A stretch of DNA of 64,000 nucleotides from NCBI RefSeq assembly GCF_026210795.1, contig NC_089454.1, positions 2,976,001-3,040,000 of the forward strand. The letters run 5' to 3'. The stretch is from Rhizophagus irregularis (taxonomy: Eukaryota > Glomeromycota > Glomeromycetes > Glomerales > Glomeraceae). Under the pieces are notes generated by a model that was given only the letters and a program-made list of their open reading frames with translations, had not been told where the DNA came from and ran no database searches. The translations under genes and the position numbers were made by a program. Numbering within the stretch: position 1 is the first letter of the stretch; each line of letters begins with the position of its first letter. Below are positions 1-64,000 of this stretch, piece by piece.

Positions 1-1115
1 TATAATGAAGTATTTTAAAAGTGTTTAAATAAATTATCTGCATTAAATTTACGCTAAATATTCGCTAAAAGATTTTTTTACAATTATATCATTATATAAT
101 AAGTACTGTACATGATGAAAAATGGCTCTTTTAAATTGAAGAGATCAGGCCGACTGATTTAATGATTTTAAAGATCATTTTATTTATCTTACCATCTTAC
201 TTTGCGGGTTTTAACAAACCATCCGTCATTATCGGATGCGGTCATCAAATATTACCTTTTTATTTATCTAATGATTTAACTTAGAACGTCGCACCCTCTG
301 ACCGATATTTTTAACCTCTTACTCATAATGAATTTAGTTTAAAAATATGTGTGTTGAATATGTCATTGCGACAACATATATATACTGTGTAATTACTTGC
401 TTACTTTTTTTACTTCCGACGTGAAAAAATGTATTTTCATAATGTTATTTTATCTTGTTGCAGATGACTAAGAAAAATAAAATAACTCTAAAATCCACTT
501 CATCATGATCGATTACCCAATGTCGAAAGCGTTCTTCCCACTGTGCTAGTCGGGTACCAAATAAAAAAGGTCGCCTGAGTATGCGTAGAAATAATCATGT
601 AGATCTTGTCTTTTATGGATAATTCCGGTCAAATTTTTATTACCCTTTTTAAATACTGGCTGACATTATCTTAATTCCGGCCCTGAAGAAATGCGTACAA
701 TATATTTTTTCGGAGTTCTGGTATAGAGAGAGTTATCTTCCTTGAAAAAATGAAATATATCCTATTCAGAATCAGAATATGATAAGATTTTAAGATCATT
801 ATTTTTAGAGGAATTCAGATAACATAAAAAATATTTTGATACGTACAGTACAACAATAATAATGTCATCATAAAATTTTTTTTGTAAAACATTTCTTAAA
901 TTAGAATTTTTTTTTAGAACATTAAAGTGTGTGATATCTAACACAACATAGTATACTATATACTAAATAATATTAAGGTATTTAGTATTAGTATTAGATG
1001 CAGCATAACTGCAGCAATATCGGCGTATTGTGATACAGATATTTAATAGTGCATGTTATTGTTAAATACAATACAATAGTATGATAAATCCCGAAATGAT
1101 TCATATTATTATACT

Positions 1116-1260
1116 TGAAACATTAGGGGATAAAGGGAGATAATGCATGCATAGAAAAGGAGATAATAGAAGAATATATCCCATACATAATAAGAAAACA
1201 ATGATAATAATATTAAATTTTTGGCGCATAAAATTCGGCTGTTTTAATTTATTATAAATA
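1116..1260 (+). promoter_or_regulatory. Promoter of CaaX peptide gene A: TGAAACA plus AGGGG plus TATA
   Basis: TGAAACA is at 1116-1122, directly followed by TTAGGGGATAAAGGGAGATAA, and TATAAATA is at 1253-1260, 133-140 nt before the ATG at 1393. TGAAACA is the established Ste12 pheromone response element of budding yeast; AGGGG matches the yeast stress element. The same order and spacing recur at every intact copy. Confidence 0.6.
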
Positions 1261-1392
1261 TACTGAGATTTCGCCTTGTAAAATTTCCTCATCAGAAAAT
1301 AAAAAAGAAAAATTCAAAGAACAAAAAATAAAAACAAAAACAAATCAAATAAATCAAATAAATCTTTTAAAAATCTTAACAAATAAAACAAA

Positions 1393-1494
1393 ATGAATAC
1401 AACAACTATCATCATTTCTAAACCAGTTGTCATTATTACTTCCGAAGTAACTGAAAAACCTGGTAATCCTACAAACTCATGTTCTATAATGTAA
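1393..1494 (+). CDS. CaaX-box mini-peptide, copy A (33 aa), pheromone-precursor-like
   Basis: ATG at 1393, TAA at 1492-1494, 33 codons. The peptide starts MNTTTIIISKPVVIITSEV and ends TEKPGNPTNSCSIM. The final Cys-Ser-Ile-Met is a canonical CaaX box, and terminal Met favours farnesyltransferase. Fungal a-factor-type pheromone precursors are similarly short proteins ending in CaaX, with a charged residue pair before a mature peptide of about 8-15 residues; here Glu21-Lys22 precedes PGNPTNSC. The copy has an A-rich leader (CAAATCAAATAAATC) and its own TATA box, and GCCTGGTGCT lies at 1591-1600 downstream. Codons differ from sister copies mostly silently or conservatively. It differs from the consensus at residue 3 (Thr for Pro) and residue 8 (Ile for Thr). 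Pheromone function is inference; a prenylated signalling or membrane peptide of other kind is possible. Confidence 0.72.
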   Translation: MNTTTIIISKPVVIITSEVTEKPGNPTNSCSIM

Positions 1495-2518
1495 ACGCTA
1501 TCCGCTAATCTAAAAAAATAACGGCGGAGGACGTTTTAAGAAAGAAGTAAACCGGTCTTTCGATGAAATTGGTCTATCTTCGATTGGTTAGCCTGGTGCT
1601 ACGACAATGAAGATTTACAAGTAACGAACTCAACGGTCCTATAAAATCAATTTATATATTATAGTTAATTCAAAAGTACATTAATTACATTGTAAATAAT
1701 AGTTATTTTTTTATTTTTAATATTTGTATATATCTATTTTTAATCTTCGATTAAAAAAAAAAATAAAATGAAAAGTATTTAATCAATTTTATATAAAAAC
1801 TATTTCAAATGTTATTGAACTTGTTATAAATTATTCTTTATAACTAATATTAATTGTTCATTGGCGCTCCTAATTATCTGAATTTAATCGTTCCATTAGG
1901 AAAAAATGTGGTGAATAAGGAAGCGTAGAAGATAAATGTTCCCATAATATTTATTCATTTGTGGAAATAATTGTTCTAATTTTATATTCAAACTTTTAGA
2001 TCCATAAATTATTAAATTAATGGATCCTTCAGTATATAGAATCATGTAGTAATACTATATCCTAATTGCAATAAGATAAAGATATTTTACTTATTAGTTC
2101 CTTAACGTGAAAAAATTTTATTTTCATAATGTCATTATTTTGTTCAATTCCGATCGAACGATAGGAATAATATAACTATTTCACAATCTAGTAAAACAAT
2201 CTTTTTTAAAAAAAAATATAATACAAACAACCAATGATCCGCTAGAGAAAAAATAAGCCATCCTTAAGAAATTTTAATACAGTAGTTACGCAAAATCATT
2301 TTTTTTTAAACAAGTGTAACTTTTATAATATTCAAGTATTCAACATATGACTCAATGTACTTGCATACTATGGCATCAACGGGTTATGTACGGCATTATC
2401 ACATACAATAATTTGACTTTGAAACATAAAGGAGTATAGGGATATAAAGGAGGTAATGCGTAAATAACATATTACATAATAAGAAAATAATGTAAAATTT
2501 GAATATAATGATAATAAA

Positions 2519-2668
2519 ATGAAATTTTATTGTTTATTACCATTTATTATAATATACTTTGATATTGTTCTTGTTAATTTTCTCATCAATGACACAAAAG
2601 AAAAGTTCAAAGAACAAAAAAAAAAAATTAAAAAACCTCTCAGCCCTACAAATCAATGTTTTATAATG
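2519..2668 (+). pseudogene. Truncated CaaX-peptide relic X1 (lost start, ends CFIM)
   Basis: The promoter signature is present (TGAAACA at 2420-2426), and the TATA region and leader are recognisable (TTATTATAATATAC, then TTTTCTCATCA). The leader then runs straight into AAACCTCTCAGCCCTACAAA and codons for KPLSPTNQCFIM at 2633-2668. The first 20 or so codons of the peptide are missing and there is no stop right after the Met. The 69-codon open frame covering this stretch (2519-2728) is therefore promoter plus leader plus coding remnant, not a separate gene. Confidence 0.7.
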
Positions 2669-3109
2669 ACTTTTAATAAAAAAAAACGTAGAATAACTTT
2701 AAGAAGTAAAATTACTAATAACCTTTAGATGACAATTGGTCTATTTTTCTATGAAGATTAAAATCCTCTTAACGATTTAAACGACGCGATAATAAAATAA
2801 AAATAATTTATATTACGATAAATTCTGGTGTTTATTCAAGAAATAAAAATATATTTCTAAAAAAAAATGTACTATAATTAACTATATTTGCTGATTAATA
2901 TTTCTCTGTGATGTCCAAATATAGTGCCGCAGCAACTAGTTAATGATCCATAGTTCTTTTGTTTTACAAATTGGGAATTGATTTTGATTTTTTTTTAGAA
3001 CAAATATTACTGTGTAGTAACTAACACAACAAACATATTATTGTGATACAGGCATAACCATGTGACATCACTAAAAAAACAAATTCCAAGAATGGCTTAA
3101 TGTTATACT

Positions 3110-3256
3110 TGAAACAATTAGGGGATAACGCATAGGAAAGGAGATAATAGAGGAATGTCCCATACATAATAAGAAAACAATAATAATAATATTACAATGA
3201 AGATAATATTAAACTTTTAGAGCATAAAATTCGTTTGTTTTGATCTATTATAAATA
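3110..3256 (+). promoter_or_regulatory. Promoter of CaaX peptide gene B
   Basis: TGAAACA at 3110-3116 followed by ATTAGGGGATAA, then TATAAATA at 3249-3256. The distance from TGAAACA to the ATG (279 nt) matches copy A (277 nt). Confidence 0.6.
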
Positions 3257-3388
3257 TACTGATATTTCGCCTTGTAAAATTTTCTCATCAAATAATAAAA
3301 AGAAAAATCCAAAGAACAAAAAAAAAATATATTAAATAAAAAAAAATTCACAAAAATCATTCTCAAATAAAAAACAAATCTTTTCACA

Positions 3389-3490
3389 ATGAATCCAACA
3401 ACTATCATCACTTCCAAACCAGTCATCATTGTTACTTCCGAAGTAACGGAAAAACCTGGTAATCCTACAAATTCATGTTCTATAATGTGA
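3389..3490 (+). CDS. CaaX-box mini-peptide, copy B (33 aa)
   Basis: ATG at 3389 and TGA at 3488-3490. Starts MNPTTIITSKPVIIVTSEV and ends TEKPGNPTNSCSIM; CaaX cysteine is residue 30. This sequence is close to the family consensus. It uses a TGA stop where copy A uses TAA, and ACG instead of ACT for the Thr before Glu-Lys. GCCTGGTGCT is at 3575-3584, 85 nt after the stop. See copy A for the functional reasoning. Confidence 0.72.
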   Translation: MNPTTIITSKPVIIVTSEVTEKPGNPTNSCSIM

Positions 3491-4830
3491 ATACTATTAT
3501 TACCATCTGCTATAAATCCAAAGAAAAATCGAGGAAAGAAGTGAAACCGAAGAAATTAACTCATCTTACAATTAGCCTGGTGCTGATCATAAAGATTTAA
3601 AATCCTCTTAATAACGGACTACCGGTTTAATTTTTTTTTATTAAAAAAATATTACTTTTGTAAATAAAAAACTTTTTAATTTAGTAATTTTTTAGTCATT
3701 TGTATATTTGTATATTTGTATATTTTTTTTTACCTTTCAATTGAAAAAATAAAATAAAAATTTTCTAATTTTATATAATGAATGATATATTAAACGCTTA
3801 TAAATTTATACATTAAATGCACTTACTGTCCCAAAAAGATTTTTTTCACCATTTTATCGCTATATAATAAGTACATAATGAAAGATGACTCTTTTAATTT
3901 GAAGAGACCAGACTGACTGATTTAATGATTTTAAGGATTATTCTATTTATCTTACTAATTACTATGCGGACCATCACCAATTAATGACTGAACTTGCCTC
4001 TGACCGATATTTTTAACCTCTTTTCCATATTAAAATTTGTTTAAAATATGTGCGTTATTATAAAACATATATAATTATGCGATAATTATTTGATATTCCT
4101 TACTTCTTTTTTCTTCCAACGTGAAAAAAATTTATTTTCATCACGTTATTTTACTTTATTACGAACGATTAAGAAAAATCTCAATAAAATAACTCTAAAA
4201 ATCCGCTCCATCATGATCGATTACCCAATGTCGAAAGCGTTCTTCCCACTGTGCTAGTCAAGTACAGAAGATCCCGAAATATACATTAAAAAAGCCAGGT
4301 CTAAGTCTGCGTAGAAATAATCATGTAGATCTTGTCTTAATTCTGGTCAAAAATTTTTTACCCTTTTAGAATACTGGCTGACATTAACTTAATTCCAGCC
4401 CTGAAGAAATGCGTAAAACGGACTACTGAACCTAACCTCTATATATATATATTTTCGGAATTCTGATATAGAGAGAGTTTATCCTCATTGAAAAATGCTT
4501 CTTTTTGAAATATATCCTATTCAAAATATGCTAAGATTTTAAGAACATTGATTTTAGAGAATTCAGATAACTTAAAAATACGTACAGTACAACAATAATA
4601 ATGTCATCGCAAAATTTTTTTTGTAAAACATTTTTTAAATTAGAATTTTTTTTTTTAAAAACATTAAAGTGTGTGATATCTAACACAACATATACTATTT
4701 TTATTTAGTATTAGATGCAACGTAACTGCAGCATCGGCGTATTGTGATACGGATATTTAATAGTGCATGTTATTGTTTGATACAATACAATAGTATGATA
4801 AATCCCGAAATGATTTATATTATTATTACT

Positions 4831-4975
4831 TGAAACATTAGGGGATAAAGGGAGATAATGCATGCATAGAAAAGGAGATAATAGAAGAATATATCCCATA
4901 CATAATAATAAAACAATGATAATAATATTAAACTTTTGGCGCATAAAATTCGGCTGTTTTAATTTATTATAAATA
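4831..4975 (+). promoter_or_regulatory. Promoter of CaaX peptide gene C
   Basis: TGAAACA at 4831-4837, then TTAGGGGATAAAGGGAGATAA and TATAAATA at 4968-4975; ATG 268 nt after the TGAAACA start. Confidence 0.6.
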
Positions 4976-5098
4976 TACCGTGATTTCACCTTGTAAAATT
5001 TCCTCATCAAAAAAAAAACTCAAAGAATAAAAAACTAATCAAACAAATCAAACAAATTAATTCAGAAATCTTTTTCAATAAAAAAAAATCTAATCACA

Positions 5099-5197
5099 AT
5101 GAATCCAACAATTATTACCTCTAAACCAGTTATCATTATTACTTCCGAAGTAACCGAAAAACCTGGTAATCCTACAAACTCATGTTCTATAATGTAA
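5099..5197 (+). CDS. CaaX-box mini-peptide, copy C (32 aa)
   Basis: ATG at 5099, TAA at 5195-5197. Starts MNPTIITSKPVIIITSEV (one Thr codon fewer than copies A and B) and ends TEKPGNPTNSCSIM, so the CaaX cysteine is residue 29. The missing codon is an in-frame deletion in the N-terminal Thr/Ile stretch, as expected if the frame matters. GCCTGGTGCT is at 5295-5304. Confidence 0.72.
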   Translation: MNPTIITSKPVIIITSEVTEKPGNPTNSCSIM

Positions 5198-6255
5198 ACA
5201 CTATCCGCTAATCTAAAAAAAATAACGGCGGAGGACGTTTTAAGAAAGAAGTAAACCGGTCTTTCGATGAAATTGGTCTATCTTCGATTGGTTAGCCTGG
5301 TGCTACGACAATGAAGATTTACAAATAACGAACTCAACAGTCCTATAAAATCAATTTATTTATTATAGTTAATTCAAAAGTACATTAATTACATTGTAAA
5401 TAATAGTTATTTTTTTTTATTTTTAATATTTGTATATATATTTTTAATCTTCGATTTAAAAAAAAAAATAAAATGTAAAGTATTTAGTAAATTTTATATA
5501 AAAACTATTTTAAATGTTTATTGAACTTCAGTTGTTATAAATTATTCTTTATAACTAATATAAATTGTTCATTGGTGCTCCTAATTATCTGAATTTAATC
5601 GTTCCATTAGGAAAAAATGTGGTGAATAAGAAAGCGTAGAAGATAAATGTTCCCATAATATTTATTCATTTGTGGAAATAATTGTTCTAATTTTATATTC
5701 AAACTTTTTAGATCCCTAAATTATTAAATTAATGGATCTTTCAGTATATAGAAACATGTAATACTAGTATATCCTAATTGCAATAACTGAAGATAAAGAT
5801 ATATTACTTATTAATTCCTTAACGTGAAAAAATTTTATTTTCATAATGTCATTATTTTGTTTGATTTCTATCGAACGATAGGAAAAATATAATTATTTCA
5901 CAATCCAGTAAAACAATCTGTTTTTTAAAAAAAAATATAATACAACCAACCAATGATCCGATAGAGAAAAAAAAAGCCGTCCTAAAGAAATTTTAATACA
6001 GTAGTTACGCAATCATTTTCTTTTTAGGACAAGTGTAACTTCTGTGTGACGTATAATATTCAACAACATATGATACCTAGATGCGGTGTCAATGTACTTG
6101 CATACTATGGCATCACCGGATTATGTACGTCATTGTCACATACAATAATTTGACTTTGAAACATAAAGGAGTATAGGGATATAAAGGAGGTAATGCGTAA
6201 ATAACATATTACATAATAAGAAAATAATATAAATTTTAAATATAATGATAATAAA

Positions 6256-6403
6256 ATGAAATTTTATTGTTTATTACCATTTATTATAATATACTTTGAT
6301 ATTGTTCTTGTTAATTTTCTTATCAATGACACAAAAGAAAAGTTCAAAGAACAAAAAAAAAATTAAAAAACCTCTCAGCCCTACAAATCAATGTTTTATA
6401 ATG
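6256..6403 (+). pseudogene. Truncated CaaX-peptide relic X2 (ends CFIM)
   Basis: Unit-2 counterpart of the relic at 2519. TGAAACA is at 6157-6163, and KPLSPTNQCFIM codons lie at 6368-6403 with no start methionine in the normal position and no stop after the Met. The two relics share the same truncation, so the deletion predates the unit duplication. Confidence 0.7.
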
Positions 6404-6848
6404 ACTTTTAATAAAAAAAAACGGAGAATAACTTTAAGAAGTAAAATTACTAATAACCTTTAGATGACAATTGGTCTATATTTCTATTATGAAGATTAAA
6501 ATCCTCTTAACGATTTAAACGACGCGATAATAAAATAAAAATAATTTATATTACGATAAATTCTGGTGTTTATTCAAGAAATAAAAATATATTTCTAAAA
6601 AAAAAATGTACTATAATTAACTATATTTGCTGATTAATATTTCTCTGTGATGTCCAAATATAGTGCCGCAGCAACTAACCAATGATCCAATAGTTCTTTT
6701 GTTTTACAAATTGGGAATTGATTTTGATTTTTTTTTTAGAACAAATATTACTGTGTAGTAACTAACAACAAACATGTTATTGTGACACAGGTATGACCAT
6801 GTGACATCACTAAAAAAACAAATTCTAAGAATGGCTTAATGTTATACT

Positions 6849-6994
6849 TGAAACATTAGGGGATAACGCATAGGAAAGGAGATAATAGAGGAATGTCCCA
6901 TACATAATAAGAAAACAATAATAATAATATTACAATGAAGATAATATTAAACTTTTAGAGCATAAAATTCGTTTGTTTTGATCTATTATAAATA
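6849..6994 (+). promoter_or_regulatory. Promoter of CaaX peptide gene D
   Basis: TGAAACA at 6849-6855, TTAGGGGATAA following, TATAAATA at 6987-6994; ATG 281 nt downstream of the TGAAACA start. Confidence 0.6.
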
Positions 6995-7129
6995 TACTGA
7001 GATTTCGCCTTGTAAAATTTCCTCATCAAATAATAAAAAAGAAAAATCCAAAGAACAAAAAAAAATATATATATCAAACAAAAAAAAATTCACAAAAATC
7101 TTTCTCAAATAAAAACAAATCTAATCACA

Positions 7130-7231
7130 ATGAATCCAACAACTATCATCACTTCTAAACCAGTTATCATTGTTACTTCCGAACTAACGGAAAAACCTGG
7201 TAATCCCACAAATTCATGTTCTATAATGTGA
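7130..7231 (+). CDS. CaaX-box mini-peptide, copy D (33 aa)
   Basis: ATG at 7130 and TGA at 7229-7231. Same as copy B except Leu for Val at residue 19 (CTA for GTA) and silent changes (CCC for CCT at the second Pro of PGNP). Ends TEKPGNPTNSCSIM. GCCTGGTGCT is at 7337-7346. Copies B and D occupy equivalent positions in units 1 and 2. Confidence 0.72.
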   Translation: MNPTTIITSKPVIIVTSELTEKPGNPTNSCSIM

Positions 7232-8619
7232 ATACTACTACTATTACCATCTGCTATAAATCCAAATAAAAATTGAGGATGGCTCTAAGAAGTGAAACGA
7301 CCGATCGTCCGAAGAAATCAACTTATCTTACAATTAGCCTGGTGCTGATCATGAAGATTTTACCGGTTTACATTTTTTTTATTAAAAAAATAGTACTTTT
7401 GTAAATAAAAAGCTTTTTAATTTAGTATCATTTGTATATTTGTATATTTGTATATTTATTTTACCTTTCAATTGAAAAAAATAAAATGAAAATTTTCTAA
7501 TTTTATATAATGAAGTATTTTAAATGATCTATTAAACTTATAAATTTATGCATTAAATGCACTTACTGTCCCAAAAAGATTTTTTTTCACCATTTTATCG
7601 TTATATAATAACATAATGAAAGATGACTCTTTTAATTTGAAGAGATCAGACTAACTGATTTAATGATTTTTTAAGATCATTTTATTTATCCTTACTACGC
7701 GGACCATTGGATGTGGACATTAACTAAAAATCAAATTTACCTTTTTATTTATCTAATGATTGAACATGGAACGTCGCCCTCTGGCCGATATTTTTAACCT
7801 CTTATCCATATAGTATTAAAATTGGTTTAAAATATGTGTTGAATATGTTATTACAAAACATAATTATACAGTAATCATTTGATATTCCTTCTTTTTTCTT
7901 CCAACGTAAAAAAAATTTATTTATTTTACTTTGTCATTACGAACGATTAAGAAAAATCTCAATAAAATAACTAAAAATCCGCTCCATCATGATCGATTAC
8001 CCAATGTCGAAAGCGTTCTTCCCACTGTGCTAGTCAAGTACAGAAGACCACAAAATATACATTAAAAAAAGTCAGGTCTAACCGTCTAAGTCTTCGTAGA
8101 AATCATCATGTAGATCTTGGGTCAAAATTTTTTTACCCTTTTAGATACTGGCTGACATTATATTACTAATTCCGGCCCTGAAGAAATGCGTATAACGGAC
8201 TACTCCTGAACCTAACCTCTATGTTTATATTTTCGGAGTTCTGGTACAGAGAGAGTTATTCTCATTGAAAAATGCTTCTTTTTGAAATATATCTTATTCA
8301 GAATATGCTAAGATTTTAAGATCATTAATTTTAGAGAATTCAAATGTTTTTGGTACGTACAATAATAATAATGTCACGCAAAAAAATTTTTTTTTTTTTA
8401 AACCATTTTTAAAATTAGAATTTTTTTTTTAGAACATTAGAAGTGTGTGGTATCTAACACAACGAATAATATCTAAGGTATTAATATTAGATACAGCATA
8501 CTGCAGCAGTATCGGCGTATTGTGATACGGGCGTATGCTCAATTTTGAATAGTGCATATCATTGCTATATACAATACAATAGCGGAATAAACTTTTAAAA
8601 TGATTTATATTATTATACT

Positions 8620-8757
8620 TGAAACATTAGGGGTAAAGGGAGATAATGCATAGAAAAGGAGATAATTGAGGGATATCCCACACATAATAAGAAAACAATG
8701 ATAATAATATTAAAACTTTTGGCGCATAAAATTCGTTTGTTTGATTTATTATAAATA
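8620..8757 (+). promoter_or_regulatory. Promoter of CaaX peptide gene E
   Basis: TGAAACA at 8620-8626, TTAGGGGTAAAGGGAGATAA following, TATAAATA at 8750-8757; ATG 272 nt after the TGAAACA start. Confidence 0.6.
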
Positions 8758-8891
8758 TACCGAGGTTTCTCCTTGTTAAATTTCCTCATCAAAAAAAACT
8801 CAGAATAAAAAATTAATCAAACAAATCAAACAAATTAATTCTCAAAAATCTTCAAAAATCCTTCTCAAATAAAAAAAAAAATCTAATCACA

Positions 8892-8990
8892 ATGAATCCA
8901 ACAATTATCACCTCTAAACCAGTTATCATTGTTACCTCCGAATTAACAGAAAAACCTGGAAATCCTACAAACTCATGTTCTATAATGTAA
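8892..8990 (+). CDS. CaaX-box mini-peptide, copy E (32 aa)
   Basis: ATG at 8892, TAA at 8988-8990. Starts MNPTIITSKPVIIVTSEL and ends TEKPGNPTNSCSIM. The Leu is encoded TTA here, CTA in copy D and Val GTA elsewhere, so this site changes conservatively. GGA replaces GGT for the Gly, a silent change. GCCTGGTGCT is at 9084-9093. Positional counterpart of copies A and C. Confidence 0.72.
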   Translation: MNPTIITSKPVIIVTSELTEKPGNPTNSCSIM

Positions 8991-9380
8991 ATACTATTAT
9001 TACTACCTGCTATAAATCCAAAGAAAAATGGAGGATGGCTTTGAGAAGTGAAATAACCGATCGTCCGCCTATCTTTACAATTAGCCTGGTGCTATTATGA
9101 AGATTTTTTAACGAACGGCTGGAACTCTATTATAAAAAAAATCGATTACGTTTTATTCTTATAATTTATTTATTAAAAAATTAAATTTGTAAATTTGTCT
9201 TTGTAAATTAAAATTTTCAATATTGTATATATTTATTTTTACTTTTCGATTAAACAAATTAAATGAAAATTGTATATATTTTTACTTTTCGATTAAAAAA
9301 TAAAATGAAAATTACCTAATTCTATATAACAAAAGTATTTCAAATGTTTTATTAAAACTTATTACAATAAATTATCCGTG

Positions 9381-10019
9381 ATAACTTATATAAAATTCTC
9401 GCTGCCGTAATTAGATCGCTATAACAAGATGAAAGATCCCATTTTAAAATGAATCAAAATATATTACACTCACTCTTATTTATTTCCATTTTTTAAAAAA
9501 GAAAATATCGATATGTCTTACCAAACTTATATTTTAACGGTCATTTTATTTATTGTGTTCTTGTTTTTGTATTAGAAGATTAGGGCGGGTTAATTAAAAT
9601 TGTTGCGACCCACGAACTACACCCTTCCGGTCAGTTGTCCTAACGACCGAACTTATTTGGACAGGAGGCAAAGAATATGTGTGCTTAATTACGATATTAT
9701 TTTATTTTCATGACGTTTTTATTTTGTTGTCAATGATTAAAAAAAAAATCTATTTCAAAGGTTAATAAAATAACCGATTCTTACAATCAGCTCAACCAAT
9801 GAATGATCCACGAAAGCTCCTTAAAAAAAAAATCTTTTAATGATAAAAATAAAGATAAAGTTACGCAATTATTATTATTTTTCTTATTATTAAGAACAAA
9901 AATATGCGTGGTACTGATGCAATGTCGACATATTTGCATATGGCGCCACCGTAGTACGACTATGTACGACTTTCCATATAAAAAAATATAATAACAAAAG
10001 CAACTTCTTATATCATACC
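9381..10019. other. Diverged continuation of the third repeat unit
   Basis: Resembles the opening part of a unit (CGCTATAACAAGATGAAAGATCCC..., TTATTTTCATGACGTTTTTATTTTG) but is too diverged to align throughout. A 62-codon open frame at 9803-9991 shows no family features. I see no gene here. Confidence 0.4.
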
Positions 10020-10339
10020 TGAAACACTAAGGGGTATAAAGGAGATAATCATAGAAAAATAGAAAAATATCCCAATGTAAATTTTAACGCAAAAACTTTG
10101 CTTGTTGCTATTTATTATGAATATAACTTGATTTAGCCTCGTTAATTTTCTTACCAAGTAACAAAAAAAAAATAAAACAAATCAAAAAATCAAACAAATA
10201 AAAAAAAATCAATTCTCAAAAATCTTCCTCATCTAATTAAAATGAATCCAACAACCATTATTTATAAACAGTCGTTATTATTACTTCCGAAGTAACGGAA
10301 AAACCTCTCAATCCTACAAATCAATGTTCCAAAATGTAA
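10020..10339 (+). pseudogene. Frameshifted CaaX-peptide copy F (ends CSKM)
   Basis: TGAAACA at 10020-10026 followed by CTAAGGGGTATAAAGGAGATAA. The TATA box is changed to TATGAATA near 10115. ATG at 10242 reads MNPTTIIYK, then one C is missing in the Lys-Pro codons, so the frame shifts and hits a stop. In the restored register the sequence would continue with the usual Ser-Glu-Val-Thr-Glu-Lys block and end CSKM before TAA at 10337-10339. Loss of the Ile at the third CaaX position and of the TATA box fits a dead copy. Confidence 0.65.
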
Positions 10340-10388
10340 ACACTAACCGCTGAATCCAAAAAACGAAGACGTTTTAAGAAGAAAATTA

Positions 10389-10662
10389 ATGTTCTCTTGT
10401 TGATATTTTCATTTTTTATTATATTTATGTAATCTATTTTTAGCCATTATCCCTTTTTTGCGCATTCATTGTTCATTTTTAATGTTCTCCAGTTAATGTT
10501 TTCATCATTCTCTATCTTACATAATTTATTCTTCGCCATTATCACTTTTCCTATGCATTGCATTAATATTCTCCGGTTGGTGTTTCCATTTCTTATAACC
10601 ATTATCTACTTTCTTACGCATTGCATTGCTCATTTTTAATATTCTACCGTTGATGTTTTTTC
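10389..10662. repeat. Tandem repeat, ~75-90-bp unit, 3 to 4 copies
   Basis: Units start AATGTTCTCTTGTTGATATT (10389), AATGTTCTCCAGTTAATGTT (10480), AATATTCTCCGGTTGGTGTT (10565) and AATATTCTACCGTTGATGTT (10638), each followed by a pyrimidine-rich body with CCATTATC and GCATTGCATT. Not coding. Confidence 0.65.
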
Positions 10663-11295
10663 GAACAGCCACGCTTTTAAAAATAAGTTTCAAAAAATAA
10701 ATACAGACGTCACAGCATGTGACTGTGAAAAAAACAATGCAGTGTGACTAACATGTGATAAATGGGATTTGACAAAAAACTCAAGTCCCCAGGATTACGG
10801 AAACGGCAGTGATGACAAATAAATCTATTGTTAGAAGCGGGAGTGGGATAACTGATTAATATTTTCCCGTTGTACAACAATCAACAATATAGATTTTTTT
10901 ACAATTGTTTAAAAACAATATTCTCAATGGTGATTACGACAAATCAATGATGATTAAAGTAGTTTGGATTTACGGGAGAGTATGATCACATGTCTAGTTG
11001 CAGCTATTTTAAAAAATTTATGTAATAACAATATTATGCATCATTTTTTTTTGTTTTGAGCTTTTGAAAAATGAAGCGCAGTAGAAGGACATTTAGATAA
11101 TTTATTATTGGCGTTTAGTGAATTTACATAAAATCAAAAAATTTTCACTTTATTATTTTTTTAATAAACGAAGTAAATAAAATATACACAAATATGATAT
11201 AAAAAATTAAGCGATATTCAAAATTACAAATAAAATTTTTAAATTACAAAAATAAATACAATCCAAATTATTAAAAGAAATTTAATAAAAATAAT
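10663..11295. other. Intergenic, no gene seen
   Basis: A+T-rich sequence between the tandem repeat and the inverted CaaX-peptide copy. No open frame of note and no family resemblance recognised. Confidence 0.4.
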
Positions 11296-11428
11296 AGCAC
11301 CAGGCCATTTTTTCGACTAATAGTAACTGCATCATTAATATAATTTTTCGGCTAAAATTGATCTCCATAGGTTTTTCCATGTAATAACCGAAGGCGTTTG
11401 TACCGTTCTCAGAGAAGAATTTTTCCAT

Positions 11429-11527
11429 TTACATTATAGAACATGAGTTTGTAGGATTACCAGGTTTTTCTGTTACTTCGGAAGCAACAATAACAATTGG
11501 TTTGGAGGTAATAATTGTTGGATTCAT
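11429..11527 (-). CDS. CaaX-box mini-peptide, inverted copy G (32 aa)
   Basis: Minus strand, ATG at 11527-11525, TAA at 11431-11429. Starts MNPTIITSKPIVIVASEV and ends TEKPGNPTNSCSIM. This is the most diverged intact copy (Pro-Ile-Val and Ala substitutions), yet the CaaX end and the Glu-Lys-Pro-Gly segment are unchanged. Its TATAAATA is at 11654-11661 (as TATTTATA on +), and the reverse complement of GCCTGGTGCT is at 11296-11305, downstream of the stop. The upstream element reads CGAAACA (11815-11821) rather than TGAAACA, followed by TCAAGGGAGAATA. Confidence 0.7.
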   Translation of the reverse strand: MNPTIITSKPIVIVASEVTEKPGNPTNSCSIM

Positions 11528-11653
11528 TTTTGATTGAGAAAGAATTTTGAGAATTTAATATTTTTGATTTTTTGATTAATTTGATTAATTGGTTTTTTTT
11601 TTGTTCTTTGAACTTTTTTTTTTAATGAGATTTTGCAAGGCGAAACCAAATTA

Positions 11654-11821
11654 TATTTATAATAAAATCGAACAAACAAAATTTAGGCGTTTAAAATATC
11701 TATTATCATCGTAGAAAATTAAATTTCACATAGTTTAATTGTTTTCTTGTTATGTAATTTATCATTTCCTTACCTATGCATCATATTGTTTCGTTTTTTG
11801 ATATTCTCCCTTGATGTTTCG
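11654..11821 (-). promoter_or_regulatory. Promoter of inverted CaaX peptide gene G
   Basis: TATA box (TATAAATA on minus) at 11654-11661 and a degenerate CGAAACA with AGGG at about 11805-11821. A one-base change from TGAAACA may weaken or abolish Ste12-type binding if that is its function. Confidence 0.45.
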
Positions 11822-12600
11822 AAATTTAAATCATTATTCAGGATATATCGGCAAGTATATCCTTTTTTAGAAAATATTTGAAGATTGGTATAAATCTATT
11901 ATTAAAATAACATTTCATGCATTAATTACATCAGTCGTACCGTATTCCAAATACATGTAAATCAATCGTACAAAATTAATATTTTGGTTAGAATAATATT
12001 TTTAGTTTAACTTTATTTGTACATGCTTTTGAAACTAAATATTTTGTCCTACATTCATTGTCACAATGAATTTCTAATATTTTATAATGAAAGTCGTAAT
12101 ATTTCTGGCTAATCATCTTAACACAATATTTATTGTTATTATAAATAATATATTTGTAAAATTGAGATAGCGTACAATAAAAATGGGAAAGTAATTTTCC
12201 ATGAGTTATTCCAGTAGCCTCAATCATATTAAAAAAAATGGGAAAATAATGACTAAATAATATTCTTATTTCGACATAACGAGGAAAAATTAATAAAGTT
12301 TAACAAATTACAGAATTAGTCATCATAGATAATTTATAACAAATTCAACAAAAATTTAGAAATTTATTTATTTTTATGTAAAAATTAAAAAATTTTTATT
12401 TATTTATTGGTAATAAAGTCGAAAAATAAATATTATAAAATAAATATTAACTAAACGATTAAATTAATATTCAAAAAGTATTAAAAATGTAGTCGATTTA
12501 TTTTATAAAATTATTTAAATCTTCATTGTAGTACCAGGTCAAACGTAAATAAATTTCATTAAATTTGTGGAATCATCTTCCTATTTGGATTTAAGTATTG

Positions 12601-12665
12601 ATTTTTGTAGGATTAATATTACTCCAGAAGCAACAATATTAACTGGCTTGACAGTGATGATTGTT
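12601..12665 (-). pseudogene. CaaX-peptide relic H
   Basis: On the minus strand AATCATCACTG..AAGCCAGTTA and ATTGTTGCTTCTGGAGTAA, then ATTAATCCTACAAAAATCAAT, align with the coding middle and end of the CaaX-peptide genes but with several indels and no CaaX codons left. A good TGAAACATTA is upstream (12846-12855 on minus, complement TAATGTTTCA). Confidence 0.5.
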
Positions 12666-12984
12666 TGATTAATTTGATTTTGTTTTGAACAATTTTTTTT
12701 TTAAAAATGGGTTAATTAATTTGTTTTTATTTGATAAGGATTTGATGGGGTGAAAATTAATAATTATTATCGATTACTAATTATCATAAATTCTTAACAA
12801 TGATTCTTATTATCTATATCATATTTCTTTATAAATATCCCCCTTTAATGTTTCAAGTATAATATCAAGAATTTGAACAATCATTTTTAATATCATGCAT
12901 GATTGGTACATGTTATTATTGCCGTTTTCAAAATGATTGAAATTGAATGTCGATCATCACGTAAGTGATAAGTTAATAAATACT

Positions 12985-13450
12985 ATACTAATTAATATAT
13001 TATTGATATAAGATAAAAGTAAAAAATTATAAGGTTCTAAGACGAGATTGGAGGTTCAAACGGATTAAATTGAAGTTGTGACATCAGATTGACATTTTAA
13101 TTGAGATTTGAGAACGAGATGATCCTAGTTGATCTTTCAAGCGATAATATAATTTCTTTTTCTTCTTGGTAATACCTTGGTCCATTTTTTGACTCGACTT
13201 CCAAATTATTGTATTAGACAAAGGACAATAAAAGTTTTGAACGAGTTGATTTTTTACTGATATAAGTGTATAATAGACCACTAAGTTCTTGAGACAAAGG
13301 ATAATCATTAGATAACGTGAAGTTGTTGCCAGTCTTAGGAATCAAAATAGAGGATTGTTATTGAAACGCTGAGCGAGATCAAAAATTAAAAATGAATCGT
13401 GAGCAGATTAAATAGTAGAACTTCTTTATGTTTTATAAGGACATCATGTC
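12985..13450. repeat. Dispersed repeat R1, first copy
   Basis: Matches 31848-32377 over most of its length: TAATTAATATATTATTGATA, AACGGATTAAATTGA, TTTCAAGCGA, GACAAAGGACAATAAAAGTT, AGGAATCAAA, GCTGAGCGAGATCAAA. On the minus strand both copies retain pieces of one open frame (VKNQLV, NFYCPLS, NTIIWKS, TKK), broken here. Probably a decayed mobile-element gene; identity unknown. Confidence 0.75.
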
Positions 13451-13799
13451 GTGATAAATATGCCGAACACGTCGTGATATAGGCATTCCGCTAATCGAAG
13501 GCGGATGAAGCTCTAGAAGAATTTGGAGAAGTTGAATATTAAGATGCGCCGCCATTATGCCAACGATTCGATATTCACAAGATCGCCAAATGCGACGAAA
13601 TATTAATCGCCAACCCCGAACGATTTAAAAAATGCCAATGTCAAAAGGTACGAACCTAGAGAAGCCATCAAAGATCAACAACAGCGACAAGTAGGTCGTG
13701 ATTGAGAAGTTTCGGCCCCAAGATCCTTTAACAACTTTTATATTTTTCATTATCATATAATTTAGACAATGTATATTTAATAATTTTATATATAAAGAA

Positions 13800-14176
13800 A
13801 ATTGTTTAACTATCGCTTCTAATGACACAACGGTGGATAACAGTGATGTGCGAAGGAGGAGCATATCACCCACAGAGGATTTATCATCACAAAATCTTGA
13901 AGGTTGTAAAAATCCAACCATAACAATAGCGATGGTTGATTCTGGCGCGGTAAAAACAATAATGAGCAAAGAATTTTTCATAAAACAACAATTCATCGCA
14001 TCAAAATTCCAACAACAAAAAATGCCACAAAATGCAGCATTTAATACCAGTATATAGGTTATTTAAAATACTAGGATCGAAAACTTACAAATAACACAAT
14101 TGCAGATATAGGAATTGACACAATACTTGGAATGAATACACTCCAACCTCATCAATACTTAAATAATTTTCGATAA
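13800..14176 (+). pseudogene. Decayed retroelement: aspartic protease fragment
   Basis: The frame at 13833-14057 contains ITIAMVDSGAVKTIMSKEFF. Asp-Ser-Gly-Ala with flanking hydrophobic residues is the retroviral/Gypsy-type aspartic protease active site. A second frame at about 14107-14175 reads IGIDTILGMNTLQPHQ, corresponding to the downstream (I/V)LGMDWL segment of such proteases, after a frameshift and stop. The rest of pol (reverse transcriptase, integrase) is not recognisable, so this is a fragment. The opposite-strand open frame (13625-13996) is a shadow. Confidence 0.65.
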
Positions 14177-14484
14177 TCAATCGAGATGTATATCTTAAAA
14201 ACATACATATGTCGAAATATGATCTTTATATACATACGAATCATCGGTCGGAATAGTAAATAAAGAATGCTCAGCTGTCATAGGATCAAAAGCGATCGAC
14301 ATTAAAAGTCGCTCTCAATAATAGGGTAATCGACCTACATTATGAGTTCGAAGTACAAGTAAACCCGCCATCAAATAAAACATTCATATCAATAGTAGCA
14401 GAAAAAAGTTGGAAATTTAGGATGAAAAGAAATAGATAGAATTCTCAATATGAAACAAGCGAAGATACCCATAAAAAAGATGAA

Positions 14485-15480
14485 ATGAGGAATCATAAAA
14501 TGGGATGGTTTAACTTTACAAAGCGAATTAACAATCGGAATAATCAAGGAGATATACTAACCATGGGTTTAGAAGATTTGGTCAGAAATAATTATAAGAT
14601 TGACTTTACTAACCAAAAATGCTTTCTTCCTTATGCTTCTACATCTGTTAATGCAATAGTTTGCATCAAAGATGTCTCAACAATACAGTATTTCAATCCA
14701 ACCTATGTTACACCATCCGTGACAGCGACTTCAGTCGCTCAAAATCAACAAATTCAAGCCTGGGGTAAGAAATCGCAAAATAAATATATGTTCTTTACGG
14801 AATTTTTAAACATCTCGGATAAATTACCTCCACCACATATTACTGATACTTCCGATGGCACACCGAAGAAGATTGGCGTATGACACGCGCCGAGATAGAT
14901 CAAAATTTTCTTAATAAAAATGAAAAACGAACTGTGAGAGAAGCAAGCAAGAAAATCGCTATATTAACATCGCCTTCCACGTCTTTGAGGCCCAAGAATT
15001 AAAAGAAATGATTCTCGATCAAGTGCGCGACAAAAAAGTCGCAAAACAAATCCTCGCCAGTAAACAAGAGGACGAAAGGGAACGACAAGAACAAATTCAG
15101 GTACTCCGACAAACCCCACTCCCACTCGCTGAGCAATCACAGAGTGGGATGCAGCTAGGAGGATTGATTTCTCTCCGGAAATGTAACGTACGAACAAATA
15201 GAGGCTTCAACCTCCTTCTCTCACAATCCGCTATATTAAACAAACGATCCAAGAGGCCAAGGAACTTCGGGTCACATGGAACGAAGAATAAGAAGAGGTA
15301 ATTAAATGAATTATCAATAAGCAAAAACATGACAGAAATCGAACAACAAAGCCCCAAACGACAAAATTTGTCGCATCCTTAATACAAGAAGCGGAAACTA
15401 CCATAGAAGTAGAAGAAATCAAAGAAAGATATGCCAAAAAGGAAGAAATAGAGCAACCAAATGACCAAATTATTACCCTT
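14485..15480 (+). pseudogene. Decayed retroelement: downstream gag/pol-like pieces
   Basis: The frame 14485-14883 contains GLEDLVRNNYKIDFTNQK, resembling the connection between protease and reverse transcriptase in Gypsy elements (LGxDWLxKxNxxIDxxxxx). The frame 15008-15300 is charged and Gln/Arg-rich (QEDERERQEQIQVLRQ). Frames are separated by stops and no catalytic reverse transcriptase motif is present. Assignment beyond 14900 rests on position and composition only. Confidence 0.45.
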
Positions 15481-15494
15481 TCTAAATAATACAG

Positions 15495-15591
15495 AATGGC
15501 TTAACGACTGACAAGTCGCTTCGGCCCAAATCTTGAAATCACATGTGCTCTGTAGCCTCTGCTCGCACAGGTTCAAGTCTTGTCGTTGTCG
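15495..15591 (+). pseudogene. tRNA-Ser(UGA)-derived pseudogene
   Basis: ATGGCTTAACGAC resembles the D-arm/A-box side. The loop CTTGAAA at 15531-15537 would present anticodon UGA. GCACAGGTTCAAGTCTTGT at 15566-15584 is a good T-arm and B-box, and the sequence ends CGTTGTCGCCA, like serine tRNAs with a CCA end. The anticodon stem is broken and there is no matching 5' acceptor strand, so it is not a functional tRNA. Encoded CCA suggests origin by reverse transcription or a tRNA-derived SINE; it abuts the retroelement fragment. Confidence 0.55.
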
Positions 15592-16019
15592 CCAACGTGT
15601 GAAATAATCTGTTACTAGTCGGTTATAATCTTGACTTCGAGCTAGAAGCAACTAACAATATTGCTCATATATTGTCCAGGTCCGCGTTGCAATTTATTTT
15701 CACGAAATTCAATCACTATGATTAGTTCGGTAACACTCAGCGCTTACCATCGCTTTTGATATATTAAATACTATTACTACAAAATAAAATTCACAAGATC
15801 AAATAACTGATCAGAAAATTTAATGCTTTACAAATTTTATAGTTCGTGCAATTAAAACGAAAAGCGAAGCGAAAACGAAGTTGTCACGTGACCAAGGTTG
15901 TTTTAAAACGAAGCTAAAATGCTCTGTTATTTAGTTATTTTTATTAATCTAAATTTCGTGAAGTGAACTTGATATCGAACAAATTAGCATTGCTATTATT
16001 TGTTCCATATGTGTTTTTT

Positions 16020-17110
16020 TTTATAATCTTTCCAACTAGCTGCGGTTGCAGGTGACGTCTTTGTTCCGCAGTACTATCTGCTTTCCTTTAAAAAAAATGA
16101 TAATTAGTAAAATATCTAAAAAAAAAACTATGAAACAAAAAGAAGAATACAAAAATTGATTCTTACTGTTATAGTACAGCAATTCACCGAACCTAATCTG
16201 GATCTAAAAAGATGAGAAAAAAAAATAATTAGCAAAAGATAAAAAAAATTTATAAAATGAAAAAATTTTTTTGGTGCTTAGTGACATAGGGATGAAAACA
16301 TGAAATTAAATAGAAAAAAAAATCAAAATGAAAAAAAATTATGACATTGAAGCTTACCATAGTACCGCAGCACCTCACTACTAAACCCGATCTGGACCTA
16401 AAAAAAAGAAAAAAAAAAATTAGTAAAAGAATTAAATTTATGAAATGAAAAAACGATATTTGGCGCTTACCATAGTATACCATGGTACTGCAGGAGTAAA
16501 AGTGCTATCCAATCCGTGACGACCGTGAGCTCCTGGCCCTAACAATATTTTTTAATAAAAACAAAAATTAATAAAAAAAAAAGATACAAAATCGAACCGA
16601 TCTTAACCTAAAAAATATGAGAAAATTAATTTACGAAATGAGATTTTGGCGCTTACTATAGTACCGTAACGCTGATTTGGACCGAAAGATGAAAAAGAAA
16701 ATTTTTTTAGTAAAAGAAATTAAATAAAATACAAAATTTGGCATTAACCGCAGTACCGCAGCGCCGGTCTGACGAAAAAGCAAATTTCTTATAAAAAAAA
16801 TTTTTTTTTTTTAATGTATTGACTTAATAAAATCAAGTATAATAATGTAATGAACAAAGACACAATAAAAAAGAAAAAAATCTAATTAGCAATCAATTAC
16901 CATTACTTTACTTAAGTGAAAAGAAAAAAAAAGACCCGTCAATCTCCGCAGTACACCCATAGGCCATATTTATGTGATCTACAGATCTAAAAAATTAAAA
17001 AATTTGATTTAGTAATCAATACTAGAGGAAAAAAGGAAAAATATTTCATACTTGCCCAATTTGTCATAAATATCAGCCCAGATCAGATTATTTTGGTATG
17101 TTGATTGATT
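16020..17110 (-). repeat. Tandem micro-exon/intron-like array 1
   Basis: Reading the minus strand, a short segment ending in CTGCGGTACTATG recurs about every 100-150 bp, each time followed by GTAAG and preceded by a TTTTACTAA branch-like motif, a pyrimidine tract and AG. Clear units: donor at 16488-16483 region, 16352-16395, 16168-16206, plus weaker ones near 16040, 16650, 16745, 16940 and 17060. The segment consensus begins GTCCAGATC and is 37-40 nt in the best units. Joined segments do not keep one reading frame, so coding is not supported. Either a decayed multi-exon gene built from one duplicated exon or a noncoding spliced RNA. Confidence 0.6.
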
Positions 17111-17823
17111 TGTAGAAAAAAAAACAATTAGTAGTTGAATACTGCTAAAGAAATACGAAAAAAATATTTATATTTATTTTTATTTTTAAATCTCGAAGTG
17201 AAAACAGTATCAGTAATGAATTTATACAATACGAAAAAAAATATTGATATTAGTAATCAAGAAAAAGGACGTGAGAAAAATCTTGTGACCGCTTACCGGA
17301 ATCTGCAGCCTAATAAAGCTAGGAAACAAAATAAGAAAAATTAAAATCGGTAAAGTATTATTCTACAAAAATGGTAAGACCAGTGTTAATTTGTTAATTT
17401 GTAAAATTTCTCTATCCCACATTTTTCAGCAAAAAAAAAAATTACCATATAAATTATTTTGATCAAGTGGGTGCGTGGTGAGTGGCTTAGGTTCATTTTA
17501 TTTCGTTTCGACACGAAATAGTTAACGTTAACATTAACATAAAGATTAGTTTTCAAATTTTGGCATACCCTAACCTTTACTCTTCCCTTTTAAATCCAAA
17601 CTTTCCCATTTTAAACAAAAACCGTCCTTTATTGTAATTATTATTCGTGATAGATATCGTAATTGATCTACCTTATTAGACGACCTCCTTTTTAAGTTCT
17701 TTCGGATTAAATTTTTTTTATTTTTATTTAATGAAACATTTAACTAACGTTTCATCTTTTTTCTTTTTTTTTAAACAGTCATGTCTTTTTCTTTTTTTAG
17801 GTTTTACGTTTCAATACTTCTCT
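17111..17823. other. A+T-rich spacer
   Basis: A 69-codon frame at 17135-17344 is Lys/Asn-rich and shows no family features. Plus-strand intron-like signals (TAACTAACGTTTC then a long pyrimidine tract and CAG) occur at 17735-17780. Confidence 0.35.
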
Positions 17824-18300
17824 TTCAGATGTCTGAACCTTTTGACTTCAGTGAGAACTATTTTTGATAGAAATTGTATTACTATTGGCATATAATGAAT
17901 CAAAATGAAAATTTAACTTTAATTCTGGATACAAAAGAGCAGATACAAGAACTTAAAAATGCTCCCTCATCACGAAAAATTATTTTACTTGTTTTATAGG
18001 TAAAGTTTCAAATAGCGGAATAGGGTATTGGAATCTTGAAATGATGAGTTTCGTAACAAAATTTACCTTTTTCTTAGTATGGAAACATCCTTATTTTTTA
18101 CTTTTTTTTGTAGTTATAGAAGGGCTTTGATTGGGTACCTGGAGACTGGAGACGGTAAGTTTCTTTGCAAAACTTACTTTTTTTTGTTTTCTTTAATTAG
18201 AAACATTCTTAATGTTTGTTTTATTTTGTTGGATCTCAGCTCCTTCAAAACTTCTTGTTATTGGACAGATTGTTTTTTGGAGTTCTTAAATGTGTAGAAT
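17824..18300 (+). pseudogene. Unidentified small exon-like frames with splice signals
   Basis: CTTTCAG then ATG opens MSEPFDFSENYF, ending TGA at about 17868. ATG at 17895 opens a 34-aa frame (MNQNENLTLILDTKEQIQEL...) ending TAG at 17999, with GTAAAG right behind the stop. At 18108-18155 TTTTTTTGTAG, a 40-nt segment (GGGTACCTGGAGACTGGAG) and GTAAG form an exon-like block. These look like parts of a spliced plus-strand gene or remnant, but no continuous product could be assembled and no family is recognised. Confidence 0.3.
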
Positions 18301-19600
18301 TTCGGTAGGAGGCTCTCTTTCTTGGGATTATTTCGTTTTAAGGAAAAGTTTCATTTTTTTGGACTTTTTCAAATTACCTTTAGCAAAACATGTTTATTAA
18401 ATAATTTTTATGTTCAGATACTTTTATACATTTTATACAAAGAATTATATTATCAATACTTAATAATGGATAATTTAATAGATAGCTAGCGCATGTATTA
18501 ATATATAACATTGTTTGCTTTATTAAATATATATGTAAATAAAGTGTTTACAACGTTGTAAAAAATAAATTACTACGCTTTGACTATATGTTTACAATAG
18601 TAAAATAGGTACAGTGAAATCATTTTTACGGTAAATTAAAAAAGCGTATGACGTTCAAGATGGATGAATCACGTGATTTTGGCGCAGTGTTGACGATAAA
18701 GTTTCTGCAACGTTCATTATTTATACGTATAAGGCAAAGTTTATGTATTTATGTGGCGGAACCTAAAATGATTTGATCTTTTACTAATATGGACGTCTCG
18801 GTCATCTCGAGCAACAAAGCTGACATACTAAAGGAAAATGATAATGAAAATGATGTACTCTTAGACATTAGATGATTCTGATGACGATTCTTTGCTAACA
18901 ACCAAAAATCTTCTTAATGCATTGTACAATACTTGTACAAAATCTTGTACAAGATATTTTATATTTAAACAAGAGGTCATTTTCATAGGGGAGTTTGACA
19001 TGCTTTTAAAAGATCTTTTAAGTGAAAGTTATTGTAAAAAAAAAAAATGACTTCAATTTATAAATATACAAATTGTTGATAAATAAGCTTCGTTAAAAAT
19101 AAATAATGAAATTTTTTAAATCTAGCTTTTTCTTAAATAAAATGAATAAACAAATGATTTTTTTCTATTTATGATGAGTAAATTAAGTATAAAGAAATGG
19201 CAGATTTCGGTTTATTATAAGTTAAAATAGTAAAATAGTAAAAATTTAAGGAATTGTTAAATGTGGCCTGGGCAATTCTCAAATATGTCACATGATGTAC
19301 AATATAGAGTAAATTTATTAATTGGCTGATCGCTGATTTTTTTATTTTTAAACTTAGCTAATTTTTGATCAGATAAACTTAAAATTTTATCGCAAGATAT
19401 TTTAATAAAAGATTTTTTTGCAAACATATTTATTCAAAATAATCTTATCTAATGAAATTTTATTTGCAAATATTAAAATTTAAGTTACACATTTACGATT
19501 TTAAAGAAAAAATTATTACCGTATTTTTAATGAAGTGATACAAATAAAAGTAACAATAGAAATAAATAAAATGATAAGTAAATTACAATGATCAAGATGA
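18301..19600. other. Intergenic with a dispersed repeat segment
   Basis: At 18789 a 27-aa frame (MDVSVISSNKADILKENDN...) continues after a frameshift into DSDDDSLLTTKNLLNAL. The same nucleotide segment (GACATACTAAAGGAAAATGAT) recurs at about 42140-42250 downstream of the patatin-like gene, also degenerate. Otherwise A+T-rich with nothing recognised. Confidence 0.45.
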
Positions 19601-19631
19601 TGATAATAAAAAAATGAAATAACAATGAAGT

Positions 19632-19962
19632 AATGGAAAGTAATAGAAGATGAAAGGGAGTAAAAAGGAGTAGTGAGAAGTGATAGGAAACAAAAAGGAG
19701 AAATATGGCATGATGGTAGATGAAGAGGAGTGATGGGAGACGAAAAGGAGTGATGGGAGATGAAAAGGAGTGATGAGAAGATGAAGAGGAGTGATGGGAA
19801 CGAAAAGGAGTGATAGGGGACGAAAAGGAATGATGGGAGATGAAAAGATGTGATAGGAGACAAAAAGGAGTGATGGGAGATGAAGAGGAGTGATGAGATA
19901 TGAAAAGAAGTGATGAGAAGATAAAGAGGCGTGATGAGAAGATGAAGAGGAGTGATAGGCAT
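19632..19962. repeat. Purine-rich minisatellite, ~20-21-bp unit
   Basis: About 14 imperfect units of the type GATGGGAGATGAAAAGGAGT, with one-base length changes between units. The two long minus-strand open frames over it (His/Ser/Leu/Pro repeats) are consequences of the repeat. Confidence 0.9.
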
Positions 19963-20737
19963 CATTTCTGATGTTACCGATGAAATGATTGGAAAGAAGA
20001 GTATATGTATTTCTGTATTCTCGACCCCGCTTATTTTTCATTAACCTAATTATCAATTTCTGTGATTGATTAATAGACGAATTGTATACGAAATATTCTT
20101 CTCAATTTTCTGAGGAATGAAGAAATTTTGAAGATGGATTCGCTTCACAAATATAGTGACAAGAGTGTAACTGCGCAAAGTCACGCTCAGAGAACAGGAA
20201 CAAAAATGATCATTATCGATAAAAATCATCAACAGAACAAGTGACGATTGTTTAGTGGAAACAGAACTAATTTATCATGATGACAAAACTAAATAAATCA
20301 ACTGTTATCATAAGAACTTCAATCTAATAAAATTACCTGGTGGGTACGAAGTGGAAGTTTTAAGATGTAATCTCCTGGTGGTCACAGTCTTCTTGTTTTA
20401 TTACGTAATCGAAGGAAAATACTGTATTACAACTGAATGCTTTGTGGTAATGAAATAATTGGTAGCAGATACTGAGGGCATGTATGGATCAACGAATCCC
20501 AAGTTAATAAGTATTGATATTGATAAGATTAAGTCGATTCGATAACATCACTATGTTAACTAGTATGCTATAAACTAGTTTCAAGGACTTCCTTGGAAGG
20601 TTTAGATTCTGTTCTCAATGGCAAAGCCATTTCCTTTTCATTTTTGTAATCCGAAGAGCTGGTCAATGGTACGATGATGCAATGCATTAGTAAACTAGCT
20701 GTTTCTTTTTATACACCTTGTCTATTAATCATCTACA

Positions 20738-20838
20738 TGACCGCTCTTGCCACTCAACCATTAGGAGATCTCCTAAGACCTCTAACTAAATAAGACCTTC
20801 GGTCTGAGCGTCTTACCGCTCAACCACGCTCAAAGGTT
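20738..20838 (-). repeat. Possible tRNA-derived SINE-like element
   Basis: On the minus strand two A-box-like segments occur 62 nt apart, GTGGTTGAGCGGTAAGACGC and ATGGTTGAGTGGCAAGAGCGG, separated by small hairpins (AGACCGAAGGTCT and TTAGGAGATCTCCTAA). A clear B-box in the right place was not found, so assignment to a SINE is tentative. Confidence 0.35.
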
Positions 20839-22669
20839 TTAGAAAATGTGTTCCTAATAATGGTGAATGATTTTTTACTATTCACATACATTATTAATTG
20901 CGTATTTGAATAATAGACAAATGTCTACAAAAAAAATTCTCCATATTTTTCGAGGAACGAGGAAAATTATGGAGGGTCTTAGGAATGTGTTCCTAATTGT
21001 ATACGAATAGTAAAAAATGGTGATTGAAAGCTAAGTTACATGGCGTAAAAACTATTGGTGTACTGGATAACGTTTCCTTGTCTAACTAATACTAGAAATC
21101 TTACAGAAATAATACTCTGGGGTGAATATGATGACATAGTAATACGTGAACTGAGTTCGCAGACTTCTCACGTTAATCAAAACGAGAATCATTAATATGA
21201 TTGTAACGCAATAAATTGTTGATGTAGTCCAACATTGTAAATAAATAACAAAATAATTACAGATTTTTTGTAGACACAACTTAAAAAATATTCTACAGTT
21301 TTATTTCTCTCCTTAGATTCTAAAACTCTCATTGTTATATCTATTGTTGATATAATATATATAATATGTTATATTTTAAATCGAAAAACATGTGACATCT
21401 TCCAGACTGATGATCTCTCATTCCATCGAATGTAAAAAATGTTCTTGCTATTTGCTATTTACTCTAAGATCAGCACTCTGGGTTGTTGAACTTGTTAGAT
21501 CGGTAGAGTGCCACCATTCTGCTTGATTGGCTAGTATTCTTGGTGGAAATAATACCTCGAGTCGGAGATTGACTAGCTATAGATGTATTTGGAATTAGGT
21601 CGCCGGTATATCCGAGATAGAACCGAATTCTGATTATCAGCAAATCAGGAGGTATTATAGTATCCACAAAATTATCAACATGGATATTTGGATTACAGCT
21701 TCTTTGCTAATTTTATAACACCAACTTTACATGTACCATTGGAATCAGGAACAGTATTATAGTTGCAAATGTTGATTGAAAACTTAAAAGTGTTAGTACT
21801 GCTCTAGCCATTTTTCTGTAAAATAAGAAAATAAGGATTGAGGAAAGAGTGTTTGAAAAAAGTTAAAAAGTTTTATGGACGCATTATATATATGATGATG
21901 CACAATCATTTTGAGTCATAACATGATATGTAATCATATACCTTTTCCATGATGATTATCCACCTTGATTAAACCATTTGATCGATTTGATATTTTATTG
22001 TGCAATCGGTAGCACGTTATGGCGAAATACGATGGCAAAAATACTCTTAGTTGGCCATAGAGAAAGGAAGAAAAGAAAGGAAGTAGGAAAGAGAGAAGAA
22101 AAGGAGGAAGGGGAGGAGGCAAAAATAACGAGCCACTCGATCGTCATTTTTTATACAAATAAGACGTAAAATGAAAAAATTTTTATCAGCGTAAACAATC
22201 CAGATATTTATACAAAATTTTCATCGATCTGAAACAGACAGAAACTTCATTGTGCAATTTTCATGTAACACAATACAGTTTTGATGTCTCACTATAGTCA
22301 TTCGATTTCTTCACATGACGAAGGCATTTTTCTGTTAAGAAGGTGGAGTGAACCAGTTTTTCGTCATTACAGAATAATTCAAGAAAAAATTTAGATCTGT
22401 AGTTAATATCTGCAAACACTATTATGTATACGAAACCGGCGTATAAACTTTTTATTTTTCCAATACACATTCCATGCCGTTATAAAAAAATTATTCTTGA
22501 TATAATGTATGTCTTTTGCTTCAAATTTTTTATTGATACAGAAAATAAAATAAATACATGATTCTGTAACATGTAGTTTTGCTATAGCAAATAAAGAATA
22601 TAATTAAAAATTCAGTAAACTAATCAGAAATAAGCATCACATTAATTGTTCTATACTATTTTATGCTAT
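20839..22669. other. Intergenic, no gene seen
   Basis: Short open frames on both strands (for example 21470-21667 minus and 21978-22169 plus) lack family motifs or splice support. A lysine/glutamate-coding purine run lies at 22060-22125. Confidence 0.4.
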
Positions 22670-23953
22670 TCAAACATAATATGATGTTTCTGTTCTCGTC
22701 TCAAGCTGTCCATATTGTGTTGAAGGTAAAAATACCTCTCTTAAGTACCTTTCAATTAACTTTGACTTTAATTCTTTGTCGGGCATTATATCAGCAAAAT
22801 CATTGAAGTTTGCAATATCATTGGTTTGCACATTAAAAGTATCTAACTTTTTCCTTCTCTTCATGGGTGGGCCGTCATTATCAAGTCTATCAACCGTATT
22901 GCTGTCTTCGCCGATATAATTAACTTCTGAGTTTACAAGTTGCTGAAATATTTTGAGTGCTACTTCAAGTGAATCCGGTTTATAAGAACATATATCTTTT
23001 TCATCTTCCCAAAAAAATTCCCACGAGTCGTTTAAATCAGTTAAGATTGCTATAACATCATAATTGGACCAATGATTTGCTGCAATAAGTTGTATTTGTG
23101 TTTGAAACCTTGCGTTGGAATCGATGTATTTTGGTTTTTTAAGTTCTATAGTCATTATACACCCATTCACTTCCTGACCGAAACGTGATGAATAACCTTT
23201 TTTTAGGATTGCGATATCAGTTGTACCTTTCAGGTTAAAAGGGAGCCATGTTTGATTAGTGAGAGAGAGGAATTGTTGTGATTTTTTTGCGTTGTACCAT
23301 TCTAAACTATTTGGTAGACTTATTACGTCTTCCAAATGTTTTAGATAACGTTCACATTGTGCATCCTCTGCTAAACTACTCCAAGTGAATTTACATGCTT
23401 GCATAACAGTTACATTCATTTGTATGGGAGTCCAATCAACAACCTTGAATCTAAGACCTAAAGAATCTTTGATTTGTTGCATATTCACCGAATCTATCCC
23501 TGATATCAACACGGAATTAGCTTTCTTAAGTTGGGTTTCTACCTTTGACAATCTTTGGTCATTTTGTTCATGTTGGGTTTCTACTTTTGACAATCTTTGT
23601 TCTAGTTCTAGAAACACAAAATTGGTTATCATCACATTTATGTTGACGGATCATTACGATGCAAAGGCTTACCTTGATATTCATCTAAATTGGGTTAGAA
23701 GACCAAAAAAAGGCAAAGTTAGTTAGAATACACTCAAACTTCTATATAGCGGTATGTTAGGAATTTTATATACAGTATGTCCTCGTAATTTTGTTGGTGG
23801 TATATTGAGTTTTTAATAGTAATTTTGTATAATATCGGTATACCGAGTTCAAACTGTCAACTTACCGCTAATTCTAAAGGCAATATTTACTTCCTCCGGT
23901 GTGGCGTTTGGAAATATTTCTCTATAGTCTCTTGCAAATGTTATAAAATTCAT
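22670..23953 (-). CDS. PD-(D/E)XK-like nuclease-domain protein with coiled coil and NLS (345 aa)
   Basis: Three exons on the minus strand: 23953-23866 (ATG at 23953, ends phase 1 before GTAAG), a 12-nt micro-exon 23684-23673 (CTAACCCAATTTAG in front, GTAAGC behind), and 23607-22670. Frames close exactly to 345 codons. N-terminus MNFITFARDYREIFPNATPE; two 14-residue coiled-coil repeats QRLSKVETQ at about 38-60; core GTTDIAIL (Asp164) followed by TIELKKP (Glu188, Lys190), which is the D...ExK pattern of PD-(D/E)XK nucleases; then a Q-rich helix (QTQIQLIAANHW, 202-213). A basic patch KRRKK (283-287) is a likely nuclear localisation signal. The architecture recalls the nuclease-like C-terminal domains of Crinkler-type effectors, but no LxLFLAK-type N-terminus is present. 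Function is inferred from motif only. Confidence 0.72.
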
Positions 23954-25639
23954 GTTTTATTTTTCGTTGTTTATAAGAATATGAAAATAAATAAAATGAT
24001 TTCTTGGAGATTTATATATGTTTTATATGATTTTTAATCAGTTTAATCAGAACGCGTTCAAATCAGAATGAGCTTATCAGTAGTTTCATTGATTATTATA
24101 ATTATGAGAACGCGTTTCGTAAGTCACTGATACAGCATATCAATTACCTTGATAAGAAATGATTATAAGATTTGAGTCATCATTAATATCTTATTATAAT
24201 ATCGGATTCACCCAATACATAATATGACAATTTTTTTTACATTATAAAAATGCTACAAATAAAGAGAAACATATGATGTTACCAGAGAGGTGCGAATTCT
24301 AGGCCATTTAATGCGAGTCCCAGCATCATATTATTTCTTTGCTTTCTCTCTTTTACAAAAAATATCTATAGCTAATTTGTTTCTCTCACTAACTACAAGA
24401 TTCTTATCCTATACGAAATAAATTATCCCACCCATATTTACAGAATTTCGTCTATCTATATCACTTCCACTCTTACAGACTATGTAGTAGATTATTTCCC
24501 ACAAGAGAACTTCCCAGAGATGAAACGATTTCGAATCTATGGGAAGAATTCTTGAGATTAGCAATGAGATAAAAAACAAGCGAGGCTTCCGATCACGCCG
24601 CTATAATAATATTCCGCACAGGAAGTAATTTATGATGGCGTAATATTGTTGATCATTTCCAAAAGGTGTTTCTCTTTTGCCAAAGGTATTGCTGCATGTA
24701 ATATCGATCGACATGAAATCTTATTATCCATATTGACCACGTTGCTTCTACGTTAACCATTGTTCCCAATGTCTACTAAATCACTACGCATGTCCATATT
24801 ATTTCATAGATAGATGATGATTTTTTTCTTTTCGAAGTTATCATGTCCAACGACAATAACAAGTTGATGTGCTAGATCTTGAGGACATTAAAAATTGATA
24901 TATTTTGATTAATAGATAGAACAAAAGCTGGACTGACGATCGTTATAATCAATTTCATATCCGACAACTCTTGCATAACAATTTAATTATCGCCTGGCGA
25001 ATGTTTGATTTTCAGATTGCTATTCAAATAATCAATCTAGAGTTAGATTATTTATTGCAAAATTTGTAAAGAAATTTCGATGACATATGACAAGTGATAG
25101 TATTTAAATGTGGCTCTCAGCAGTATTAACACGTTTTAATAACTCAATTCGATAATTGAATCTTTGTTTATAATAATTACACTGTTGGTCTACAAAAAAA
25201 GTTATTGTAATAAAAGGTATCCATTGAATGTTACAACTGAAAAGAAGACACGGTCAAGTCATACAAAAGTGTTAATTCGTGCGAACTGTCAACACAATTT
25301 ATAGATTTGGCCATTTCTTAAGAGCACATCGACCATACTAATATATTTTTTTGATAAACGGGCGCACCTACGGTGGTTTACCGGTTGAGCAGAAGTTCGA
25401 AGAATGTCCCCTATTCTTTCTAAATGTTCTACGTATAGTTACGAATCACAATCTTGCCTCGAGGATAGATCTAAATCAAGTAAATAAAATTTGCATGATA
25501 GGTTATTGGGAAATGTTTATGATTTACATGATCTACTTATTATTCATTTATTTGTAACTACCGTGGAAATTCTCTTTAACTGCGGAATATCCCTTAATGT
25601 AAAAAACAAATCAAAATGTCTTTGTCAGAACGTCGATAG
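23954..25639. other. Intergenic, no gene seen
   Basis: Upstream region of the minus-strand nuclease-like gene. A frame at 25351-25557 begins without ATG and has no support. Confidence 0.4.
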
Positions 25640-25679
25640 GGAATGATCATCATCAAAGTGCGAAATTTTCACCATATCT

Positions 25680-26360
25680 ATGTCAACTAACGAAACCTTT
25701 ATTACTGAAATTCAAAATTTTGCATACATTATTCTTAAATATACAGAGGATAACGACATCCAAGATATTTTGATACTTCCTTTCAAATCTTTTACTGTGT
25801 TAGCATGTGGGCATATTTCACGTGGACTTTGTCTCGAAAACTTCATTTTGCGTGAAGAAATATATTCCCTACGTGTCCTATCTGTCTTGTATCTATTAAG
25901 ATCACTAAAGAGGAGTCCGCATTTGCATCGGAAAACTATAACTTAGTGACAATCTTATCACAGAAAAGTAGCGAAGCTTTAGTGGGAGTTAATTTGGAAT
26001 ACACGCAAAATATGGATTTGGTAGATGATCAATCGAAATATCAATCCATTATTCATGTTCAGACTACGACTTCTATTGTGGATACGTCAAATTCTATATC
26101 CATGGACTAACAGGAAAAGAGTCCTAATGGAACTGTTGGTGCATCACCGGATAGCTCAAACACAGAGTAACGTACCTAATAAAACTAATACTCGCATACG
26201 AGACTTTCGACAACCAAGAGTAATGTCCAAGAAGGAACAGAGAAAATTTCTAAAGAAGCTCCACCAAAATACTCGGGAAGGCGAATAAAAAGAAGGAATC
26301 TGTTTTTTGAAAGAGGTTATACAAGAATTATCTATTCTAGATTCGTGGGCATATGGCATA
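25680..26360 (+). pseudogene. Decayed gene with RING-like remnant
   Basis: ATG at 25680 opens MSTNETFITEIQNFAYII; near residue 40 comes FKSFTVLACGHISRGLCLENF. The Leu-x-Cys-Gly-His-Ile-x-x-x-x-Cys spacing resembles the middle of a RING finger, of a type common in Rhizophagus proteins (recognised from memory). The expected first and last cysteine pairs are missing and the frame is broken; further downstream, TTSIVDTSNSISMD and SPNGTVGASPDSS are found in different frames. A dead gene. Confidence 0.45.
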
Positions 26361-27700
26361 TAAGTAATACTAATGGATTAATTTATGCCCGAAAGCACTC
26401 ACCAGGAGTGGGGACATTAGTTATGGAATATTAGTGTAGTCACGGCGCTGGAGCATCTTTATTTCGAAGACACTCACGAAGAAAGAAAAAATATTTCGAC
26501 CCTTAATCGGAGGTTTACAAATAGATTACATCAGATATAGAAGATAGTACAACTGTTGTAGATAGAAATACTCGAAACATACAAATCACAGGTTTTTGTT
26601 AGATATTGAGTAAAGCCAACCTTGGATCACACAGTAGATGACAAATTAAAAAATGAATTAGGGACGTGATAAATTTTTTTGTGGGGAACTTAGGTATGAT
26701 GATTTACGCAAAACTAACTCAATTATGTTTGTGAAAATCAATATGGTGTCATCAGCTCATCATTTGTTTATTGTTGGAATAGTGGGAAGTACATTTTTTC
26801 CGTAATGGGAGAATAGTTTTCCCTGAAATTTTCTTAGCAAAGATCCGGTAAAAATATCTTCCGAATGTTCAGTACTCTATTTTTAATGAGGCATGCCATC
26901 ATCGAGAAATAAACGAGTCTATTCTGTCCTTGGTCATTCCGAAAATGTCAATTTGCCATCATTTATCTTTTAGACAAAGATTTATCTCATCGGCAAACGT
27001 TAACCGAAAATTAGAGTCGCTAACTTATTAGATGCAGGGATTGGCAAATGATCCAGGGAAAGGGTAAATACGTAACTATTATTTTTTACAGAATATCAAG
27101 CTCACATATCGTCTCTCGGGATATTGATAAATATTCTAATAATTTATTATTGTCGATACAAACGCACTACGAGAAATTTACGGAGCTTCCCGACTATTCT
27201 CATACTAAATAACGATTTCCCCTTAACGTATTACTGTATTTTTGGAATAATATAAATCATGGGCTAAGTCCCGAACTTATTCTACACATTCCCAAAAGGA
27301 ATCTCTTCAAGCATTCTATAGAGCAAGTATTAATAAAAAATAAACTACGCTATATGACTTGCAGCTAGTTAACTTCCGAATAAAAATCCCAAACAATATA
27401 TATCAGATTTCTCGTTTAGCTTACATGGGATTCTTTGATCGAGCAACTTTGGATCCACATAAGGTATTACACCCCATACTTGAGAATTATAACAACCTGA
27501 CCCTTTTAGACATGAACGATCGAAATCTGATAACTTTACTGTATCTTTGTGTATTAAAACATTATTAGGATGATATAAAAGAAGGCGTTAGTTACGCATT
27601 ATAATGGCTAGTGATTAGATAATTTATTAAATGCTATGAATACTTACAAGATCCCCGTGTATGATTCCCTTTTTATCATGTAACCAACAAATCGCACTTG
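26361..27700 (+). pseudogene. Decayed coding-like sequence, unidentified
   Basis: Stretches of amino-acid-like frames interrupted by stops, for example SRDIDKYSNNLLLSIQTHYE and ELPDYSH near 27110-27210 and INHGLSPELILHIPKR near 27255-27300. Base composition is less A+T-extreme than the flanking DNA. No family recognised. Confidence 0.3.
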
Positions 27701-27702
27701 CA

Positions 27703-28130
27703 AAAATCCTATGAACAAGCTGGTGTAGTCTTTTTACGACATTTAACCTGATATATACATGTGTATATATACTGATTTCATTTTTGAAATAGTTACATTG
27801 ATTCTTTACTGATTTTACATAGCTTTTAAATTTTATTATTGATAGCTAGCATTTTTTTTTCTTCTACTACTTAAATAAAATGTTTATATTAATAACTTTA
27901 AATTTATATTGATTATACCCATTACTTCATTATATATAACATTTTGGAATTGTCTTTTAAAATGTCTCAGGATAAAATTCATGACATTCTTGATGAAATT
28001 TCGTAGTCTATCTTTTTTTTTCAAAAATACAAAAAATAATTGTAGGTTTTTACCCAGACTGTAAATAAAGTTCATTACTTAAATCATTTCATGTCAAGAA
28101 TTGACGAGATAATATTTATGATATTGTTAT
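27703..28130 (+). pseudogene. Relic of the 3' end and downstream flank of the patatin-like gene
   Basis: CCTATGAACAAGCTGGTG then TAGTCTTTTTACGACATTTAA matches the last codons of the patatin-like gene at 41838-41876 (PMNKLVESFYDI), here with a TAG in place of Glu. The match continues through the TGATATATA tail, ATAACATTTTGGAATTG, the GTAGGTTT..TACCCAG segment and TCATTTCATGTCA, corresponding to about 41877-42415. It shows that this locus was once duplicated. A shorter piece of the same flank recurs at 33330-33450. Confidence 0.75.
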
Positions 28131-29080
28131 ATGTCAGTTCTTATTGCTTAAAAATAAGCTATACTGACATTAAAAAATGTTTATTTATAATAAAGCAGAA
28201 GGATAATTTTAAAGATCCAATCAGATGTGAATAGAGTATCGCTTCACACTAGCGCATACAATCAGACACAAATAAAGGAAAGCAGATTAACCATATAAAA
28301 CTAAACTTAAAATTAAGGTGTATATTAAAGAATAAACATTTTATTGATTAAATTCTTATCATTCGATCCTTGCTGAATGCTCCTCATTACAGGTCTATAT
28401 ACATGTAAAAATTCCAAACTAAAAATATCTAACATATGGCATATATTAACTACTTCGCTAACAACCTAAAATTTTCTAAACCATTATAAGATACTCGTTA
28501 TTGGTCTTGTAGGGGCAACGTACAATAGCCACTATAACATTAATTTTAATATTAATTTATTAACAGGTATAGTTAATATAAATTGTTATTGTAAGTTTAA
28601 TTGTAAAATTTATTTATAAAATACATTATCTAATATAAAAACTAATGCCTATCTATATTTATTATTTTAAAGATGATCCCTCATGATCAACGATCACCTG
28701 ATTAATCTAACGTTCTCTGAACTGTTGTCTCGACGGATAATGAATTATGGATATTAATCTTATTCTCAGTAATAAACTCACTCCCCTTCGGCTTCTCATA
28801 TTTCTCAACGAAATATGCTTCCAATCTTACTATCAGTTTTGTTTACCAGAAGATCTATTTAATCCTCCTCTATCCTCATTTCTTCATGCAGTTACTTTGC
28901 ATTCCTTTATAAGCGTTTATTTCTCTTTCACCATTCTTCATCTTTTTGATTTAATTACCAATACTATTAGAGAAAAACAAAAAAAAGAATTTCCAAAATC
29001 TGCGTAAAGAATATAGATGCGCTGTCTAAGAAAAAAATAACGAAGTGTGAATAACTATTCGTTAGTACAAACAAATTAAA
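28131..29080. other. Intergenic, no gene supported
   Basis: An 86-codon frame at 28747-29007 (MDINLILSNKLTPLRLL...) has a hydrophobic stretch but no family features, no splice context and no copy elsewhere in the window. Confidence 0.35.
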
Positions 29081-29089
29081 GAAAAAAAT

Positions 29090-31345
29090 ACTTACCAAGA
29101 TTTGAAAACCAATATATAAATTAATTTTTATCAAGTTGAGATGAATGTGAATTTATATTACATAAAAAAATATATATATACCAATTATATTCATTGTTAA
29201 AGAAAACGTCTAAAGAAATCCAAGTTCTACGCGTCCAAACTCCAAAGACCTACTAAGTCTAAAAAAAGAGACAAATGGATAGTAAGACTTTTAAAAAATA
29301 AAATTAAAAAAAATAATTTCATTGATACATACGAAATACAGTTTTTCACGAATCCTACAAAAAAGAAAATAGAAGAACGTGTAAACAAAAGGTTTCTATT
29401 AAAAAAAATCAAAAGGATTGAAGTTTCATAACGAAACTCTCTTTGTCTTTTCCGATGTTATCCTATCCTATTAGAAGCCGAAATTTTTATAAAAAAAAAA
29501 AGATAAAAGAAAAACATTAGAAATTTTTTTAAAGGTTCGAAAAAATTTTTCCATAACTTATTACCTTATGGCAGCAATTACTCATATGTGAATTTTCTTG
29601 TAGCGCTAAGAAAAATTCGCATGAATTTATCTTAATATCACCAAACACATCTTTATCATATATCAAAAAATACTATTTTTCTACAAAGAAGAATAATGCT
29701 AAAACTGTTTTTTTTTAAAGTTTCGAAATTTTTTTTCAAAATTTACCTGAAAAAAGAAGTTAAAAAAAAAATTTTTTAATGTTTTTCAAGATTATTCAAA
29801 AACTCATACAAGATCCAATAATCAGAGTCAGAACCTACAAATAATATAAAAAAAAATTTGACATTTTTTTTAAAAAAGAGATCGAAAAAATTTCGAAACT
29901 TGCCTATATAAATGGAGCTAGCTCCCCTTACTGAATTCGCTACCGTATCTGAGAATTTTTAATGAAAACTTTAATTTAAGACAACGTTGACTTCTCTCAA
30001 AATAATTAAGAGTTTATAAAATTACCAAAGAGATCGTTTACACACTTCAAGGCCTGAAGTCCTACGCGTCCAATTATCCAAAAATAGCCGTCTAAAAAAA
30101 AGGAAGAAAACGAAATTTTATTAGTAAAAGTTTCGTTAAATAAAAATTTCCTGATTCCTGTATAAAAAAAACTTGCCGAGTTCTGAGTCAGACCTGACGC
30201 ATCTAGGCCGTTTAAAATTGAGACGCGCCGTTGCTAAATCTTCTTTGCTTACAAACTCTTCATCATTTACGAGAGGTTCTTGAAGTACGAGGTATAAATC
30301 TGAGTTTATAAATATTCTCATTATCTATAACAGATAATATTTTCGCATAACAAATTCTTTACCACCAAAAAAAAGAAAAAATAATGAACATTTAGTATTA
30401 ATTTGTTGGAATAAAATAAAATAAAAAAAATAAACCCTTACCCAATTTCCACGTATCCAGAAACCAAAAATCTACGTCCTAATCGTTTAAAAAAAAAAGA
30501 GTAAATCGAAACATTAGTAAAACGTTTCGATAGAAAAAATGAATTTAAATAAAAATTTTTTCTGGATCCGTTACCAAAATTTACATGTCCAAGGTCTTAG
30601 TAACGAACCACTAGTAACGTTTTGTTAAAGATAATAATAAATTAAAAACTTCCTACCAAACCTTCCAGGCGTCCAGATGTTCGTCTACAAAAGAAAATCA
30701 TCAAAACGTTTTGTTAAACGGCTACCTACAAAATAAAAAAATAAAATGTTAGTAGTGTTCATTAAAATAATAAAGTTTAGTTTTCAAAACATTTTCAAAA
30801 ACTTACCTAATATCCCGTTGCCTCAAAATCGGAACTTACCCTAAAAAAAGAGAAGATTCGAAACTTAGTAAAACGTTTCATTAAATTAATAAAGAGGAAA
30901 AAAAACCTTTCTTTACCAAAATTCGCGTGTCAAAAAATCGCCTAAAAAATAATAAAAGCGAAATCGTTAATAAAGTTTCGTTGTTATAAGTAATAATTCA
31001 AAAAAAAAGACTATCTATGATCTCTCTTACCGAATTCTACGTGTCTAATCGCTAAGGAAATATATTTCCGGAATCCTCTACCTAAATTCTATGCGCCAAA
31101 AGGACCTGGTCGTATAAAAAAAGATTAAATTGAAACTTTAGTAAAACATTTCGTTTAAAATTAAATTAAAAAAAAAATTCAAATTTTCTTACCAAAATTC
31201 TGCGCGTCCAAAGAGCCAGTCACCTAAAAAAGAAGTTTAAAGTTGAAACGTTAGTAAAACATTTCGTTAAAAATTAAAATCAAAAAAAAAAAATTTCAGA
31301 TTTCCTTACCAAAATTCTATGCACCCAAAAGATCTAGCCGTCTAA
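29090..31345 (-). repeat. Tandem micro-exon/intron-like array 2 (about 13 units)
   Basis: On the minus strand a 22-35-nt segment with consensus CTTTTGGACGCGTAGAATTTTG recurs about every 110-150 bp. In the best units it is followed by GTAAG and preceded by TTTACTAAC, a T-rich tract and TAG. Best units: 31341-31310 (32 nt), 31223-31193 (31 nt), separated by an 86-nt intron-like stretch with all three signals; others near 31090-31115, 31030-31055, 30914-30941, 30806-30840, 30658-30690, 30572-30600, 30437-30485, 30170-30235, 30055-30092, 29925 and 29222-29270. Joined segments contain stops in every simple phase, and some units have lost AG or GT. Interpretable as amplification of one exon with its intron. 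Confidence 0.65.
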
Positions 31346-31377
31346 AAAAAAAATTTAGATTTCCCATGCTGAATTTA

Positions 31378-31612
31378 TTACAGCAAATTTCAAAATATAC
31401 GGGACACTTGAGAAATTTGATTGTCGGGTTGTCGGGTAGCCGGGTTACTCGGCAGTAGGTTGTTTATTAGAAAAGTATAAATAACACGTGACGAGTATAA
31501 TGAATAGTAGTATATCAGATTATATAATAACCTACTGCCGAGCAACCCGGCTACCTGACAACCCGACAATCAAATTTCTCAAGTGTCCCGTATATTTTGA
31601 AATTTGCTGTAA
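31378..31612. repeat. 84-bp near-perfect inverted repeat (hairpin) with 67-bp loop
   Basis: Left arm 31378-31461 and right arm 31529-31612 are reverse complements with two mismatches (a G/A and an A/G change in the GGGTAGCCGGGTTACTCGGC region). The arms are much more G+C-rich than their surroundings. GAATTT occurs just outside both arms (31371 and 31616), possibly a target duplication. A foldback element or MITE; a transcript would form long double-stranded RNA. Confidence 0.9.
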
Positions 31613-31847
31613 GCCGAATTTTGGTCACGTGATTGATCGTTCGCTACAATATCGTTATCTACAATATGTGATATAATGCAAAATCATAAAACACACTTTT
31701 TTTTTATACTAAAAATCTACATTATTTATATTCCTCGGAAAGAACTAACTACAGTACGATACAGTCTACGAGAATTTATAAAAAAAGTAGAACATAAGCA
31801 ACTACTGTATAGAAACAAAGACTATCTATGAGAAAATAAAAGTTTAT

Positions 31848-32377
31848 TAATTAATATATTATTGATATATGATATACGTAAAAAATAAGGATCTGAAAAA
31901 TTTATTGTATCTCTAGTATGATTATACCACGGTCCTGCATTTAGATAATTGCTCAATATAACTGGACACAAAACGGATTAAATTGACGTGATTTATTTTT
32001 ACATTTTAATTGAGAAAGAGATAGTTGAGCTTTCAAGCGACAATACAAATTCTTTATCTTCTTGGTATCGTGTTCCCATTTTTTGAATAACGTGTTTCTC
32101 GATTTCCAAATTATTGTGTTAAGATCATCGAATGTTGACAAAGGACAATAAAAGTTTGGAACGACTAGTTGATTTTTTACTGATATAATTAAAAAATAGA
32201 CCACTAAGTTCTCTTGATACAAGGGATGATTATTAGATAACATGAACTTGTTGTCAGTCTTAGGAATCAAAAATAGAGGATTGTTATTAATACGCTGAGC
32301 GAGATCAAAATGAAAGATGAATCGTGACTCGTGAGCAGATTAAATAGAACTTCTTTATCATGTTTATAAGGACATCA
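31848..32377. repeat. Dispersed repeat R1, second copy with a 105-codon frame
   Basis: Counterpart of 12985-13450. The minus-strand frame is better preserved here: 13 further codons upstream of 32270 (DLAQRINNNPLFL) are in frame with IPKTDNKFMLSNNHPLYQEN and end after RLKAQLSLSQ. The first copy has the same residues split by indels. Unidentified protein fragment, probably from a mobile element. Confidence 0.6.
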
Positions 32378-32572
32378 TCAGTACCGCTGCGTCATTATCA
32401 GCGTCGTTGGAATGAGCTTTTACTTTGTTGAATCGGACTATTGAAATTTTGACTTAACGAGATATTGAATCAACTTCCAAATCAAGTAATTCTTTGTTTA
32501 TATTGTTGTCGTATATTCTCAGCGAGTTAAGGTTATGATACGTGTTGATACAGTTGATTACTTTATTGATGG

Positions 32573-32779
32573 TTATGCATAAGTTTCTTTTTTTAAGGAT
32601 ATAGAAATGAGATAAAAACAACTACCGACGGAGCGAATTTTCTTTATAGTTGGTGCTTGCCATGAGTAATTGATATATAGTCCTAATATTCCTTCACTCT
32701 TGTTACTAGGAGTACTAATCGCGGCTGTTGTAGTAACATCGTCTATCGTGATAGGTTCGTCAGGATTTTGTATTGTCAT
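32573..32779 (-). CDS. Unidentified first-exon-like frame
   Basis: Minus-strand ATG at 32779 opens MTIQNPDEPITIDDVTTTAA..., then GLYINYSWQAPTIKKIRSVG. A plausible donor (GTCG|GTAGTTG) lies at about 32631, after which the frame becomes low-complexity and ends. The following exon was not found. On the plus strand just beyond the ATG, TAGCCTGATGCTATCG at 32795-32810 is a one-mismatch version of the CaaX-gene 3' element, followed by sequence like that downstream of copy E; a piece of that repeat thus landed here. Confidence 0.35.
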   Translation of the reverse strand: MTIQNPDEPITIDDVTTTAAISTPSNKSEGILGLYINYSWQAPTIKKIRSVGSCFYLISISLKKETYA

Positions 32780-33496
32780 AATTAAATAATCTTTCGATGG
32801 TAGCCTGATGCTATCGTGATGATTTTAACGAATGGTTCTATAAATAAATACCTCTCTTAGTTTATTCAAAATTTTAATGTGTAAAAAATCTTTGTAATTT
32901 AAAATTATATTAATATAAATTGTATATATTTTATTTTCACTTTTCGATCAAACAAATAAATGCAAGTATTTAATTTTATAAAACGAATTATTATAAATTA
33001 TTTGTGATAACTGCTGATTACTAATGCTCACCGAGACGTTATTTTTTTAAAAGAGGAATAATAATATTTTTTATTTTTACAATTGCATGATGGAAGTAAA
33101 TAACTCTTTTATGCTTTTGCGCTTAAGCACTTAAGATCGATTAAATCAGTATTTTCACTTTTTTTTTTTTAAAAAAAAAGGTGATGTCCCATAATATTAA
33201 GCTAAAATATTTTTAAATCGATGATGAAATCCGGTTTATTGACAAATACAGTAATTGCGATACTGTGTGAATAAATACTTTGTTATTCCATGGGTATCAG
33301 TAAATAATATTTCTGATAATAGGCATATTCTATCTTTTTTTTTCAAAAATACAAAAAATAATTGTAGGTTTATACCCAGAATGTAAATAAAGATCATTAC
33401 TTAAATCATTTCATGTCATGAATTGGCGGGATGATATTTATGACATCGTCGAATTTAATAAACTAATTCAAAAAACACAAGAAAAAACGTGTTATA

Positions 33497-33782
33497 CACA
33501 AATTCAATTTTTCGGTTCACGTAAATTGAAATTTAAATTGACCCAGGGACCCGGGGTTTATTGTTTATTAATAAAAAATGTTTATATATAAAATCGTGAC
33601 ATCTGATTGGTTGACTTTTAAAGAGAGGGTAATTAAAAAAGTTCTCAGCCACGTGATAAACTTACCCGCCAATAAAATCGCGTATTGATCATGTGATAAA
33701 CTTTTTATATAAAAACTTTTTTTTATTGAAATTTGAAAAAGTGACCCGGCCGGGTGAAGTGAACCGAAAAATTGAATTTGTG
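33497..33782. mobile_element. Short element with 24-bp perfect terminal inverted repeats
   Basis: Left end 33497-33520 (CACAAATTCAATTTTTCGGT...) and right end 33759-33782 are exact reverse complements. The 286-bp interior contains GGGACCCGGGG and no open frame. It sits directly beyond the donor-like end of the small gene at 33824-34016. MITE-type element; superfamily not determined. Confidence 0.7.
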
Positions 33783-33823
33783 TGGCCTTATCATATGAAG
33801 GTGATGATTCTTTATTCTCTTAC

Positions 33824-34016
33824 ATGAAGCGACAGTTTCTTTTTTGTTGCAACCACGTTTAGTACTTGTACTTTTGGATTGTTGGTTATTGCCATCTTTC
33901 AATATTTCATTAATTGCCAACTCAGTATTATCTGTCACTGTTTCAGGGAAGACTTCTTTCTTCTTTCCACGTTTTGGTATGGTAGTAGTAGTATTACTAT
34001 TTCTCTTTTGTGGCAT
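33824..34016 (-). CDS. Basic Lys/Thr-rich protein, first exon only
   Basis: Minus-strand ATG at 34016 opens MPQKRNSNTTTTIPKRGKKK, and later contains STSTKRGCNKKETVAS. A good donor (TCAT|GTAAGAG) lies at 33824/33823. The TIR element begins 41 bp beyond, so the rest of the gene was displaced or interrupted. KRGKKK could act as a nuclear localisation signal. No family recognised; could be a fragment. Confidence 0.4.
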
Positions 34017-34099
34017 AATGATGTTTTTAGATAATTAAAGTAGTGAAGTGTGCGTATGTTTTTATATGGATTTTTAATAAAGAAACAGTTTATAAAATA

Positions 34100-34510
34100 C
34101 AAGTTTATTTATAAGGAAAGAAATTTATATAATTAAATTTAAAAAAAATTAAACATGTATTATTAAATTAAATGTGTATTAATTAAGCTATTAAAGCTAT
34201 TAAATTAGCCATTTAAGTATTAACGCGTATTTTAAGCTATTTTAAATTAAACGCGTATTGAATTTAATAAATTAGACGTGTATTAATTAAACTATTAAAT
34301 TGCCATTTAAGTATTTAAATTAGACGCGTCTTACAGTAAATTAACTATTAAATAATTTAAAAAATTAAGCTTAAATTAAATTAAACGTATACTGAATTTA
34401 ATAAATTAGACGTGTATTCACTTAAATTTAACTTATTTAAGCTATTAAATTAAGCTATTTTTTTTTATATTAAAATTAAACGTGTATTAAATTTAAGTCA
34501 TTTTCAAAGG
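34100..34510. repeat. Degenerate tandem repeat with ACGCGT/ACGTGT motifs
   Basis: Repeating TTAAATTAGACGTGTATTAA and AAGCTATTAAATTAGCCATT blocks, with ACGCG or ACGTG at about 34220, 34250, 34278, 34325, 34402 and 34472. ACGCGT is the yeast MBF cell-cycle motif, but in this setting it is more likely just part of the repeat. Confidence 0.6.
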
Positions 34511-34806
34511 AATATATAAATTAAAAGCGAAAATTTAAAAAAAAATATTGTTAAGTTTGTTTCCTAATACTATCTGTTTAGTATATTTATTGTAATATAG
34601 AAAAATATAAAATGTAAATAAATTTTTATTTCTTCATCACATCTAACTAACACAGTAATACACGTACAAAAATTGTTCTCAGAAAAAAATAGTAAACACA
34701 AATTAGAATTTCTCAACTTTCACTAAAATTACAAAATGTTTCAAAATCGCTACACCCTCTTAACCATCGTCAAAATTATGTAAGAAATCGCTATAATACT
34801 TTTAAC

Positions 34807-35312
34807 ATGCAATCCCATCATATTTCGAATGAAAGGGTTACTAAAATAAACGAAACACATGAGGATAGCATTATTATTGACAAGGAACTTGACAATGAAA
34901 GAAACAAGAATACTGAAAATGAAGAAATTATTAACGAAAATCCATCTGGTAAGAATTCCAGCAAATATTCTAACAAAGAAAAATCTGTTGAAGAATTTGC
35001 CAAAAAATCTGACAAAGATTCTGATGAAAATCCTGATGAAAATTCTCTGACGAAGATTCTGATGAAGATTCTGACGAAAATTCTGACAAAGTACTTAGTG
35101 GAGAGTCTGATGATGAATATTTTAGTGAAGAATCAAATGAAGAGCCCGATGAAGAACCTGACATAAGTGAAAAAATCATTGATGAATCCTTAAAAAATGA
35201 ACATATGCCATATTAGTGGAGAATTTGCCCCGTATTTCAGCATTATGGAAGCTTTAATATTTTGCTGGATTCAAAAACATAATATATGAAGGTACAAAAA
35301 CGTTAGATAAAT
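34807..35312 (+). pseudogene. Frameshifted acidic transposon-type ORF
   Basis: ATG at 34807 opens MQSHHISNERVTKINETHED and enters Asp/Glu/Ser repeats (KDSDENPDENS). At about 35047 two extra bases (CT) break the frame; in the next frame the acidic repeat goes on (ENSDKVLSGESDDEYFSEES) to a stop after HMPY at 35214-35216. Just beyond, GEFAPYFSIMEALIFCWIQK reads to a stop at 35279. An acidic linker followed by a (E)FAPYF...ALIFCW.QKHNI block is, from memory, typical of a Rhizophagus transposon-encoded protein family. This copy is dead. Confidence 0.5.
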
Positions 35313-37844
35313 TAACAAAAACTATTGCTGTACCATCGCAAAATGGCAAAAATTTCACTAGCAATTTGCGATTTTAACATGCTTGGCACGGGCGAATAAT
35401 AATTTATAATTAAATCTCATTATTATTAATATTTTAATGTTATAATTTACTGTAGATAATAGAATTTTATTAATTTTATTGCTTATAATTTATGATAATA
35501 AAACTTTATTAATTTTTATTGCTTACAATATACTGATAATAGCTTAAATTAAATTCTTTTTTATAACCACGAATTTTCAGCGCTTCAAAAAATAAAAAAA
35601 TAAAATACTACTATGTAAATACAAAAAAACAAAACAAAAAAAAAATATTTTTAAAATTTTAAGTTGTGTACTCGCAGATACGTCGCACAAATGTCTTGAT
35701 TAATATATTCCGACTGATGTTCGATGTTATATACTATCTTTTAAAGATTATTATTCGAGCTCGCCACTATTTCGAGAGTGGTTTTCATCAAAACTTTATC
35801 GAAATGTTATCAAAAACTTAGCAAAAAATGTCGTTACAAGATAGATATGAATCCGAAAATATTTGGTGACGAACACTTGACTGCTAGGTCGCAAAACACC
35901 AGGTTTCTGTAAAGAAGCTCACGCCAGGATTTTTTTAAAAATGGGAAATCTTAACGAAGTCATGTGATCAAAATGATCGACATAATTATCGTAGGATAGA
36001 AAACAAGTCCTCCATTTTCCCTATTTTATTTATTTGTACCTTGTAACGCAAAGTTATTATTTTAAGTAATAGTTATTTATCATTAATCATTAACCATTAA
36101 CCATTAACCATTATTGAGTAGAGTAGCACCCACTCTCCCACCTTGCGAACTTGGGTCTTATTTATAGTTAATTAAAAAATTAATTTTTTTAACGAATGAA
36201 TTTATGACGTAAAAAAGAAAAAATTTAAATCTTAAAAAAGGTAATTAATAATCCCCAGCGACTAATTTAAAAAATCACAGCCACAGTAAAATTGTTTATT
36301 TGTAGTTATTATTATCAAAATATATGTTTAAGGAATAATTTGGTGAAAATCCTAATTAAATTAAATAATTAATTGTGAAGAAAAAAAAAATTTTTTTTTT
36401 ACGAGAATGAATTTATTGTGTGTCTACGTGTCAAAAAATTACATATCAAAAAAAAGAAAGTAATTGATTTAACATATTTAATAATCAATAAGCTTCCACA
36501 GTAACTAATTTTAGCGACCACAACTATATAATTGTTCGTTACTTTCTTAGGAAATATTGAGGCTTAATGAGCTGCAGTTATTATTTTATCACAAAATAGT
36601 TTTAAAATCATTATTCAAAAAAAAAAATTTTGCGATTTACTTATGGAATAATTTGGTGAAAATCCTAATAATAATAAAAAAAATAAATAAATCCTAATAC
36701 TAATAAAGAAAATATAATTTTTCGTTACTTTCTTAGGAAATATTGAGACTTAATCACTTCCTTAAACTGCAGTTATTACAATATCCATTCATTCAAATGA
36801 CGTAATGTTTATAAATATGGGTGAGATAATTTTTTTTATTTATTTACCCTTATTTCAAAATGATATACTGTCAAAAAATATTATTTTGATTTTACTTTTT
36901 CATTTCCACATGTAAAGTTAAATTAAATAAACATACATTATGGAGCCTCTGGTTTTGATGTATACGCACATATTTGATTTTAAATTGTTACATTGTTTTA
37001 TTTTTTTTAATTGTATTTATTTTCTTAATTATTAAAATGTGAAATCATTTGTTAGTCACCTAAAATAATGTGAGTGTTTTGTATTTTTTTTTTAAATAAT
37101 AAATAAATTTTAAAACAATACATCAAGTGAAACAATTTTTTTTCATTCATTATTCTAACGATGATTTACACTATTTACAAAAATCTCATGTAAAAAAAAT
37201 CATCCTCGAGATTTCTAAAAAAAATTTAAATTAAAATATATGCTCCGATCCCCAATCGTTGATCCCATGATGCTATTAATTAATACGCTCAAATCCCTCC
37301 AGTTCCGTATTCTATGGCGGGTAGTACTGGAACAAAAAAAAATACTGGCTAGTTAATATATAAAAATTACCAAATGGGGGAGATGCGACATATCGTAGGT
37401 GCGAAAAAAAACTCTATTGACAATTATCATTTTATAATGGTTTATTACATTATTATTATAATGTCAATATTCATGTTAACATACATATGTATATGTCAAC
37501 ATTATGATTACATGGGATGTCATAATGATTGTAAAATTATGTCATGCCACGCCATTTTATACTATAATAGTTTAGTCCTCTAGTTAAAAAAAAGGAGTGA
37601 GAATTTACAGTATCGAACCATTTTATTGATCTAGCTTTAAATTCGCTAATTTATGAATATTTTGCTTGATAGAATTTTTAATATTTTATCAATTAATGAA
37701 AATAATGTGAAATTTCCACAGACCAATTAATTCTCATTATTTCCAATTTAGTTACTGACATTAAAGGATTCCTTTTTAATAAATAGAGCATTTGTAAGAG
37801 TAGGTAGTTTAGTGGCGAAACAGTCACTAATATTATTTAGAAAA
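35313..37844. other. Intergenic, repeats only
   Basis: A+T-rich. Contains a short CATTAACCATTAACCATTAA tandem run (36084-36112) and two diverged direct-repeat pairs: GGAATAATTTGGTGAAAATC at 36331 and 36646, and TTTCTTAGGAAATATTGAG at 36543 and 36732. A 69-codon frame at 37374-37583 is unsupported. 37590-37844 is the immediate upstream region of the patatin-like gene; no clear TATA box. Confidence 0.5.
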
Positions 37845-40800
37845 ATGGACTCCCAAATTGAAAATTTTTTTTCAGAAATAGAAAATCTAATTGAACTTCA
37901 ACTCCAAGAGAACATTCAAGATAAGTCAGAGGTGAAGAAAAAATTTAGAGAAGGAAAAAAGTTAATTGATGAATTAGAAGAAGATAATGAGGAGTTATAC
38001 AAATTTTTTAAGTTCAAGTATCATACAACATATGCTAGCTATTTAAAAACCGTTGGCGAAGTAGACAATGCTACTAAGCAGCAAAATTTAGCAAAGGGAT
38101 ACAAAAATTTTGAGAGTATGGATCCTCACAAAAAAGAATCGATACTATTTATGAATGCCAAGTTAAATCTAAATCAAGTTTCTGAGGAAAAATCTCTACT
38201 AGAAGATGTAGAGAAGCAATTAAAAAATATTCAACCCATTTTAGGAGATAATATTCTTGAATCTATCAGACAAATCTTTAAACAACTCATTAAGTTACCA
38301 GTAACTTTTAGAGAGTATGAGGAAATTGTTAATTATGCAACTCATTTAAATAAGACAATAGATGCTTTAATTTATGAGGGGATAATTAATTTGGAAGTAC
38401 CTCAGAATGCAGAAACCAATGAAGTCGAACAATTGGAGCATCAAATCAAAACTATAGTTGAAAGAAATAAAAATAAGCAAGAATTTATAGATTCTTTAAA
38501 ACGTTTAAAAGATTTGGCTTCAGAAATAACTTATTCAAGAAGAATAGCTTTTATACAGCATGTTTTGAACTCTTCAAATAAAAAAGAAGTCTTATATAGT
38601 GATACACTGTTTACGGAGGAAGAAATTAACAAACGCTCCAGAAAACTCGCTTCTTACTTCCATCCTGATAAAACTAATAAGCCCAATACTCCAAATAGCC
38701 TTCGAGACAAACATAAAAACCTAGGCGCTGATATATTTAAAGTCATTCAAGAATTTAGAGATATCTTGTTGTCTGAATTAAGAGTTACCTCAAATAATGA
38801 AGGATTGAGTTTTCATGAAAAAAAGGCAAATGAGCTTTGGAAATTAACAATTGATTTTCGTAATGCAGCTAAAGGACAATGGGATAAACTAAAAGTGTTA
38901 AAAAAAGATGAAATTAAAGAATTTTCCTCTGAAGAATTAGAGAATTTTAGTGTATCAAATGGAATATTAGCCTATCAGGAATATCGAGCAGCTTGCAAAA
39001 TTGTTGATAGAGAAAAACAGCTAAAAAAACAAGTAAAACTACGAGGAAGTATGGCATTATGTTTATATGTCTCTAATAAATATCTTGAAGCCCAATTATA
39101 TGCTTTATCAGCAATTCAGTTGCAACTTAAGAATCCTCAAAAGGTTACGAGACAGGATTTAATTGACGCAACAAATATATTTGACAAAGTTAAAAATGGG
39201 AATATTACTGAAGCAAATCCTAAACCAAATACCGAGATTAAGCTAAAAAGCAATTCATTGGCTTTAGTAAAAATAGTTGATCAGGAGATTTCCTTTTTTG
39301 AAAGAAAGGCTTTTTGTCGTTCAATTAATGAAGATATGGAAAAATTAAGTACAGAATTACTACTTAAGCCAGATCGCAGTTTAGTTCGTTATCAAGCTGC
39401 TCAAGAAGAAATTTTACATGCAAAAAAACGTGCCTCTAAATATAAAATGGCGGGATGGGCAACGTTCGCAGCTGGAGGCTTAGCAAGCACCGTTGGTATT
39501 GCTGAATCAGCGACAGCGTTTATGATTGCAGGTCCAATTGCAGGACTATTTGCTATAGGTTTAGGAATATATTGCGGCACTAAACTATGGAGAAAAGGCT
39601 CATCTCTTTTGGAAGAACCAGAGATTCGTGAAAATCTCAACGAAATTATGAAAGATGCGCTGAAAGCTTATGATAAAGGAAATTATCAAGCATTCTTCGA
39701 ACAACTTTCTAAAAAATATGATGAAAATGGTTCTCGACTTTTTAAATTGGAAGAACGTGAGGATTCTATTATACCAAAAGATATAATAGATTCACTTTTA
39801 ATTCATGGCTTTAGATCGGATGGTATTGCATACCTTTTAAATTTACTTGGTGAAGTCTTAAATAGTGGGAAAATAGAAATTAAAGGAAAAACAGGAAAAA
39901 TAGAAAAAACAACAGATGAATTAAAGGATCTAGCAAAAAATGTTTTTCTTGGGGTTCTAAGTGAAAGACTTAAAGAACAGGCTAAAAAATTAGATGACCG
40001 TGTTAATAATTTACGTAGCCGTAAATTCTTTAAAAGTTTTAGCGATAAGGTTAAGGATTTTTTTTCATTTCAAGAGTACAGTGATATAGCTAAAGTACAC
40101 AGAGATGACGCTCAAGAAATGCCATTCCAGTCGAGATTAGGAGAAATGTGTAATATTGCAAGAATTAATCTCTCAATTTTTGATATAATACACGGCGGTC
40201 AGATAGAAGTTGACCGAGCTAAAGAAACTATTAAAAAAATTCGAGATTCAATTAATTGTGAGCATCAATTTGTTGGTATGGCTAAATCACGCTTAGAAGC
40301 TTTGGAGGATTTATTATGGGTTGTTAATGGTGATGAACAACCTAAGGAATCACCTGAACTACTTCAAATTACTTTCTCAGCAGATACCATGAATTATATT
40401 GACAACAAATATCTTCGTTATCTTGATGAAAAACTACAGCAGACAACTTCTAATCAAGAAAAAATAGAAATATATAACAAGATAGCGGTTTTTTACGGAC
40501 AATTAGCCGAAAAAGAAGACAAAATTAACCGATTAAACAGCTTAAAATATTGGTATCATGCTCAAAAAAGTTATGAACATATACGTGAAATGGATGTCGA
40601 TAATCTTGATGCCACGCTTGGTTTTGCAAAATGTCTCCTAAAATTGTCTAAGTATACGCAGGTTGTTAAGCTTCTTGATACCAATCAAGGTTTAACCTCT
40701 TCATCGGAGTATTTGTACTATTGTAGTATTGCTTATTGTAGGAAAAATGATTATGATAAAGCAAACGAGAAAATTGTTCATGCATTGAGTATAGATTCTA

Positions 40801-41876
40801 GAAACAAATCAGCTAGTAGGCAATGTGAAATTCTCAAAAAACTAAAAAAAAATACGATTACAAGTCGAACTAAACGCTATAATTATTATAAAAAGAATAT
40901 TAAATATGAAAGAAGTTATTTAGTAAATTCGCGTAATAATAACCCAATTTATAACGTACTCTCAATTGATGGAGGAGGAATACGTGGAGTATTACCTGCT
41001 TTATGGCTCAGTGAGATTGAGAATCGTACTCATAGACCCATTTCTCATCTATTTAATATGATAGCTGGAACATCAACAGGCGGGTTTATCGCTGCTGGAC
41101 TGTCGGCACCAGATTGGTCATATTCAGAAGAAAAAGTGTATAATTATTCAGATTTCAAGCCAAAATTTTCAGCTTTAGAATTATTAAATTTTTACCGGGA
41201 AGGTCAAGCAAAGGACATATTCGCTAAAAAATGGCTGAATTACTACAAGAGGCTATTTTCTCCGTCATCAGAGTTTAATCATTATTTTCGGGATCAATTT
41301 TGCGAGACACGATTAAGCCAAGCACTTACTGAATTAGTTATCCCAGCAGCAAATGTAATTGATAACTCCACATATTTATTTACACGTTATGATGCTCATA
41401 ACGATTCCTCAAAAGATCACACCTTTATTGAAGCTTTAATGGCCACAACAGCTACACCTACTTTTTTTTCGCCTTATAATGGCTATATAGATGGAGGAAT
41501 GCATCTCAATAATCCGGCAATGGCAGCTTACAATGAAGCTATTCGATATGAAGTATCAAGTAAAAGGGTTTCGGTGCTCTCTTTGGGCACAGGTGAATAT
41601 ATACCAGACCCTTTAAATCCAGACAAATACTGGGATCAACTTTTTTGGCCAAAAGATAACCATAATGCGCAAGAATGTAACACCGATTCTCAATTGTACA
41701 ATACGTTGGGAAATTGCTATCAACGATGGCAAGTTTTTTTTGAAGAACCTATAGGATTTAATGATATCCAGAGTATCCCTTATCTCTTAGAGATAGGTAA
41801 TCAGTATATAGAAGAGCTCGATGCTTCGGATGACAATCCTATGAACAAGCTGGTGGAGTCTTTTTACGATATTTAG
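37845..41876 (+). CDS. Patatin-like phospholipase with J-like, TPR-like and membrane-hairpin regions (1343 aa)
   Basis: One uninterrupted exon. I start at ATG 37845 (MDSQIENFFSEIENLIELQL); the frame is open 11 codons further but only from a GTG. Regions: long helical N-terminus; J-domain-like segment around 262-310 with the HPD tripeptide at 273-275 (LASYFHPDKTNKP); two hydrophobic helices at about 535-580 (GWATFAAGGLASTVG, MIAGPIAGLFAIGLGIYCG); TPR-like helices at about 900-990; patatin domain from about 1036. The last has the oxyanion loop DGGGIRG (1042-1048), the nucleophile motif GTSTG with Ser1077, and the catalytic DGG with Asp1216, so the Ser-Asp dyad is intact. Expected activity is acyl hydrolysis of phospholipids or galactolipids. 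Lack of introns and the unusual fusion contrast with the neighbouring intron-rich genes and may point to acquisition from bacteria; that is inference. Confidence 0.85.
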   Translation: MDSQIENFFSEIENLIELQLQENIQDKSEVKKKFREGKKLIDELEEDNEELYKFFKFKYHTTYASYLKTVGEVDNATKQQNLAKGYKNFESMDPHKKESILFMNAKLNLNQVSEEKSLLEDVEKQLKNIQPILGDNILESIRQIFKQLIKLPVTFREYEEIVNYATHLNKTIDALIYEGIINLEVPQNAETNEVEQLEHQIKTIVERNKNKQEFIDSLKRLKDLASEITYSRRIAFIQHVLNSSNKKEVLYSDTLFTEEEINKRSRKLASYFHPDKTNKPNTPNSLRDKHKNLGADIFKVIQEFRDILLSELRVTSNNEGLSFHEKKANELWKLTIDFRNAAKGQWDKLKVLKKDEIKEFSSEELENFSVSNGILAYQEYRAACKIVDREKQLKKQVKLRGSMALCLYVSNKYLEAQLYALSAIQLQLKNPQKVTRQDLIDATNIFDKVKNGNITEANPKPNTEIKLKSNSLALVKIVDQEISFFERKAFCRSINEDMEKLSTELLLKPDRSLVRYQAAQEEILHAKKRASKYKMAGWATFAAGGLASTVGIAESATAFMIAGPIAGLFAIGLGIYCGTKLWRKGSSLLEEPEIRENLNEIMKDALKAYDKGNYQAFFEQLSKKYDENGSRLFKLEEREDSIIPKDIIDSLLIHGFRSDGIAYLLNLLGEVLNSGKIEIKGKTGKIEKTTDELKDLAKNVFLGVLSERLKEQAKKLDDRVNNLRSRKFFKSFSDKVKDFFSFQEYSDIAKVHRDDAQEMPFQSRLGEMCNIARINLSIFDIIHGGQIEVDRAKETIKKIRDSINCEHQFVGMAKSRLEALEDLLWVVNGDEQPKESPELLQITFSADTMNYIDNKYLRYLDEKLQQTTSNQEKIEIYNKIAVFYGQLAEKEDKINRLNSLKYWYHAQKSYEHIREMDVDNLDATLGFAKCLLKLSKYTQVVKLLDTNQGLTSSSEYLYYCSIAYCRKNDYDKANEKIVHALSIDSRNKSASRQCEILKKLKKNTITSRTKRYNYYKKNIKYERSYLVNSRNNNPIYNVLSIDGGGIRGVLPALWLSEIENRTHRPISHLFNMIAGTSTGGFIAAGLSAPDWSYSEEKVYNYSDFKPKFSALELLNFYREGQAKDIFAKKWLNYYKRLFSPSSEFNHYFRDQFCETRLSQALTELVIPAANVIDNSTYLFTRYDAHNDSSKDHTFIEALMATTATPTFFSPYNGYIDGGMHLNNPAMAAYNEAIRYEVSSKRVSVLSLGTGEYIPDPLNPDKYWDQLFWPKDNHNAQECNTDSQLYNTLGNCYQRWQVFFEEPIGFNDIQSIPYLLEIGNQYIEELDASDDNPMNKLVESFYDI

Positions 41877-43387
41877 TCCTGATATATATATATACTGTAT
41901 ATACAAAATTTTGTTTTACTACCAATTTACGAATTTGTCAATTTCTCCTTTGTTAAAATTTTATTATTTATAACGTATTTTTTTTTTTTTTTCTATTCAA
42001 TATATGTTTATCTCGATATTTTTAAATTTTATATTTATCATACTTGTTACTTTATTATTTATATAAAAATAAATTGTATAAAATAAAGTTTATGCATTTT
42101 TATATTATTGCATGATGGAACTGAAGACGATTTGATCTTTAATATGAACGTCCGACATCTCGTCGGATTTGATGATGGGATAGACATACTAAAGGAAAAT
42201 GATGATGGAAATGAGCGCTCTTAGAATTTGACATTAGAGATGATTCTGATAATGATTATATAACATTTGGAATTGTTTTTAATCTTCTCGAGATAAAAAT
42301 TTATAACGCTGTTGATGAAAATTCGTAATCTATTTTTTTTTTTAAAAAAAAAAATTATAGGTTTATACCCAGGCTGTAAAATAATTATCATTACTTGACT
42401 CGTTCACGTCATGAATTGCTAAAAAGCCAACTAATCAACTAATTTCATCACTTTTAATAATAATTAATCTGTCATTTTTGTACTTATGTAATAAATTAAT
42501 AAAATAATGCGATTTGATTGGTTTATTAAATAGTACACGTGACTAAATTTTTGACATAGTGCACTGGCAATAAAATAAAAATACTTTATTATTTTTTATA
42601 CGAGAAAAATACATTTATCTATGATGCACGGCTGGATCTCACTTTGCCAATCAAACTATAAGCCATTCCGAAGGATTGAGTTGTACATTCAGATCTACTG
42701 GTGATAAACGCATTACCAACTACCTCAATATAACCAACTCTTGCGCAATTGTAAATATAAAATACTAATCATCAGCTCTTTAAGGAGATATATTGTCATT
42801 CTCTTTTATATATTTTCTACTTTCCCACTAGTTTAAAGTCAACAAAGAATTACGATTTAAAAGATTTAAATCAAGAGATTAACAAAAATACTTACGTTCA
42901 ATCTCGCGAATAATTGATGAAAAAAGTGGGTTTACGATTTTATCTCGATACTAGTAAATAGTGATGTTAGAGAGACACCTATTCCTAAAAACATCCAAGA
43001 AAAAATTTTACCTCACGCAACGCAGCCGTTATAGTCCTTCTCATTAACGTTAGAATCTATTGATTATAATAAAATTTATCTGAATAATTTCCAAAGTCCT
43101 CCTTTTTTGTAAATCGTATATGAAATAACACAAATTTCCATTCTTTGATTCTTTTAAGTGGTAATTATGAAAATAACTGCTAACAAAATATGGATTGGTA
43201 TAATTATATAAATTTATTTATCAACAAATAAATTTATTAAACTTTCTTCAAAATACTCATTATATAATTTTGATTTTACGTGAATTTATATTCGTATAAG
43301 AGAAATAAATAAAGACTTTTTTTTTAATTCTAAATCTAAGATCTAAGAGATTAAATTAAATTACAATTTGATTTTTTTTTTTTAATA
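41877..43387. other. Downstream flank of patatin-like gene with dispersed repeat segments
   Basis: 41877-42415 matches 27745-28130 and, in part, 18789-18900 and 33330-33450. From 42420 to 43387 nothing is recognised apart from A+T-rich sequence. The patatin-like gene and the Na+/H+ exchanger are convergent across this stretch. Confidence 0.5.
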
Positions 43388-45709
43388 TTAATCATTATTA
43401 GAATTAATAGAACTTATATCTATTGAACTATGATTGTCAGAATCCGATTTTGAATCACTAATTTCAACATTTGTACACGTGTCGCTATTATTTTTATTCT
43501 GATTGTCTTCCTTTGTACACGTGTCAGTACTATTTTTATTCTGATTGTCTTCTTCGCCTTCAGTGTTTTCATCAATATTATTAACTGATTTATTCATTAT
43601 TACAAGCCCAAAACCTTCAACATGATCGTTATGATCGTTTTCATTATGCCAATTATCATGTGGAGTAACATATTGTTGTTCCTTTTGACGAGTAAAAAAT
43701 GGTTTTAAATATCGACCATCAAATGAAATAAACCAGTGTTTTTGCTGCTTAGTCGTTACAACGGTATTTACAGAATCATCATCATGTACTTCATCATCTA
43801 CATTTGTCTGAATATTCAGAATTTCCACCATTTTGTTGGTTGTGGATCCAAAGACTATAACGCTAATTACAACAACAACAAGAATTGTTGTTAACATTGC
43901 ATTTGCATTACTACCTTTAAGTCCCGCTGATAATGCAAACGCGACAGCTCCACGTACTAAAAAAATATATTAAAATATTAAACTAAGTCATTTGAACTAT
44001 AATATAACTACAAAGCTTATATGCGTACCTGACCAGAAAAGTATAATAGAATGTTCCCGTGGAATTGAATCGACTCCATTTCGATATCTCGCTACAACAT
44101 TCATTAAAAATGATAAAGGGAATATAGCAAAATATCGTCCTACACATATAAATGTCTGGAACGTACCGATTAATATATTAAGTTGATGATTTTTTTTGTC
44201 CCAAATTCAAGCCCATAATATAATTTCCTTACCGCTGTAAAAAATATAAAGAATGGTTTAAATTCAAGATCAGTTTTTGTGAATAATGCTAATCCTAAAT
44301 AAATAAAAATAAAATTTTCCGAGAGTTTCGCTAGTACATGAAACGTATATTTCGTTGTTCGTTTGGTTTTCAGTGACATATTATCATAAGCATAATGCTT
44401 TAGAACAATACCACAAAACAATAATGATACGATCCCTATTCATATATATATATATATATTTTTTTCAAAAAAAAAAAATTTAGATAATTGATAATCGGAT
44501 GACAATTAAAATAATTATTCTGATTATTACCGGTTGAATGAAGCCCATTCGATAGTAAATAAGAAGAATATGCCATCAACGCAATTATGCACGACTCTAA
44601 CGAAGGATACTCGCCCAATTGTGAATACTTTAACATGTAAATAACTTGAATTAAAGATTTAACTTAAATAAAAAAAATGAAATGATTTTTTTGCCGTAAT
44701 TATATTAAAGGATATCAATGCACACAAAAGTCCAACGAGAACTCCGATCGATAATGAAGCTCCAAATTTAATCACAAAAGATAAAATTGCGTCAGAAATG
44801 TTGGAAGCATGAAATTCTTTATCACGATATTGCTTTAATGTTCTAAATTATTAAAAAACTGATCAGTATAAGATCCAAGTGGATTTTGTTTAGCATTAAA
44901 AATATTTACTCATAAAATACAATTGAAACCGCATCATTCATTATAGTCTCTCCAAAAAAAATTGAATATAAATTTGGATCAACTTTTAATGTTTGAAATA
45001 TTGTAAGTACCGCCACCGAATCTGTTGCTGAAAGAATTGATCCAAACATAATTGAATCGAGCAATGATAGTGAAAGTGAATCTATCCCTAGCAATACCAA
45101 TATCCTAACAAGAATCCTAAGAAAAAATTTTAAAATTAATTCCAATTCCACATAATTATATAATAGAATGATTTTATTTATAAAATCAGTAAATACCCAA
45201 TGACCATTGTCGACATAAAAGTTCCCACAATCGCAAATAACAAGATTGTTCCGAAATTTCTGAAAAATGTTTCCTATGATTGTTATGATTGTTGATTATT
45301 TAGATCAAAATTTTTTCTTTTAATAAAGATGCACAAATTATTCCGTACCTTCTGCATCTCATATCCAGAATTCAAAATAATTGGAGGTAAAAGAACATTG
45401 AAAAAATATGTATAATTAAAAGAAACCATATCTTGAATCATTGAACCTGGTGTAAGTCTGATTATTAATCCAACAATCATTCCTAAAAAAAAACGAGTAA
45501 TAATTAGTAAGTTTACACGTAAATCATAAAATAAATTCTACGTTAGCTTTTGCTTTACCCGCAAATATGGATATAACAGTTTCATGTATGACTCTAATCT
45601 TCTTTAAATGTAAATAATAGCTTGTCCATAATGTACCAATCAATAAAAATATTTGAATTAATAAAGCCCAACTTGAATAAAACTCTCTCTCATCGGCATT
45701 GGGCTCCAT
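43388..45709 (-). CDS. nhx1: Endosomal/Golgi Na+(K+)/H+ exchanger, NHX1 type (566 aa)
   Basis: Nine exons on minus: 45709-45559, 45482-45349, 45273-45197, 45116-44910, 44842-44716, 44636-44531, 44435-44233, 44155-44029, 43956-43388. Lengths sum to 1701 nt and all phases close (566 aa plus stop). Exon 1 gives SSWALLIQIFLLIGTLWTSY and HETVISIFAG; later PGSMIQDMV, LLPPIILNSGYEMQK, NFFRNFGTILLFAIVGTF, SATDSVAVL (150-158), GETIMNDAVSIVFYE (Asn181-Asp182, ion-site equivalent), SGIVSLLFCGI-like, LSENFIFIYLGLALF, ARYR, RGAVAFALSAGLKG and VFGSTTNKMVEIL. These are the CPA1 intracellular-exchanger signatures. About 10-12 membrane helices, then an acidic, Asn/Asp/Ser-rich cytosolic tail with a duplicated NQNKN(S/N)xDTCT segment. 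Role: exchange of Na+ or K+ for H+ in endosomes, affecting luminal pH and trafficking. The intron between exons 5 and 6 is AT-AC. Confidence 0.93.
44637..44715 (-). other. U12-type AT-AC intron in the exchanger gene
   Basis: 79-nt intron. On minus, exon 5 ends ...GCATTG, the intron begins ATATCCTTTAA (exact U12 5' splice-site consensus) and ends TTTAC before ATGTTAAAG. A branch-like ATCTTTAAT lies about 13 nt before the AC. No GT-AG alternative joins CAL to LKYSQLGEYPSLES in frame without disrupting the conserved protein, whereas this join keeps phase 0 and full homology. Confidence 0.8.
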
Positions 45710-47735
45710 AACTAAAACACTAGTAATATAAATAAAAAGTAATTAGACATGAATTTTGGGGATTCGTACACACAATTTTGAAACTTTAAGATACAATACT
45801 TTTATAGCTAAGGAAAAATATTTTGATTCCAGTGCTTACATTTTGAAAGTTATTAATATGACATGATACTAGAGAAAATAAAGTAATTTTTAATTCAATT
45901 TTGGGAACAGTATGACAGTTTGTGCTACGTACACTTACCCAATTATTTCAAAATTATTATTGATCTGAATTTTTTTTATTCTATGATAGATTATTTATAA
46001 ATAAAGTAATTATCCGCGAGGCTTATGAAATTGACAAAGCCTCGTAAAAAAAACAAGAAATAAAATAAAATATAGATCAAGTTAAATTCACATGCGGAAT
46101 TATAAAAATAATTTGGATATATAAAAATAAAAATTTAGAAAATAAAATAAGACTTAATTAAAGTGACGCTAACTCGTTATAATTTTATAATTTAATTTTT
46201 CATATAATGTTGAAATGAATGAATGAATGATAAACTAAATAAAATTGGTTAGTTAACTTACATCGAGTGCTTGATATGGTGATGTTTATGGTGTCGCCAA
46301 ATTACAAGTGAGTTTGAGCTGATCAATTTATCCAATACTATATATTCTAGATATTCGGTATAGAAACATATAGAAATATTGACATTATACTGTTTAAGGA
46401 CTTCATGATTCTGATTTTCAGCGGCCAAGAGCTTATTTTATACGTTCATTTTTAAGTTTATTTTCTTCTTTTCTTTTTTTACATTAAATGACAGTTCAGG
46501 AACTTATTCTTCAATTGTATCTATAAATTAGCATCAGGGTCAAGAGGTGTCAGGTGAGCAAATTTGTAATTGAAGTTTCTTTAACTACGCAAGAATTTAG
46601 TATCTAGCATGTTATATCATTATATCAGTCAAGTCTTTCCCTCTGTAAGATTATGGTAATCATGTTTCCAACTCTTTTAAGTCGTTTAATCTTTTTGTCT
46701 TATGAGTCCTGATCGTATAGGCAAATTCAAATGCATTAATTGTCTCGATTTGTTTGGAGTTGATCGATCTATACACTATCTTATCCAATCTGCACAATGC
46801 ATTTTATCATATGAAATCTAAGCGATGTACTTATAATAAGCTATGGGGAGATAATTTTCATAACAGAATTACTAAATTTTTTTTATTGACGTGCGCAATT
46901 CGTAACGCCTGTGTCTATGAATAAAATGCAAGTCTCGTGACTACATTAATAATATAAAATATACAGTAAGTTTATTGTATACTTTAGTCACGTTTATAAT
47001 ATTATTCTAGAAGTGTTCTAGGAGTAAAGATCAAAATATTTATTTAGAATATGTGAATACAAATTGTAGAAGCTCAATAGGCATTGTGTTAAAGTCAAAA
47101 ATAGAAGTCTTGATTAAATGAAGATCTATGCCTCACCAAAGTATTTGGATGGATCAAATTCAAAAATATTGAACCAAATTATTTTTGTTCCAATGATAGT
47201 AGAAAAGCTCATTGGATTTGTCGATTTGTCATAATGATATGTCAAATGATTTCTAGAATTGATATCATACCGTCATTAAAAGATTAAATGTAAAAAAGTT
47301 CTACAGCGATAACTTGCCATTCATTGATGCTAAAGAAATAAAATTATCATTTACATCTCAACAAGGCAAATTCTATGAGCTAATGGTGATAATATTATGT
47401 CTTCAATATGAATAGATAAAAAAAATTAATTTACTTTTAACAGTAGGTTTTATCTATTGATTTTACAATAAAGATATGAAGTCATTACAATGTCTAATTT
47501 TAAAAAAAAACCATTCTTTTTCTGCAACTTAATTTTATAATAAGCTACATTAGGTCATATCAACGAACTATAATGGAAATCACTACCTTGTTTTCAAAAT
47601 ATTAGCCCGCATTTACTATTATCCATTAATTAAATGTGTTAAATAGCACTCATTATTTATAAATCCCATCACAAGATCTTATATTAATAAATACTCATTT
47701 ATTTATTATTCAAGAAATTTTTTTTTTTTACATTT
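45710..47735. other. Intergenic between exchanger and DPH6
   Basis: About 2 kb with no open frame of note. It holds the 5' region of the exchanger gene (right of 45709) and the 3' region of DPH6. A short AATGAATGAATGA run at 46213-46227. Confidence 0.45.
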
Positions 47736-50700
47736 TTAAAACGTTCCATGAACACAAATCCCTAATACAGAATTATCCATTATAGCTAATACGGGAACAA
47801 ATGTTATTGCAGCTTTTGTATCAGGAAAATTTTCCTTTATTCTCAATTTAATACCTTAAAAAAATAAATTGAAAATAAGAATCATTATTACTATTATTAC
47901 TAGTATTTTTTTTTTTAAAAAAAAAATAAAAATAAAATAAAATAAAGAGATAAAAAATCAAATACCTTTTTCATATACGCCTAAATTAATATTAGTCTTT
48001 TCTGAATAAAATATTTTGATAAATCCAATATTTTTCCAAAATATAGAATTAGTAATGTGCGGTAACGTAGAGAATTGATCAAATAACTTATTTAATCCAT
48101 TAATCATTCCATTAAGTAACTGTGATAAAGTTACACCTACAAATAACAAAGTATTAAGAAACAAATTATAAAATTCTATAAAAAAAAAGGAAAATCTGGT
48201 AAGCAAAAACTTACTTTCTTCAACTTTAATGGTAATTGTACTACTTAAAATTGGACTTAAATACCATGTTGTTATCTTTATAATTATTGAATTAATAGAA
48301 TCCAAAGAATCTGTTATATAAGAAATGAATTGTCAGTATCTATTTAATAGTTTACATTAAAAAATAATCGTACCTTGCCAAATCTTAGGTTCCATTAAAA
48401 GGTTCTCATCATCATCATTCGTTGTTTCATCATGTATTAAAACTTGCCATTCAACTTTACCTCTGCGAGGAAGTGATGGAACAGAAAGACAAAGAACAGG
48501 TCCCATTTGATTCTACATAATAAATATAAATAAAAATTTTTTTTTTTAATCAACATGAGCAAAGCGCGAATTTAATCAGAAAACGTACTTCAGAATTCTC
48601 ATTATGTTGTTTGCAGAAAATATTCCACGCATTCTGAACAAAAGAAAATAAATTCTCATCAATAACAAAACAAATACATAAAGTCGTCCTTTTTTTCACA
48701 TTTAGTCCCAAGACCGAAGTAACGTTTTCTAAGTTCCTTAATGATAGAAAAGTTTGCGTTTCATGTGTTTCAGGTAAAGGAAATTCAAGTGATGATGGAA
48801 TGAGTCCAATTTGACCTGCAATAAATGCATGACTTTTTATCTGCAAAGTAAAAAAAAAAATAAATAAAGATTACTTATTTATTTTTGTAAGTAAATTACA
48901 TAAGAGTATAAAACTTACAATCGTGGCTTGAGAGTATGGTCCAATATTCGCTGGAGCCCAATAAGACATACTTTGAACGTGCATAGTTTTCCTTGGTTTA
49001 GAAGATTCATCTTTAGATACATGTTTAATCGCCATCAAATCTATTTGAATCTTGATTGGAAAAGGTAAATTACTACCTACGCATGCCCTATAATATAAAA
49101 ATTTGTTAAAAATTGAAACTTGAAAGTTCAAATACAAAAGCATTTACCTTGTGGGTGGATTAATATTGAAAAATTTCTTGTAAATTGCATTCATTCTTCC
49201 AAATTCATCCATATCCTTAATAAATACATTCATATTTACAACATCAGACCAACTTAGATCTAATTCATGTAATCTTTCTAAATAAAGAATGTTTAAGTTA
49301 CAAAAAAAATACATACACATATAAACACAAATAAAACTTTCAATCGTTGTCTAAATACTTTGAAGATTTAACATGCATGCCTGAGTTTCTTCTTCAATTG
49401 ATTCAAATTGTTGAGCTTCTTGTGGATAATCATATGCAGTTGTTCCAGATACATAATGGTAGGGAGGATTTGAATACAAAGAAAATAAATCTAATTTGAA
49501 AAGGGTATTTGTAAATTAAACTGAAATTTCCGTATAATAATTAAATTTCATTATTTTTATATATTACCAGAACGTCCCTTTAATGATGAACCTTCTTCAT
49601 TCAGGCTATCAATTTCAATTACCGTTGTTGCATAATTTGTCATACTATTATCCAACTTCTATAAAAACAAATATTCTTTCATAAGATATGGAATTATAAA
49701 AGTGCCAATAAAAGACAAATATCTTACCGACTGCTCAGCTGATGTCATTAAATCTTCAATATCATCTTTCCATGATGGGATCATAATAATTGGATTTGAT
49801 GTAATCTCATTTGCTTGTTTTTCTTTTACTATCAAACGTTTGAGACGAAGATATGCAACTGCAGCAAATGCATCGTCAGAATGTACAATCGTTTCCGTTT
49901 CCTCTCTAAACAAATGCTATTAGTTAGACAATTTTAAAGAAATTTTCTTTAATAATTTGTACATTACAAGTAAATCTTACACCACGAGTCGTTTAACAAA
50001 TAACGGACAATCCAATGTAAATGTTTCATATTCACCACCTTCGCCACAAATATTCACATCATACTTTTCGTTCTATTTTGATAAAAAAAATTAGAACGTT
50101 TTCGCAATTGTATAATCAAAGAACATGTTATAAGACTAACCAGGTCACATAAATATGGATATAATTGTTCAATTGATTTGCCAAGATGCGAAGGTTTAAG
50201 TCCTACAAAAATATGTTAACAAAATTGTTAACTAGGGATTCAATTTCAAAATAATAAATTTGTTTACAATACCTATCGCAGCTACCTTGATTATAATTGC
50301 ATTTATTCCGGCATTAATCATTTCTCCCAACAGTTCTTTTTGATTCCTTCGCCAAAGATATGTAAGCGACGTTAGTCCAAGACGATTACATCTATACAAT
50401 GTTGTGCACAAAAACAAATATGTGAAATCTAGATAAAAATCAAAGTGAGAAAAAAAAATAAAATAAAATAAAACAAAATAAAAAAATTACATTACATGTT
50501 TTCAACGCGAACACGTTGATAATTGGATAAAATTGCGCCAACAGATACTGCTTGAATATCAGGAAGCTCTTCCTGTCAAAAAACAAATTAAATTAAATAT
50601 AATAATATCGAAAATAAGTAGATTACAATCAAGTTTAAACACCTTCACTTGTTTCAATAATTGATATAAGTCTTCAGTCTCATCACCTAAAGTTTGTTGA

Positions 50701-51049
50701 TAGTCAGCATCTTGAACTAAAGAACTACCCATGATCTCAGCACGATAAAGAGGAAGATTTATGCATTCAGCATAATATTCAATTGCATCATGACCAACGG
50801 TTTGATATAGAAAACTATCAAGTTCATCTATACAATCCAAAAGGTTCCAGTAATTTGAAATTATTTATTTAGTGAGAACGTTTAACAAAAGAAAAACAAT
50901 TGAATTAAAATTAAAAGGTTCAAACCTTTTCCGGATTTTGATTGTGGTTTCAAATTTGCCAATGCAACAATTTGATGCCCATTTGCAACACAGTGCATCA
51001 TGTTATAACAACTATCCTTTCCTCCGCTGATTAACGCAACCACTTTCAT
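47736..51049 (-). CDS. dph6: Diphthine--ammonia ligase with C-terminal RidA-like domains (711 aa)
   Basis: Sixteen exons on minus: 51049-50926, 50827-50643, 50572-50496, 50391-50273, 50202-50141, 50072-49981, 49905-49728, 49658-49568, 49490-49359, 49277-49148, 49087-48919, 48840-48589, 48512-48374, 48310-48215, 48136-47966, 47854-47736. Total 2136 nt, all phases close. The N-terminus [20 protein letters not shown] has the PP-loop SGGKDS (8-13) of ATP-pyrophosphatases; then [46 protein letters not shown] and [16 protein letters not shown] (199-214). The second half holds two YjgF/RidA-like parts ([30 protein letters not shown] at 439-453; [12 protein letters not shown]). It catalyses the last step of diphthamide synthesis on elongation factor 2, amidating diphthine with ammonia and ATP in the cytosol. 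Full-length relative to the fungal form. The 16 small introns (mostly 50-90 nt) show the normal gene structure of this genome. Confidence 0.95.
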
Positions 51050-54000
51050 AATTCTTAAAATCAGAAAAATTTTCAGTTATTTTTGAAACATTGACTTAAA
51101 TTTTGTTAAAGATAATTTTTTATTAGATGTTGATTATAAATAAATACACATACATAAATAAAAAAAAAATGAATCTATCTAATCTTCAAAGCTTGAATAT
51201 AGATCAAAACCAAAGATCTATAATTAAAAAAAAAAAATTTGGTTAATAAAATTCGTGGTATGATTCTAAATTAATTTCTTTGATATCAAAATTATTAAAT
51301 TAATGAATTATTGTACCCTGCACACCTATAACGCTACAATGCATTTAAAAGTTAAATAAAGAAGCGCCTCAAACAGCAGAGTTTAGATGAATTTATTATC
51401 GCAAATAATTCAAAATGTTTTACAAATATTTTTTATATTAATTTGTAATTTTTGTAATTTGCTTAAGTATTTATTATATTCCTCCTTTTGATACGATAAA
51501 AAAAATCCTTGTTTAAAGATAAAATGTTTATATTTACTTGCCTTTTGCTTTTTTGTGATTGAGTCCGTCTTGATGGAAGTGACATCTACATCTAATTTGT
51601 TTGTCTATTTGTATACCCAAAGCATTCATTTATTGGTCAGATTTCACATGATAAGATTCGACATTGATCATTTGACATCGCACGTGATAATTGATCTGTT
51701 AGCTGTTAGCAGGACTACATTCGTTGATATATTTATAAACACGTTGCAGTCGTTGCATCTGTTGCATCTGTAAAAAAAAAATTCCGCGAATTCTATTATA
51801 TAAAATGATTGGCAAAACCTTACAAAATTTCATGAACTGATTAGGGTCGAAAATGTGGAATACAAAACGAAACAACAATTTTTTTATTTTACATTGCTCA
51901 ATATGTTACTCAGCACTTGCTCAATAAAGCAGGGTCAGAACATTCTGAAAATGAAGATTAGCGAATTTCACATCAAAGTTTAAAGCAAAGCGAAACTTAA
52001 TAAAGTTTTTTTAATAATATGAATGTCTTATATTTTATTTATAAAAATAATATATATAGAATGTATTACTTTTGTTCTTACTTAAAAGATTCCTTAAAGT
52101 ATTTAGGGAAACCGAGAAAAAAAAGAACCCCATAAAAAAATTGTGGATTAAAAAGCTTAATTGTTTTCTTAAAACCCTCATAATTTTTTTTACAAGCCTT
52201 CATAAATTATAAATGTCTCTTAAATCTTAATTTACTGGGACGATTGCCGCGAATCGAAGAGCCGTAAGGAGTCTTTCCATAATCCGTAACCCGGTCCAGC
52301 CGTAGTTATCTTTGATTTTGGCAGCTGTCGAATATTGGAGGTATCGAACGAGCTATCGAGCGGTAGTTTCCAATCCCGAACTCGATTTACCAGTTATTTC
52401 GAATTATTGTTGTTTGACTCCCCACGAATTAGGAATTAAGTATTAGGGATTAAGTATTAAATTAGGAATTAATTAGGAATTAGGATTAAGTAATTAGAAT
52501 TAAGTAATTATGAAATTCGGAAACTGAAGGAAGTCGAAAGTTTATTCCTTGTCTATTTATAATAAAATGAAACAAGTCTTATCGATGAAATATCTCATTA
52601 ATTATACTTCAAATGGACTCATTAAAATTGATAAATGATCAAAATATTTTTAGAAATCTTTACTCACACATTTTTTCACATGTGTAAGAATCTATTGAAA
52701 AAAAGTTTGTGCTAATCCAAAATTAGTAATTTATTTATATGTGGAATGAAAGAAAGAAAAATGGGGATGTATCAATTAAAATAATTTTTTGCGCGCATAA
52801 AATAAAAATAATATTAAATATATTGGATAATAATTACTTATATAATAAAGAAAATTTTTATAATCATTATAATTTATGATCAAAATTCAATAGATATAAA
52901 AATTATAAAAGAATAATCTTTTTACTAATAAACCAAATTTGATGATTCAACGAGGAAATAATTTCATTTTTAATGAAAAAAATTTGGCACAATCTTTGCG
53001 ACACAATATACGATCTTCCCGGTTCTCCCCCAAAAGTATTATCTCATAAATAGATTATCATGAAACATTTTCTCACGTAAACATTGCAATGAGTGGAGAT
53101 AACGATTTTTTTACAGTAAAAGATCAATTTTTTTTATATAATTCTGAACCCATGATGCGATCATCATCACCGTCGCGTTAATCATCTATCACTTTATAAT
53201 GCATAATTTGCATAATTCCGGCCGGGAGTCACGTGTAAATTAAATTCTGATTTCCTTTTTCGTTTTTTAACGAAGAATGGTAAAGAGGCTCCATTTGTTC
53301 ATTTAAGGCTTCTAAATAGAATTCCAAATCGAACACAAGAAGAACAAATGACCATCGAAGGCGCATTGAATACAACTTTATTTGGGTAATTAAATTCTGT
53401 AAAAGGAACAATTAATAGGCATCAAAGTAACTATTTTTGTGTCGTTATTGTAAAGAATTTTAAATTTTTAAGTTGTGTGAAACATGCCAAGAAATTTTTT
53501 TTTGGTTTTTACTAAAAAAATGGCTAAATTATTTTTTTTTCAACATAAACAAAAAAGTGAACTATCAAAAATCTCATCATTTGATGATTCTAACAGGTTC
53601 TAAATGACAATTTTATTAATATAAAAATATAGAGAATGTTTACATTTCAGGAATATTGGCGTTTAATAATTGATCATTTGACATGTTCTTTTCATATAGA
53701 TAAAAAAAAAATTAAAAATTCAAATCAACCCAAATGAAGTATGGGTCTCTCATTATCAATCTTATCAATGAAAATAAATAATCAATACAAAATCAAATTT
53801 AGGTAAATTATTTCTTAAAAGAAAAAAATATTTTGCCTTTTAATATTTTCATTTTATGAAAGAAAAAAAGTTTGTTTTTTGGAAAGCAATGGTCATATCT
53901 CAAATTTTTTTTTTTTGATTTTACCAGAATCGATTTTTAATTTTTTTTGTGGCGTAGTGACTTTGATGATCAGCGAATTCTTTCGTTAAAAAATTATAGT

Positions 54001-54828
54001 TTTTTTTATACACTGGGTTTATAACAAACCAAATAATTCAGTAAAATTAATTATGTTTCAATGAATTTCTATAGTAATGGACGTTCGTTAAAGAGACGAG
54101 TCATATATAACAGAAGATACTCGAATTCCTTTTAGATACTTCGCTTTTCTATGATTTCTAAAAAACATATCTCCTCTCACATTTTATATAACCCAATTAC
54201 CGAAACATCGAACCTGTAAGAGATTGTTAATTTCGATAGAAGCATAGAAAAATTCGAATTTTTTACATGAGGAATTTAAGGAAGCCATATAAAGTAGAAG
54301 AAAAAAGGTAATAAGAATGCTGATTCACTCGTTATGGTTAACATTCTATGCAATTTTGCTTAAATATTTTTATTATATGATATCGATATACAGTAATCAT
54401 GTCACTTTTGATCGCAACGGCTAATAAGATTAAACTTATAGTTCTCATTGAACTTGTATATGCAAACCACTTGTTCAAACAAAATAAAATTATACTATTG
54501 GTAAATATCACGAACTCATTTATGTAACTCTGAATGAATTAATTTAATATGACTTACCTCTATATCATAATATTTAATTAAAGAATTTGTTATTTGAATA
54601 TCATACTATAAGAAATAAATAATTATTTGATCGATTCTATAACCGTTGTGAATGGCGATAAATAAATTTTAATTAGCTTGTATTTGACGTAAGATTGCTT
54701 AGATTTTATTAGTTTCGCTAAATTCTACACAAAGCGGATAAAAGGAATTAACCAAGGCTTCTTCTTTTACTGTATATATTTTGCAGTGGGTTTAAAATTG
54801 GAATTTTGATTACGTAAAAATGATTTCG
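51050..54828. other. Intergenic, no gene supported
   Basis: 51050-51550 is upstream of DPH6. 52250-52400 is a G+C-richer island (TCGAAGAGCCGTAAGGAGTC, ATCGAACGAGCTATCGAGCG) whose identity I cannot tell. 52425-52510 is a run of imperfect GGAATTAAGTATTAGG repeats. A 61-codon minus frame at 53229-53411 is unsupported. The remainder is A+T-rich. Confidence 0.4.
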
Positions 54829-55111
54829 TCAAGTGGTAGAAATTTTATTGGATCTAGAAATTTTAATACAGCATTCACGGTCGTTACAAAGAAGTAATTT
54901 CATTGCTTCTTTCCCCAGACTTTTGATTCGTCTTCCTGGCATTATTGTGAAAGCTACTTCCATTTCGGTGTTCTCTTTTTCTGTCAAAATTACGTCGTTT
55001 GATTCCTTTAAAAAAATTTTTAAGTTTATTATACATGAAAATGAAGTAGAAGATTGATTACAAATCAATAGAATCAATAGATTTACCGGCTGGTCTTCTT
55101 CGAGAAGATTC
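54829..55111 (-). pseudogene. GNAT acetyltransferase-like fragment
   Basis: On minus, MNLLEEDQP is followed by GTAAAT, an intron-like stretch and TTTTTTTAAAG, then ESNDVILTEKENTEMEVAFT and IMPGRRIKSLGKEAMKLLL, ending in a TGA at 54829. EMEVAFTIMPGRRIKSLGKEA resembles the beta4-to-Q/RxxGxG/A region of GNAT acetyltransferases (NAT9-like), but the Gly-x-Gly loop reads KSLG and the C-terminal half is missing. Probably a decayed or partial copy. Confidence 0.35.
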
Positions 55112-55134
55112 ATTTTCGAGTTTCTAACCCACAA

Positions 55135-56053
55135 TTAATTCGTCGTGTTTTACGCCGTGGAAACTGAGACTCAGACATACTTGCGATCACATTAAGGTAA
55201 CTTAGTAAAATGTTAACTGATCATTTAAACAAATCTACTATGGTTAATTTTTTATTTGATTGCTATAATGCAGTACGGAGCCTACACCTTCTACTACTCA
55301 TCTACCACTTAAGAAGTACGCTTGTTATACGCTTGTTATGTACGCACACATCACGTGATTATTCCGTGAGATGAGAAAGAGAGTTATTTTTATTTTTATT
55401 TTACAGAGAGATCAAAGCTACAGTAAGAATTACAAAGAAACTTCAAAAGTAACCCCAATATAAATCTGTAAACTAAGTCATCATGAAGACAATATCACTA
55501 TGGTGGAAAAAAAAGGAAAAAGAACAACAGGAAATCAAATCCAACGAACTTCATTTTGAGTCATTTCATTTGCAGATTTTTTAAGCGTGCGCGATCATAT
55601 GACGTGATCGCGAACGTGTCAAAAATTTATCGAAAAACATTACATTTTGATGAGGTTGAGTTGTATTGTGGGCTGACTATACTTTTTATCCAAACAAACT
55701 TGTACGACAATTCATGATTCATAATTCGTAATCACAAATATGTTTTATTTAGTATCAATTAATGCATGCATGTGTAATTATTATAATGTGATACAAAAAG
55801 TATTATTTATAAACGCCTTTCAGCTCAAAATTTTTAGGTCAATTTCAGAAGTACTAGATATCATATCAAAGCGTACTATGAGAAAATCAAGAAAGAAGTG
55901 TTTCATCTAGCGAAACAAGTGTACGTTAAAATTCTGGGAAAATGTTATAAGAAGAATATTCAGGAATTAATTGAACGTTTATAGATTTATTTATATTATA
56001 GCTATAGAAGATTAAATTATTCTGCTCTTAAAAATATTCTTAATATTCTTGAA
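55135..56053. other. Intergenic, no gene seen
   Basis: No supported frame. Contains CGCTTGTTATACGCTTGTTA (55319-55338) and a GATCATATGACGTGATCGCG palindrome-like stretch at 55592-55611. Confidence 0.4.
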
Positions 56054-56861
56054 ATGATTTTGTTAGATTAATGTTGTTGTAATAGAAAAGATGCTGAACC
56101 AGCCGATTGTGAATCTTGAACCTACAGCTTTGGATATGACTGTAGTCGATTTCGATGTTGTAGCTTACCATCTTTCAACTCCAGAATCTAAATGTTACAG
56201 AGAGAATAGTGTCCCTAAAGAAGATATGATGTTACTTTAGAATTTAGCTTGCAAAAACTATCTGAAGGCAAAAGTCAAAGAGAAGAACTGGTAAAGAAAT
56301 TAGCTTTAATTAAATTTGAACGTACATTTGAACAACAAGCTCAATTTGAAGATGAAAAACAACCCAACCCAACACCTGATCTCATGCAAGTTGGGCGTGA
56401 GCACACACACACCCAGCCCGACGACAATAACATTATAGAAATCAGGAAGCTATTTATATTCAGGCCTAATTGGATAGAGTCATTGTAATCTTTACTACAT
56501 TATGAAGATACTGATAGAATATTTGACAAGGTGTTCTTAAGGATGTTGATGCACGTCGTCGTTCAGCTATTCAAAATGCTCCACAAGTACTAAAGCAAAG
56601 GAGCCTCCATTAGAAATTAGACATTTACAAATACAAGTGAAAATGAAGATATTGGATATGTCACGTTTGTTTTTCTTCCTCGCCATTTTGCTAAGGGAGT
56701 TTGTGAGAGAGAAGACGATCTCTCAAATTCAATTATTTCGAGATTATCTTCACTATCACATTAAATGTTCAAAGGCCTATATGCACTCTAGAATGCGTGC
56801 TCGTGTGCAAGCGAGAAAAAAACAATAACAGGAAAAACCGTTATCCGATCTTAAATTTTAA
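56054..56861 (+). pseudogene. Intronless decayed copy of Arp2/3 complex subunit 2 (ARPC2/p34)
   Basis: Begins with ATG at 56054 (MILLD, as in ARPC2). Recognisable blocks in different frames: DFDVVAYHLSTPESK (near 56150), QREELVKKLALIKFERTFEQ and QAQFEDEKQPNPTPDLMQV (56279-56395), HYEDTDRIFDKVFL, DVDARRRSAIQNAPQVL, KEPPLEIRHLQI, IGYVTFVFLPRHFAKGV, and LFRDYLHYHIKCSKAYMHSR at about 56730-56790, ending LSDLKF and TAA at 56861. Several stops and frameshifts, plus a CACACACACA insertion near 56403, disable it. The blocks follow in order over about 800 bp with no introns, whereas neighbouring genes are intron-rich; this suggests a retrocopy. No poly(A) tail remains visible. Confidence 0.85.
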
Positions 56862-57035
56862 ATCGTATTAAAGACAATCCATCATTAGAAATAGTGAATT
56901 AATTTATTATTTTTTCACTTTTTTTGGTCATTTTTTATTGTCAATTTTTTATTATATATTTTGTCAATTTTTTTTTTATCTTTTTTAGTTTTTTTTTTCT
57001 ATTTTTTTCTATTTCTTATTTTGTTTTCAGTTGAA

Positions 57036-57540
57036 GAATGAGTAATAGAGGAAATAGGGTGACATAGTTGCATGGTTTGGAAGAAAGGGAGAATGAGTTA
57101 AGGAAAGAAGTGATACATCCGTCGATTAAAATTGTGGACGATCACCGGAAATCACGTGACTTCGAGGAGCCAAAAAGTAAAAACGAAGACGAGGATTGGA
57201 GAGATAAACCGATCGTAAGACTTCTCAACAAAAAGAATTCTTTGACGTGGTTGACTATATCAATGAATGTAGAGCTACAGTTTTAAAAGACTGAGAGTTT
57301 ACGGATTCAGACGATCGCCGATTTTGTTAACAAAACAATTAAAGGAGGACTGTAAAGTGGACAAAAACGTAATTCCCGCTTTTCAACCTTATAATTCAAA
57401 CAAGATTTCAACGAAGGAGGCGGTCGAAGTATTGACGCTAACAATAAGAAGATGGCGGATCGTCTAGCAAAAGAGGACAAGACGAAGAGAGTAAATGGGA
57501 GGACGACAAAAGGTTCATAAGGAAGGAATAAGTATATTTT
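57036..57540 (+). pseudogene. Decayed charged coding sequence, possibly retroelement-derived
   Basis: Less A+T-rich than the surroundings. Pieces in shifting frames: LEERENELRKEVIHPSIKIV, KNEDEDWRDKPIVRLL, QKEFFDVVDYINECRATVLK. No protease, reverse transcriptase or other domain motif was seen, so identity remains open. Confidence 0.3.
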
Positions 57541-58409
57541 AGGATAGATTTCGTAGGATAGTTTTCGTGTATGTGGGTTTTTTTTTGCAATCGTAGATAG
57601 TAATGTATTTTACAAAAAATGTACTGGGTGAATTTTACAGCAAAATAACCATTACAATTTATTTATTTTTAATTTTTTATTTTTGGAGCGGTTATTTATT
57701 TTAAGGTTCAACAGTATATAGGGGTTTACAAGGATCGACTAAAGATGAGGGGTGGAGTTATTTGACTCTAAATTTGTTAAGTTCTTCATCTTATCAAATA
57801 AAGATAATAACGTCTCACCATTATAAAAAAAAAACATAATATTATAAAGTCAGCATACTCGATTTCCTTTGTAAAATAATAAGCATTATACAATATAAAT
57901 TTAACAGTATTTACTAAAGGGCAAAAATTTGACCTACCCGATATAAGTTTTTAGAACACCGAAAACAATTTTTTTTTTTTGCAAAACGCAATATACTTAA
58001 ATAAATTAATTCACGTTAGAAATTTTGCGAACTACAAAACATCTATTGCGCCACGAACATAGAATCGATTAGAATTGAAACTTGAGGAACTATTATAATA
58101 AAAAAATGATTATTTCTTAGAAATAATTTACCAATTTGTTCGTATTGTACTTATTCACAAGAATTCTTGTTCAAAGTTCTTATAATTTTATTTTTTTTGT
58201 ATGCAGTTCTAATTGCATTATTGCATTTTAATCTTTAATTGGTTGTTAGAAGAATCATAACGAACTAAAAGGCCGTTTATAGTTAAAAAAAATGTTCACC
58301 CAAATTTAAATCATCGGAAAAAATGAATATTTACATTATGACACTAGAAAAAAAAAATACTAAAAATGTAGCAAGATTTATTAATAATACAAAGTATTAG
58401 GAATAATAA
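57541..58409. other. Intergenic, no gene seen
   Basis: A+T-rich with poly-T and poly-A runs; 3' side of the minus-strand gene fragment that follows. Confidence 0.4.
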
Positions 58410-58938
58410 TTAAACTTTATGATTGAAATAAAAAAGATTTGAATTCTTCTATATTCAAAATAGGAATCATAATTGAAAATTCTTTGTTATAAATTAATTA
58501 AATTCTACTCACCCAACTTAAAATGCTCTCATATCCAGACAGACCATTTATCGTATCCCTAGTGTTGACTATTCTATAATGATCACTTTGTACAACACTA
58601 GGAGGAGAAATAAAACCATCTCTAACATCCTACAAGAAATGAGTTATCAGTAAAACTGGGAGAGGATTTGTAAGGTCACACATCTACCAGTTTCGTGGAC
58701 ATGAGTAGTTCGCTTAGGTATCGCATTACCACAGTATCCACCATAAAAGCCATCGGGATTACCAATACCATTGTCATGACCATATTAATGATAACTGCTA
58801 TAACAATTCGCTCGCATACAATAACCACCCCTAACAAAATGCGTTTCCAAACCATCTAACTTCGTAACGGACGCAGAATTCTGAACGGTTCAACATACGC
58901 AACTCACCTGCGTTAAATTGTTGATCCTCTCCCTTCGA
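58410..58938 (-). CDS. 3' part of an unidentified multi-exon membrane-protein gene
   Basis: Minus-strand exons that keep one frame across good splice sites: 58938-58908, 58830-58688, 58629-58513 and 58448-58410 (TAA). The second gives GVVIVCERIVIAVIINMVMT and MVLVIPMAFMVDTVV, a membrane helix or hairpin, then RYLSELLMSTKL. The third gives DVRDGFISPPSVVQSDHYRI and NTRDTINGLSGYESILSW. The last is KNSNLFYFNHKV then stop. Upstream exons were not resolved; VAVPHVGDQVAPSFLKTW at 59120-59180 could belong to it. No family recognised; a gene fragment is possible. Confidence 0.4.
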
Positions 58939-59194
58939 CTATGGTTAATTAATTATCTTACGCTAACCGAGCAGTACCAGTCCAATATATTATACAACTT
59001 AACATCTATAACCTAAATCACCACTAATCTACGGTACACTAACGATACCTTTTTCTTAATTCCAATAATAACAATCTATACACCTTGCCCAAATTTATTG
59101 TCCTCTTATTATATGGATTGTTGCTAACTTAACCAAGTCTTTAAAAAACTTGGTGCCACCTGATCACCAACGTGAGGTACAGCAACATTGATCG

Positions 59195-59352
59195 GGGGGA
59201 AGGGGAAGGGGAAGGGGAAGAACGAGAGAGAGAAGGGAAGGGAAAGGGAAAGGGAAAGAAAAAAGATGGGAGAGAGGGAAAGGAAAAGGGAAAGGGAAAG
59301 AGAAAGAGAAAGAGAAAGAACGAAAGAGGGATGAGAAGGGAAAAGAGCGAGG
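59195..59352. repeat. Polypurine tract (GGGGAA/GGGAAA/GAGAAA)
   Basis: About 155 nt almost free of pyrimidines on +, moving from GGGGAAGGGGAAGG to GGGAAAGGGAAAGG to GAGAAAGAGAAAG. Long open frames on both strands here are artefacts. Such tracts can form triplex (H-DNA). Confidence 0.92.
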
Positions 59353-59912
59353 GGAAAACAAAACATACACCACACATACCCACACCATACACATACATAC
59401 CTGAATGATGATGTAAAGAAAAGGGGATCGAAGAGAAATAAAGAAAAAAAAAGTGTCCTAAAGAAAAGAGTCCTAATAAAGAGAAAACTTAAGATCGCGG
59501 TATTACCGGAATTAATGTCTATTTTACGAAGTTTACGTACTTTTCGAATATTTGAAGGTTAGCAGTACCGCTGAGGTAAAGATATTCAAACAAATTTTAT
59601 CGCAAACCTCGTGATGTTTTCATCGAATGTAAATTGGAGTATTGTACTGTAACAAAAAAGCCATCCAGTACTGTAACAAAAATCATCCAGTACTGAACAC
59701 TTTTTTTATTATTAATATCGCCTAAAAATTAAAAAGTAATTAAACATTAATAATAATTTGCTGAGTAACCAAAAATAAAAGAACAATTATCGTCATATTA
59801 TAACTACTTGTAAAACTTTATTCACTAAACTTTCTCATCGAATCTTTATTTATTTTTAATTTCTTCCCGATTGCATATAAGAAGGATTATATAAATGGTT
59901 ATTCATATAAAA

Positions 59913-60275
59913 TACAGTCAGAACTCGATATAATGATTTGGGATAAACCGATTTTGGCTCATACTGAATTTTTTCTTTAAACCAAATCCACTTACAATAT
60001 ACTGAAGTTATGTTTATAAACCAATATTTTCGAATTTCGATTATCAATTCTGGCTAACATTATGGCCTGCATTAAGTGCACAGCAAATCACTTGATCATT
60101 GATTTATAAATTTATAAATTTTAATTATTAATAAGAGAAGTTTTCAAGCATCCCTACATAAATATACTGATAATTTTTTTCGATAAATTCATTTTAAAAA
60201 TTGTATTACATAAAGAACGCTTTTTTTTACCGAATATTCGGTTGAAGGGTTCGTTATATTGATATATGTTGTGTC
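59913..60275. mobile_element. Degenerate pogo/Tigger-like MITE
   Basis: Left end TACAGTCAGAACTCGATATA at 59913, right end TTCGTTATATTGATATATGT at about 60250-60273, imperfect inverted repeats of the pogo/Tigger CAGT-x-x-GAACTCGATATAAC type. No transposase frame. Confidence 0.45.
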
Positions 60276-60382
60276 GTTTTTAAATACTTTAATGAATTCA
60301 TTAACATATTTAAAGAATTATACATTATTATAATAATACTAGAAATTAATTATTATTTTATTACATAATTGTTATTTCTATG

Positions 60383-60870
60383 TACACAGTGAAATCCGAT
60401 ATAACGGAACCCCAATAAACCGGAACTGGCCTTATACCGGAACTTTTTTCTGGAACCAAATCACATATATTAAAATAAGTTTGATATAACGGAATTTATT
60501 AGTAAAATCTCGATAATAGCTATAACGGAACAAATAACAGAACGGTTATAATAAAAATGGTTCGATATACCGGAACACGTGACGATTCACAATTTTAAAC
60601 CAATAAAATTACAGTATTTTCACGTGATACAGATAATCTCATTTTTTTTGAGCAACATGATAATTTTTTTTTATAAAAAATTATTTCGGATAGTAAGAAA
60701 AAGCAAAATTTTTTTAAGTTTTGGTAAATTTCAGTGTATAAAATTTCTCAAATAATGTTTTAAATAAAAATAATCTAAATTTTCAATGTTCGTCGCACAT
60801 GTCGCACAAATAAAAACTTGATATAACGGAATTTCATGTGATTTATATATAAAATCCGGTATACACTGTA
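60383..60870. mobile_element. Second pogo-like MITE with TA target duplication
   Basis: Starts TA-CACAGTGAAATCCGATAT (60383) and ends ATCCGGTATACACTG-TA (60870), imperfect TIRs around TA. GATATAACGGAA or GATATACCGGAA recurs at 60400, 60484, 60562 and 60820. No transposase; nonautonomous. Confidence 0.5.
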
Positions 60871-61019
60871 TCAGAATAATAATAAAATTATTGGATAATG
60901 GCGAGGGTTTATTATAAAAATTGTATGAACGGTTCTCCAATAATATAGGTTTCCAAAGACATTTATGCTGTTCATTTAATGTTTGCCGAAAATAATTAAT
61001 TAAATAAGTCAAAACCATA

Positions 61020-62378
61020 TTTTGGCGCTTTAAGTAGTGATTTCGACTTAACTGTGGGTTTTAACAGAATATAATTAAAGTATAAAACCAACATTGTTGA
61101 AATAGGTTTAACTTATTAATATACTCTTTTTGTAATGATATATTTAACAATAAAAAGTTTAATTCTATTACAAAAAAGACTTTTCATTTGAAAATTTATT
61201 ATTATTTTATATCGAATATGTGTATGAATTAATTTTAGCTTTAAACTTTATTACAGCTTTTTACAATTGTAACAACTTGCTAAAATTAAAATGTTAAACC
61301 AATTCTAACATTTAGTTTCAATTAATTAAACTTGCGGAACTGGTAAAAATGCGATACGACTGATAAGTGCTTGAAATTAATATTTAATTACTTTCAAGTT
61401 CCTTGTATAGTTTAACAATTTTTAGTGCTTAATAATAATAATAATATCATTGTTTATCTTTCCTAATAACTTGAAATAGGGTCAAATTTTCTTTAATCAT
61501 AAATGGCCTTTTGGTTTATTAATAATTCCTTAACCTTAAAATATAATAAAAAATAAATAATTGTAATGGCATTATTAATAAATAAAATATAATTCCAAGT
61601 AGTAAATCTTTAGTATCATTTTGGCGTTTGCAACATTTTTTTTCAAAATAACTCATTTTTTTATTTTAACTGTAAAAATTTCCAACCTTTTCGTTAAAAA
61701 AAAAAAAGTGGTGACGTAAAGGATCGATTATATCAATAAAGAGTTTATAGTTTACTGAAAATAAATCATGTGTGCAGACATATAGGTTAGATTTGCGGCA
61801 TGTTAAACTAACTTAAACTGGCAACAAAATCCAACAACCATTTTTTTCATAAGTTCATGGACTATGATTAATCGATAAATAAATAAATAAATAAATTTTA
61901 TTAAAGAAAATAATTTAATTCGATTTTAATCATGTTGAATAAAAATAATAAAATTTATTATTATACAGTATATAACTACTAATAAAAAACAATTTAACTT
62001 TCGTCGGCACACTGCATTGCCGCTATAATATTATCGTACAGTAATTATTAGAAATTAAAACCTCCCAACGAATGATTTAAACTCAAGTCGAAGAAAATCG
62101 TAATCCATAATTTATCACCCATCCTCCGGAAATGTTGACCAACACTACATACTACGTAGTTACAAATTGTTAAATATTTGATGTAAATAAACTAAACAAA
62201 TAATTCTATAAAAAAAAAAAGTTATAAAGATAAGTTTATCACGAAATAAGTATATGATCATTCAACATATTCATTACTACTAACATCATATAAATTAACG
62301 AAATTAGCATAAAATTAATTAATTTATATAATGTATTGCAAATTATATTACCACGCCATTTTACCTACCTTTTAATTG
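61020..62378. other. Intergenic downstream of the kinase gene
   Basis: A+T-rich, no open frame or recognised element. Confidence 0.45.
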
Positions 62379-63920
62379 TCAAACCTCCAAGTCAAATAAT
62401 TTAGAATCTTGACAATCTATAGAAGAAATACTTAGCAATTTTAAAATAAATATTTAATTAAAAATTTCAAAATAATACAATACCTTTATCATTTTCTTCA
62501 TCGTTAAGGTATGATGTCATAATAGATGAATTTACAGGTTTTGTTAAATTATTAAATGTAAGTAACCTACTAGTATATATGGCATCAGGGTTTTTCTTAT
62601 ATGAAGTTGAAATATTTGGTATTTCTTTATCAGCTTCTTCAAACATAGCTTTAATTTCTTTTCCTTTATATCCAAATTTTTCTTTTTCTTTATAGCTTTC
62701 AGGGTGAAGAGATTCTAACCAAAAGTCAAATACGTCAAGAAATTCACTGGCTGTTGGTCTTTGATTTGAATTAGCATTCATACATTTATAGGCTAGTTTC
62801 TTATAAATTTCAGGAGTTCCTTTTCCAAATTCTGGTCTGAGTCCATTACATATTTCTAATGCTAAGCTAATATCATGTTTTCTTTCATAAAAAGGTGGTT
62901 TTCCAGAAGATAATTCAGCCATAATTACACCAAAACTATAAATATCTGAAGATAATGTATATGGTTCTCCATTTAAAACTTCTGGGGCAATATATGGTAA
63001 CACACCACATATTTTATCATCTGATTTTTGTTTATTTGATGGTCCAGACAATCCAAAGTCTGAAATAGAAGTTTGATGTTCATCTACTCGTAATATATTT
63101 CCACTATGAAAATCTTTGTGAAAATATCCTAACTTATGTAAATTTTTAAGACCAGATATTAACCAAAATAAATATTTTATCTTATCTTTCCATAAAATGT
63201 TTTTGAAATTGTGTGAAAGAACACTTCTCAAATTTCCTTCATCTGCAAATTGTAAAATCATTATAAATTCTTCAGTTTCAGGATCTTTGGTCATTCCATA
63301 AAATTTTAATGGAGTAGCATTACCACTTCTTATATAAAAATACCAATGTATTTTAAGCTATTATTTACATTAAAATTAATATTAAAATTTTTGATTAATT
63401 AAAAATTAAGTAAAATATGTAAAGCCAATACAAAACATACCTCATTTAAATATTCAGTTGACATGTTCTCTGATCCATTTAATCTTTTCAAAGCAACTTT
63501 GATAGGTTGAGGTTCTTTTTTTTTCCAACTTAAATCATCTTGTCTATCATATTCTGCTTTACCGTCAATCCATGTTGCAGAATACACTTTTGCAAATCCT
63601 CCTACACCAATTTCCTTTACGTCTTTAAACCTATCAAATGGTACCCATTCAAGAATATCTTTCGAAGTGTATTTTCTTGCATCATAAATTGTATCTTTGA
63701 TAAATTTATTAACGTCATTATTTCCACTGGTCCAACCTTCAATCATACGAAAAGGATCACATTCTTTACACCATAATTCTTCAGTAAATGGTTTATTGCA
63801 ATAAGAACAATTTTTATGGTTAATATTTAAAGAAGCCTCATTTGCATTTATTGGATTAGAATCTTTATTAGAGACATTTAATTTATCAAATAAGGATTTA
63901 AGTTTCTTAAGTTTATGCAT
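62379..63920 (-). CDS. TKL-type protein kinase with N-terminal Cys4 ribbon (463 aa)
   Basis: Three exons on minus: 63920-63441, 63357-62484 and a 38-nt last exon 62416-62379; phases close to 463 aa. The last exon gives DCQDSKLFDLEV; reading through its donor instead gives only GIVLF. N-terminus: zinc-ribbon-like Cys38-x2-Cys41 and Cys51-x2-Cys54 (CSYCNKPF...LWCKECDPF). Kinase domain: glycine loop IGVGGFAKVY (104-113), Lys145 in VALKRL, HKDFHSGN (His240, Asp242, Asn247), DFG 260-262, APE 284-286, DIYSFGVIMAELSSGKPPF, and NQRPTASE of subdomain XI. All catalytic residues are present; HKD replaces HRD. This domain order and the KLFDLE tail match the very large kinase families of Rhizophagus (from memory). 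Substrate unknown. Confidence 0.93.
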
Positions 63921-64000
63921 TAAGAATGAATATTCTAGTAGAAATGATTTTAAAAATTGGTGGCGCTATTTGCGTTACTTTATACTGTATTTTTCTAGTC
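63921..64000. other. Upstream region of the kinase gene (window edge)
   Basis: 80 nt upstream of the kinase ATG with GTATAAAGTAA (minus strand) at 63976-63986 as a possible TATA element. Confidence 0.35.

What the first reader, a model, noticed from the sequence alone, without database searches (positions are those of the whole stretch)
1393..11527. Amplified family of 32-33-aa CaaX-box peptides resembling lipopeptide pheromone precursors
Six intact copies (1393, 3389, 5099, 7130, 8892 on +; 11527 on -) and four relics encode a peptide with invariant end TEKPGNPTNSCSIM. Seen: short length, charged Glu-Lys eight residues before Cys, CaaX end, and a complete gene layout at each copy. Known: a-factor-type precursors of asco- and basidiomycetes have this design, are often multicopy, and are missed by gene finders because of their size. 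Inference: a prenylated secreted signal in a fungus whose sexuality is debated.
Basis: partly seen in the sequence, partly recalled or inferred. Interest (0 to 1): 0.93.

Follow-up and report, generated by a model that had tools for sequence, protein, structure and literature searches.

The report
Candidate fungal lipopeptide pheromone gene family
A root-symbiont fungus long thought to be asexual carries about forty tiny, strongly conserved genes for peptides built like the fatty mating pheromones of yeasts and mushrooms, plus one matching type of receptor gene, so the question of hidden sex in these fungi can be tested directly.

Summary
The six intact copies lie at the stated coordinates. 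The genome (146.7 Mb, 32 contigs; Rhizophagus irregularis by inference) holds at least 49 places, 40 of them intact genes on 13 contigs, with seven end types. They code for protein: in the four CaaX codons of 38 intact copies 13 synonymous changes face 1 replacement; within four clades the last 14 codons differ at 0 of 2696 compared positions 1+2 and 135 of 1348 positions 3. In 20 of 25 clade pairs DNA similarity ends within 7 bases past the stop. Relatives exist in R. clarus, Diversispora, Acaulospora, Gigaspora, Cetraspora and metagenomes; some precursors carry two head-to-tail units, as described for rhodotorucine A. One STE3 (a-factor-type) receptor locus was found, with a STE24 CaaX-protease gene 14-15 kb away. 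Halary et al. 2013 reported STE3 and STE6 in this group but no pheromone gene. Best reading: precursors of farnesylated a-factor-like lipopeptides, probably STE3 ligands. Coding genes and the constrained CaaX end are shown; prenylation, export, receptor binding and a mating role are inferred. No expression data could be examined.

The parts
1393..1494 (+). intact gene, 33 aa MNTTTIIISKPVVIITSEVTEKPGNPTNSCSIM, stop TAA
3389..3490 (+). intact gene, 33 aa MNPTTIITSKPVIIVTSEVTEKPGNPTNSCSIM, stop TGA
5099..5197 (+). intact gene, 32 aa MNPTIITSKPVIIITSEVTEKPGNPTNSCSIM, stop TAA
7130..7231 (+). intact gene, 33 aa MNPTTIITSKPVIIVTSELTEKPGNPTNSCSIM, stop TGA
8892..8990 (+). intact gene, 32 aa MNPTIITSKPVIIVTSELTEKPGNPTNSCSIM, stop TAA
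11429..11527 (-). intact gene, 32 aa MNPTIITSKPIVIVASEVTEKPGNPTNSCSIM, stop TAA
2630..2668 (+). relic, only KKPLSPTNQCFIM left, no start
6365..6403 (+). relic, same residues as the one at 2630
10242..10336 (+). relic with a frameshift, ends TEKPLNPTNQCSKM
12620..12673 (-). possible fourth relic (INQTIITVKPVNIVASGV), weak
   Evidence: E 0.015 within the window
3249..3255 (+). TATAAAT, 140 bases before the ATG at 3389; 34 of 38 intact copies have the word within 450 bases upstream
1253..1259 (+). TATAAAT before the ATG at 1393
   Evidence: read by eye
3110..3116 (+). TGAAACA, 279 bases before the ATG at 3389 (same word as the yeast Ste12 pheromone response element; that name is recalled)
1116..1122 (+). 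TGAAACA before the ATG at 1393
   Evidence: read by eye
1588..1601 (+). conserved 3' motif TTAGCCTGGTGCTA after the stop of the 1393 gene; GCCTG[AG] lies within 260 bases after the stop in 27 of 38 intact copies

Best explanation
A multigene family of precursors for a-factor-like lipopeptide signals. Each gene makes a 28-34 aa precursor: a faster-evolving, Thr/Ile/Val-rich leader, a TEKP-type step, then 7-10 residues (for example PGNPTNSC) and a farnesylation box CSIM or CTIM. Inferred steps: farnesyltransferase acts on the Cys, the last three residues are removed (Ste24/Rce1 type), the Cys is methylated (Ste14/ICMT type), the leader is cut near the invariant proline, the lipopeptide is exported by a Ste6-type transporter and read by the STE3 receptor. 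In other genera two units sit head to tail in one precursor. Shown here: the genes, the CaaX constraint, conservation across the subphylum, and the presence of STE3, STE24, ICMT-family and prenyltransferase-family sequences. Whether the signal serves mating, recognition of self or kin hyphae, or both, is open.
For: Coding: in 38 intact copies the CaaX columns have 13 synonymous and 1 nonsynonymous change on the tree (82% nonsynonymous expected under a simple mutation model of mine, p 2e-9), the Cys codon 8 and 0. These copies were picked for having the box; adding my count of changes in the dropped copies that have a start gives 6 of 19 (p 2e-6), adding all dropped copies 13 of 26 (p 2e-4). 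Without that choice: of 42 places with an in-frame ATG 40 keep the box, of 7 without one 2 do. Last 14 codons within four clades: 0 of 2696 compared positions 1+2 differ, 135 of 1348 positions 3, flanks 4.5-39% (pairwise, not independent). Similarity between clades ends a median of 3-10 bases after the last sense codon, i.e. within 7 bases of the stop, in 20 of 25 clade pairs with a match. Box and start kept where the middle is remodelled (C17, C10, C11). Relatives: 18 of 65 hits carry a species name, all 18 Glomeromycotina (R. irregularis not looked up). STE3 locus, E 1e-35. STE24 nearby. TATAAAT in 34 of 38, and [TC]GAAACA in the -450 to -200 stretch of 11 of 13 clade representatives (resampling mean 1.5, maximum 5; downstream control 1 of 13). 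Literature: STE3 and STE6 present, pheromone gene missing (PMC3834313, passages).
Against: No transcript, peptide or binding data. One genome holds the receptor and seven end types, so signalling would be to self unless expression or specificity separates them. No family member was found on the receptor's contig C13, unlike basidiomycete P/R loci. No known pheromone family among Pfam hits. Some public gene models replace the final Met and stop by a tail. Processing enzymes are housekeeping and do not discriminate. The leader is only weakly constrained (dN/dS 0.74 within C22 and 0.52 within PDGN). The 13 representatives share ancestry; C10 and one C18 copy lack the upstream word there and C17 lacks TATAAAT.
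Confidence: 0.65

Rival explanations
1. A secreted or surface lipopeptide signal that is not for mating: hyphal self-recognition, anastomosis or signalling to the plant, with or without STE3.
For: Receptor and all ligand types sit in one genome, which suits self-signalling; the copy number is above that of pheromone genes known to me (recalled).
Against: STE3 and STE24 are near neighbours and the design is that of mating pheromones; but nothing computed here separates the two uses.
Confidence: 0.18
2. Prenylated microproteins that stay inside the cell, anchored to membranes, with a non-signalling role.
For: A CaaX box alone is not specific to pheromones (stated in PMC10569646, passages); no signal peptide was evident, though no predictor was run.
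Against: Little besides the box, the proline and a few residues is strictly kept; two-unit precursors would need release of the inner unit, which suits a processed product; a-factor also lacks a signal peptide (recalled).
Confidence: 0.1
3. The frames are first exons: an intron begins inside the last Met codon (AT|GTAA) and the real proteins end differently.
For: Seven public models from four species read CSI-I or CTI-I plus a tail instead of CSIM/CTIM plus stop (P0001, P0004, P0018, P0033, P0035, P0043, P0055); the tail of P0001 was traced to DNA 70-100 bases past the stop. Stop codons are TAA 34, TGA 4, TAG 0.
Against: By eye the tails of these models share nothing, and DNA similarity ends at the stop in 20 of 25 clade pairs; Cys, Ile and Met codons are held at the protein level.
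Confidence: 0.05
4. Chance frames in an amplified repeat or mobile element, without a protein product.
For: Tandem unit of about 3.7 kb in the window, intact copies on 13 contigs, nine of 49 places degraded.
Against: Codon-level constraint, conservation in other genera, no common boundary among the eight dispersed PDGN copies within the 1.5 kb held on each side.
Confidence: 0.02

Closest known systems
a-factor-type CaaX/CPAX pheromone precursors of Ascomycota and Basidiomycota
   Same: Very short precursor, C-terminal CPAX/CaaX box, conserved C-terminal and more variable N-terminal part (as described for Leotiomycetes in PMC10569646, passages), several genes, STE3 receptor in the genome
   Different: No known pheromone family among Pfam hits; outside Dikarya; 40 intact genes on 13 contigs, none found on the receptor's contig; leader rich in Thr/Ile/Val
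Rhodotorucine A precursors (RHA genes, Rhodosporidium toruloides and other red yeasts)
   Same: Tandem pheromone units separated by CaaX-like spacers in one precursor, as described in PMC3068285 and PMC3236058 (passages), like the two-unit precursors of Diversispora, Acaulospora and environmental sequences
   Different: The R. irregularis genes found here have a single unit; different sequence; no linked pheromone-receptor locus seen
Hybrid h-type precursors (HPP1, Trichoderma reesei)
   Same: Repeated CPAX-like motif, last copy at the C-terminus, ending in Met (PMC3068285, passages)
   Different: No dibasic Kex2 site in the R. irregularis peptides (by inspection); longer repeated unit
Kex2-processed repeat proteins (KEPs) of R. 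irregularis
   Same: Proposed secreted peptide signals in the same fungus (PMC6339444, passages)
   Different: KEPs are described with a signal peptide and Kex2 sites; the present family has a CaaX box and no dibasic site

Membership tests
a-factor-type lipopeptide pheromone precursor | Short protein (<100 aa) with C-terminal CaaX/CPAX box, named the only strictly conserved character in PMC10569646 | tested here: met
   40 of the 45 places end C[ST]IM at the stop; of 39 with an in-frame ATG, 38 do
a-factor-type lipopeptide pheromone precursor | CaaX box under protein-level constraint | tested here: met
   13 synonymous, 1 nonsynonymous change in 38 intact copies; still significant when dropped copies are added
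a-factor-type lipopeptide pheromone precursor | Farnesylation and carboxyl methylation of the Cys | not testable with these tools
   a final Met suggests farnesyl (PMC3068285, passages); ICMT and prenyltransferase families ring but are housekeeping
a-factor-type lipopeptide pheromone precursor | STE3-type receptor in the same species | tested here: met
   one locus found, C13:4767083-4768006, E 1e-35, over the Pfam cut-off
a-factor-type lipopeptide pheromone precursor | Ste6-type exporter | not tested
   reported for Rhizophagus in PMC3834313 (passages); not searched here
a-factor-type lipopeptide pheromone precursor | Activates the STE3 receptor | not testable with these tools
   needs a reporter assay
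a-factor-type lipopeptide pheromone precursor | Sequence similarity to known pheromone families | tested here: not met
   no pheromone family among the Pfam hits of 33 members at E <= 10 (seven unrelated families, best E 0.0095); PMC10569646 says such genes are hard to find even among close relatives, so this is weak
Basidiomycete P/R mating locus | Pheromone genes next to the receptor gene | tested here: not met
   no family member on contig C13; two CaaX-ended frames in 19.4 kb around STE3 look like chance
Kex2-type repeat precursors (alpha-factor, KEP) | Signal peptide and dibasic Kex2 sites | tested here: not met
   no KR, RR or KK in the 25 aligned peptides, by inspection; no signal-peptide predictor was run

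The most novel reading that the evidence does not exclude
The first lipopeptide mating-pheromone system outside Dikarya: an old a-factor/STE3 signalling pair kept across the Glomeromycotina, with a many-gene, many-type ligand repertoire and one receptor, in fungi often called ancient asexuals.
Probability: 0.5. Interest if true: 0.96.

Novelty: new variant of a known kind. Interest (0 to 1): 0.9.

Why it matters
Halary et al. 2013 reported STE3 and STE6 in arbuscular mycorrhizal fungi, found no peptide pheromone gene and asked for new methods (PMC3834313, passages). Mondo et al. 2017 state that Mucoromycotina lack the Dikarya pheromone-recognition genes and use trisporic acids (PMC5705715, passages). 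A conserved CaaX family in Glomeromycotina would fill the missing ligand slot, push lipopeptide pheromones back before Dikarya (or imply transfer), and give synthetic molecules with which mating, anastomosis or strain recognition in these crop symbionts can be tested. In ten literature searches (openly licensed PMC papers only, listings seen, passages of nine papers read) I saw no description of such genes in these fungi; subscription papers and preprints were not covered.

Tried and rejected
Profile search of the own genome was not accepted, so only single peptides were used as queries; distant members may be missed. A query with a partial Acaulospora peptide gave 11 known places and nothing new. 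STE2 search found nothing, but the control also rang nowhere, so absence is not shown. The list of top 7-mers counts each word and its reverse complement separately and is not used. Small CaaX-ended frames near STE3 (2 in 19.4 kb) are about as frequent as unrelated ones in the window (5 of 11 in 64 kb, two of them nested) and look like chance. A search of the STE3 first exon against solved structures gave no match. A hairpin reading of the 3' motif (loop CUGGN in a 4-base stem, resembling a Smaug/Vts1 site, recalled) was considered; by eye its pairs change only to G-U or break, so it was left unexplained. Rows dropped before counts: the 7 of 45 places without both start and box were left out, and the four places were in none of them; one search puts a bound on what dropping does to the CaaX test (changes in dropped copies counted by me by eye).
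Full report
Identity of the genome. The window lies in G000:C26:2976001-3040000 of a 146.7-Mb, 32-contig assembly. Two copies (C4:4638846 and C20:2936797) equal, up to CSI, proteins P0001 and P0018 annotated in Rhizophagus irregularis DAOM 181602, so the species is taken as R. irregularis by inference.

The observation. The spacing (1393 to 5099, 3389 to 7130, relics 2630 to 6365) points to a duplicated unit of about 3.7 kb holding two genes and one relic; this follows by subtraction. The array continues left of the window: 11 intact copies lie within C26:2963671-2987527 and a twelfth at C26:3177741.

The family. The first protein search gave 45 places; 38 of 45 have an ATG start and a C[ST]IM end, with 34 distinct peptides. 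A query with the most distant type added four places on C17 (two), C1 and C10; the two on C17 are intact. Together 49 places, 40 intact, on 13 contigs; the tool calls its counts lower bounds. A query with an environmental NQC-type peptide gave 41 places, one of them new against (a C17 copy). Two relics of the window (2630, 6365) were seen only locally. Of 42 places with an in-frame ATG 40 keep the box; of 7 without one 2 do. In the 25 distinct peptides aligned, M1, P23, C30, I32 and M33 never vary. The stretch from the invariant proline to the Cys differs by clade: PGNPTNSC, PDGNPTNSC, PAQPTNSC, PVQPKGVC, PLNVPPSTPC, PTEKTGNC, PEKTSNC; that cleavage falls there is inferred.

Selection. For the 38 intact copies mean pairwise dN/dS is 0.33 (703 pairs), 0.17 within the C26 copies (66 pairs), 0.30 within PDGN, 0.40 within C22 and 0.15 within C17. 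In the last 14 columns there is no nonsynonymous difference within C26, C22 and C17, and dN/dS is 0.06 within PDGN; the leader is looser (0.23, 0.52, 0.74 and 0.32). On a tree the four CaaX columns have 13 synonymous changes and 1 nonsynonymous (Ser/Thr); a mutation model with weights that I chose expects 82% nonsynonymous (p 2e-9). The last 14 columns give 39 of 82 nonsynonymous (p 1e-8, omega about 0.28), the rest 101 of 153 (p 0.02, omega about 0.68). Because these copies were chosen for having the box, I added the changes of dropped copies, counted by eye: 6 of 19 for copies with a start (p 2e-6), 13 of 26 for all (p 2e-4). Within four clades (110 pairs) the last 14 codons differ at 0 of 2696 compared positions 1+2 and at 135 of 1348 positions 3, while the 100 bases on either side differ by 4.5 to 39%. 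Among 25 clade pairs with a BLAST match across the gene, similarity ends a median of 3-10 bases after the last sense codon, that is within 7 bases past the stop, in 20; in five it runs on (C18-C4, C18-PDGN, C22-C5, C3-C5, C4-PDGN); C17 has no match to other clades at E 1e-5. Upstream the match often spans 150-210 bases. This is the behaviour of small protein-coding genes, not of a repeat.

Upstream and downstream. 34 of 38 copies have TATAAAT within 450 bases; in the 12 of 13 clade representatives that have it, one lies 113-173 bases before the ATG (C17 lacks it). TGAAACA or CGAAACA, either strand, lies in the -450 to -200 stretch of 11 of 13 representatives against a first-order Markov resampling mean of 1.5 and maximum of 5 in 300 runs, and in 1 of 13 downstream controls; TGAAACA alone in 7 of 13 (mean 1.1, maximum 4). 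That TGAAACA is the yeast Ste12 element is recalled. The representatives share ancestry, so this is support, not proof. A 3' motif GCCTG[AG] lies within 260 bases after the stop in 27 of 38 copies (counted by eye).

Relatives. Three protein searches: 2 hits with one frame, 41 with a profile of R. irregularis peptides, 65 with a wider profile, 59 of them at E <= 0.01. Of these 65, 18 carry a species name: R. irregularis 8, R. clarus 2, Diversispora epigaea 1, D. eburnea 2, Acaulospora colombiana 2, Cetraspora pellucida 1, Gigaspora rosea 2; all species but R. irregularis were looked up and are Glomeromycotina. The two Gigaspora hits are weak by E-value (0.016 and 0.84) but carry TEKPDGDAVNQCSIM. 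Eight environmental proteins hold two units each with a Cys box (P0003, P0005-P0009, P0011, P0042); P0010 has a second unit in which Cys is replaced by Tyr; models of D. epigaea, D. eburnea and A. colombiana also hold two units, the second ending CSI before a tail or the end of a partial model; in Cetraspora and Gigaspora the second unit is cut short or diverges. In the environmental proteins the second unit repeats nearly the whole peptide from KP onward; in Diversispora and Acaulospora little more than G[VA]TEKP to the box is shared between units, which points to that part as the product (by eye). [quoted passage not shown]

Receptor and enzymes. PF02076 (STE3) rings at one locus, C13:4767083-4768006, in two exon-like pieces (E 1e-35 and 2e-18). 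PF02116 (STE2) gave no hit, but its control was silent too. ICMT, Prenyltrans and M48 families are present; these are ordinary eukaryotic genes. One M48 locus on C13 is a STE24: Peptidase_M48_N E 2e-32 and M48 pieces at C13:4750317-4751293, best PDB matches CAAX prenyl protease 1 homolog and Ste24p; an upstream frame to 4751923 gave no Pfam hit. It lies 14-15 kb from the STE3 frame that ends at 4766183, on the same strand; two other frames of at least 95 aa between them were not searched. By chance one given gene falls that close with a probability near 2e-4, but I looked at several families after the fact. Two literature searches on it listed nothing of the kind (0 papers; 10 of 17 listed, none opened for this).

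Literature. [quoted passage not shown] PMC7490403 (passages): co-inoculation of two isolates raises putative mating genes, no upregulation of pheromone genes found; that the present frames were not measured is my inference. PMC5705715 (passages): Mucoromycotina lack the Dikarya pheromone-recognition genes. PMC10569646 (passages): the CaaX/CPAX box is the only strictly conserved character of a-factor and is not exclusive to it. PMC4915694 and PMC7329392 were looked into (passages) and add nothing on this family. Akada 1989 is known to me only through and recall.

Verdict. Real genes: near certain. CaaX end as the working end: very likely. A secreted a-factor-like lipopeptide acting through STE3: likely, 0.65. 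A mating role: about even. It works like an a-factor precursor; membership in the functional class awaits prenylation and receptor tests.

Noticed in passing
G000:C13:4750317-4751923 and 4766183-4768039 (L058, L054, L055): A STE24 CaaX-protease gene and the STE3 receptor gene lie 14-15 kb apart on the same strand; two frames of at least 95 aa between them were not identified.
   Followed up: partly
window 1588-1601 and equivalents; loci: Conserved 3' motif TTAGCCTGGTGCTA / TGGCCTGATGCTT, 49-130 bases after the stop in 27 of 38 copies; possible small hairpin with a CUGRN loop; function unknown.
   Followed up: partly
P0001, P0004, P0018, P0033, P0035, P0043, P0055: Public gene models of four species read CSI-I or CTI-I plus unrelated tails instead of the CaaX end, as if an intron began at AT|GTAA, which hides the family from CaaX scans of annotated proteins.
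   Followed up: partly
window 37845-41876 +: 1343-aa open frame with a C-terminal patatin-like phospholipase domain (E 4e-20).
   Followed up: no
window 62467-63294 -: Open frame with a protein kinase domain (E 9e-31).
   Followed up: no
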